Source: an uncultured Clostridium sp. | GTDB lineage: Bacteria; Bacillota; Clostridia; Lachnospirales; Lachnospiraceae | Assembly: GCA_947178475.1 (NCBI GenBank) | Contig: CAMWYM010000015.1 | Coordinates: 1-37,579, forward strand | DNA length: 37,579 bases | Direction of reading: 5' to 3' | Shown here: positions 1 through 37,579 of the stretch, one piece after another | How positions within the stretch are numbered: the stretch's first letter is position 1 | How the letters are laid out: the number at the start of each line of letters is the position of its first letter | Notes under the pieces: model-generated | Database searches by the model: none | What the model saw: only the letters and a program-made list of their open reading frames with translations | What the model was told of the DNA's origin: nothing | Translations under genes and position numbers: made by a program

Positions 1-377
1 ACACAGTATATAACCTAACCGGTAAAAATATGACCCTCTTCCGCGCCCCCTACAGTGATTGGAACGATACCGTTGTGGAGGTTGCCCACACCATGGGATA
101 TATGTCTATCAACCAGTCCGTTGACAGTCTTGACTGGAAGGATTACGGTATTGATTCCATTATCCGTACAGTATGTGAACATAAAAATCTGGAAAACGGC
201 AGCATTATTCTGCTGCATAACGGAGCCACATACACCAAGGATGCACTGGATGCAATGCTGACCGGATTAGAGGAGCAGGGATATTCCTTTGTCAGTGTCT
301 CTTCCCTCATCTATACCTCGGATTACTATCTTGACCACACCGGAAAACAGTTTACCAATTCATCATCAAAAAATTAA
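1..377 (+). CDS. Polysaccharide deacetylase (NodB/CE4), C-terminal part, cut by the window edge
   Basis: The reading frame is open from base 3 with no start inside the window, so this is the last ~125 residues of a longer protein. Visible CE4 signatures are the motif-3-like RAPYSDWN, then SVDSLDWKDYG, and a C-terminal GSIILLHNG, which matches the motif carrying the catalytic-site histidine of NodB deacetylases. The family removes N- or O-acetyl groups from peptidoglycan or other polysaccharides, usually outside the membrane. The metal-binding motifs 1 and 2 and any signal or membrane anchor lie upstream of the window, so localisation cannot be judged. The ATG at 30 is an internal methionine directly in front of motif 3, not a start. 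The Ser/Asn/Lys-rich tail ends in TAA. Confidence 0.85.
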   Translation, partial: TVYNLTGKNMTLFRAPYSDWNDTVVEVAHTMGYMSINQSVDSLDWKDYGIDSIIRTVCEHKNLENGSIILLHNGATYTKDALDAMLTGLEEQGYSFVSVSSLIYTSDYYLDHTGKQFTNSSSKN

Positions 378-508
378 TATTACTTTTACCAAATTTTCCC
401 TCGTTATTTTTTGAATAATTACCTATTTTTAATTCTCCGTATAAATGATGTTTTGATGCACATACTATAGAGGACAACTTCAAAATTATGATTAAAAGGA
501 GAATGACT

Positions 509-1120
509 ATGAAGAAATCAGTAAAATATCTTCGTGTCCTTACAGCAGCCTGTCTGTTTTGCTTTACTCTGACCGGATGTGGAAACAGTGATAACGCCTC
601 CACAAGCGGCAATAATGACAACAATCTGGCAGACGACATGGGAAATGCAGTAGATGATGTAGCTGACGGTGTTGGCAATGCCGTTGATGACCTTGTAGGA
701 AACGGCGGCTTTGACAACTACAATGATGCACACGACTATTTTATGGACACTATGGGTTCCTATCACTCAGATGCAACCTTTGAGCTGCGCGACGAGGACA
801 AAAATCTAAATGACTATCAGGAAGGCTCCAAAGGATACCGCTTTAATCTCTATGATACCAGCAAGGACAAAAACGGTGAGCATTTCGGTGAGTTCTATGT
901 TGACGCCACCTCTGGCACAATTTACAGACGTGGCAGCAACAATGCAATTGAAGAATATCCGGGCAACAACAAAACCGGAACAACTAACAGCTCTACAGGC
1001 GGAACCGGAACAACTAATGGCTCTGCAGGCGGAAGCACTAACGGCAGCGTAAGCAATGGAACAGGCAACCGTACCAATAACACAGGAAATAAAAATGTTT
1101 CATCTAACACAACCCGATAG
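509..1120 (+). CDS. Small secreted lipoprotein with Thr/Gly/Ser/Asn-rich tail, function unknown
   Basis: The N-terminus has MKKS, a hydrophobic stretch and the lipobox LTGC, so it should be exported and lipid-anchored at the Cys about 25 residues in. I chose the ATG at 509 because AGGAG at 497-501 lies 7 bases upstream; in-frame ATGs at 488 and 503 have no usable SD. After the signal comes an Asp/Asn-rich stretch containing two similar units, DDMGNAVDDVADGVGNAVDD. A compact middle part follows (DYFMDTMGSYHSDATFELRDE, then FGEFYVDATSGTIYRRG). The last ~50 residues are low complexity with GTGTTN/GSTNGS-like units. I do not recognise a family. It may be a cell-envelope protein whose flexible tail crosses the wall. 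Confidence 0.8.
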   Translation: MKKSVKYLRVLTAACLFCFTLTGCGNSDNASTSGNNDNNLADDMGNAVDDVADGVGNAVDDLVGNGGFDNYNDAHDYFMDTMGSYHSDATFELRDEDKNLNDYQEGSKGYRFNLYDTSKDKNGEHFGEFYVDATSGTIYRRGSNNAIEEYPGNNKTGTTNSSTGGTGTTNGSAGGSTNGSVSNGTGNRTNNTGNKNVSSNTTR

Positions 1121-1126
1121 CAGAAC

Positions 1127-1166
1127 AAAGTCCCTTCCTTTAGGAAATCCTATAGGAAGGGACTTT
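1127..1166 (+). terminator. Rho-independent terminator between convergent genes
   Basis: A perfect 13-bp stem, AAAGTCCCTTCCT (1127-1139) with AGGAAGGGACTTT (1154-1166), encloses a 14-base loop that itself contains AGGA/TCCT. It starts seven bases after the lipoprotein stop and is followed by T-rich sequence on the + strand. The ldh gene converges from the right, so the hairpin may serve both directions. Confidence 0.85.
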
Positions 1167-1204
1167 ATTTACATACATTTCTATCTATATGCACATTCTG
1201 TATA

Positions 1205-2194
1205 TCATTTTACCAGATTTCCCTCTGCAATCTGACCCCTCTCATAATCTAACGCATTTTGCAGAGTAACCTGACTGATAGCTGCCAACGCTTCATGGGT
1301 GAGAAATCCCTGATGGGAGGTTACAACAACATTTGGAAAGGACAGCAGTCTGGCTGTAACTGAGGATTCCAATAACTCATCCTCGCGGTTTTCAAATACA
1401 TTCCGCCCCTCTTCCTCATATACATCCAAGCCTACACCAAAAAATTTTCTGCTTCGTATTCCCTGTATTAAGTCCTCCGTATTGACCAATGCACCGCGGG
1501 AGGTATTGACAAATATCACATTGTCCTTCATCGCAGCAATGGTATCCTTATTAATCAGATGCCGGGTTTCCTTTGTCAGCGGACAATGCAGGGAAATGAG
1601 GTCGCTTTGCCTTAGCACTTCATCTAAAGACATAAATTCTACAAAATCAAGCTCCTTATTGGGATACATATCATAGGCGATAACCCGCATTCCAAAGCCC
1701 TTACATATTCTGCACATAGCTGCACCAATCTTGCCTGTCCCCACAATACCTGCAGTTTTTTGATAAAAATTAATCCCTGTTAGTCCCACAAGACTGAAAT
1801 TGTTTTCTCTTACCTTAATATAGCTCTTATGCAGATGCCTGTTTACCGCCAGTGCAAGTGTCATCGCATGCTCTGCCACCGCTTCCGGCGAATATCCGGG
1901 CACCCGCAAAATAGTCATTCCGTACTCATTAGCCTTGTCAATATCCACATTATTAAATCCTGCACAGCGAAGAAGAATCAGCTTGATGTCTATCTCCTTT
2001 AATTTCTTCAGAACCGGCTCGCTAAGGTCCGAATTGACAAAGGCACAAATTGCATCATATCCCCTCGCCAAAGAAACTGTTTTTAAAGAAATGTCTATCT
2101 CCTGATAGGTAATCTCAATCCCCTCATACTGACTTAATTCCTTGTCGAAGGATTCCTTATCATAAGGTGTGGCATCGTAAAATAAAATTTTCAT
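1205..2194 (-). CDS. ldhA: D-2-hydroxyacid dehydrogenase, probably fermentative D-lactate dehydrogenase
   Basis: This NAD-dependent cytoplasmic enzyme would reduce pyruvate to D-lactate. Sequence evidence: Rossmann motif GTGKIG in the middle, the family signature around ISLHCPLTKETRHLI, and the three catalytic blocks NTSRGALV (Arg), DVYEEE (Glu) and SHQGFLTHEAL (His). LLRCAGFNNVD and VPGYSPEAVAEHAM are also typical of the LdhA branch. From the ATG at 2194 it is 329 residues, the usual length for LdhA. I prefer this start to the in-frame TTG at 2218, because the only SD (AGGAG at 2207-2211) lies between the two, 12 bases before the ATG. It sits downstream of the SGNH gene and may have its own promoter there. 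A hydroxyisocaproate or other 2-hydroxyacid specificity cannot be excluded. Confidence 0.9.
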   Translation of the reverse strand: MKILFYDATPYDKESFDKELSQYEGIEITYQEIDISLKTVSLARGYDAICAFVNSDLSEPVLKKLKEIDIKLILLRCAGFNNVDIDKANEYGMTILRVPGYSPEAVAEHAMTLALAVNRHLHKSYIKVRENNFSLVGLTGINFYQKTAGIVGTGKIGAAMCRICKGFGMRVIAYDMYPNKELDFVEFMSLDEVLRQSDLISLHCPLTKETRHLINKDTIAAMKDNVIFVNTSRGALVNTEDLIQGIRSRKFFGVGLDVYEEEGRNVFENREDELLESSVTARLLSFPNVVVTSHQGFLTHEALAAISQVTLQNALDYERGQIAEGNLVK

Positions 2195-2237
2195 AATATG
2201 GAAGCACTCCTTTTTCAATATAATTAAGGACTATGCC

Positions 2238-2259
2238 GGTCATACCCGCAAATATGACC
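2238..2259. repeat. 7-bp inverted repeat upstream of ldhA
   Basis: GGTCATA (2238-2244) pairs perfectly with TATGACC (2253-2259) across an 8-base loop. It lies between the SGNH stop codon and the ldhA start. A TATAAT-like hexamer (complement of 2271-2276) lies just upstream on the - strand, so this could be an operator or 5' UTR hairpin for ldhA. No T-run follows it leftward, so it does not look like a standard terminator. Confidence 0.45.
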
Positions 2260-2276
2260 ATCCACAGCTAATTATA

Positions 2277-3335
2277 TCATTCCCCTTGCTGCTTCTTTCT
2301 ATACGATTTCAGCATTTTCTTTGTCGTGTTACTTATTGTCTTGCTATATTTCTCATAATCCTCATCCCAGCTTAAGTAATTGCTCTCCCCTCTGTGGTCA
2401 GGAAGTTGAAAGTTTTCCCTTAAATAATTTCCCATATATTTTGTCGTTTTTGCCGCCCCGATAATGTTCAGATGTGTCTCATTCTTAAAATCTATAGCAT
2501 AGTCCAGTTCAATTTCCTCTCTTAGCAATTCAAAGTCGACAAACCTGATTTCCCTATCCTCTGCATACTGCTTTAATGTATTGGTCTTCTGACATATACT
2601 TTTATATCGCTCACTCTCCCCCATCGGAGCCTGACATAGAACCAGCTCTATCCCATTTTTCTCACATAAATCAATTATTTTATCAAAATATTCCAGATTA
2701 TTCTGATAAATTTCCCCCGTTTCCGTAGTCAGCTCCGGCTTCTCCTGCCTTTGTATCTTATTGTGTAAGCAAAATCCTCGAAGATAGACCTTCCTCGGCT
2801 TTATGTCCTTTGACCCCAAAGAATACCATCTGGTATGGTATCGTATTATCGGAAATATAAATTCAAGCTTTTCGTGGAAATCAAAATGCTCAGACAGCAA
2901 ATCCTGCGTCAGCTCCAGCTTCGTCAGGTTAAAGGGAATATTATCAACCACCTCATGCAGCCTCGCCTCAGACATATAATCGGATTCATACTGGAAGCCA
3001 TACGTCTCTAATACTATCACCTTAGGATGCTGCATTCTTATCCCCTCCTTAATCAAATAGTAAGAACAGGGAATCGTCTGGCTTCCTGTTGCCAGATTAT
3101 AGCTGGCAATTCCTGTATCGCTCCAAATTCCCATCGGGGAAAAACTGCTGAAGGAATGACTGGAGCCCACAAACAGCACATCTATACTGTCATGCTTTTC
3201 TTTATAAAAGCTTCCTATTGTATCATTTTGATGCACCTTATAGCTCAGGATATGGGTTACTTTCTTAAACATCCATGCAAAGATACAAATAAATAGCAAT
3301 ATATATATAATATATAGATGTTTTTTCTTTTTCAC
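2277..3335 (-). CDS. SGNH/AlgJ-DltD-like membrane-anchored acyltransferase partner of MBOAT
   Basis: A single N-terminal membrane segment (about residues 7-23) is followed by an extracytoplasmic domain. The SGNH-type nucleophile block reads VLFVGSSHSFSSFSP (Ser58/59), and the matching Asp/His block near the C-terminus is DFKNETHLN (D282, H288). Proteins of this kind act with an adjacent MBOAT protein to move acyl, usually acetyl, groups onto extracellular polysaccharide or teichoic acid. It starts with GTG, supported by AGGAGG five bases upstream. That SD overlaps the TAG stop of the MBOAT gene, so the two are probably translationally coupled. The acceptor polymer cannot be told from sequence. 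Confidence 0.8.
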   Translation of the reverse strand: MKKKKHLYIIYILLFICIFAWMFKKVTHILSYKVHQNDTIGSFYKEKHDSIDVLFVGSSHSFSSFSPMGIWSDTGIASYNLATGSQTIPCSYYLIKEGIRMQHPKVIVLETYGFQYESDYMSEARLHEVVDNIPFNLTKLELTQDLLSEHFDFHEKLEFIFPIIRYHTRWYSLGSKDIKPRKVYLRGFCLHNKIQRQEKPELTTETGEIYQNNLEYFDKIIDLCEKNGIELVLCQAPMGESERYKSICQKTNTLKQYAEDREIRFVDFELLREEIELDYAIDFKNETHLNIIGAAKTTKYMGNYLRENFQLPDHRGESNYLSWDEDYEKYSKTISNTTKKMLKSYRKKQQGE

Positions 3336-3344
3336 CTTAACCTC

Positions 3345-4838
3345 CTAAAACTGAAAATAAATAAACTGGCTTGCATCAAATCCCGGTCCATAGCTTCCGA
3401 AAATCAGAATCGCAAAAATGAAAAGCAGATATACACCATACTGAAACCATATCTCCTGCCGGCATAGCTGCCCGATTAAATCCACTTTTAAATATCTACA
3501 GATATCTGTAAACAGCAAAACAAATAGCGATACAACAAGTATGACACTCTGCTGCCTATCCATTCCCAGTGTCAGAAGACCGTTATTTAGCAACACAGTA
3601 AAATCCCATCTGGTACATATCCCCTTTATTATCGCCAATGCCTGTCCAACTCCATCTGCCCGGAAAAATATCCATGAAATATCCACCAGTACAAAGGCAA
3701 TAACTGCCTTGGCAAACCGATGGCTAAAGGTCCTCTTATCCACATCAAACAGGCGGCACAGTCTGTTATATACAGGCTTCAGTAAATCCTCAGCAATCTG
3801 ATATATTCCGTTAATTCCGCCCCAGACAACATAGTGCCAGCTTGCACCATGCCAAAGTCCACTGGTTAAAAAGACTGCCATTATATTTATATATTTCCTT
3901 ATTCTTCCTTTCCTGTTACCTCCGAGGGGGATATAGAGATAATCCCTAAACCATGAGGTCAGCGAGATATGCCATCTTCGCCAGAAATCCGTTACCGAAT
4001 CCGCCAGATACGGAGTATTAAAGTTTTCCATCAGCTCAAATCCCATCACCTTTGCCGCCCCAATTGCAATATTAGTGTAACCGCCAAAATCACAGTATAT
4101 CTGAAATGCAAACAGAACCGTAGCAAAGATAAGCTCCACCGAACCATATTTTGAGTGATTGTCATAGACCTGATTGACAATAAGTGCTGCGTTATCGGAA
4201 ATCACCATTTTTTGAAACAGCCCAAACAGCATCAAGGTCAGTCCATACTGAACCCTCTTGACATCAAAGCTATGGCGTACACTGATTTGCCTTAACAAAT
4301 TTTTTGAGCGCTCAATAGGACCGGCTACCAGCTGTGGAAAAAAAGACACAAACAGAGCATACTTAAAAAAATTCTTTTCCCGATAGATATCCCCACGATA
4401 TACGTCCACAGTATAGCTCAAGGCCTGAAAGGTATAAAAGGAAATACCCACAGGCAATATCACATCAAACCCGGCATTTACCGTTTTCAGTTGGATACCA
4501 CTGAGTACCCGATTCAAAGAATCCACGGCAAAATTAAAATATTTAAAGAAAAACAGAATTCCAAGATTCAGTGAAAAGGACAGCACCAGAAAACATTTCT
4601 TCAACATCTTGCGCCTTCCTTCGTCGGGAAGTCCGTCTGCATAATGAATGAAAATCCCTGAAAGATAAGTAATAACAGTGGAAGCAAGCATCAGCAAGGC
4701 ATACTTCGGATTCCAACACATATAGAAATAATAGCTGGCTGCCAACAGAAATAAATATCGAAATCTATAATTTATCACATAATATAATATGCAAACTATC
4801 GGAAAGAAAATCAAAAAGTCAAATGAATTGAATAACAT
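3345..4838 (-). CDS. MBOAT family membrane O-acyltransferase
   Basis: This polytopic membrane protein of 497 residues should transfer acyl groups across the membrane to a cell-surface polymer. The classic DltB/AlgI-type signatures are present: VGISFYTFQALSYTVDVYRG, the region DFWRRWHISLTSWFRDYLYIPLGGNRKG, and FLTSGLWHGASWHYVVWGG with the invariant active-site His. About 10 hydrophobic segments are visible along its length. The start is the ATG at 4838 (MLFNSFDFLIFFP), preceded by AGAGGA; the upstream extension to 4877 would cover the leader hairpin. The nearest dlt genes are absent, which argues for exopolysaccharide or secondary wall-polymer acetylation rather than D-alanylation. It is cotranscribed with the SGNH partner downstream. 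Confidence 0.9.
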   Translation of the reverse strand: MLFNSFDFLIFFPIVCILYYVINYRFRYLFLLAASYYFYMCWNPKYALLMLASTVITYLSGIFIHYADGLPDEGRRKMLKKCFLVLSFSLNLGILFFFKYFNFAVDSLNRVLSGIQLKTVNAGFDVILPVGISFYTFQALSYTVDVYRGDIYREKNFFKYALFVSFFPQLVAGPIERSKNLLRQISVRHSFDVKRVQYGLTLMLFGLFQKMVISDNAALIVNQVYDNHSKYGSVELIFATVLFAFQIYCDFGGYTNIAIGAAKVMGFELMENFNTPYLADSVTDFWRRWHISLTSWFRDYLYIPLGGNRKGRIRKYINIMAVFLTSGLWHGASWHYVVWGGINGIYQIAEDLLKPVYNRLCRLFDVDKRTFSHRFAKAVIAFVLVDISWIFFRADGVGQALAIIKGICTRWDFTVLLNNGLLTLGMDRQQSVILVVSLFVLLFTDICRYLKVDLIGQLCRQEIWFQYGVYLLFIFAILIFGSYGPGFDASQFIYFQF

Positions 4839-4856
4839 AACTTTTCCTCTTTTTAT

Positions 4857-4912
4857 AAAGCTCGCTGATGCCCACATAGGTCATCAACCTTGTTTTGTTC
4901 GGTGACACTATA
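4857..4912 (-). promoter_or_regulatory. Promoter -10 and leader block of the MBOAT operon, duplicated at 7168-7229
   Basis: On the - strand TATAGT (complement of 4907-4912) is a -10 box, 17 bases from a -35 TTGCAT (complement of 4930-4935). The ~60-base leader contains AGGTTGATGACCT and GCATCAGCGAGCTTT, which can fold as TGATG(A)CC / GGCATCA around a TATGTG loop, directly upstream of the SD. A block with 28 of 34 identical bases (AAAGCT...TCATCAACCT) plus a matching -10 region occurs at 7168-7229. It could be a cis-regulatory RNA, a protein operator, or simply a duplicated promoter. Confidence 0.5.
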
Positions 4913-4928
4913 CCATATTCTTCTTCAG

Positions 4929-4978
4929 AATGCAATGTTACACTTTGCATAAGCAATCCATTGCATTGTTTATGCAAA
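4929..4978. repeat. Two interlocking inverted repeats upstream of the MBOAT promoter
   Basis: AATGCAATG (4929-4937) is repeated inverted as CATTGCATT (4959-4967). TTTGCATAA (4944-4952) is repeated inverted as TTATGCAAA (4970-4978). The pairs overlap, so only one hairpin can form at a time, and the first pair covers the predicted -35 hexamer. This may be an operator region for the MBOAT operon. Confidence 0.55.
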
Positions 4979-5002
4979 TAACAATAGTATATATAATAAA
5001 AA

Positions 5003-5030
5003 GCCTTTTGGATTACCTAACCCAAAAGGC
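5003..5030 (-). terminator. Rho-independent terminator of the GH5 gene
   Basis: GCCTTTTGG (5003-5011) pairs with CCAAAAGGC (5022-5030), a 9-bp stem with a 10-base loop. On the - strand it is followed by TTTTTATTAT. It lies 10 bases past the GH5 stop codon and separates that gene from the MBOAT operon. Confidence 0.85.
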
Positions 5031-5039
5031 CTTTACTAG

Positions 5040-6074
5040 TTATAAATACTGTATTAGTTCATCACGGATTGCGGCATATTCCTTTCCCATAAGTCCGAAC
5101 TCCTTTTCCTTATAGTTCCACACAGCACGACCGATTCTGTATTTCTCAAAGATACTGTTTATATCCTTAAACCAAGCCAGCGCATCATCCATCGGTGCAA
5201 ATTCAATGACTCCGTACTCACCGCAATATAAGGGAACATCTGCTCTCTCGGCCGCCTCAACCGCCTCCTTAAACAAACCGTCAAAAAACTCCGGTCCAAT
5301 ATCTGCCTGAGATTTGTATATTGCCGCCACTAAATCATTGGAAAATGCCTTACTTTCCCTTTGATATTCTTCAATTGTTCCCGGATAATGCATGTCAAAA
5401 TCGGGGGTCATACCTTCTACCCAGTATGCTTTTTGGTGAGTAAACACCATTGGCTCATAGCAGTGAAAATTAAAAACAATTTTGTCATCATCAGGTTTTT
5501 TCAGTTTGGCAACGCTGGTAACATTACTGTACTGGACACCTCCAAATACAATGTAGATATCCGATGCCTCCTGACGGATTGCCTTAACAGTCCTTGCGGC
5601 CAAGTCATTCCATTCATCTATTACGGTAGGAAGTACCACCTCATTTAATAATTCGAAAGCCACCACATCTGTATCTTTTCCAAAGCGTCTGGCAATTTTA
5701 ATCCACAACTCAATAAATCGCTGCTGCAGTCCATCATCATGAAAAAAACGTTCCCTGTCCATATCCTTTTTAAGAGGATCAAAGGAATATCCATAACACT
5801 CGTGCAAATCAATCAGCATGTGAATACCATATTTTCTACACCACAAAACACAGTCTGCAATATAGGAAAAACCGCTTTCAATAACATTTCCGTCTTCATC
5901 CTCTAACACATTATAATCAACCGGAACCCGGACATGATCCAAACCCATATCCGCTATTTCCTTGATATCTTCTTCTGTGATAAATGTCTCAAAATGCTTT
6001 GGATCATATTCTGCAAACTGGGATATCCATCCACCTAAGTTAACACCCTTTTGAAATCCCTCAAAAACCTTCAT
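5040..6074 (-). CDS. Glycoside hydrolase family 5 enzyme, apparently cytoplasmic
   Basis: The protein has 344 residues and no signal peptide. GH5 hallmarks are GVNLGGW at the N-terminus, HVRVPVDY (Arg49), the acid/base Glu145 in FELLNEV, His204/Tyr206 in NFHCYEP, and the nucleophile Glu286 in CGEYGV. It should fold as a single TIM barrel that hydrolyses beta-linked oligosaccharides imported into the cell; glucan and mannan are both possible. The start ATG at 6074 has AGGAGG six bases upstream. A strong promoter (6154-6182) and its own terminator (5003-5030) suggest a monocistronic transcript. The lack of secretion signals and carbohydrate-binding modules points to oligosaccharide processing, not polymer degradation outside the cell. 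Confidence 0.88.
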   Translation of the reverse strand: MKVFEGFQKGVNLGGWISQFAEYDPKHFETFITEEDIKEIADMGLDHVRVPVDYNVLEDEDGNVIESGFSYIADCVLWCRKYGIHMLIDLHECYGYSFDPLKKDMDRERFFHDDGLQQRFIELWIKIARRFGKDTDVVAFELLNEVVLPTVIDEWNDLAARTVKAIRQEASDIYIVFGGVQYSNVTSVAKLKKPDDDKIVFNFHCYEPMVFTHQKAYWVEGMTPDFDMHYPGTIEEYQRESKAFSNDLVAAIYKSQADIGPEFFDGLFKEAVEAAERADVPLYCGEYGVIEFAPMDDALAWFKDINSIFEKYRIGRAVWNYKEKEFGLMGKEYAAIRDELIQYL

Positions 6075-6153
6075 TCTAAACCTCCTCTATATATCTGTTT
6101 TTCATTCCTTCCCTATTATAGAAATCCTAAAAGGCTTTTTCACTCTGCTACCT

Positions 6154-6182
6154 ATTATACGTTAAATGGATAACCAAGACAA
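6154..6182 (-). promoter_or_regulatory. Sigma-A-like promoter of the GH5 gene
   Basis: On the - strand, TTGTCT (complement of 6177-6182) and TATAAT (complement of 6154-6159) are separated by exactly 17 bases, about 80 bases upstream of the GH5 start codon. Confidence 0.75.
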
Positions 6183-6211
6183 TACATAAATAATTACTTC
6201 TGTCCCTGCCA

Positions 6212-6898
6212 TCAGACCAGTTCCAAATAGCGCAGGCACTCTATATTCGTTCCGTAATAGATATCCTCCCTGCCACTAATATAAGAAAAAAATGTCTCCA
6301 GCATTTCCCACTCCTCATGCAACTCCAATTCGTAACTGTGTCCCCATACATAAAAAAGAGCCGGTTCTTCCCCCTGCATCCCTACAAAGCTTTCCGCAAG
6401 CTGCATAAGCTTTTTATCCCGGTAATGGCAGGTAGGCGCTAAACGCATCAAATCCACCGGTATCCCAAAATCATGGGAATCCTCCACCGTCCTTGCATAA
6501 CGGATTCCGTATTCCTTTAAGGCTGCTATTACAGCATCATCATAGCTACCAAAAGCATAGGCAAAGCCCATGGGTCTTTTGCCATAAAATTTCTCGATAT
6601 TTTTGATATCTTCACCTATTTCCTCTTCATAATCGTTCCTATCCAAATCTCGCAAATCTGCATGCATAAGTCCGTGGGATGCCACCTCATGTCCTTCATA
6701 CAATCGGGAAAGTCCCTCCTGATTCATGCGGCAAAAGCTTTTTCCCTCTATCGTAAAAGAATTCTTCTCTGATTGGATACCTGTATTCAAATTAAAGGTT
6801 CCCTTAAGTCCATAACGGTTCATCATCTCTACCAGACGCATATCCTGTTTCACCCCGTCATCAAAACTCAGCGTAAAAGCTTTTTTCTTTCTGCTCAT
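6212..6898 (-). CDS. Cytoplasmic polysaccharide deacetylase (NodB/CE4-like)
   Basis: This 228-residue protein has no signal peptide. NodB motif 1 is LSFDDG (Asp13/14) and motif 2 is SHGLMH (His75, His79), together the usual metal site. FAYAFGSYDD (around 112-121) occupies the motif 3 position but lacks the Arg-x-Pro of classical CE4 enzymes. YVWGHSYEL (His187) is the C-terminal block. It probably deacetylates small acetylated sugars inside the cell, but the substrate is unknown. The ATG at 6898 has GGGAGG nine bases upstream. It follows the GH5 gene in genome order on the same strand, but a promoter lies between them, so they are related by location only. The promoter region upstream is interrupted by a palindromic element. 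Confidence 0.82.
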   Translation of the reverse strand: MSRKKKAFTLSFDDGVKQDMRLVEMMNRYGLKGTFNLNTGIQSEKNSFTIEGKSFCRMNQEGLSRLYEGHEVASHGLMHADLRDLDRNDYEEEIGEDIKNIEKFYGKRPMGFAYAFGSYDDAVIAALKEYGIRYARTVEDSHDFGIPVDLMRLAPTCHYRDKKLMQLAESFVGMQGEEPALFYVWGHSYELELHEEWEMLETFFSYISGREDIYYGTNIECLRYLELV

Positions 6899-6925
6899 AG
6901 CATTCTACCTCCCTATATCTTTTTT

Positions 6926-7163
6926 ATTATACTAATTAGGTAATTGCGAAACTCTGTTTTTTAAGACGTTCGTTGTACAATATAGACAAATCACCGCAGG
7001 GCACGCTTGCGCTACTTGTCGCTCGTAACGGTACATAAGGTGCCAAAATACGGCACCTAAGTACCGACGGCTCCAAAGTACCCTGCTTGCGATATTGTCT
7101 ATATTATACAACTAGGTTTTGGAAATAGAGAGTTTCGCAATCACCTATTTTCATTATACTAAT
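6926..7163. mobile_element. MITE-like palindromic element (copy A) with flanking 11-bp direct repeats
   Basis: The 19-bp ends 6937-6955 and 7129-7147 are inverted copies with one mismatch. A second 17-bp pair, 6973-6989 and 7095-7111, also has one mismatch. The core hairpin is AGGTGCC (7038-7044) / GGCACCT (7052-7058) extended by GGTAC/GTACC. ATTATACTAAT occurs at 6926-6936, abutting the left end, and at 7153-7163, five bases beyond the right end, which resembles a target-site duplication. There is no coding sequence. The core is shared with the element at 37422-37578. No transposase in this window could mobilise it, so its mobility is inferred. Confidence 0.65.
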
Positions 7164-7167
7164 CAAC

Positions 7168-7229
7168 AAAGCTTGCTGATGCGTGCGCAGGTCATCAACC
7201 TCCACTTTGCAACCGTTGGTAACATTATA
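7168..7229 (-). promoter_or_regulatory. Second copy of the promoter/leader block, upstream of the deacetylase
   Basis: AAAGCTTGCTGATGC...AGGTCATCAACCT (7168-7201) matches 4857-4890 at 28 of 34 positions. GGTAACATTATATCAT (7218-7233) matches the -10 region of the MBOAT promoter. On the - strand TATAAT (complement of 7224-7229) has a candidate -35 TTGAAT (complement of 7245-7250) at a short 15-base spacing. If the palindromic element is removed, this block would sit directly in front of the deacetylase SD, as the other copy does for the MBOAT gene. Confidence 0.5.
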
Positions 7230-7304
7230 TCATGTGCTTCGCACATTCAATAAAGCACATAAATTCACCCTTGCAAGCAAGTGAATTTATGTACATTATA
7301 TCAT
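7222..7304. repeat. 12-bp direct repeats bracketing two hairpins downstream of pdxT
   Basis: ACATTATATCAT occurs at 7222-7233 and 7293-7304. Between them lie ATGTGC/GCACAT (7232-7237 / 7241-7246) and the 12-bp perfect stem ACATAAATTCAC/GTGAATTTATGT (7257-7268 / 7281-7292). The larger hairpin is 36 bases past the pdxT stop and is followed on the - strand by GCTTTATTG, so it may act as a weak pdxT terminator. Confidence 0.6.
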
Positions 7305-7327
7305 AAATCAATAAAAAAGTAACTCTG

Positions 7328-7897
7328 CTATGCGCCATGGATAGAATTAATAAATTCTTTATGCAGACGAGTATCATTTGTCAGTTCCGGATGGAATGCA
7401 AAACCTGTCTGATTCTTATACCGCACTCCGACCACATGACCTTCTACAACAGCCAGCACCTCTACCCCTGTGCCTACCCTTTCAATATACGGTGCCCTGA
7501 TAAATTCCATTGGATATGTCCCTATCCCTGTAATATCACTATCCGAGTGAAAGCTGCCAAGCTGCCTGCCATAAGCATTCCTCTTAACAGTCACTGGCAT
7601 CGTCTGAAAATACCTATTCTGCCCATTACTGATTTCCTCTGCCAGAAGAATCAAACCTGCACAGGTCGCAAATGTAGGCAGTCCTGCCTCAATCTGCTTT
7701 TGCAATATGTCAAACATATCAAGCTCTCTCAACAGTTTTCCCTGAACTGTGCTCTCTCCTCCCGGCAAAATCAGACCGTCATAATTCCGCTGTAAATCCT
7801 TAGCTTTTCGCAATTCCACACAGTCCACTCCCAGACTCTGCATTACTTTTTTATGCTCAATGAAAGCACCCTGTACCGCTAAAACTGCTACTGTCAT
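7328..7897 (-). CDS. pdxT: Pyridoxal 5'-phosphate synthase glutaminase subunit
   Basis: PdxT hydrolyses glutamine and channels ammonia to PdxS in the DXP-independent pyridoxal phosphate pathway. At 189 residues it has the normal family length. The class I amidotransferase triad is visible: Cys79 in ATCAGLIL, and His169 and Glu171 in AFHPELTND. LILPGGEST (41-50) and the GRQLGSF block are also typical. The ATG at 7897 is preceded by GGAGA at good spacing. It lies 62 bases downstream of pdxS on the same strand with no terminator between, so they form an operon. Both would be controlled by the divergently encoded PdxR. Confidence 0.97.
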   Translation of the reverse strand: MTVAVLAVQGAFIEHKKVMQSLGVDCVELRKAKDLQRNYDGLILPGGESTVQGKLLRELDMFDILQKQIEAGLPTFATCAGLILLAEEISNGQNRYFQTMPVTVKRNAYGRQLGSFHSDSDITGIGTYPMEFIRAPYIERVGTGVEVLAVVEGHVVGVRYKNQTGFAFHPELTNDTRLHKEFINSIHGA

Positions 7898-7959
7898 AAC
7901 AATTCTCCATTTCTTCTGGTGTAATTAAAATATCTCTCCTCACTCAATACCATCCTGCT

Positions 7960-8835
7960 CTATTTTCCTCGCTCTGCCATAAGCAGACTAATCTCCTGCT
8001 CATTAATCCCTACCATCGCCTCTCCTAAATCCTCAGAGAGCTCTGCTATCATCTTTGCATCATTATAATTAGTCACTGCCTTTACAATGGCATTTGCCCT
8101 TTTCTCCGGACTCCCCGACTTAAAGATACCAGATCCTACAAACACGCCCTCAGCACCAAGCTGCATCATTAAAGCCGCATCTGCCGGAGTTGCAACACCT
8201 CCAGCCGCAAAATTTACAACAGGAAGTCTGCCGTTATCGTGTACATACTGTACCAGCTCATATGGAACCTGCAATTCCTTCGCCTCATTAAACAGCTCGT
8301 CCTCGCGCATGGCAGTGATTCTGGCAATTGCACTGTTCATCCTTCGCATATGGCGTACCGCCTGAACCACATCACCGGTGCCTGGTTCCCCTTTGGTGCG
8401 AATCATTGCCGCACCCTCACTAATCCGACGAAGTGCCTCGCCCAAATCCTTTGCTCCGCACACAAAGGGGACACGAAACTTTGTCTTATCTATATGATAT
8501 ACATCATCTGCCGGTGAGAGCACTTCGCTTTCATCGATATAGTCGATTTCTATTGCCTCTAATATCTGTGCCTCTGCAAAATGCCCAATACGGCATTTTG
8601 CCATGACCGGTATGGATACAGCTTCCTGAATACCCTTAATCATTTTAGGGTCACTCATACGTGATACACCACCCGCTGCTCTGATATCAGCTGGGATTCT
8701 CTCTAATGCCATTACTGCACAGGCTCCTGCCTTCTCTGCAATACGTGCCTGCTCCGGTGTCGTAACATCCATAATAACCCCGCCCTTTAGCATTTGTGCC
8801 AGCTCCTTATTTAACGCATAACGATTCTCTTTCAT
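7960..8835 (-). CDS. pdxS: Pyridoxal 5'-phosphate synthase lyase subunit
   Basis: PdxS condenses ribose 5-phosphate, glyceraldehyde 3-phosphate and PdxT-derived ammonia into pyridoxal 5'-phosphate, as a cytoplasmic dodecamer. The 291-residue sequence matches the very conserved family: [13 protein letters not shown] (Asp23), [31 protein letters not shown] (Lys80, the first imine lysine), [11 protein letters not shown] (Lys148, the second lysine), and [30 protein letters not shown] in the phosphate-binding region. The ATG at 8835 has GGGAG nine bases upstream. It is the first gene of the pdxST operon, and its promoter must lie in the 120-base gap shared with pdxR. Confidence 0.98.
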
Positions 8836-8877
8836 TCCTCATTTCTCCCTTCAGCATTGAATTTTCTAATCAGCTAT

Positions 8878-8935
8878 AGTATACTGGAATGTGACCATAT
8901 TTAAATAGTCAATTTCAATATATTCAAAATGGTCA
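8878..8935. promoter_or_regulatory. Divergent pdxS/pdxR control region with three TGAC(C/T)AT half-sites
   Basis: TGACCAT (8892-8898), ATAGTCA (8905-8911) and ATGGTCA (8929-8935) are copies of one half-site in inverted and direct arrangement; the first and third are exact inverse complements. On the - strand a TATACT -10 (complement of 8878-8883) lacks a good -35 at 17 bases, as expected if an activator bound to these half-sites is needed. MocR-type PdxR proteins are known to bind repeated sites in pdxS-pdxR intergenic DNA; assignment of this site is inferred. Confidence 0.6.
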
Positions 8936-8955
8936 GATTGGAGGTTTTTAACATT

Positions 8956-10371
8956 ATGCTCACCTATTCTTTTTTGGATTTAGGGTCAGACAGCCTATAT
9001 GTACATCTTTATAAATGTATTAAAAAGGACATAATTACAGGGCATTTAGCTCCTGGCGAAAAGCTTCCCTCCAAAAGAAGTTTCGCAAAAAATCTGAACA
9101 TAAGCACGATTACCATAGAAAATGCCTATTCTCAACTGATGGCGGAAGGATATATATATTCCATTCCCAAAAAGGGATACTATATTGCAGATATTGCCAA
9201 TACTCTCACTGATATGCCAAAGCGCAATATGGAAAACTTTGCTTTAGCTTCTGATACCTCTGCCTATTTTGCCGACTTTACCAGCAATCAAACCAACCCA
9301 GACAATTTCCCATTTACTATCTGGACTAAATTACTCCGGGAAATTATTCTGGATTATCAAAAGGAGCTGATGCAAAATTCACCAAGCGGCGGTGTTTTAG
9401 AGCTTCGCAAAGCAATTGCCACACATCTGCTAGAGTTTCGCGGTATGACGGTGTCCCCCGAACAAATTATTATCGGCGCCGGCACGGAATACCTATACGG
9501 ACTTCTTATCCAATTGCTGGGCTATGATAAATGTTATGCCTTAGAAGACCCTGGCTATCAAAAAATATCCCAAATCTACAACTGCAATCATGTCACCTGT
9601 AAATATATCCCCATGGATAAAGACGGTATCCTTATAGAAGAGCTTGAACAATCCCACGCCGATATTGTTCATCTCTCACCCTCCCATCACTTTCCAACCG
9701 GTATCATTACTCCTATCGGAAGAAGATATGAACTGCTGGGCTGGGCAGCACGCGCAGATTCCCGCTATATTATTGAAGATGACTACGACAGCGAATTCCG
9801 CTTAATGGGAAAGCCCATTCCCTCTCTCCAGAGCATCGATATCACGGAGAAAGTTATTTATATCAATACCTTTACTAAGAGTCTGTCCTCCACCATCCGC
9901 ATCAGCTATATGGTACTTCCAAAGCATCTAATTAACCGCTTTTATAACAATATGCATTTTTATTCCTGCACCGTGTCAAACTTTGAGCAATACACTCTTG
10001 CAAGGTTTATCCACGACGGACATTTTGAAAAGCATATTAACCGCATGAGGAACTTTTACCGCATTTTGCGCGACACACTTTTAGAATGTATTGAAAAAAG
10101 CCCCTTAGCCTCATTAATTACCATCACCGAAGAAAACGCCGGTCTTCATTTTCTGATGCATATCAATACAACTCTGTCCGATGAGGACTTTCTTCATACA
10201 GCGGAGCAGGCGGGTATTCGTTTATCCTGTCTGTCCCAATATTATCATGATTCCTCCATGGCAGACGATAGGTGTTCTCATACATTTATTATCAATTACT
10301 CTGCCATTGATACGAGCAGCATAACCGAAGCAGTGAAGCGGCTGTGTGACTGCACTCTCTCCAACCAATAA
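8956..10371 (+). CDS. pdxR: MocR/GntR-family transcription regulator of PLP synthesis
   Basis: The N-terminal winged helix (residues ~8-70) contains the GntR signature LAPGEKLPSKRSFAKNLNISTITIENAYSQL. It is followed by a ~380-residue fold-type I aminotransferase-like domain that senses PLP. The PLP-lysine block reads NTFTKSLSSTIRISYMVLP, the cofactor-binding Asp block is YIIEDDYDSEFR, and SPSHHFPTGI is the usual substrate-side motif. The ATG at 8956 (MLTYSFLDLG) has GGAGG 11 bases upstream; the ATG at 8929 lies inside an operator half-site and has no SD. It is encoded divergently from pdxST, the standard arrangement for PdxR, which activates pdxST when PLP is low. Length (471) is normal. Confidence 0.92.
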   Translation: MLTYSFLDLGSDSLYVHLYKCIKKDIITGHLAPGEKLPSKRSFAKNLNISTITIENAYSQLMAEGYIYSIPKKGYYIADIANTLTDMPKRNMENFALASDTSAYFADFTSNQTNPDNFPFTIWTKLLREIILDYQKELMQNSPSGGVLELRKAIATHLLEFRGMTVSPEQIIIGAGTEYLYGLLIQLLGYDKCYALEDPGYQKISQIYNCNHVTCKYIPMDKDGILIEELEQSHADIVHLSPSHHFPTGIITPIGRRYELLGWAARADSRYIIEDDYDSEFRLMGKPIPSLQSIDITEKVIYINTFTKSLSSTIRISYMVLPKHLINRFYNNMHFYSCTVSNFEQYTLARFIHDGHFEKHINRMRNFYRILRDTLLECIEKSPLASLITITEENAGLHFLMHINTTLSDEDFLHTAEQAGIRLSCLSQYYHDSSMADDRCSHTFIINYSAIDTSSITEAVKRLCDCTLSNQ

Positions 10372-10400
10372 TCCTTCACCTCACTGGATATTATAAAAAA

Positions 10401-10431
10401 CTCCACATATGTCAATATGACACATGTGGAG
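10401..10431. terminator. Bidirectional terminator between pdxR and ppdK
   Basis: CTCCACAT (10401-10408) pairs with ATGTGGAG (10424-10431), and inside it GTCA pairs with TGAC. On the - strand it is followed by TTTTTTATAAT, a strong terminator for ppdK. On the + strand the following TCTGTTTC is weaker but may end pdxR. Confidence 0.85.
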
Positions 10432-10468
10432 TCTGTTTCAGTAAAATATTTAATTCACCTGATTCGTA

Positions 10469-13102
10469 TTACTTATCATTAATTGCAGCCTGTGCAGCAG
10501 CAAGTCTTGCGATCGGTACACGGAATGGTGAACATGACACATAGTTAAGACCTACCTTATGGCAGAACTCAATAGAAGATGGATCTCCACCGTGCTCACC
10601 ACAGATACCTAACTTGATGTCCGGACGAGTCTTACGACCCTTCTCAGCAGCCATCTGTACTAACTGACCAACACCTGTCTGGTCAAGACGTGCAAACGGA
10701 TCTGACTCGTAAATCTTTGCCTGATAGTAAGAATCTAAGAACTTACCAGCATCATCACGTGAGAATCCAAATGTCATCTGAGTCAAGTCATTTGTACCAA
10801 ATGAGAAGTATTCAGCTTCCTCAGCAATAGAATCAGCAGTTAAAGCAGCACGAGGAATCTCAATCATTGTACCTACATGATACTTGATATCAGAATTCTT
10901 CTCCTTCTTAACCTGCTCAGCAACCTCTACTACAACATCCTTAACATACTTAAGCTCTTTCTTCTCACCTACCAATGGAATCATGATTTCAGGCTCGATA
11001 TCATAACCCTTCTCAGCAGCCACCTCAATTGCAGCCTCCATAACGGCTCTTGTCTGCATCTTAGCAATCTCTGGATAAGTTACAGCAAGACGGCATCCAC
11101 GATGACCCATCATCGGATTAAACTCATGAAGTGCATCACATTTAGCCTTAACGTCTTCTACTGTAAGACCCATGTCATTTGCCAATGCCTTGATATCCTC
11201 TTCCTCAGTTGGAACGAACTCATGAAGCGGTGGATCAAGATAACGAACATTCATCGGCTTGCCTTCCAAAGTCTCATACATAGCCTTAAAGTCAGCCTTC
11301 TGGAATTCACCGATTGCCTTTAATGCCTCTTCTCTCTGCTCTACTGTATCAGAAAGAATCATGCGGCGGAATTTCGGAATTCTGTCCTCGCCGAAGAACA
11401 TATGCTCTGTACGACAAAGACCAATACCCTCAGCACCTAATTCAACAGCCTTAGCGGTATCTGCCGGAGTATCTGCGTTTGTACGAACTTTTAACTTTCT
11501 ATACTTGTCAGCCCAAGCCATAACACGACCGAAGTCACCACCAATAGATGGCTCAACTGTCTTAATATCGCCCTTATAAATCTTACCTGTTGTACCGTCA
11601 AGGGAAATGTAATCTCCCTCATGGAATGTATATCCACCTAATTCAAATACCTTAGCTTCCTCATCAATCTTGATATCGCCACAACCAGATACACAGCAGG
11701 TACCCATACCACGAGCAACTACGGCTGCATGGCTTGTCATACCACCACGAACAGTCAAGATACCCTGTGAAGCGTGCATACCCTCAATATCCTCCGGAGA
11801 GGTCTCAAGACGAACTAAGATACATCTCTCACCGCGTCCACCAATACCAGCTTCCTTTGCCTCGTCTGCAGTAAAGTAAACTTTACCAGCAGCAGCACCA
11901 GGTGAAGCAGGAAGTGCAGAACCGATAACCTCGCCTGCCTTTAATGCATCTGGATCAAATGTCGGGTGAAGTAACTGATCAAGAGACTTAGCCTCGATAC
12001 GTAATACAGCTTCTTCTTCTGTAATCTGTCCTTCATCAACCAAATCGCAGGCAATTTTGATTGCAGCAGGAGCGGTTCTCTTACCATTACGTGTCTGTAA
12101 GAAGTAGAGCTTGCCCTCTTCAATCGTGAACTCCATATCCTGCATATCATGGAAATGGTTCTCAAGTTTCATTGCCAGCTCCATGAACTGCTTATAGCAA
12201 TCCGGCAAATCTTTCTCTAACTGAGAAATCGGCTGTGGTGTACGAACACCGGCAACAACGTCCTCACCCTGTGCATTAATCAAATACTCACCAAAGATAC
12301 CTTTTGCACCGGTAGATGGGTTACGGGTAAATGCAACACCTGTACCAGATGTCTCACCCTTGTTACCGAATACCATTGTCTGTACGTTAACCGCTGTTCC
12401 CCAGTCACCAGGAATATCATTCATACGACGATAAACAATTGCACGAGGGTTGTCCCATGAACGGAATACAGCCTTCACTGCTCCCATCAGCTGATCTTTC
12501 GGATCCTGTGGAAAATCCTCACCGTTCATTGCATCTTTATAGATTGCCTTAAACTGCTCTGCCAATTCCTTCAAATCCTCTGCAGTTAACTCAGTATCAT
12601 ACGTAACACCCTTTGCTTCCTTCATCTCATCAATCTTCTTCTCAAAGAATGACTTCGGAACCTCCATAACTACATCGGAATACATCTGGATAAATCTTCT
12701 GTAAGAGTCGTAAGCAAATCTAGGATTACCAGTCTTCTTTGCAAAGCCCTCAACAGCAACATCATTAAGACCAAGATTAAGAATCGTATCCATCATACCA
12801 GGCATAGATGCACGAGCTCCGGAACGAACAGACACCAATAACGGATCCTCTGTATCGCCAAACTTCTTACCATTGTGCTCCTCCAGCCATGTTAAAGCAT
12901 CAAAAATCTGCTTCTGAATCTCTTCTGAAATCTGTTTGCCCTGATTATAATAATCTGTACAAGCCTCTGTTGTTACTGTAAATCCCTGTGGAATCGGCAT
13001 GCCTAAGCCTGTCATCTCAGCTAAGTTACATCCCTTACCGCCAAGAAGGTTTCTCATTGATGCATCGCCTTCTTTAAACAAATATACCCATTTGTTTGCC
13101 AT
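10469..13102 (-). CDS. ppdK: Pyruvate,phosphate dikinase
   Basis: PPDK interconverts pyruvate + ATP + Pi and PEP + AMP + PPi; in anaerobes it links PEP to pyruvate in PPi-based glycolysis or gluconeogenesis. From the ATG at 13102 it has 877 residues, the normal length. The N-terminal ATP-grasp domain starts with GGKGCNLAEMT. The swivelling phosphohistidine domain carries GGMTSHAAVVARGMG with His458. The C-terminal PEP-binding TIM barrel includes GLCRTEHMFF, GHRGCRLAVTYPEI and the catalytic-Cys region GICGEHGGDPSS. I chose 13102 (MANKWVYLF) because AGGAGG lies ten bases upstream; earlier codons are in the leader. No PPDK regulatory-protein gene is nearby. It stands alone with its own promoter and terminator. 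Confidence 0.98.
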   Translation of the reverse strand: MANKWVYLFKEGDASMRNLLGGKGCNLAEMTGLGMPIPQGFTVTTEACTDYYNQGKQISEEIQKQIFDALTWLEEHNGKKFGDTEDPLLVSVRSGARASMPGMMDTILNLGLNDVAVEGFAKKTGNPRFAYDSYRRFIQMYSDVVMEVPKSFFEKKIDEMKEAKGVTYDTELTAEDLKELAEQFKAIYKDAMNGEDFPQDPKDQLMGAVKAVFRSWDNPRAIVYRRMNDIPGDWGTAVNVQTMVFGNKGETSGTGVAFTRNPSTGAKGIFGEYLINAQGEDVVAGVRTPQPISQLEKDLPDCYKQFMELAMKLENHFHDMQDMEFTIEEGKLYFLQTRNGKRTAPAAIKIACDLVDEGQITEEEAVLRIEAKSLDQLLHPTFDPDALKAGEVIGSALPASPGAAAGKVYFTADEAKEAGIGGRGERCILVRLETSPEDIEGMHASQGILTVRGGMTSHAAVVARGMGTCCVSGCGDIKIDEEAKVFELGGYTFHEGDYISLDGTTGKIYKGDIKTVEPSIGGDFGRVMAWADKYRKLKVRTNADTPADTAKAVELGAEGIGLCRTEHMFFGEDRIPKFRRMILSDTVEQREEALKAIGEFQKADFKAMYETLEGKPMNVRYLDPPLHEFVPTEEEDIKALANDMGLTVEDVKAKCDALHEFNPMMGHRGCRLAVTYPEIAKMQTRAVMEAAIEVAAEKGYDIEPEIMIPLVGEKKELKYVKDVVVEVAEQVKKEKNSDIKYHVGTMIEIPRAALTADSIAEEAEYFSFGTNDLTQMTFGFSRDDAGKFLDSYYQAKIYESDPFARLDQTGVGQLVQMAAEKGRKTRPDIKLGICGEHGGDPSSIEFCHKVGLNYVSCSPFRVPIARLAAAQAAINDK

Positions 13103-13178
13103 TTGTTTCATACCTCCTAAATGTTTGATAAATATGCACCAGGACAAATCTACACAACCTGTCCGCAGTCTGTTAATT

Positions 13179-13206
13179 ATTATAGCACAAAATAGATAAA
13201 ATTCAA
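13179..13206 (-). promoter_or_regulatory. Promoter of ppdK with extended -10
   Basis: On the - strand, TTGAAT (complement of 13201-13206), a 16-base spacer ending in TGC, and TATAAT (complement of 13179-13184) form a sigma-A promoter. The ~70-base leader contains a GGACA/TGTCC inverted repeat before the SD. Confidence 0.75.
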
Positions 13207-13253
13207 AAGTTTTTTTTCCATTTTTTATGTAATTTTATGAAAATATGGAAAAA

Positions 13254-13280
13254 GAGCCGCCAGATACCATCTGGCAGCTC
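13254..13280 (-). terminator. Rho-independent terminator of the NlpC/P60 gene
   Basis: GAGCCGCCAGAT (13254-13265) and ATCTGGCAGCTC (13269-13280) form a 12-bp stem with one mismatch and a 3-base loop. It is followed on the - strand by TTTTTCC, 34 bases after the stop codon. Confidence 0.88.
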
Positions 13281-13313
13281 CTGTTAACTCTTCATTCTCT
13301 ATATGCTTCCGTA

Positions 13314-14618
13314 TTAATTGATAATACGAACCGCTTTGTCAATAGATGAATAATCATAATTAGAAATCTTAATTCCCGTTTTTTCATTACTAGCATGAAC
13401 AACCTGTCCACCGCCAATATAAATAGCAACATGTCCAAAATTGTGATAGAACAGCAAATCACCCGGCTGTAAATTCTTAATACTTACTGATGTACCGTAT
13501 CCTGACTGGGATGCTGCATTATGAGGCAGTGAATACCCAAAGTGTGCATATACAGCCATTACAAAACCAGAACAATCAGCTCCCTTTGTAAGACTTGAGC
13601 CGCCGTATACATAAGGATTACCGACATACTGTACTGCAAAATCTGCTACAGCCTGTCCTGATACATTAGAAGACTCCTGCTGTACTGTCTCCTTTGAACC
13701 TCCATCATCAGATACATTAACCTTTGTAGAATCAACTGTCTCCTTCTGCTTTGGTGTATTATCTGTAGTACCGCCATTAGAGCTTGACGATTCCGTTGTC
13801 TGTGTTGTCTGCTGATTCTGAGCAGCCTGCTCCTGTTCCGCTGCAGCCTCCGCAGCTGCTTGTGCCTCTGCCGCTGCAATAGCAGCCTCTTCCTCCTCTA
13901 TCGTAACCGCTGTCTCATATATATAGTCAATACATACATATTCACCGGAAACATATCCAACCTGTTCATCAGCAAGCGCAACCTTAAACCACTCATTTTC
14001 TCTTCCCAGAACCGTCAGCGTATCTCCCTCGTCAGAAAGGGTAATCACCTCACTGTCGGTAGACTCCTCTGCACGTATATTCAAGGTTTCTGCCGTTACC
14101 TTTGCCACCCGGTCACAATTATTCTCTATGTATTCCTCTGCATCTGCACCGAATAACAGATATTCATTTTTTACATATCCATATGCATTACCGGATGAAA
14201 CAACAGACCACTCGTCACCCTGTTCAACAATAGTTCCTACATTGCCAGTATAAAATTTACCCACAACATTTGAATCCTCAGAAGCCTCCGAGCGAATATT
14301 TAAATAGCTGTCAATATTGGCAACCACCTGATTGCTCTCTATCTTAGCCTCTTTTTCCTCTATCTGAGCCTGTGGTTCCTCCACCGGCTGCTGTGTAGTC
14401 TCTTCAACAACAGGAGTCTCTGCCATAGATACATCCTGTACCGCTATTCCTTTGGAAATTGTTTCTGCGGTCGCTACACTATTCTGAATTGCCTTACTTA
14501 TAATCGCTGGCGTTTCTCTCACAGTTTCTTTAACATTCGTTGTATAGGAAGTTCCTCCTAACATCACCGACAATGCTGCAACAGTCAACATGGAACCTCT
14601 AACAATACTCTTTTTCAT
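13314..14618 (-). CDS. Secreted SH3b–NlpC/P60 peptidoglycan endopeptidase
   Basis: A signal peptide (MKKSIVRGS then a hydrophobic run to ~residue 24) directs export. Two bacterial SH3 domains follow at about 98-158 and 172-232; each has the LNIRSE/LNIRAE start and GYV end and should bind the wall. A Glu/Ala/Gln then Ser/Thr-rich linker (~240-320) leads to an NlpC/P60 catalytic domain. Its residues are Cys349 in GADCSGFV, His396 in GHVAIYIGG and His408 in HASN. The enzyme should cut within stem peptides, between gamma-D-Glu and the diamino acid, during growth or cell separation. The ATG at 14618 has GAGG eight bases upstream. It is flanked by its own promoter and terminator. Confidence 0.93.
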   Translation of the reverse strand: MKKSIVRGSMLTVAALSVMLGGTSYTTNVKETVRETPAIISKAIQNSVATAETISKGIAVQDVSMAETPVVEETTQQPVEEPQAQIEEKEAKIESNQVVANIDSYLNIRSEASEDSNVVGKFYTGNVGTIVEQGDEWSVVSSGNAYGYVKNEYLLFGADAEEYIENNCDRVAKVTAETLNIRAEESTDSEVITLSDEGDTLTVLGRENEWFKVALADEQVGYVSGEYVCIDYIYETAVTIEEEEAAIAAAEAQAAAEAAAEQEQAAQNQQTTQTTESSSSNGGTTDNTPKQKETVDSTKVNVSDDGGSKETVQQESSNVSGQAVADFAVQYVGNPYVYGGSSLTKGADCSGFVMAVYAHFGYSLPHNAASQSGYGTSVSIKNLQPGDLLFYHNFGHVAIYIGGGQVVHASNEKTGIKISNYDYSSIDKAVRIIN

Positions 14619-14650
14619 AAGATATACCTCGTAAAATCAAACCTCGTTTT

Positions 14651-14670
14651 AATTGTTACAAAATTGTTAC
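14651..14670. promoter_or_regulatory. Direct repeat AATTGTTAC x2 in the NlpC/P60 leader
   Basis: AATTGTTAC occurs at 14651-14659 and 14662-14670, an 11-base period (one helical turn). It lies between the predicted transcription start and the SD of the NlpC/P60 gene. A response-regulator or repressor site is possible; the binding protein is unknown. Confidence 0.45.
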
Positions 14671-14689
14671 GACTCTTACATCAAATGTA

Positions 14690-14718
14690 ATAATAGCAAA
14701 GGATAACAATTATGTCAA
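14690..14718 (-). promoter_or_regulatory. Near-consensus promoter of the NlpC/P60 gene
   Basis: On the - strand the -35 is a perfect TTGACA (complement of 14713-14718), the spacer is 17 bases, and the -10 is TATTAT (complement of 14690-14695). Confidence 0.82.
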
Positions 14719-14777
14719 CCATAAAATAACAATTTTTACGGATTTATTTGATTTTTTAGGTATTATTAGATATTTTA

Positions 14778-14806
14778 TTGCTTTTTTTCTCTATTTTTTG
14801 TATAAT
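14778..14806 (+). promoter_or_regulatory. Promoter of the PocR-domain gene
   Basis: TTGCTT (14778-14783), 17 bases, then a perfect TATAAT (14801-14806), 68 bases upstream of the chosen start codon at 14874. Confidence 0.72.
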
Positions 14807-14873
14807 AAGAGTATTCTATATGTATTTAAGCATTTCAAAGAATCAAATAAAGAAAGGAAACAGGTGTCGTTTT

Positions 14874-15650
14874 ATGGATATCAGAGACTTTTTAGATGTA
14901 CCACAGTTAGAACAGCTTATGCAGGACTGGTCTGACGCAACAGGACTTGCCACAATCGGTGTAGATGCCAAAGGCGAATATTTTACAAAGGATGTTAATT
15001 TTACAGATTTTTGTATCAAATATACAAGAGGATCAGACGAAGGCTTACGCCGTTGTCAGAAATGTGATGCAGAATGCTCCGGAACCTATTATTGCCATGC
15101 TGGACTGATGGATTTCAGCCGTGATATTATTATAAACGGTGAAAAGGTGGGTGCCATCATAGGTGGACAGGTACTTCCCGAAGAGCCGGACGATGATAAG
15201 TTCCGTGCTATCGCCGAGGAGCTGGGTATCGACCCAGAGACATACATAGAAGCACTTCATCAGGTTCCAGTCCGCTCCGAACGCTCAATCAAGGCAGCTG
15301 CCAAACTGCTAGGTGATGTGGTAAATATGATGGTAAAGATGAACTTTGACCACCAAAAGGATGACTCTAAGATGGATAAAATGGATGAGGATATTGAACG
15401 GGCTGCCGGGTTGATTCAGGAAATCAACGAAAAATCCCTGCAGCTTGACAAGATTGAAAGCAAACAGAATATCCTTTCCCTCAATGCCTCTATTGAAGCG
15501 GCAAGAGCCGGTGAATTTGGCCGCGGTTTTGCTGTGGTTGCCGCAGAAGTGGGCAAGCTTGCAGTTAATTCCGGAGAAATCAACAAATCCATCAAGCATT
15601 CACTGAAGGAATTAACCGGAACCATCGAGGAACTGGAGAAGCTAAAATAG
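14874..15650 (+). CDS. Soluble PocR-sensor protein with a short methyl-accepting chemoreceptor tip
   Basis: Residues ~5-155 form a PocR ligand-binding domain, with a cysteine cluster at 61, 64, 68 and 74 ([20 protein letters not shown]) that could bind a metal or redox ligand. After a charged linker (~160-190) comes the conserved chemoreceptor hairpin tip, with [29 protein letters not shown] at ~202-230. The protein is only 258 residues, with no membrane segment, no HAMP domain and very little of the long coiled coil found in normal MCPs. It may couple to CheA/CheW from the cytoplasm or act as a stand-alone sensor. I chose the ATG at 14874, where AGGTG lies seven bases upstream; an earlier in-frame start at 14778 falls in the promoter. 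No che genes are in the window. Confidence 0.85.
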
Positions 15651-15724
15651 AACATACACAATATATTTTTATCCGGCATCAGTCAATGACTATCTTATAC
15701 TTCCACCGGATTTGTCAAAAATAT

Positions 15725-15757
15725 AACCGGGAATCAGACGTTGCTCTGTTCCCGGTT
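15725..15757. terminator. Bidirectional terminator between the PocR and glyQS genes
   Basis: AACCGGGAA (15725-15733) pairs with TTCCCGGTT (15749-15757), with an inner CAGA/TCTG extension. TTTTTTT follows on the + strand; on the - strand ATATTTTT follows at the end of glyQS. Confidence 0.9.
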
Positions 15758-15767
15758 TTTTTGATTC

Positions 15768-17156
15768 TCAATATGCAAACTTTTTCTCAAAATATTCCTT
15801 TAAGTCCTCTATTTTGATGCGTTCCTGCTCCATGGTATCACGGTCGCGTACAGTCACCGCGCCGTCTGTTTCCGACTCAAAATCATAGGTAACGCAAAAC
15901 GGTGTACCAATCTCATCCTGTCGTCTATAGCGTTTCCCGATGTTACCACGGTCATCATACTCACAGTTATACAGCTTAGACAGTTCCATATAAATTTTCT
16001 CTGCTCCATCGCCCAGCTTCTTAGATAGTGGGAGCACACCAATCTTAATTGGTGCCAATGCCGGATGAAAATGCAGCACAGTCCTCATATCACCACCCTC
16101 TAATTCCTCTTCATCATATGCAGAGCACAAAAATGCCAGGGTCACACGATCTGCACCCAGAGAGGGTTCAATTACATAAGGTATATATTTTGTCTTCTTC
16201 TCATCGTCAAAATACTCCATCGGCTCACCGGAAGTATTCTGATGCTGTGTCAAATCATAATCTGTACGGTCAGCAATTCCCCAAAGCTCGCCCCATCCAA
16301 ATGGGAACAGATATTCAATATCCGTAGTCGCCTTACTATAAAAGGAAAGCTCCTCTTTCTCATGATCTCTATACCTGGTCTCCTCCTGATTCATTCCCAA
16401 ATCCTTCAGCCAGTCGATACAGAATTGCTTCCAATATGCAAACCACTCCAAATCAGTATCCGGCTCGCAGAAAAATTCCAGCTCCATCTGCTCGAACTCC
16501 CTCGTCCGGAAGGTAAGCTTGCCCGGAGTTATCTCGTTACGGAAGGATTTACCTATCTGCCCGATACCAAAAGGAATTTTCTTTCTCGAAGTACGCTGGA
16601 CATTTTTAAAGTTAACAAAAATACCCTGTGCCGTTTCCGGTCTGAGATAAATAGTGTCTTTAGCATCCTCAGTAACTCCCTGAAAGGTCTTAAACATCAG
16701 GTTAAATTCCCGGATATCCGTAAAATTGCGCTTGCCGCAGGACGGACAGCTTACCTGATTTTCCTCAATGTAATTTGCCATCTCCTCATGAGACCATGCA
16801 TCCACCGTGCCTTCTATCGTAATTCCCTTTTCCTCCATATAGTCTTCGATTATCTTGTCGGCCCGAAAACGTTTACGACACTCCTTACAATCCATCAGCG
16901 GGTCAGAAAAGCTTCCCAAGTGACCGGAGGCAACCCATGTCTGCGGATTCATCAAAATTGCACAGTCCACGCCCACATTATAGGGATTTTCCTGAATAAA
17001 TTTCTTCCACCATGCCTTCTTCACATTGTTTTTCAGCTCTACACCGAGATTTCCATAATCCCATGTATTTGCCAATCCGCCATAAATTTCCGAACCGGGA
17101 TACAAAAATCCTCTCGCCTTCGCTAATGCCTCAATTTTATCCATCGTCTTTTCCAT
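15768..17156 (-). CDS. glyQS: Glycyl-tRNA synthetase, alpha2 (single-chain, class II) type
   Basis: This cytoplasmic enzyme charges tRNA-Gly. Class II motifs are visible: motif 2 in [13 protein letters not shown] and [16 protein letters not shown], and motif 3 in [34 protein letters not shown] is diagnostic of the single-chain form. An insertion with two CxxC pairs (DCKECRKRF near residue 90 and CPSCGKRNF near 137) is a zinc site common in this type. The C-terminal anticodon-binding domain begins at [14 protein letters not shown]. Length (462) is normal. The start could be 17156 or the second Met at 17144; the SD is weak for both. It lies 24 bases after the upstream lipoprotein gene on the same strand, so it is probably cotranscribed. 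No T-box leader is seen. Confidence 0.96.
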
Positions 17157-17180
17157 AACTATAGCCCTGCCTTTTTATTA

Positions 17181-17759
17181 TTATTTAAAAATGATAATTG
17201 CATTTCCCTCACCTGAAGTAGTCAATACACCATCCTCTACCTGAACCTCTCCATTGTGATAAAGAAGCTCTCCGTCAAAAACAACATCCGTTTTTTCTGA
17301 CAGAATTAGTACGGTTGCTCTGTCTGTCCCCGTCAAATCTGAACTCTTAACCGTCTTTCCCTCAGCAGACTTAAAGGACCCCTCCAAAGCACTCTCTTTC
17401 ACCTCTGAAAAATCTGCCAATATACATTCCAAACTATTAAAACCGTTATAGGTGTCTATATCCTTATATTTCAACACAAGCTCAGCCTGACTCATGTCCT
17501 CCGTGTTAATGGATAATTGCTTCACATATTTCTTACCAGCTTCCTCATTATAGTCGGCAATCTGCTCTTCGATATAGGAAACCAAATCATCTGCCTGTAC
17601 CGGAGAATCATTAAAATCTTCGATTGCCACCTCAACAAGAGAGCCGTTGGATTTTACAATCAAAGTATTTCTACTATATTCCTTTTCATAATTGGTACAA
17701 CCAGAAGCAGTACACATTATGGCAAAAGCCACCAGAATCAATTGAATCTTTTTCATCAT
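17181..17759 (-). CDS. Unknown lipoprotein between recO and glyQS
   Basis: A lipoprotein signal (MMKKIQLILVAFAIMC then lipobox ASGC) is followed by a ~170-residue mature part. I recognise no catalytic motif. The sequence alternates predicted beta strands (TLIVKSNGSLVEVAIEDF, AELVLKYKDIDTYNGF, ATVLILSEKTDVVFDGELLYHNGEVQVEDGVLTTSGEGNAIIIF) with an acidic helix around 45-65. The end resembles a beta-sandwich of repeated hairpins. The start at 17759 is preceded by GGGGTG; the longer frame to 17798 adds a non-signal-like tail. It has a candidate promoter of its own at 17868-17896. It probably sits on the outer face of the membrane and shares a transcript with glyQS without an obvious functional link. 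Confidence 0.75.
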   Translation of the reverse strand: MMKKIQLILVAFAIMCTASGCTNYEKEYSRNTLIVKSNGSLVEVAIEDFNDSPVQADDLVSYIEEQIADYNEEAGKKYVKQLSINTEDMSQAELVLKYKDIDTYNGFNSLECILADFSEVKESALEGSFKSAEGKTVKSSDLTGTDRATVLILSEKTDVVFDGELLYHNGEVQVEDGVLTTSGEGNAIIIFK

Positions 17760-17867
17760 ACGCACCCCTATTTCTGCTTTGCTATTGAATCCTATCACTG
17801 TGCAGCAGAAAAGCTAAACCATTATAGCTGCCACTGCGAACTAAGCATATATTCATACAACTCATAT

Positions 17868-17896
17868 ATTTTACAGGAGAATTGACAATATTTCAA
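17868..17896 (-). promoter_or_regulatory. Candidate promoter overlapping the recO stop
   Basis: On the - strand TTGAAA (complement of 17891-17896), 17 bases, TAAAAT (complement of 17868-17873). It would drive the lipoprotein and glyQS separately from era-recO. The -35 box overlaps the recO stop codon. Confidence 0.55.
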
Positions 17897-18633
17897 GACA
17901 AAGACGAAAGAATTTCCAAAGAGTTGAATTTTTTTGTAATATGGCGGCTGAAATACTGCCCGATTACATGGTCAATTTCCTGATAAACTGCATCTGTCAC
18001 CTGGAAGGTATACAGCTTATCTATAGACGCACTTAAAATATATTGCAGCGTATAGACAGAGGATTCCGACAGAATATAAGCCCCCTGTGCCTTCGCTGCA
18101 CACCTCCTGCAGAGCATTCCGTCCCCCGGCAGATAAAAAGCGGCTGGCTCCTTGTCACCGCAGTTTACACAGGAAAATGCCGCCATTGCCTCGCCGTCCA
18201 AGGCCAGTATTTTCAGTTCAAAAATTCTGCGCACTAAAGGCTTTGACAGCTTCTCCCTCGTCAGTGCCCGCATGGTTACATAGAAGAGATTCAATATATT
18301 TGCATCTCCTACTCCCTCCACACACAGATACTCCAATATGTCGCAGAAATATGTACCATAACAGATTCCCTCTATATCATTTTTTACATCCGAAAAATAT
18401 TCTTTAATCTCACCGCCCAAAAAACGATACGCATCATAGCCCTCTAACACCGTAAAAACACCGAAGTTAAAAGGTTCACTGATTCCCAGGTAAGGACTGT
18501 TCGGTTTTCTGGCCCCCTTTGCAAAAGCAGTTATCTTCCCCCGCTCCCTTGTAAGGATTACCAACCGTTTATCCACATCTCCTACAGGGGTGCTGCTCAA
18601 TATAATTCCGGTAAGCTCCTTTTTCTCCCGCAT
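17893..18633 (-). CDS. recO: DNA repair protein RecO
   Basis: RecO acts with RecF/RecR to load RecA on SSB-coated single-strand gaps and anneals complementary strands. The N-terminal OB-fold covers ~1-80 (GIILSSTPVGDVDKRLVILTRERGKITAFAKGARKPNS). The helical C-terminal domain carries a zinc finger, FSCVNCG then MLCRRCA. From the ATG at 18633 it has 246 residues, the normal size; AGGAGG lies ~10 bases upstream. A longer frame to 18711 would overlap the end of era, but its extra residues (Gly/Cys-rich) do not match RecO. It is 74 bases downstream of era, a classic Firmicute gene pair, and part of the same leftward transcript. Confidence 0.95.
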   Translation of the reverse strand: MREKKELTGIILSSTPVGDVDKRLVILTRERGKITAFAKGARKPNSPYLGISEPFNFGVFTVLEGYDAYRFLGGEIKEYFSDVKNDIEGICYGTYFCDILEYLCVEGVGDANILNLFYVTMRALTREKLSKPLVRRIFELKILALDGEAMAAFSCVNCGDKEPAAFYLPGDGMLCRRCAAKAQGAYILSESSVYTLQYILSASIDKLYTFQVTDAVYQEIDHVIGQYFSRHITKKFNSLEILSSLS

Positions 18634-18707
18634 GCTCCGCTTCCTCCTGCAGATCATATCCGCATATAAAATGATCTTGCCTTCTCCTGCCCCACAGCTT
18701 CCTCCAG

Positions 18708-19610
18708 TCAACTGCCGTTTTCATGATAGCCGTAATTCTTAAGCAAAAACTCACTGTCCCGCCAATCCTTCTTCACCTTTACCCACAGCTTCAGATTCAC
18801 CTTGGCATCCAAAAGACGCTCCATATCCTTTCTGGCCTGAATTCCAATTTTCTTAAGCATTGCTCCCTGCTTACCGATTATAATTCCCTTATGTGATTCT
18901 CTCTCACAGATGATCATGGCATCAATATCCACTATATTGCCACCTTTCCTGTCCTTCATCTGTTCAACAACAACCGCAATCCCGTGCGGAACCTCCTTGT
19001 CCAGACAGCGAAGAGCTTTTTCCCGTATCATTTCAGCCACAATTGCCCGTTCCGGCTGGTCAGTTATGGTATCCCCGTCATAATACTGCGGTCCTTCCTC
19101 CAGATAATCAAAAATCGTCTTTAACAGTTCGTCCATATTTCGGCTCTTAAGTGCGCTGACCGGTACAATCTCCTTAAAGCCATAAACCTCCTTATATGTG
19201 TCTATGGCTTTAAAAATCTCAGCCTCTTCCACCGTGTCCGTCTTATTGACCACCAAAATCACCGGCGTAGATACGCCCTTTAACTTCTCAATAATATAGC
19301 GTTCTCCCGCTCCGATAAAGGTGGTGGGTTCCACCAGCCAAAGAATCACATCCACCTCATTAAGCGTATTTTCAGCAGCATTCAACATATATTCTCCCAG
19401 CTTATTCTTTGCTCTGTTAATCCCCGGTGTATCCAAAAACACAATCTGTCCCTCTTCGCTGGTGTACACTGTCTGTATCCGGTTACGAGTGGTCTGGGCC
19501 TTGCTGCTGGTAATGGCAATTTTCTGCCCAATCAAATGATTCATCAATGTGGATTTCCCCACATTCGGTCTTCCGATAATCGTTACAAAACCCGACTTGA
19601 ACTTTCCCAT
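18708..19610 (-). CDS. era: GTPase Era, ribosome assembly factor
   Basis: Era binds the 3' end of 16S rRNA and promotes 30S maturation. The GTPase domain has G1 GRPNVGKST (~13-21), G3 DTPG, G4 NKTD and G5 SALK. The C-terminal KH domain contains the GIIIGKQGAMLKKIG RNA-binding loop. Length (300) matches the family. The ATG at 19610 follows GGGGAGG closely. It starts 23 bases after the DUF4349 gene stop and is followed by recO, so the order is DUF4349–era–recO. Confidence 0.97.
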   Translation of the reverse strand: MGKFKSGFVTIIGRPNVGKSTLMNHLIGQKIAITSSKAQTTRNRIQTVYTSEEGQIVFLDTPGINRAKNKLGEYMLNAAENTLNEVDVILWLVEPTTFIGAGERYIIEKLKGVSTPVILVVNKTDTVEEAEIFKAIDTYKEVYGFKEIVPVSALKSRNMDELLKTIFDYLEEGPQYYDGDTITDQPERAIVAEMIREKALRCLDKEVPHGIAVVVEQMKDRKGGNIVDIDAMIICERESHKGIIIGKQGAMLKKIGIQARKDMERLLDAKVNLKLWVKVKKDWRDSEFLLKNYGYHENGS

Positions 19611-19633
19611 GCTTCCTCCCCTTTGCCTGTTGC

Positions 19634-20815
19634 TTACTCTTCCTTTTGTTCCTTATCTTCCTCTGAATTTGTTTCCTTTGGAGCATTCGGTATTTCCTCC
19701 CGCTCCACATCATCTGCCTCTAATTTATCTGCCTCTAATGCAAGCTCCTGCTTTCTTTCCCTTTTTGCCTTCCTGCGCCGCCTCACTGCACCAATAATTT
19801 TAATGATAACAAAGATAATAATGCCCCATATTACCAGATACGGAAGCTCCACAATCAGCCATACAACAAAATCCGTAAATCCGTCTCTGATATCCCAACA
19901 GGTAGTGTGTAAGCCCGCAGAAATCCTTGCCAGGAAAGAATCTTCCACCTCTATTGTATGGCTGACCTCACTCAGTGTAATGTCTACTGTACTGTAAGAG
20001 ATCAGGTCGTCATAAAGATTTTTCTGGGACTGATAATTCTCCAGCTCATATCGAACCTCTGTCAGGCGGTCTTCAAGGGCAATAATGGTTTCCAGACTGT
20101 CAGCCCGCTCTAACAGGTCATTCAGCCGCTCCTGCTCTGTCTTAAGGGCTTTAATTCTGCTCTCTGTATCCGTATATTGCAGTGTCACATCGTCCGCAGA
20201 CTCTGATTGGCTTAATATCGTACCAAGACTTCCCAACTGCTCTACAAATGCATCGCTGACATCTGCCGGTATTCTGGCCGTCAGATAAAGTGTGCGATAG
20301 GAGGTTCCGCTTGTACTGGAGGAAGAAATATATCCACTATACTCTTCAATCCGATTTTTCAAAAAAGCATACGCTTCGTCAAAGTGTTCTGTCTCATACC
20401 TATAATTATATCTTTTGATAATTTTTTTGTTATCTCTTTTAAGAGCTGTATCGCCATCCGTTCCGTTTCCGGCGGCTGAGGTAATATCCGTTCCCTTTTC
20501 CGCCATATCTGCCGTCTTCCCAGACACAGCTCCATTCAGACCATAGTCTGCCGAGCCCTCCACCTCTGCAGATTGCATGTCTTCATAGGCAAACTCTTCA
20601 TCTATAGAATCATAATCCATACTGGCAGCAGTGTCTTCCGCCGCTGCCTGTCCATAGTTCTCGTCAGCATAGGTTACATTGCTGCCCTTATCCCCACTGC
20701 CACAACCGGTCATTCCGACACACAAAGTCAATAACATTACTGCTGACAGAAATCTGCCAACAATTTTTCTCCCTATCATTCTTCCACCACTTTGCATATT
20801 GCTCAGACTTCTCAT
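19634..20815 (-). CDS. DUF4349 lipoprotein with C-terminal membrane helix
   Basis: The N-terminus carries a signal with lipobox GMTGC. An acidic, low-complexity stretch follows. The DUF4349 core then begins near KRYNYRYETEHFDEAYAFLKNRIEEYSGYI, with TARIPADVSDAFVEQLGSLG and a coiled-coil helical hairpin (~240-300, rich in Leu/Glu/Arg: KTEQERLNDLLERADSLE). Near the C-terminus is a transmembrane helix (LPYLVIWGIIIFVIIKIIGAV), then a basic cytoplasmic stretch and an acidic Glu/Lys tail. The function of the family is unknown. The start is uncertain: 20815 has AGGGG eight bases upstream, 20872 is possible, and 20779 would give the most compact signal peptide. It leads the era-recO transcript. Confidence 0.82.
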   Translation of the reverse strand: MRSLSNMQSGGRMIGRKIVGRFLSAVMLLTLCVGMTGCGSGDKGSNVTYADENYGQAAAEDTAASMDYDSIDEEFAYEDMQSAEVEGSADYGLNGAVSGKTADMAEKGTDITSAAGNGTDGDTALKRDNKKIIKRYNYRYETEHFDEAYAFLKNRIEEYSGYISSSSTSGTSYRTLYLTARIPADVSDAFVEQLGSLGTILSQSESADDVTLQYTDTESRIKALKTEQERLNDLLERADSLETIIALEDRLTEVRYELENYQSQKNLYDDLISYSTVDITLSEVSHTIEVEDSFLARISAGLHTTCWDIRDGFTDFVVWLIVELPYLVIWGIIIFVIIKIIGAVRRRRKAKRERKQELALEADKLEADDVEREEIPNAPKETNSEEDKEQKEE

Positions 20816-21016
20816 GTTCATTTCCCCTGCTTTCGTGTAATAGTCTCTGCCTTTTTCTGTTCTGTTTTTCATTCCTCATCCCGTCCTTTCTAAAATATAT
20901 GTCACATTGGCAGCCATATCTGAAGCCGGTAAAGCATAGCGTTTATCTGATTAAACCGCCAAAATTACAGACATCTATAATAAAAGTGCAGGATTTATCC
21001 AAAAATGTTGCATAAA

Positions 21017-23926
21017 TCATACAAGATTTTTAATTTCTTCAAATAATCCCTCTTCCCTCTGGATTACCTGTTCGTCTCCAATGGCACATATAATATCGGT
21101 GCCGGTAACCGCCGAAATAAGCGGTGCAAGCTTTCTGATTGCCGCCACATCCGCTGACAGCACCTCATCTCTATCCTTTTGCAGCTGTTCTTCTGTCACA
21201 CCGGACAAATAACAGTTAAAATCAAAGGCACCCTCTGCCGACGGGGTCAACGGTGTATCCAGCTTTGCAATGGCTCCTATAATATATTTTACCATATCCC
21301 TGTCCGAAGCCTCAAACTGTTCTACATATCCTGCAGCATTTTGATAAATTTCATAGGTTTTGCCCAGATTAGGGTCCCGGTATGAAGTAAAATAGGCATC
21401 TCCGATACGATTAAATCCACACATACTTCCATAGGCACCACCTTTTACCCGGACATTAATCCACAAATAATCGTAAGAAAAAATCACCTGTAATACATTC
21501 AATGCACCTGTATAGGCATAACCCTTATCCAAAAAATTGCCTGCTGTAGCCACATACTGTACCTTACTCGCCGTCTTGAAGCCCTCATTTCTTTTTTCAA
21601 GCTCTAACTGCTGCTTCACTACATCCCCGCTGTCCTCATTCATATATTTTTTCATGGACTTCACCGAGTCTGCCAAATCGCCAGCAATATTCTCCTGTCC
21701 GGTATAAGAGATAATCAGATTAGAGGGTTTTGCAAGAGCATGTAATGCCTCCTTCATTTTCTGGCAGATTTCCTCATAGGAGTTTTCAAAATCCTTATAT
21801 AACTCACTTACAAACTCATAAAAGGTTATCCCCTCTAATATCTCCTTTAAATAAGCACCCTTTGAAAAATATGACATAGCGCGGTTGGCTGTAGCAGTAT
21901 GACCATTATCGGTAATCCCCATCTTCATCTGGGATATCATTTCTGCCAGCACCTCCCGCATACGTTTTTTGTCGGTAAAATGAGAAGTAAATAAAATTTC
22001 CTCCATCAGCGCAAGAGCTTCCGATAGATTATCCTTTAAAACCTTTGTCTTTACATTAAGACTTACCTTGTAACCACCAAGCTCTTCCCTTACCCCGATA
22101 GTGCTTAACGAAAAACCTACGCCACCAGTCTTTAAATCAATCTCATTGGCAAGATCACCATAGCTATGACTATCAGTGTCCACCTCCTTGTAAAGTGCCA
22201 CCAGTAATGAAACATATGGAAGCAATTCCACAGAAACGGTATTCAGCATAAAGCAGTACTCCACATATGCAATGCCGTTGGTAAAAAGCTCATGCCAGAC
22301 TGCCGGAATTCCCTCTACAATAAATTCTTTGTTATGAAGCTTTCTTGCCTTCCTTCCGATATCTGATAGCTCCAGCAGCGGAATCTTTTCCAAATCCTCC
22401 TTTGATGAGGCCTTTGACTGATACTCCTTAAGCTCTCTGGTCTGGTCCACAATTCTCTGCAGCTCATCCTTAGACAGCCCCGCCTTAAAAGTCTCCAGTT
22501 TTTTTGCAGTATTGCTGTCAATTTCCCTGTTCATCCCCTTTTTGGGCAACGCCGTGACGATGGTTTTATGGGTGTTATTAAGCAGATAATCCTTGAGAAT
22601 ATTTGTGTAGTAATCCGTTCCAATCTGACGCCTTAAAAAATCAAACTCCTTGTTAAACTTAAGATACATAAACGGCTCATCGCTGTCGTACAGCCAGCTG
22701 TTAAATGCCTGCAGACCATACATCAGCCCCTTGGGATATCTTCCATAGTTCGCTTCCTTAAGCTTAAATTCAAAATGATTCAATGCTGCCTCAAGCACCT
22801 TTTTCTCTATTCCCTTTTCAATCAGTGAAGACAGTGCTGACTCTATCACCTCGACAAAACGTTCCTTATCCTCTGTCCTGCAGCCCTTAGCCACAATGGA
22901 ATACACCGGCTGCTTGATACCGTCATCATAGGAGCTAAATACATCATTGCTGATACCGGCATCGATAAGCGCCGTCCTTACCGGTGCCCCCGGAACATCG
23001 ATAAGCGCATAGTCAAGCATCATAAAGGCAAGATTTAACACACGATTTAAACTGTTGCCCACTACCACATTATAGCTGAAATAGGTGCTATCAGTCTCCT
23101 CCTCTGCATCGGACAGCGGATAGTTTGTCGTAATCTCCTGTACCTTATCAAATGCCGGCTGCTCCTTAATCTCTGCCGCGATTTCCTGATAGTCAAAATC
23201 CTTCAGATATTCCTCATCAATAAATGCCAGCTCCTTCTCCACATCCACATCACCATAAAGATATATATAGCTGTTTGACGGATGGTAATATTTTTTATGA
23301 AAATCCAAAAAAGCCTCATAGGTCAAATCAGGAATCGCCTTTGGGTCACCGCCAGAATCACAGCCATAGGTCGTGTCCGGTAACAATGATTTCTGAATTG
23401 CCTGCATCAGCATTTGCTCTGCTGAGGAATAGGCCCCTTTCATTTCATTGTAGACAACCCCATTATAGGAAATCTCATCATCCATATCTTCTAAATGATA
23501 GTGCCAACCCTCTTGCTTTAATATCTTGTCATTGGAATAGGTATTCGGATAGAATACCGCATCTAAGTAAACCTCCATCAGATTATGAAAATCCTTTTCA
23601 TTGACAGAGGCAATGGGATAAACCGTCTTATCCGGATAAGTCATGGCATTTAAGAAAGTATTCAGTGAACCCTTAGCCAGCTCCACAAAGGGATCTTTAG
23701 CCGGAAATTTTCTTGAACCGCAAAGCACCGAGTGCTCCGTGATATGTGGTACTCCTGTATCGTCAGAAGGCGGTGTACAAAAGCCAATGCTAAAAACCTT
23801 ATTTGTATCATCATTCAAAACCATCAGCACCTTAGCCTTCGTCTTATCATGCTCCAGCATATATGCTGTTCCGTTTATCTCTTCAATCTCTTCCTCTTTC
23901 AGCACAGTATAATTTCTGATATTCAA
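21017..23926 (-). CDS. M16C metallopeptidase (PreP/presequence-protease-like), TTG start
   Basis: This large zinc peptidase of 969 residues encloses peptides in a two-lobed chamber and degrades oligopeptides. The inverted zinc motif HITEH gives His61, Glu64 and His65, and the distal ligand is Glu161 in VVYNEMKGAYSS. This spacing and the overall length match the PreP/Cym1 subfamily (M16C), with four homologous domains in one chain. No signal peptide is seen, so it is probably cytoplasmic. I place the start at the TTG at 23926 (Met-Asn-Ile-Arg), because AGGAGG at 23935-23940 lies exactly eight bases upstream. The frame is open further to a TTG at 23971 without an SD. No operon partner is evident. 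Confidence 0.93.
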   Translation of the reverse strand: MNIRNYTVLKEEEIEEINGTAYMLEHDKTKAKVLMVLNDDTNKVFSIGFCTPPSDDTGVPHITEHSVLCGSRKFPAKDPFVELAKGSLNTFLNAMTYPDKTVYPIASVNEKDFHNLMEVYLDAVFYPNTYSNDKILKQEGWHYHLEDMDDEISYNGVVYNEMKGAYSSAEQMLMQAIQKSLLPDTTYGCDSGGDPKAIPDLTYEAFLDFHKKYYHPSNSYIYLYGDVDVEKELAFIDEEYLKDFDYQEIAAEIKEQPAFDKVQEITTNYPLSDAEEETDSTYFSYNVVVGNSLNRVLNLAFMMLDYALIDVPGAPVRTALIDAGISNDVFSSYDDGIKQPVYSIVAKGCRTEDKERFVEVIESALSSLIEKGIEKKVLEAALNHFEFKLKEANYGRYPKGLMYGLQAFNSWLYDSDEPFMYLKFNKEFDFLRRQIGTDYYTNILKDYLLNNTHKTIVTALPKKGMNREIDSNTAKKLETFKAGLSKDELQRIVDQTRELKEYQSKASSKEDLEKIPLLELSDIGRKARKLHNKEFIVEGIPAVWHELFTNGIAYVEYCFMLNTVSVELLPYVSLLVALYKEVDTDSHSYGDLANEIDLKTGGVGFSLSTIGVREELGGYKVSLNVKTKVLKDNLSEALALMEEILFTSHFTDKKRMREVLAEMISQMKMGITDNGHTATANRAMSYFSKGAYLKEILEGITFYEFVSELYKDFENSYEEICQKMKEALHALAKPSNLIISYTGQENIAGDLADSVKSMKKYMNEDSGDVVKQQLELEKRNEGFKTASKVQYVATAGNFLDKGYAYTGALNVLQVIFSYDYLWINVRVKGGAYGSMCGFNRIGDAYFTSYRDPNLGKTYEIYQNAAGYVEQFEASDRDMVKYIIGAIAKLDTPLTPSAEGAFDFNCYLSGVTEEQLQKDRDEVLSADVAAIRKLAPLISAVTGTDIICAIGDEQVIQREEGLFEEIKNLV

Positions 23927-24112
23927 TGCATCTACCTCCTGTAATGGCAATATATATGTATTTATTTCCAATATAGTACTATACCATTCATTTTGAAAAA
24001 AGTCATTCCCTTTTTAGTCACATCCGCCATATAAATATGTTTGCAAAAAGAAAAAGCATCAAAAAATGCCTATTTTTCAATACTTTCAAATTATTCCTAT
24101 TCAATTCACAAA

Positions 24113-24186
24113 TAGCGGAGGGGAGATTTGAACTCCCGACACCACGGGTATGAACCGTGTGCTCTAGCCAACTGAGCTACCCCGCC
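24113..24186 (-). tRNA. tRNA-Met (anticodon CAT), probably elongator
   Basis: On the - strand it folds as a cloverleaf: acceptor GGCGGGG/CTCCGCT with two G-U pairs, D stem GCTC/GAGC, anticodon stem CACGG/CCGTG around TTCATAC, T stem GGGAG/CTCCC with loop TTCAAAT, and discriminator A. CCA is not encoded. The G1-U72 pairing suggests elongator Met rather than initiator, whose 1-72 pair is mismatched; a lysidine-type tRNA-Ile cannot be fully excluded. Confidence 0.95.
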
Positions 24187-24190
24187 ATAA

Positions 24191-24263
24191 TGGAACCTAC
24201 AGGGCTCGAACCTGTGACCCTCTGCTTGTAAGGCAGATGCTCTCCCAGCTGAGCTAAGATTCC
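24191..24263 (-). tRNA. tRNA-Val (anticodon TAC)
   Basis: On the - strand it folds with acceptor GGAATCT/AGGTTCC, D stem GCTC/GAGC, anticodon stem TCTGC/GCAGA around CTTACAA, T stem ACAGG/CCTGT with loop TTCGAGC, and discriminator A. CCA is not encoded. It lies four bases upstream of tRNA-Met in the same transcript. Confidence 0.96.
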
Positions 24264-24286
24264 ATTGTGCGCTTGGCACAAGTCAT

Positions 24287-24315
24287 AGTATATAAAAAAG
24301 GATATCACTTGTCAA
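24287..24315 (-). promoter_or_regulatory. Promoter of the tRNA-Val/tRNA-Met unit
   Basis: On the - strand a perfect TTGACA (complement of 24310-24315), 17 bases, then TATACT (complement of 24287-24292), about 24 bases before the tRNA-Val 5' end. Confidence 0.85.
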
Positions 24316-24382
24316 GAAGTTTTTTCACTTTTCCCCTTACTTTTTATCCTCTCTTATCTCACGTCCCATTTCCGTTTAGAAA

Positions 24383-24880
24383 TCACCGGGTAAAATACAT
24401 CACCAGATAAATAATGCCCAGTACAAGAAGAATCGGAATTCCAAAGGTAAGCAATATCCACGAACTGACCTTTATCACCAAATAAACAAAAAAGACAACT
24501 AAAAGGAAAATCAGGATTCCCAGCACCTTTGCATACCAGGAGTTAAAGTCAAATACAAATTTTTTCTCTCTTTGTGCCTTCTCTGTCTTCTTATCCCTCT
24601 CCTCTTTCTCAAAGAACTGGCTCTTCTTTACCTTTCTGGTTCTGCCGTCCTCCGTATACTCCAAATCGGCCTTTCTCTCCCCAGACTGGGCAGCGATAAT
24701 GGAACGAGCCAGTAGTGCAGGCTTCCCCAGCTCCTCTAAAATTTCCTCCTCTGGTCTACCATGCCGTATTCCCTCATCAATATAGTCGGAATAATACCGA
24801 TAAGAATCCATCATTGCTTCCGGCGACACCTCACCACTCAAAGCATTTTTCAATTCCTCGAGAAATTCCTGTTTTGTCAT
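24383..24880 (-). CDS. HAAS-domain (DUF1700) membrane protein
   Basis: The N-terminal ~60 residues (MTKQEFLEELKNALSG...YYSDYIDEGIRHGRPEEEILEELGKPALLARSI) match the HAAS/DUF1700 helical domain. A highly charged Lys/Glu linker follows, then two adjacent hydrophobic segments at the C-terminus (VLGILIFLLVVFFVYLVIKV and ILLTFGIPILLVLGIIYLVMYF). HAAS proteins often sit beside a PadR regulator and act as membrane-bound regulators or anti-regulators; here no PadR gene is present. The ATG at 24880 is right after AGGAGG. It follows the transglutaminase gene by 37 bases on the same strand, so they are probably cotranscribed. Confidence 0.85.
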   Translation of the reverse strand: MTKQEFLEELKNALSGEVSPEAMMDSYRYYSDYIDEGIRHGRPEEEILEELGKPALLARSIIAAQSGERKADLEYTEDGRTRKVKKSQFFEKEERDKKTEKAQREKKFVFDFNSWYAKVLGILIFLLVVFFVYLVIKVSSWILLTFGIPILLVLGIIYLVMYFTR

Positions 24881-24917
24881 TGCTTCCTCCTTATTTATGT
24901 ACACAAATCACAGATAA

Positions 24918-26027
24918 TCACTCCGCCTGAACAACAATCACACAGTACCGTCCTGCCTGAAAGGTCTGCCAGCTCACCGTATTATATACGTTATTATTAT
25001 CAAAGATAAACTGCATATCCTCATCCTCTACCGTACAATTCTCTATCACTGCCTCATATCGATTATTTCCCTCATTAATCATGTGGATATATGCCGAGTA
25101 ACTGTAATCATCAAAGTTATAAAAATAGTTGTTACTTTTTTTGTAATAATTTTCACTGGCACTAAGGGCAGCCGGATAATCCTCCCTATTCCATGTATGG
25201 TTGCTGGCCATCACCTCATCTGTCACATTAAAATACGGGTGCATCGCATACTCTCTCGTATCAGGCACCGGGTCATCCCATGTGGCATCCAGATGATACC
25301 ACCTTCCGTCTAAATTTACCAGATTCCACGCATGGTCGACTCCGCCGGCAGAACCGATAACAAACTCCGATTCAATTCCCACACATTTAAGCAGCAGCTG
25401 AAGGGCCTCTGCATATCCGTTACACACCGCATTCTGATTTACCAGTGCTCCATAGGCACGGTATATATCACTGGTGGACGGCTGATCCGTATTTTCACTG
25501 TATGTACAATGTGTCACCAGATAATCATGCAGTGCCAGCTCCTTGTCATAGTCCGACATTCCCTCCGTGATAACTGAATCCAGAATATCCATAATCACCT
25601 GATAAAGCTTTTTTGCCTTAGGCTCGGTATCTGGAATCGGAGTCTGCTTAAGACATGCCTGAACCGCATAATAATTGGTGGAATGCTGAATCGTAATCCT
25701 CACCTTTTTATAGGTGTTTCCCACCACACCCACCTGTTGATAGGTGGAGCCGCTGCCGTATACACCATCTAATTTCTCATTGATTGCCCGGATTGCCTCT
25801 ACATCCAGTTGATCTAAATATACCGTGAAGAAATCATTTCCGGTGAGAAGCTCCTCCTCCAGACGTTTCGACAGACTTTCAATATCCGAATAGATATTAT
25901 CCTCTGTAAAATCCTCCTCCGTATATTCTGCGACCATTTTTTGCATCTCCGGTTTTGAGAGATAGGTATATCCCACAAGCCCGGTGACGATGATTATCAC
26001 CACAAATATACTAATTATCCTTTTCAT
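24918..26027 (-). CDS. Membrane-anchored transglutaminase-like protein
   Basis: An N-terminal hydrophobic segment (residues ~4-23) acts as signal anchor, so the rest should be outside the membrane. The transglutaminase-like triad is visible: Cys in NQNAVCNGYAEALQLL, His in GVDHAWNLVNLDGRWYHLD, and Asp in LDATWDDP. The preceding YDKELALHDYLVTHCTYS is typical of the bacterial branch, whose members act as proteases or protein cross-linkers. The C-terminal ~110 residues, rich in Tyr and Asn, are not assigned. The ATG at 26027 has AGGAG six bases upstream. It is divergent from a MoxR/DUF58 operon, a module in which a transglutaminase-like protein commonly takes part. Confidence 0.88.
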   Translation of the reverse strand: MKRIISIFVVIIIVTGLVGYTYLSKPEMQKMVAEYTEEDFTEDNIYSDIESLSKRLEEELLTGNDFFTVYLDQLDVEAIRAINEKLDGVYGSGSTYQQVGVVGNTYKKVRITIQHSTNYYAVQACLKQTPIPDTEPKAKKLYQVIMDILDSVITEGMSDYDKELALHDYLVTHCTYSENTDQPSTSDIYRAYGALVNQNAVCNGYAEALQLLLKCVGIESEFVIGSAGGVDHAWNLVNLDGRWYHLDATWDDPVPDTREYAMHPYFNVTDEVMASNHTWNREDYPAALSASENYYKKSNNYFYNFDDYSYSAYIHMINEGNNRYEAVIENCTVEDEDMQFIFDNNNVYNTVSWQTFQAGRYCVIVVQAE

Positions 26028-26072
26028 CCACTACTCCTATTATTAAGGTTTACCTCTTGGGTCATCTGTATG

Positions 26073-26101
26073 ATTGTAACATTGATATGCTTTTCTTGCA
26101 A
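26073..26101 (-). promoter_or_regulatory. Promoter of the transglutaminase-HAAS operon
   Basis: On the - strand TTGCAA (complement of 26096-26101), 17 bases, TACAAT (complement of 26073-26078), ~45 bases upstream of the start codon. Confidence 0.65.
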
Positions 26102-26118
26102 ATTAAATGTGATTCTGA

Positions 26119-26147
26119 TTGAGATTTCTCACAAAATGTATTAAAAT
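26119..26147 (+). promoter_or_regulatory. Candidate promoter of the moxR operon
   Basis: TTGAGA (26119-26124), 17 bases, TAAAAT (26142-26147). It lies 18 bases from the oppositely directed promoter, so the two operons may be co-regulated. Confidence 0.5.
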
Positions 26148-26236
26148 CAAGCTATAGCTGTTCATTGACTGAACAAACGAATACCGGCAGTCTCTTCTGA
26201 CAAAGCCCGCTGCCACATAACACAAGGAGAATTACA

Positions 26237-27190
26237 ATGAAAAAAATAGAGGTATCATCTTTAATCGGAGAAATCAAATCTAATATACAAAAAGTCATTG
26301 TCGGGAAGGAACAGCAGATTGATCTGGTGCTGACTGCTTTTCTGGCTGGAGGACATATTCTGCTGGAGGATACTCCCGGAACCGGAAAAACCATGCTGGC
26401 TAAGGCACTGGCTGCCTCCGTGGACGGTCAATTTAAACGGGTGCAGTTCACACCGGACCTGCTCCCCTCGGATGTTACTGGAATCAATATCTATAATCAA
26501 AAAAATCAGGAATTTGAATTTGTATCTGGTCCTGTCTTTACCAACATCCTGCTAGCCGACGAAATTAACCGGGCCACGCCCAGAACGCAATCCTGTCTGT
26601 TGGAGGCAATGGCTGAGCGTCAGGTTACCACCGACGGCGTTACCCGTCCTCTCCAGCAGCCTTTTTTTATGATTGCAACGGAAAATCCCATTGAAACCAC
26701 AGGCACTTTCCCCCTTCCGGAAGCACAGCTTGACCGCTTTGACCTGAAGATTTCCATGGGCTTCCCCAGCACGGAGGAAGCGCTTGACATTATGAACCGC
26801 CACCTTACCGGTAATCCGGCAGCTACACTTGTACCCGTATGCAGTCTGGCGGATATACAGAATTTACAGGAGCAGGTTTCCGACATTTATCTCCACAAGG
26901 ACCTCAAAAAATATATCGTAGATTTGGTACAGGCAACCGGCTGTCATGAACAGATTTCCCTCGGTATCAACCCCCGTGGAATGTTAAGCCTTACCCGTCT
27001 AAGTCAGGCCTATGCGTTAATACAGAATCGGACCTATGTCACTCCGGAGGATATTAGGTATCTGGTTAAGCCCTGCTTTTCCCATCGGCTGCTTTCCTTT
27101 GGCGGAGCTCAAGGACAGGCTTTTGCCTCCTCTCTGTTGGACGATATTATGTCAACCATACCCGTTCCGACAGAAAACTTTGAAAAATAG
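26237..27190 (+). CDS. MoxR-family AAA+ ATPase
   Basis: MoxR ATPases are chaperones that activate or assemble partner proteins, often VWA or DUF58 proteins. The Walker A block is LLEDTPGTGKTMLAK (~38-52), Walker B is ILLADEINR, sensor 1 is ATENPIE, and the MoxR-specific TQSCLLEAMAERQVT and GTFPLPEAQLDRFDLKI are present. Length (317) is normal. The ATG at 26237 has AGGAG seven bases upstream. It is the first gene of a rightward operon, followed after 40 bases by the DUF58 gene. Confidence 0.96.
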   Translation: MKKIEVSSLIGEIKSNIQKVIVGKEQQIDLVLTAFLAGGHILLEDTPGTGKTMLAKALAASVDGQFKRVQFTPDLLPSDVTGINIYNQKNQEFEFVSGPVFTNILLADEINRATPRTQSCLLEAMAERQVTTDGVTRPLQQPFFMIATENPIETTGTFPLPEAQLDRFDLKISMGFPSTEEALDIMNRHLTGNPAATLVPVCSLADIQNLQEQVSDIYLHKDLKKYIVDLVQATGCHEQISLGINPRGMLSLTRLSQAYALIQNRTYVTPEDIRYLVKPCFSHRLLSFGGAQGQAFASSLLDDIMSTIPVPTENFEK

Positions 27191-27230
27191 ATGCTATTTT
27201 CTGCACACCGCAGATGTAAAGGAGATTTTC

Positions 27231-28367
27231 ATGCAATATATACTCGCTGTTCTCATCGCAATCCTCATCTACCTTTTACAGATGATTCTCTACGGCAGAT
27301 TTTGGGATGAGAACTTAACTGTAAGCATTTCATACAGTAAAACTTATGCAGACGTTGGGGATACCATAGAGCTGTTAGAACAGATAGAAAACCGCAAGCC
27401 GCTCCCGCTCCCCATCCTCTATGTCAAATTCTGCTCCTCCATTACCTTCCAATACGAGGCAGCGGAAAATGTTTCCTTATCCGACCACTATTACCGAAAC
27501 GATATATTTTCCGTTTTGGGAAATCAACAGATAACCAGGACCCAGACATTCCGCACAACAAAGAGAGGCTGCTATATCATTGATTCCATCAATCTGGTAT
27601 CCAGTGACCTGTTTATGCGAAACCGATATGCGGCTGTAGCAGACAATCATGCCGTCCTTTATGTCTACCCGAAGCAGCTAACGGACAGGCAAAGTCTTTC
27701 CCTTACCAGCTCTATCATCGGAAATGTCACCAGACGGACACTTTACGAAGACCCACTTTCCTTCCGCGGCATCCGCGACTATACCAGTCAGGACAGTATG
27801 CGCTATATTAATTGGAAGGCTACTGCCAAAAATCAGCAACTGATGGTAAACACCTATTTTGACACCCAAAACAGTGAGGTGATTCTCCTATTAAATGTCG
27901 ATACCCAGACCATTAAACGGTCGGAGCCTTTGCAGGAATACCTAATCTGTATAGCCGCCACTCTTCTTCGGCAGTTTACTCGCCTGGGACTTGCCAGCCG
28001 TCTGGCAGTCAACCTTGCCGATTCTAACACCGACCGTCCGGTTATATCCGATTTGGGCATTGGACAGGAGCACTTGCAGAAACTGTTGCAAATACTGGCA
28101 CTTCTGAATTTATCCGAGGAACCGATGGATTTTCTATCCTTTTTTGACGGAAGCAATTCCCTGTTTTCTCATCGGGAGAACAGTACCGCCTATGTCATCA
28201 TCTCCAATTACCGGCGTGATGATCTCCTTATGCAGTACCGTAGCAAAAAACAGTCAGGATACCAGCTTCACTTTATCTGCCCTGAAGAAAAGGGACTCGC
28301 ACCCGCACTGCCGGATGTAACCCCCTGGGAGGTGAATATCAATGAACTACAATTTAACCATAATTAA
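27231..28367 (+). CDS. DUF58 protein, MoxR partner
   Basis: One or two N-terminal membrane segments (MQYILAVLIAILIYLLQMIL) are followed by beta-rich sequence and then the DUF58 hallmark DPLSFRGIRDYTSQDSMRYINWKATAK at mid-protein. The C-terminal half resembles a VWA-like fold (SEVILLLNVDTQT). DUF58 proteins go with MoxR in envelope-related modules of unclear biochemistry. The start at 27231 has AAAGGAG upstream; the frame is open further to 27036 but that part lies inside moxR in another frame. Its 3' end overlaps the next gene by 26 bases, indicating translational coupling. Confidence 0.92.
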   Translation: MQYILAVLIAILIYLLQMILYGRFWDENLTVSISYSKTYADVGDTIELLEQIENRKPLPLPILYVKFCSSITFQYEAAENVSLSDHYYRNDIFSVLGNQQITRTQTFRTTKRGCYIIDSINLVSSDLFMRNRYAAVADNHAVLYVYPKQLTDRQSLSLTSSIIGNVTRRTLYEDPLSFRGIRDYTSQDSMRYINWKATAKNQQLMVNTYFDTQNSEVILLLNVDTQTIKRSEPLQEYLICIAATLLRQFTRLGLASRLAVNLADSNTDRPVISDLGIGQEHLQKLLQILALLNLSEEPMDFLSFFDGSNSLFSHRENSTAYVIISNYRRDDLLMQYRSKKQSGYQLHFICPEEKGLAPALPDVTPWEVNINELQFNHN

Positions 28368-29580
28368 AAACTGTGGCAGACTTATCTGTCTCTTCCTGCT
28401 GTATCTTATGATATTCGCCTCTATAATCACCGTATATGAGGGCAGTGTCATAAACCCTGTCTGTCTTTCAGGAATCCCCGCTATACTACTGTTTTATCTG
28501 ATCGTAGAACGCTATTGCTACAATGCCATTTTGTATATCCTTCTGCATCTCGTTCCATTTGGTGTGGTATATACGGTTGACTTTCCAACCCCATATTACC
28601 GCTACCTTTACTATACCCTTTTGACAGCAGAATGTCTGCACAGCTTCAGTTTCTGGAAAAGCAGCGGCGAAAAGCCATACAGTGGAACCCCATGGGGTTT
28701 GTTTGCATTTACTGCCATACTTTATATCATATCCTCCAGTTATAAAATGACCGCTTTGTCCAATCTGATATACTACTGTGGTGTTGGTCTGGTAATGGTA
28801 CATTTTTTTCGCTTATCTGTAGAGGGCATCAGCAACACATTATCCCAGACACAGCATGCCACCTCTGTGCCCACACGCAAAATGATACTGACAAGCGGTA
28901 TCACCACCGGCTTCACCTGCCTGTTCTTCTCCATCATTGCCATTGCCGTCCGCGCCTTTGGACTGGAGGAATTTCTATATGATTTAGGGAGGCTTATCAT
29001 CAAAATTAACCGCATTATTTTCCGTTTTCTGTCCTATGTCATTGCCATCATACGGGCGCTGTTTTCCAGGGAAAGCCATATCGAAGACTCCACCGCTGCC
29101 GAAGAAGAGCTGTACGAAGCTCTGCAGGCCATCCACGAGCCATCCCTGCTGGCCAAAATCATTGACGGAATCCTAATCATTTTCGCCTTATTTGTCATGC
29201 TGTATCTGTTGTACCGTACCATTTCCTATGTAGTGCATATCTTTTTTCTCCACTACGCAAAGGACACTGACCAGATTGTCCGGCTTAATAATTCCATTGA
29301 AAAAACGGTTAAAAAGAAAGAAAAAGGTCACCTGGCTGAAAGGCTGAAAGCCTTTTTCCACACCGATAACCGAGTAAGGATCAGACACCTTTACAAAATG
29401 AAAATCAAAAGCTTTAATGACACCATCTATCACAAGAGCGACACCCCAGCAGACATAGCCAAAAAGGTAGAAAATATATATGCCGAAGATATCCGTGACC
29501 TGACGGAGGTCTATGAAAAAGCTCGCTACAGCAACGAACCCATCACTCTGGATGATGTGCAAAAGGGAGGATACCTTTAG
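28342..29580 (+). CDS. Polytopic membrane protein with DUF4129-like tail
   Basis: The N-terminal half has about six hydrophobic segments (residues ~10-225), then a loop with an acidic patch (EDSTAAEEELYEAL), another membrane helix near 275-300, and a ~110-residue cytoplasmic tail. The tail ends with TPADIAKKVENIYAEDIRDLTEVYEKARYS, like the helical DUF4129 segment found at the C-terminus of TgpA-type transglutaminases. The layout resembles TgpA without its transglutaminase domain; that activity may be supplied by the divergent gene at 24918-26027. The ATG has GGGAGG nine bases upstream inside the DUF58 gene. It ends directly against the stop codon of the convergent gene. Confidence 0.75.
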   Translation: MNYNLTIIKNCGRLICLFLLYLMIFASIITVYEGSVINPVCLSGIPAILLFYLIVERYCYNAILYILLHLVPFGVVYTVDFPTPYYRYLYYTLLTAECLHSFSFWKSSGEKPYSGTPWGLFAFTAILYIISSSYKMTALSNLIYYCGVGLVMVHFFRLSVEGISNTLSQTQHATSVPTRKMILTSGITTGFTCLFFSIIAIAVRAFGLEEFLYDLGRLIIKINRIIFRFLSYVIAIIRALFSRESHIEDSTAAEEELYEALQAIHEPSLLAKIIDGILIIFALFVMLYLLYRTISYVVHIFFLHYAKDTDQIVRLNNSIEKTVKKKEKGHLAERLKAFFHTDNRVRIRHLYKMKIKSFNDTIYHKSDTPADIAKKVENIYAEDIRDLTEVYEKARYSNEPITLDDVQKGGYL

Positions 29581-32259
29581 TCAACAACCCCTGTCCTCAT
29601 CCGACATATATTCCCGCAGGTCCGCATTGGCCCGGTCCATCTCCTCCTTAAGCTCCCTTGCGGACAGTATTGTACAGTCCTGTCCTCTGGTAATCATTTG
29701 AACCAGACCATCAGAGGTTGCTACCGTCACCTGATAATCCTTTGCAATCTGATGGGTCAGCTTCTCAATATAGGAATCTGCAGTTTCATCCTGTTTGGTG
29801 TAAACCACGTGAATCCCCTGATAGTCTGACTTTTCACCGGGATTACCTTTAACCCGGTAACCGTCAAACACCACCATCACTTCACCTTTTATCACTGCCT
29901 GATAATTAGACAAAATATCTAAAAGCCTCATTCGAGCACCGTCTAAATTATCCTTGACCAGGTTCTTGAGTTCATCCCATGCGTGAATGATATTATAGCC
30001 ATCTACAATCAGATACTTCTCCTTTGCCGTCAGCTTTACTTTTCTGTGCTTAGGAGCTTCAACCCGTCCGGCAATGTTCTTCTCATCATAGACTGCGGGC
30101 TGCCGTACCCCTTTTCCCCGATAATGTTTCGACGCCCGCTCATTGGCACGAAAAGTACGTTTCATAATCTCCTCAATCTGTTCCTCATCTATAGACTGGT
30201 GGGAAAGCTCCGCTCTCCTCCGATCCAGCTCACTTTCCTCCTCAAACACTATCTCACTGTTCACATCACCTGCCTTTATATAGCTTTCCACATGCATATA
30301 ATCCGGCACCTGATTCCATGGCACAATAAATCCTGCACCATGGGAACAAAATACTGACGAGGACGGATTAGCCGTATCCTCATCCGGGCGATAATCGATT
30401 TGTTCTACTATCTCCTCCGTATTGTGGCAGGGACCATATCCGCTAAAACTGCAGACCAGCGTTCCTTTCCCGCCGGTATAGGAATTAACCGTTATCGGAT
30501 ACCCTCTCATCGCCACCACCGGCACACTGCCGGTAAGCACTGCTCTTTCCTCTCCCAGCACCGGCGGTTCAATTTTTCCATGCATATTTCCTATATCTGT
30601 CATTGCCCTGCCTACACATTCTGCCGGTACATCCAGTGTGAAATCATAGTATGGCTCAAGCAGCACCGACTGAGCCTGCATCAGCCCCTGTCGCACTGCC
30701 CGATAGGTAGCCTGACGAAAATCTCCGCCCTCCGTATGCTTTGTATGGGCTCTCCCTGCCGTCACCGTGATACGTACATCTGTCAGCGGTGAACCTGTAA
30801 GCACACCAACGTGCTCCTTCTCTTCTAAATGGGTAAGAATTAACCTCTGCCAGTTTCTGTCCAATATATCCTCACTGCAAGCCGTCAGCAGCTGAATACC
30901 GCTGCCCGGCTCCCCCGGCTCTATAAGCAAATGCACCTCTGCATAGTGCCGGAGCGGTTCAAAATGACCAACCCCCTCTACCGTATCCGCAATTGTCTCC
31001 TTATAGACAATATCCCCCTCGCCAAAACGGACATCTATACCAAAACGGTCTGCTATACGCCTCCGCATTATCTCAATTTGCACTTCCCCCATCAGCTTGA
31101 CCTGTATCGTTCCTGACTCCTCCTGCCACAGGACATGTAACTCCGGCTCCTCCTCTTCCATTTGTCTGAAAAACGGCAATGCCTGTATTGCATCCATCTC
31201 CTCCGGAAGCTCCACCGAATAGGTCAGCACCGGTTCTAATGTCGGAAGCCTTGCATCCGTTTCAATGCCAAGACCCTCTCCGGGATACGTCTCATTTAAT
31301 CCCGTCACTGCACAGACAATTCCTGCCGGCACCTCCGATGCTAATTCATACTTGTCACCGGAATAAATACGAATCTGATTTACCTTCTCCTCCCATCTCT
31401 CCTGTATATCATTCCCCGATGCCTCTCCTGCTTCTACATTATGTAAACCTTTTCTTTTCTCTCCAGCAAGGCTGTCCTTCACCCGAAGGCTGCCTCCGGT
31501 CACCTTCATATAGGTCAGACGATTTCCCTGATCATCCCGTGCGATCTTATAAACTCTCGCCCCAAATTTCTGCCCGGAATTCTCAGTGACCATATATTCA
31601 AGCATTCCTCTTAAAAATATATCCACGCCCTCCAGCTTAAGGGCTGAACCAAAATAACACGGAAATACTTTCCTTTTGCAAATCATTTCCGCAATCACTT
31701 CATCGTCAAGCTCCTCCCCGTCTAAATATCTCTCCATGACCGCCTCATCACACACAGCAATCTGTTCTATCCGTTCCCTATCATCCGAACCGGAGAAATC
31801 AATACACCCATCTCCCAATTGTCGTTGAAGCTCTTCCATTATTACCTTTGAATCAGTACCCGGCTGGTCCATCTTATTGACAAACACAAACACCGGAATC
31901 TGATACCGTTCCAGCAGTCTCCAAAGTGTCAGAGTGTGACCCTGAACACCGTCCGTACCGCTGATAACCAGAATGGCATAATCCATAATCCACATGGTTC
32001 GCTCCATCTCTGCAGAAAAATCCACATGTCCCGGTGTATCCAGAAGCGTAATTGTGGTATCCTCACACTGTATAACCGCCTGCTTAGAGAAAATCGTAAT
32101 TCCTCTCTGGCGTTCCAGCTCCTCTGTATCCAGAAATGCATTCCGGTTATCTACCCTTCCGGGCACTTTAATCATACCACTTTCATACAGCAATCCTTCC
32201 GATAATGTAGTTTTACCTGCGTCCACGTGGGCCAAAATTCCTACTGCCAACCGTTTCAT
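29581..32259 (-). CDS. TetM/EF-G-like ribosomal GTPase fused to a C-terminal Rae1/YacP NYN endonuclease domain
   Basis: Residues 1-~690 are an EF-G/TetM-type translational GTPase: G1 AHVDAGKTT, G2 RGIT, G3 DTPGH, G4 NKMD and G5 GSALKLEG, followed by the domain II-V blocks. HTEGGDFRQATYRAVRQGL and the VFCSHGAGFIVPWNQVPDY region belong to domains IV-V. After a basic linker, residues ~748-878 form an NYN (PIN-like) domain close to Rae1/YacP: LIVDGYNIIHAWDEL, VVFDGYRVKG, TKQDETADSYIEKL, VATSDG and ILSAREL, with the acidic residues kept. Rae1 cleaves mRNA in the ribosomal A site. TetM-type factors reach the same site. The ATG at 32259 is preferred to 32268, since AAAGG lies nine bases upstream. 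The protein (892 residues) is ~250 longer than TetM. Confidence 0.88.
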   Translation of the reverse strand: MKRLAVGILAHVDAGKTTLSEGLLYESGMIKVPGRVDNRNAFLDTEELERQRGITIFSKQAVIQCEDTTITLLDTPGHVDFSAEMERTMWIMDYAILVISGTDGVQGHTLTLWRLLERYQIPVFVFVNKMDQPGTDSKVIMEELQRQLGDGCIDFSGSDDRERIEQIAVCDEAVMERYLDGEELDDEVIAEMICKRKVFPCYFGSALKLEGVDIFLRGMLEYMVTENSGQKFGARVYKIARDDQGNRLTYMKVTGGSLRVKDSLAGEKRKGLHNVEAGEASGNDIQERWEEKVNQIRIYSGDKYELASEVPAGIVCAVTGLNETYPGEGLGIETDARLPTLEPVLTYSVELPEEMDAIQALPFFRQMEEEEPELHVLWQEESGTIQVKLMGEVQIEIMRRRIADRFGIDVRFGEGDIVYKETIADTVEGVGHFEPLRHYAEVHLLIEPGEPGSGIQLLTACSEDILDRNWQRLILTHLEEKEHVGVLTGSPLTDVRITVTAGRAHTKHTEGGDFRQATYRAVRQGLMQAQSVLLEPYYDFTLDVPAECVGRAMTDIGNMHGKIEPPVLGEERAVLTGSVPVVAMRGYPITVNSYTGGKGTLVCSFSGYGPCHNTEEIVEQIDYRPDEDTANPSSSVFCSHGAGFIVPWNQVPDYMHVESYIKAGDVNSEIVFEEESELDRRRAELSHQSIDEEQIEEIMKRTFRANERASKHYRGKGVRQPAVYDEKNIAGRVEAPKHRKVKLTAKEKYLIVDGYNIIHAWDELKNLVKDNLDGARMRLLDILSNYQAVIKGEVMVVFDGYRVKGNPGEKSDYQGIHVVYTKQDETADSYIEKLTHQIAKDYQVTVATSDGLVQMITRGQDCTILSARELKEEMDRANADLREYMSDEDRGC

Positions 32260-32350
32260 GTTCTCCATCCTTTACCAAAATCAGTTTCACCTATACCAGC
32301 CTCTGTTTCATTTTAACACACTTTTGTATCAAAAAAAATATAAAAGGAAA

Positions 32351-32381
32351 AGCGGAGCATACTTAATATGTACACCCCGCT
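32351..32381 (-). terminator. Probable terminator after the 76-residue protein gene
   Basis: AGCGG (32351-32355) and CCGCT (32377-32381) close an imperfect hairpin with an inner CATA/TATG pairing. The - strand then reads TTTTCCTTTTATATTTTTTTTG. It separates the small gene from the GTPase gene. Confidence 0.65.
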
Positions 32382-32441
32382 CCGGAAGAAAGGAAATGTG
32401 ATTTCCACACCCAATATTATATATTTGCAATTCTATTATTT

Positions 32442-32672
32442 TCACTTGACCGCTTTGGCATCTAACTGCTTACGACTTTTCACATCAGCAGGTGCCACAC
32501 TGTGGTCCTTAAACTTATAGTATTCATAAGAACTGCATTCTATGAACTTTGCTGCGGGAAGAACCTGCAGTATTTGCTTAATCTCTTTTGTTTCACATGC
32601 GGCCGTTGCCTCTTCGGTATATGGATCGATGACAAGATAAAATTTGTTCTGTTTCTTTCCAAATAATCCCAT
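32442..32672 (-). CDS. Small 76-residue protein, unknown
   Basis: The sequence starts MGLFGKKQNKFYLVIDPYTEEATAAC and ends in a Lys-rich tail. It has no signal or membrane segment and would be soluble, a small alpha/beta protein (YLVIDP strand, KEIKQILQVL helix, AKFIECSS strand). I do not recognise the family. The start at 32672 has GAGGGAG seven bases upstream; a longer frame to 32711 has no SD. It has its own promoter (32722-32750) and terminator, so expression as a separate unit is credible. Confidence 0.7.
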   Translation of the reverse strand: MGLFGKKQNKFYLVIDPYTEEATAACETKEIKQILQVLPAAKFIECSSYEYYKFKDHSVAPADVKSRKQLDAKAVK

Positions 32673-32721
32673 AGACACTCCCTCTTTCTTTGAAAAAAAG
32701 CAAATTATCATTTATAGGCAT

Positions 32722-32750
32722 ATTATACTATACAATTTGTTAAATTTCAA
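32722..32750 (-). promoter_or_regulatory. Promoter of the small-protein gene
   Basis: On the - strand TTGAAA (complement of 32745-32750), 17 bases, perfect TATAAT (complement of 32722-32727), 50 bases upstream of the start codon. Confidence 0.72.
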
Positions 32751-32893
32751 CAACAACCTCGCTATCTTTATAATTTTTGTAGATTTTGCACAAATATTTT
32801 TATCTATTTAGTCACACAAAAACCAATTTCCGTTATACCTCTCAGCACAAATGCATAAAATGTTTACCTGTGCTAATCGGAGACAATCCAAAA

Positions 32894-35632
32894 TTATTCC
32901 ACATTCTTCAGTGCTTCTTCCATCGGAATCTTCTTAATTCTCCTAAAATCCAGTGCCATAACCATCAAATATCCAATCAGAACAAAGACAAACATTTTCA
33001 CATATCCGACCGGTTGAATCAAAAATGTGAACCAGCCGCTGTAGTCCGCCATAATCGCTTTCCATGCCTGTGCCATAACGCTTGCTCCTAATGCAACACT
33101 GGCAGCATCTGCGATAATCAGAATTATGGTCGTGGAAAGCAGATAAAGACTCGCTATCTCCCCATTTTCATATCCTAAAATTTTTGTCATGGATATTGCA
33201 TTCTCATTCTTCTCTATAATAATCTTGGTAAGAAGATAAATCAGCACTGCCGACAAAAGTATACACAGAATCTGAAAATACTGCATATAACTTCCCATGG
33301 AATGATTCAGCTGGTCACACATTTTTGTAATATCCCGCTTCGTAATAACCGTTGCAATACTTTCTTCATCAATATCCGTAATCTCCGAATCAGACAGATA
33401 ACCGTTAAATTCCCTCTCCTTTAATTCAAACATGGAACGATAGTCGGCCAGTGGCATAAATACTGCAAGGCTTAGGCATTCGTCATAAATACCAGCAACC
33501 TTAAACTGATACTGGCTGTTCTCATACTTTTCTTCCAGTGAAAAAGTATCCCCTGTCTTCAAATCATATTTATCCCCAAAGGATGCCGAAATATAGACTT
33601 CCCCTTCCTTAAGTGTATTGAAATCAGCAATCTCTACATACCTGCTTTCCTCTATAATTCCATATACGGAAATCTCCTCATCAAGCGCATCGCTCCTTTT
33701 TTGAAGAGAGTACATACCGAATTCCTCGGCAGCAGCATTTTTTGTTTCTACTATATTTCCCTCCTCGTCTTCATATGACTTCAGTACATATTGATATTTT
33801 GAAAACATCATGTCACTGGCATTGTCCTGATAAAATTGAAGAGTATCCGGCATTCCTACCGCCATTGCCAGCATTACCATGATAAAGAAAATACCGGCAA
33901 ACAGAATAATGTAATTCGGTATATTCTGCAGCATAATACGCAGACGGAACCTTCCAAAAAATTTCCACCCCGGAAGGCGCATTGCCTTTTTACGCTTTCT
34001 CTTCTTTAAATCATGCCGTAAGAACTGCAGGGGCGTATGATACATCATTTTGATAATAACCACAAGATTTACAACAAGCATCAACACGACCGGAATACAG
34101 GTCGTCTTAAAAAACGCCTCCGGATTCCATATCGTTTTATACCCCGGAAGGCTGTAGCTGTTATAATACATAGATACCACCACATTTTTAAACACCGTAT
34201 ATCCCAGTACATTTCCTATACCTGCCGAAAAAAGTGTCACGATTACCGGCATCGAAAGGTAATGTCTTATGAGCTCGCCCCTACTATATCCAGAAGCACG
34301 CAGTGTTCCAATTGCTGACGATTCCTTTGTGATCGTGTTACTAATGGTAACCGCAAAAATAAATGCAATAATAACAATCAGGATATCAAGCAGAACACCT
34401 CCCATTGCTTCATCAGATCCCATATCTTCTGTTGCAAAGTTGATTGCCGGATTCGCATACTTCGGCATATAATCTTTCAGTTCATTATCTCCTGCAACCG
34501 TCTGTGTAAGCAGGGCTTTCATAAAATCATCCGAAAGGCTTTTCTCTTCCCTTTCATCTTTGGGTTCGTTTTCATACTGCCATGCATAAGCATAATGAAT
34601 TGTCTTATTTAACCGGTCAAAACCACTCTCAGTCACCATTGCTACATCAAACTTTATCGCATCAAACATAAAATCCGTGCTTTTCTCATGCAGCGTGGAA
34701 TAATTCACATAGGCAAGCAGTCCAACAACCCTGTATGACTGTCCGCTGACCGTGATCGTATCTCCTACCTTTATTCCTGCATTATCTGCATGCATACGGT
34801 CAATCGCAATTTCATCCTCGCTTTCAGGAAAGCTGCCATCCATAAGGCATGCCTTATTCACATCTTCGGTTCTGGCGTAAATACGGATTGTTCCGTCAAC
34901 CGTCCCATCATTATTGTTATCCTCTTCCTCATTTCGATAAAAATTCTCATATATCTTAACCGGAACCGCCTGAAAATCCGGGGTATTTAATTCATACTTT
35001 TCTTCTGCATCTGCATATTTTTCATCAATCTCATCCTGAATATCCTTCCACGCTTCGTCGTACGCCTTTTGATAGGCTTCGTCATAAGCTTGATGATAAG
35101 CTTCATCATACGCTGTATCATAAGCAGTCTGATATTCGTCTGTCTGCTTTGCCTGCACGACTGCCTCCGGCAGCATTTTCTCTGCTGCTGCCTCATCCAG
35201 CCCCTGTGCCATCAGAGATTGTTTTATCTGCATTTCAAAGGCTGCATCAAACTCTTTCGTAAACCCGGTACTAAATTCTGTTATAAACTCCTTCTCAAAT
35301 TCCCCTGTAAATTTCTCGTCCAGTTCCTCTTTTGCTTTATCCAGATAATACTGCTTAATATCCGCTTTTTGCCCTGATTCGATTGCTGAAATCAGCTTCC
35401 CGTCAGCTTCGCTGTCCAGTTCAAAATGCCCATCCTCCAGCTTATATTTTGTTATACCTTCATCTGCTGCCCTCATCATACTTCCATTGGCAACATACAT
35501 TCCAGATACAAATCCGATGGTAAGAATCAAAAATAGGCTTACCACAAAATATTTTCTCCAGTCTCCAAGCAGTTCCCTTGGAATTCGTTTAATAAGCGGA
35601 TTTTTCACTTTTCTTTTTCTCATCTTTTCCAT
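32894..35632 (-). CDS. MacB/FtsX-like ABC permease with aromatic period-4 extracellular repeat
   Basis: A large (912-residue) ABC permease with two FtsX-like halves. TM1 is near residues 26-47. A large extracellular part follows, up to ~415, then three membrane helices (LLDILIVIIAFIFAV and two more), a basic loop (KKRKRKKAMR), TM5, a second extracellular domain, and three C-terminal helices. In the first extracellular part, Phe occurs every fourth residue seven times (coding bases 35236-35317), then Tyr/Trp every fourth residue eight times (35048-35134). A MacB-like beta domain (IRIYARTEDVNKACLMDGSFPESEDEIAI) follows. The start is probably 35632 (MEKMRKRK), five bases after the ATPase stop, or 35623; a GTG at 35644 overlaps the ATPase gene. 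It probably exports a peptide, lipid or antimicrobial. Confidence 0.88.
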   Translation of the reverse strand: MEKMRKRKVKNPLIKRIPRELLGDWRKYFVVSLFLILTIGFVSGMYVANGSMMRAADEGITKYKLEDGHFELDSEADGKLISAIESGQKADIKQYYLDKAKEELDEKFTGEFEKEFITEFSTGFTKEFDAAFEMQIKQSLMAQGLDEAAAEKMLPEAVVQAKQTDEYQTAYDTAYDEAYHQAYDEAYQKAYDEAWKDIQDEIDEKYADAEEKYELNTPDFQAVPVKIYENFYRNEEEDNNNDGTVDGTIRIYARTEDVNKACLMDGSFPESEDEIAIDRMHADNAGIKVGDTITVSGQSYRVVGLLAYVNYSTLHEKSTDFMFDAIKFDVAMVTESGFDRLNKTIHYAYAWQYENEPKDEREEKSLSDDFMKALLTQTVAGDNELKDYMPKYANPAINFATEDMGSDEAMGGVLLDILIVIIAFIFAVTISNTITKESSAIGTLRASGYSRGELIRHYLSMPVIVTLFSAGIGNVLGYTVFKNVVVSMYYNSYSLPGYKTIWNPEAFFKTTCIPVVLMLVVNLVVIIKMMYHTPLQFLRHDLKKRKRKKAMRLPGWKFFGRFRLRIMLQNIPNYIILFAGIFFIMVMLAMAVGMPDTLQFYQDNASDMMFSKYQYVLKSYEDEEGNIVETKNAAAEEFGMYSLQKRSDALDEEISVYGIIEESRYVEIADFNTLKEGEVYISASFGDKYDLKTGDTFSLEEKYENSQYQFKVAGIYDECLSLAVFMPLADYRSMFELKEREFNGYLSDSEITDIDEESIATVITKRDITKMCDQLNHSMGSYMQYFQILCILLSAVLIYLLTKIIIEKNENAISMTKILGYENGEIASLYLLSTTIILIIADAASVALGASVMAQAWKAIMADYSGWFTFLIQPVGYVKMFVFVLIGYLMVMALDFRRIKKIPMEEALKNVE

Positions 35633-35637
35633 ACCCC

Positions 35638-36354
35638 TTACCACTCCAAATCTATTGCGGAAATCTTATTCTTATTGATATCATTGTGCCGGACGCATCC
35701 GTCACGAAGCTTAATCACATGGTCCGCCATGTTTTTGATTGCCTCATTATGCGTAACCATGATAATTGTGTTTCCATATTTCTCATTTACATCCTCAATT
35801 AGCTTCAGTATTTCCTTTGACGTGTTATAGTCCAATGCACCTGTAGGTTCATCACAGAGCAGTATATCCGGGTTTTTGACAATCGCACGTCCAATGGAAG
35901 CTCGCTGCTGTTGTCCGCCAGAAAGCTGGTTTGGCAGCTTATACCTGTGTTCATAAAGCCCAAGTGTATGTAAAAGCTCATCAATATCAAGGGGATTATC
36001 CGACAGGTATGCTCCTACTTCAATATTTTCCTTCACGTTTAAGTTTCCTATCAGATTGTACATCTGAAAGACATATCCCAGATGCTTTCTGCGATACTGT
36101 GTCAGTCTCTTTTCCCCCATATCTTTAAGCTTATCGCCGTTTATGGATATGTATCCCGAATCAGCACTGTCAATTCCTCCAATGATGTTGAGCAGTGTAG
36201 ACTTCCCTGAACCAGAGGGACCAAGAAGCACACAAAATTCCCCTTTGGCTACCGAAAAATTCATTCCCCGAAGCACCTCCTGACGGGTTTCTCCTTCGCC
36301 AAAGCCTTTCTTTAAATCTACAATTTCCAAAAATTTTCTTTCTGCTTCTGACAT
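35638..36354 (-). CDS. ABC exporter ATP-binding protein (LolD/MacB type)
   Basis: This cytoplasmic ATPase of 238 residues is the partner of the downstream permease. Walker A is [13 protein letters not shown] (~43-55), the Q-loop is FQMYNL, the signature is [15 protein letters not shown], Walker B is [13 protein letters not shown] and the H-loop is MVTHNE. These features place it in the LolD/MacB/YxlF-like exporter group. The ATG at 36354 has AAGGAG six bases upstream. It is the first gene of a two-gene operon whose promoter region has two copies of an inverted-repeat operator (36462-36523). Confidence 0.96.
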
Positions 36355-36461
36355 ATTTTCTCCTTTCTGTCTGGGCTTTTTATTCCCATATTCACTATAA
36401 TACTTGCTTCTTTACAATGATTTGTAAGTGTCAGTCTTTTAGGTAGCATACCCTAATGTAT

Positions 36462-36523
36462 GTTAGTAGTAACTAACCTCTATCTATAATAAAAGTGGTT
36501 CACTTGTGTTAGTGACCACTAAC
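36462..36523. promoter_or_regulatory. Twin operators GTTAGT-N4-ACTAAC upstream of the ABC exporter
   Basis: GTTAGT-AGTA-ACTAAC at 36462-36477 and GTTAGT-GACC-ACTAAC at 36508-36523 are perfect 6-bp arm palindromes with 4-base spacers, 46 bases apart. Between them on the - strand lies TATTATAG, a candidate -10. The layout fits a dimeric repressor (TetR or MarR type) binding on either side of the promoter. No regulator gene is in the window next to them. Confidence 0.7.
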
Positions 36524-36594
36524 TTCCTTTTTTAGTATACTCCTTTGTCATATTCTTGTCAATAAAATACAAAAAGATCTATTGAATTTATTAT

Positions 36595-37353
36595 CTAATG
36601 AAATTCCAACATATAATCTCTGTATCGAATCGCACAATTCGTCCGCTGGCATTTATAATTTTCCCTTTCCTTAATCGATATTGTTTTGAAAAATGTTTTC
36701 CACAGCTTCTCATACGGCGAATCCACCTTGTGATTCCAGATGTCATTTAAAACCTCCAAATCCAATGGTATTAAATACCACTGTTTTCCTTTTTCATGAA
36801 ATAACCCCATCTCATGAACCTCATCCAACACGACAAAATGCTCCTCCGGAAAGCGGTCCGAAAAATGTTCTGCTATCAACGGCAGCACTCCGTTTTTGGG
36901 ATTAATTCTAGCTAGCAATATCCCTTCCTCCGTCTCATGAAACCGCAAAAACTCTTTCATGTAATGCGCCTCATTCCAGACACTGCGCTTCAGTTCAAAA
37001 ATACGGCACACTACCTCTTCGCCATGCATCTGTTCCACTGTACTTCCCACACGAAATCCCAGCTTCAAAAAACGATAAATCGAATTAACCTTATCCTTCT
37101 CATAGGACAATGCCGCACTAAATATCATATCATACACATTCCGGCCTAACTGTCTGCTCACCGTTCGGACAACCTTCTTTGCCTTCTCCTGGTCAGTCTG
37201 TACATATGTATAATCCGCAAATAATTCAAATTCATGTCCCCTTTCCACATACAGGGAAATCTGCTCGTCCGGAAGCTTTGCAGCCCATCCATCATAAACA
37301 GCAGTAAATATTCCCTCCGGAGTATCATCACACAAATAAATCCTCTTCATCAT
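36595..37353 (-). CDS. TIGR03915/DUF4130 family protein, putative DNA-metabolism partner of a radical SAM enzyme
   Basis: The N-terminal YLCDDTPEGIFTAVYDGWAAK and the C-terminal PYEKLWKTFFKTISIKERENYKCQRT with RYRDYMLEF are typical of the TIGR03915 family. Members usually sit next to a TIGR03916 radical SAM protein and are proposed to act together on nucleic acid; the exact reaction is not known to me. Length (252) fits. The C-terminal motif usually contains Pro before the Arg-Tyr; here it reads NCAIRYRDY. The start is the ATG at 37353 or the next codon, with AGGAG just upstream. The partner is not seen inside the window; it may lie to the right, beyond the palindromic element. Confidence 0.82.
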   Translation of the reverse strand: MMKRIYLCDDTPEGIFTAVYDGWAAKLPDEQISLYVERGHEFELFADYTYVQTDQEKAKKVVRTVSRQLGRNVYDMIFSAALSYEKDKVNSIYRFLKLGFRVGSTVEQMHGEEVVCRIFELKRSVWNEAHYMKEFLRFHETEEGILLARINPKNGVLPLIAEHFSDRFPEEHFVVLDEVHEMGLFHEKGKQWYLIPLDLEVLNDIWNHKVDSPYEKLWKTFFKTISIKERENYKCQRTNCAIRYRDYMLEFH

Positions 37354-37421
37354 CTATCTCCTTAAAAACTTCCGTTTATCGCAGCAATAAACCAGTGTGA
37401 GTTTGGCTTGTTTGTGACAAA

Positions 37422-37578
37422 CGGTTATGTTGGCATATCATGTTTTCCGAAAAACACGCTTGCGCTCTGTTTGGACGTAACAGTACTAAGCTCATGAACG
37501 GCTTTGCCATTCATTCGCTAAGTGCTGACGTCCTGCACAAGGTTTTTCTCCAAACAAATGATATGCCTTCCATAACCG
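37422..37578. mobile_element. Palindromic element (copy B), related to 6937-7147
   Basis: CGGTTATG (37422-37429) is mirrored by CATAACCG (37571-37578). The arms continue as GGCATATCAT / ATGATATGCC, then GTTT and AAAAAC blocks with mismatches. The core contains CACGCTTGCGCT (37455-37466), CGTAAC (37476-37481), TAAG and CTAAGT, at nearly the same spacing as in copy A. The innermost hairpin is ATGAACGGC/GCCATTCAT around TTT. No coding sequence is visible. The element ends one base before the window edge, so flanking direct repeats cannot be checked. Confidence 0.6.
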
Positions 37579-37579
37579 G

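Follow-up and report, generated by a model that had tools for sequence, protein, structure and literature searches.

Why would an EF-G-like GTPase and a nuclease of the Rae1/YacP type be joined in one protein? This question is raised by a gene on the minus strand of the window, by which we mean the whole 37,579-nucleotide stretch of DNA that was analyzed. A single unbroken frame (29581-32268) encodes 895 amino acids when counted from its first ATG at 32268, while the ATG at 32259 has a better ribosome-binding site (AAAGGATGGAG) and gives a gene of 892 codons plus stop (29581..32259). The point matching the latter ATG carries an MK or MR start in 29 of 40 family frames, with the last Met ahead of the G1 motif taken as the start. 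Domain residues are numbered here according to the 895-residue frame. As had been claimed in the first-pass annotation, a complete GTPase is followed in the same frame by a complete NYN domain, with which both the Pfam matches and the acidic residues agree; the product begins with an EF-G-type GTPase and ends with a Rae1/YacP NYN nuclease, the two being joined by a linker of 92 residues.

The fusion is no sequencing artefact, since 28 of the 30 fetched loci (the window being one of them) hold both domains in one frame. The exceptions were L008, which has an in-frame stop, and L027, which is cut short. The first-pass annotation had pointed to a start or frameshift between the domains as evidence that would argue for separate proteins. 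The window contains one frame, and no internal start with a Shine-Dalgarno-like site was found within 40 codons before its NYN domain; such a combination occurred in just 4 of 76 fusions. Separate translation of the nuclease is therefore unsupported, and this possibility was rejected. Ka/Ks could be computed in 14 of 16 domain comparisons (eight pairs and two domains) and ranged there from 0.018 to 0.112; for the NYN domain it could be computed in 7 of 8 pairs, with the same range.

In the GTPase half, a G domain (residues 7-226, 31591..32250; Pfam GTP_EFTU, E 1.6e-50) is followed by EF-G-type domains III (residues 345-416, 31021..31236; Pfam EFG_III), IV (residues 419-533, 30670..31014; Pfam EFG_IV) and V (residues 535-616, 30421..30666; Pfam EFG_C), all on the minus strand. 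The G motifs AHVDAGKTT, RGIT, DTPGH and NKxD (x aside) were invariant across 37 aligned family members. The tip of domain IV (residues 505-518, 30715..30756, minus strand) carries a family signature, which reads GRAHTKHTEGGDFR in the window as opposed to GLYYSPVSTPADFR in Tet and GSYHEVDSSEMAFH in EF-G. The top-scoring NCBIfam match was tet_protect, and the window aligned to positions 8-611 of this model, which is nearly full Tet length. However, its score of 416.1 bits lies below the cut-off of 775, far from the 819-852 bits of four true Tet rows and close to those of two EF-G rows (369 and 374). The score against the EF-G equivalog (291.8) was also below the cut-off (659.4), and two EF-G rows from related genomes reached 1127 and 1171. 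K510 occupies the position aligned with a proline in four Tet rows (L132-L135); lysine is found there in 75 of the 77 fused relatives and in 20 of the 23 unfused ones. From the SPVSTP stretch we infer that the proline of these Tet rows is TetM Pro-509, which sits in the tetracycline site according to excerpts of PMC8161019. The GTPase branched outside the Tet clade, both in trees with four Tet rows and in a further tree with two Tet rows as outgroup. Judged by these sequence measures, the GTPase belongs to neither EF-G nor Tet, and TetM Pro-509 is absent from it. The description of this half as 'TetM-type' in the first-pass annotation is therefore not supported. The database records of several relatives are labelled as TetM/TetW/TetO/TetS family.

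The nuclease half (residues 752-895, 29584..30015, minus strand) contains the Pfam NYN_YacP match, which covers residues 753-890 (E 5.2e-47) and scored 160.3 bits, well over the cut-off of 24.6. The sole solved structures that it matched were 5MQ8 and 5MQ9, which are named YacP and are presumably from Bacillus subtilis. Residues D7, N10, D53, D81 and D104 of YacP correspond to D756, N759, D802, D831 and D853 in the window. These five acidic or Asn positions, which we take to be the catalytic residues of NYN/PIN nucleases, were invariant in all 77 fused and all 28 stand-alone NYN domains, which bears out the initial assignment to the Rae1/YacP type; the loss of acidic residues in homologues, named at the same time as a finding that would count against it, was not seen in these copies. 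Some fused NYN copies are divergent and have weak scores (L115, L117 and L118).

What most fused copies have lost is the C-terminal basic tail. All 28 stand-alone copies have a tail with a residue aligned to YacP R166, as do 14 of the 77 fused ones; the other 63, the window copy included, have lost it. The tail motif was set after viewing the sequences; a first pattern gave 26/28 stand-alone and 14/77 fused, and the simpler pattern was used. Because the 21 fused rows from the window's genus are all tailless, the frequency outside this genus is 14/56; on the tree, tail presence or absence changed 8 times. In B. subtilis, R166P is among the loss-of-function rae1 mutations reported in excerpts of PMC6613710. 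A separate observation concerns the E105-R116 pair, which is E-R in 28 of 28 stand-alone and 27 of 77 fused copies, often with two hydrophobic residues instead; this looks like structural covariation and was set aside as evidence.

The GTPase half closes with a family-specific stretch (residues 589-659, ...CHN...SVFCSHGAGFIVPW...MH; 30292..30504, minus strand) that comprises the end of domain V and a C-terminal extension. It is present in unfused relatives too, and our search profile A2 was built on it. The linker that follows (residues 660-751, 30016..30291, minus strand) carries a short motif that is conserved and reads IDEEQIEEIMKRTFRAN in the window; it measured 63-124 residues across 76 fusions (median 80). 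The loss of the tail in 63/77 copies together with the conservation of the linker motif suggests that fusion changed how the nuclease works, although tail loss could equally reflect a changed substrate.

In phylogenetic trees the fused proteins formed one group, among which relatives lacking the NYN domain were nested. This nesting suggests nuclease loss, a conclusion that the AU test did not force (p 0.14). Among 295 sampled genomes of the order, 181 had the fusion, 91 had a stand-alone rae1 and 23 had no NYN_YacP match; in the rest of the class, 77 of 228 sampled genomes had the fusion. The first-pass annotation had proposed a search for separate rae1 genes in fusion-bearing genomes. No second intact NYN_YacP gene was found in the 181 carriers of the order or the 77 further carriers of the class, and the fusion was single-copy in nearly every carrier. 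Four carriers hold remnants of rae1. Neither the fusion nor a stand-alone rae1 or unfused GTPase was found in 22 genomes of the order, so the function is dispensable. Two Bifidobacterium genomes and five class genomes (G355, G358, G381, G395 and G488) encode the GTPase but gave no hit to NYN_YacP, so the GTPase also has some use without the nuclease. Within the order, an unfused GTPase accompanied stand-alone rae1 in 26 of 91 genomes versus 0 of 22 (p 0.003, uncorrected for kinship), while in the rest of the class the figures were 10 of 72 versus 5 of 76 (p 0.18, not significant). The order sample suggested that the GTPase depends strictly on Rae1; the class sample and the Bifidobacterium genomes weaken this idea, and it is not claimed here.

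The site that rae1 occupies elsewhere bears traces of what may have been an exchange. Stand-alone rae1 lay between rlmB and sigH in 25 of 36 loci, these being the loci with both neighbours recognized, and the rlmB-sigH gap there was 535-764 bp in 23 and about 2.3 kb in 2. At 13 of 23 carrier loci the site was closed: rlmB abutted sigH (-13 to 193 bp) and no NYN domain was present. Another 7 of the 23 were uninformative, including that of the window's genome, in which a sigH match on contig C116 had no rlmB or NYN within 1.5 kb, and at the remaining 3 the gap was unexplained or filled by a remnant. Broken rae1 remnants adjoined sigH in four carriers among 15 stretches tested, with best E values of 3.5e-20 (G079), 4e-11 (G055), 2e-9 (G353) and 3e-7 (G036). 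Carriers are not alone in having a closed site, because rlmB also adjoins sigH (35 bp) in G232, one of the 22 genomes of the order with neither gene. Taken together, the fusion appears to have displaced the stand-alone cutting enzyme in the relatives.

The surroundings of the fusion gene itself were less informative. In the window its neighbours are other genes than rlmB and sigH, and no conserved neighbourhood or partner gene emerged from seven loci viewed by eye (L043-L045 and L048-L051), where the neighbours varied. A terminator-like hairpin upstream of the gene (32349..32383, minus strand) is probably part of the small gene before it. Attenuation in the leader, of the kind found in resistance genes, was rejected, since such hairpins were unconserved in the 180 nt upstream of family genes (12/86 versus 5/86 on the opposite strand). 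A phage origin of two phage-labelled records was likewise unsupported, both being UNVERIFIED, unannotated faecal scaffolds.

That the fusion is common in relatives and apparently replaces a separate enzyme suggests that motor and cutter cooperate on ribosomes. Our main reading, to which we assign a probability of about one half, is that the two halves may form one translation factor: the Rae1-type endoribonuclease would be tethered to an EF-G-like GTPase of its own and would have taken over the work of the stand-alone enzyme. Its likeliest activity is a Rae1-like cleavage of mRNA that depends on the ribosome, because of the Rae1-type NYN domain with its invariant acidic residues and because carriers are without a stand-alone rae1, four of them with remnants. 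According to excerpts of PMC6613710, PMC12320835 and PMC10100781, Rae1 acts in the ribosomal A site. Rae1 and domain IV should not be together in the A site of one ribosome because both need it, and action in turn via the 63-124-residue linker is more plausible than joint occupancy. The GTPase would bind a paused ribosome at the factor site, its HxKHTEGGDFR tip would probe or clear the A site, and after GTP hydrolysis it would withdraw. The linker of about 80 residues could meanwhile hold the nuclease near the A site, which the NYN domain would then enter to cut the mRNA; the message would be truncated and open to tmRNA-type rescue. The GTPase body might thereby supply the ribosome binding that stand-alone Rae1 would owe partly to its C-terminal tail. 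More tentatively, GTP hydrolysis on a paused ribosome may license the cut, and the unfused GTPase may be the missing Rae1 partner where the parts are separate.

Several other explanations have to be weighed against this reading. The two halves could have two functions in one chain, with the fusion just ensuring co-expression and neither half needing the other to reach the ribosome. The genomes with the GTPase alone, the nested relatives that seem to have lost the nuclease and the non-significant co-occurrence of GTPase and rae1 outside the order are consistent with this, whereas the lost tail, the conserved linker motif, the lack of a stand-alone rae1 in carriers and the retention of the fusion in 181/295 genomes of the order make it unlikely. 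At the other extreme, the nuclease could be a degenerate passenger of a GTPase that alone matters. Some fused copies are indeed divergent and most have a shortened C-terminus; however, with five invariant positions in 77/77 fused copies and NYN Ka/Ks values resembling those of the GTPase, we give this idea hardly any credence.

Two further proposals assign the protein to another task. It could be an enzyme of ribosome assembly or RNA maturation, with subunits inspected by the GTPase and precursors of rRNA or tRNA trimmed by the NYN domain. Such a part was once predicted for YacP; the prediction that the NYN domain acts in rRNA and tRNA maturation is cited in excerpts of Atkinson 2015 (PMC4342817), and stand-alone rae1 neighbours the rRNA methylase gene rlmB, to whose product YacO is homologous (excerpts of PMC6613710). 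The stand-alone Rae1 substrates described in excerpts of PMC10632193, PMC10100781 and PMC6613710 are mRNAs with translation-dependent decay, and 23 of 295 order genomes have no NYN_YacP match, which makes this quite improbable. Antibiotic resistance through ribosome protection with an added RNase, as Atkinson 2015 proposed in the excerpted text for ten Clostridiales proteins, could draw on the top tet_protect match, the labels of relatives and a domain order that is the same as in Tet. With a score far from the Tet rows, a separate clade, lysine in place of Pro-509, a single copy in nearly every carrier and an unconserved leader attenuator, we regard resistance as very improbable. This suggests that some genes labelled as tetracycline resistance (Agathobacter and Ligilactobacillus records) encode mRNA quality-control or other translation factors.

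The tethered nuclease of our preferred reading would bear on a wider problem. Eukaryotes have systems that combine a translational GTPase and the cleavage of mRNA on stalled ribosomes, and a dedicated delivery GTPase would, if true, be their bacterial counterpart in logic. We know of no answer to how Rae1 finds paused ribosomes; the fusion in 181 of 295 order genomes names a candidate partner and offers a single protein with which Rae1 targeting could be probed.

The first-pass annotation had surmised that such fusions may already be known, and indeed excerpts of Atkinson 2015 (PMC4342817) describe, in ten Clostridiales, Tet proteins that end in a YacP-like NYN domain, which were counted as Tet and for which a new antibiotic-resistance mechanism was proposed. 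The window belongs to Clostridia, judging by named relatives, and its fusion has a YacP-like NYN domain behind an EF-G/Tet-type GTPase in a single frame. It thus shares both architecture and class of bacteria with these and, going by the architecture described there, very probably belongs to the same family. Unlike in that account, as excerpted, the GTPase lies here outside Tet, and carriers are without a stand-alone rae1 or hold its remnants. New here are the wide spread, the single tree group, the exclusion and decay of rae1, the tail loss and the placement of the GTPase outside both EF-G and Tet. TetM, TetO and TetW resemble the window protein in having EF-G-type domains G to V within one chain, but differ in clade, domain IV tip, Pro-509 and a score above the curated cut-off. 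EF-G shares the domain order, and the EF-G rows (GSYHEVDSSE) also share the window's histidine 508 in the tip, a position occupied by Y in the Tet rows. Rae1/YacP (PF05991) shares its NYN family with the window nuclease; the stand-alone gene resides in a cysS-mrnC-rlmB-rae1-sigH cluster, whereas the window nuclease is fused to a GTPase, lies outside this cluster and is without the basic tail.

A single uninterrupted reverse-strand frame, 895 codons long (29581-32268), holds the fusion gene. Since its likely start codon is the ATG at 32259, the coordinates proposed in the first-pass annotation (29581..32259) are correct. The same annotation had placed a GTPase and a complete NYN domain in one frame, and this was confirmed by Pfam, which recognised in the one chain a G domain and EF-G-type domains III-V, with NYN_YacP at the C-terminus. 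Among solved structures, the nuclease part matched only the YacP chains 5MQ8 and 5MQ9. Residues D756, N759, D802, D831 and D853 of the window protein (895-residue numbering), which we take to be the catalytic residues of the NYN nuclease, correspond to D7, N10, D53, D81 and D104 of YacP. The Rae1/YacP motifs and acidic residues noted previously are thus present and align with both chains, the residues being invariant in the copies examined, and the GTP-binding motifs of the GTPase did not vary across 37 aligned family members. The fusion of GTPase and nuclease is therefore real.

Ahead of the gene, a promoter-like site (32445-32416) precedes a strong hairpin of terminator-like form (32383-32349). 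The hairpin has an attenuator-like look; it is probably the terminator of a small gene at 32442-32711, for which Pfam gave no match. In window-genus relatives (locus L008 and genomes G016 and G020) an in-frame stop or frame break inside the fusion reflects either assembly error or decay.

The suspicion that such fusions might already be known proved right, as Atkinson 2015 (PMC4342817) already has this architecture in print. The architecture is therefore not new, and the window protein is a member of a family already noticed. Within the reach of our literature search, which did not extend to the original Rae1 papers or to most others under subscription, the fusion was described in Atkinson 2015 alone.

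To gauge how common the fusion is, we sampled 295 genomes of the order (requested completeness 95% or more, the window's own being added). NYN_YacP was detected in 272 of the 295: 181 carried the fusion, 91 a stand-alone rae1, and 23 had no match, the latter including G098, where a contig boundary truncates the GTPase. The NYN domain was directly observed in a long frame in at least 113 carriers (79 plus fragment G108, then 31 plus G201 and G071), and the other 68 were assigned from a frame of at least 848 codons around the GTPase extension together with a single NYN_YacP match per genome (G311 and G258, with a shorter frame, were taken as fragments). Elsewhere in the class the fusion was present in 77 of 228 genomes, counting fragments and one broken frame (G464). 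Neither nuclease nor GTPase extension was detected in 22 order genomes (e.g. G029, G210 and G232). Two unverified, unannotated records from human faeces labelled Bacteriophage sp. also hold the fusion (MT835563.1, 5421-8018; MT835514.1, 6001-8487), for which host DNA is a likely explanation.

Fusion and stand-alone rae1 are mutually exclusive. A separate rae1 had been suggested as something to seek in fusion genomes, and no second intact NYN_YacP gene was found in the 181 + 77 carriers at an E-value of 0.001. Carriers with extra matches were G293, with two complete fusions on different contigs (L049 and L050), G055 and G079, with NYN_YacP fragments, and G438, G485 and G512, with a second match under the family cut-off; a weak match of the latter type also occurs in G353 and in the stand-alone rae1 genome G379. 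Twelve Clostridioides difficile plasmid records, NZ_CP149721.1 among them, match the fused nuclease; the seven plasmids among the matches listed (97-114 kb) encode 42% identical proteins that carry an NYN domain annotation and may represent a mobile additional rae1.

Several loci house stand-alone rae1 in a cysS-mrnC-rlmB-rae1-sigH cluster. Of 36 stand-alone loci, 25 had an identifiable rlmB as well as sigH; the gap between them, with rae1 inside, measured 535-764 bp in 23 and ∼2.3 kb in two. A search for sigH in 30 genomes (27 carriers) yielded 24 loci, 23 of them from carriers. In 13 of these 23, rlmB directly adjoined sigH (gap -13 to 193 bp), three had a gap of 614-953 bp without an NYN frame, and seven, including the window's genome, had no rlmB in the 1.5 kb examined. 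A closed site also occurs outside the carriers: in G232, the 24th locus, which lacks both nuclease and GTPase, rlmB again adjoins sigH (35 bp). Broken rae1 remnants adjoined sigH in four of 15 tested stretches, all from carriers (best E-values: G079, 3.5e-20; G055, 4e-11; G353, 2e-9; G036, 3e-7), G079 and G055 having been chosen for their second NYN_YacP match. These remnants show that stand-alone rae1 was lost in the four genomes, which span three families in the genome grouping used. The fusion may have come first and rendered stand-alone rae1 redundant. In three carriers (G498, G070 and G094) the fusion and sigH share a strand and are ∼3 to 12 kb apart, which puts the fusion near the old rae1 site.

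In each of three GTPase trees every fused sequence fell in one group (77 rows with SH-aLRT 100, 89 rows and 36 rows). This group also held four NYN-less sequences, from a Ligilactobacillus salivarius megaplasmid, two Bifidobacterium and one Collinsella, which cluster together (99/90) in the careful tree and suggest, from their placement, loss of the nuclease; L008, broken by an in-frame stop, likewise lay inside the group in the first of these trees. The remaining unfused relatives branched outside. The AU test did not, however, reject a GTPase tree in which the fused rows by themselves form a clade (p 0.14), nor a single fused clade in the NYN tree (p 0.9, computed without eight rows on long branches, of which seven were fused and one was stand-alone). 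The megaplasmid GTPase (L139, 4986-6920) adjoins rpsN, the gene for ribosomal protein S14.

The fused nucleases differ from stand-alone Rae1 at their C-terminus. A basic tail is present in 28/28 stand-alone Rae1s, its last arginines aligning with R166 of the solved YacP, whereas the window nuclease lacks the motif. It is retained in 14 of 77 fused copies (14/56 outside the window's genus, 0/21 within), with at least eight changes on the tree, and 45/77 fused copies end before segment residue 155, versus 0/28 stand-alone. R166P is among the loss-of-function mutations of rae1 found in B. subtilis (PMC6613710). The tail may have served ribosome access and then become dispensable in the fusion. 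Despite its loss the acidic residues are invariant, and Ka/Ks of the NYN domain was 0.018-0.112 in the seven pairs computed. Positions 105 and 116 of the NYN alignment are E-R in 28/28 stand-alone Rae1s versus 27/77 fused copies, often with two hydrophobic residues instead. Apart from a short DEEExxxIFxRT-type motif, the linker (63-124 residues, median 80, in 76 fusions) is variable in sequence, and it fits a flexible tether.

Reports and proposals in PMC6613710, PMC12320835 and PMC10100781 place Rae1 action in the A site. Because domain IV and a Rae1 domain would compete for this site, we propose that they would act in turn, not simultaneously. Delivery of the nuclease by the GTPase is plausible, and the tethered nuclease may take over the role of Rae1, a functional proposal better founded than the printed one. 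In the order, unfused GTPase occurred in 26/91 genomes with rae1 versus 0/22 without (Fisher p 0.003, kinship ignored; the weak hit G129 excluded and a few broken genes, e.g. G058 and G246, included), and in the rest of the class in 10/72 versus 5/76 (p 0.18; G465, G483 and G508 left out). The two are thus associated in the order, whereas other genomes of the class show no clear link. Two Bifidobacterium genomes, one a metagenome assembly of unstated completeness, have the GTPase without any NYN_YacP match; therefore the GTPase can be useful alone. The unclear association outside the order and the Bifidobacterium genomes count against a tight GTPase-Rae1 partnership. Two genomes that keep stand-alone rae1 hold what appear to be broken copies of the unfused GTPase or of its extension (L071 in G246; G483:C2:55998-56165).

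Judged by sequence, the GTPase is a separate family of its own. The TetM-type assignment did not hold: in trees it joined neither the four Tet nor the three EF-G rows, and it scored under both the Tet and EF-G cut-offs, which were exceeded by the four Tet and two EF-G controls, respectively. On tet_protect it scored 416, closer to EF-G (369, 374) than to Tet proteins (819-852). At the position of TetM Pro-509, located in the drug site according to PMC8161019, lysine is found in 75/77 fused and 20/23 unfused members. The domain IV tip common to most fused and unfused members, HxKHTEGGDFR, likewise differs from both YYSPVSTPADFR of Tet and YHEVDSSEMAF of EF-G.
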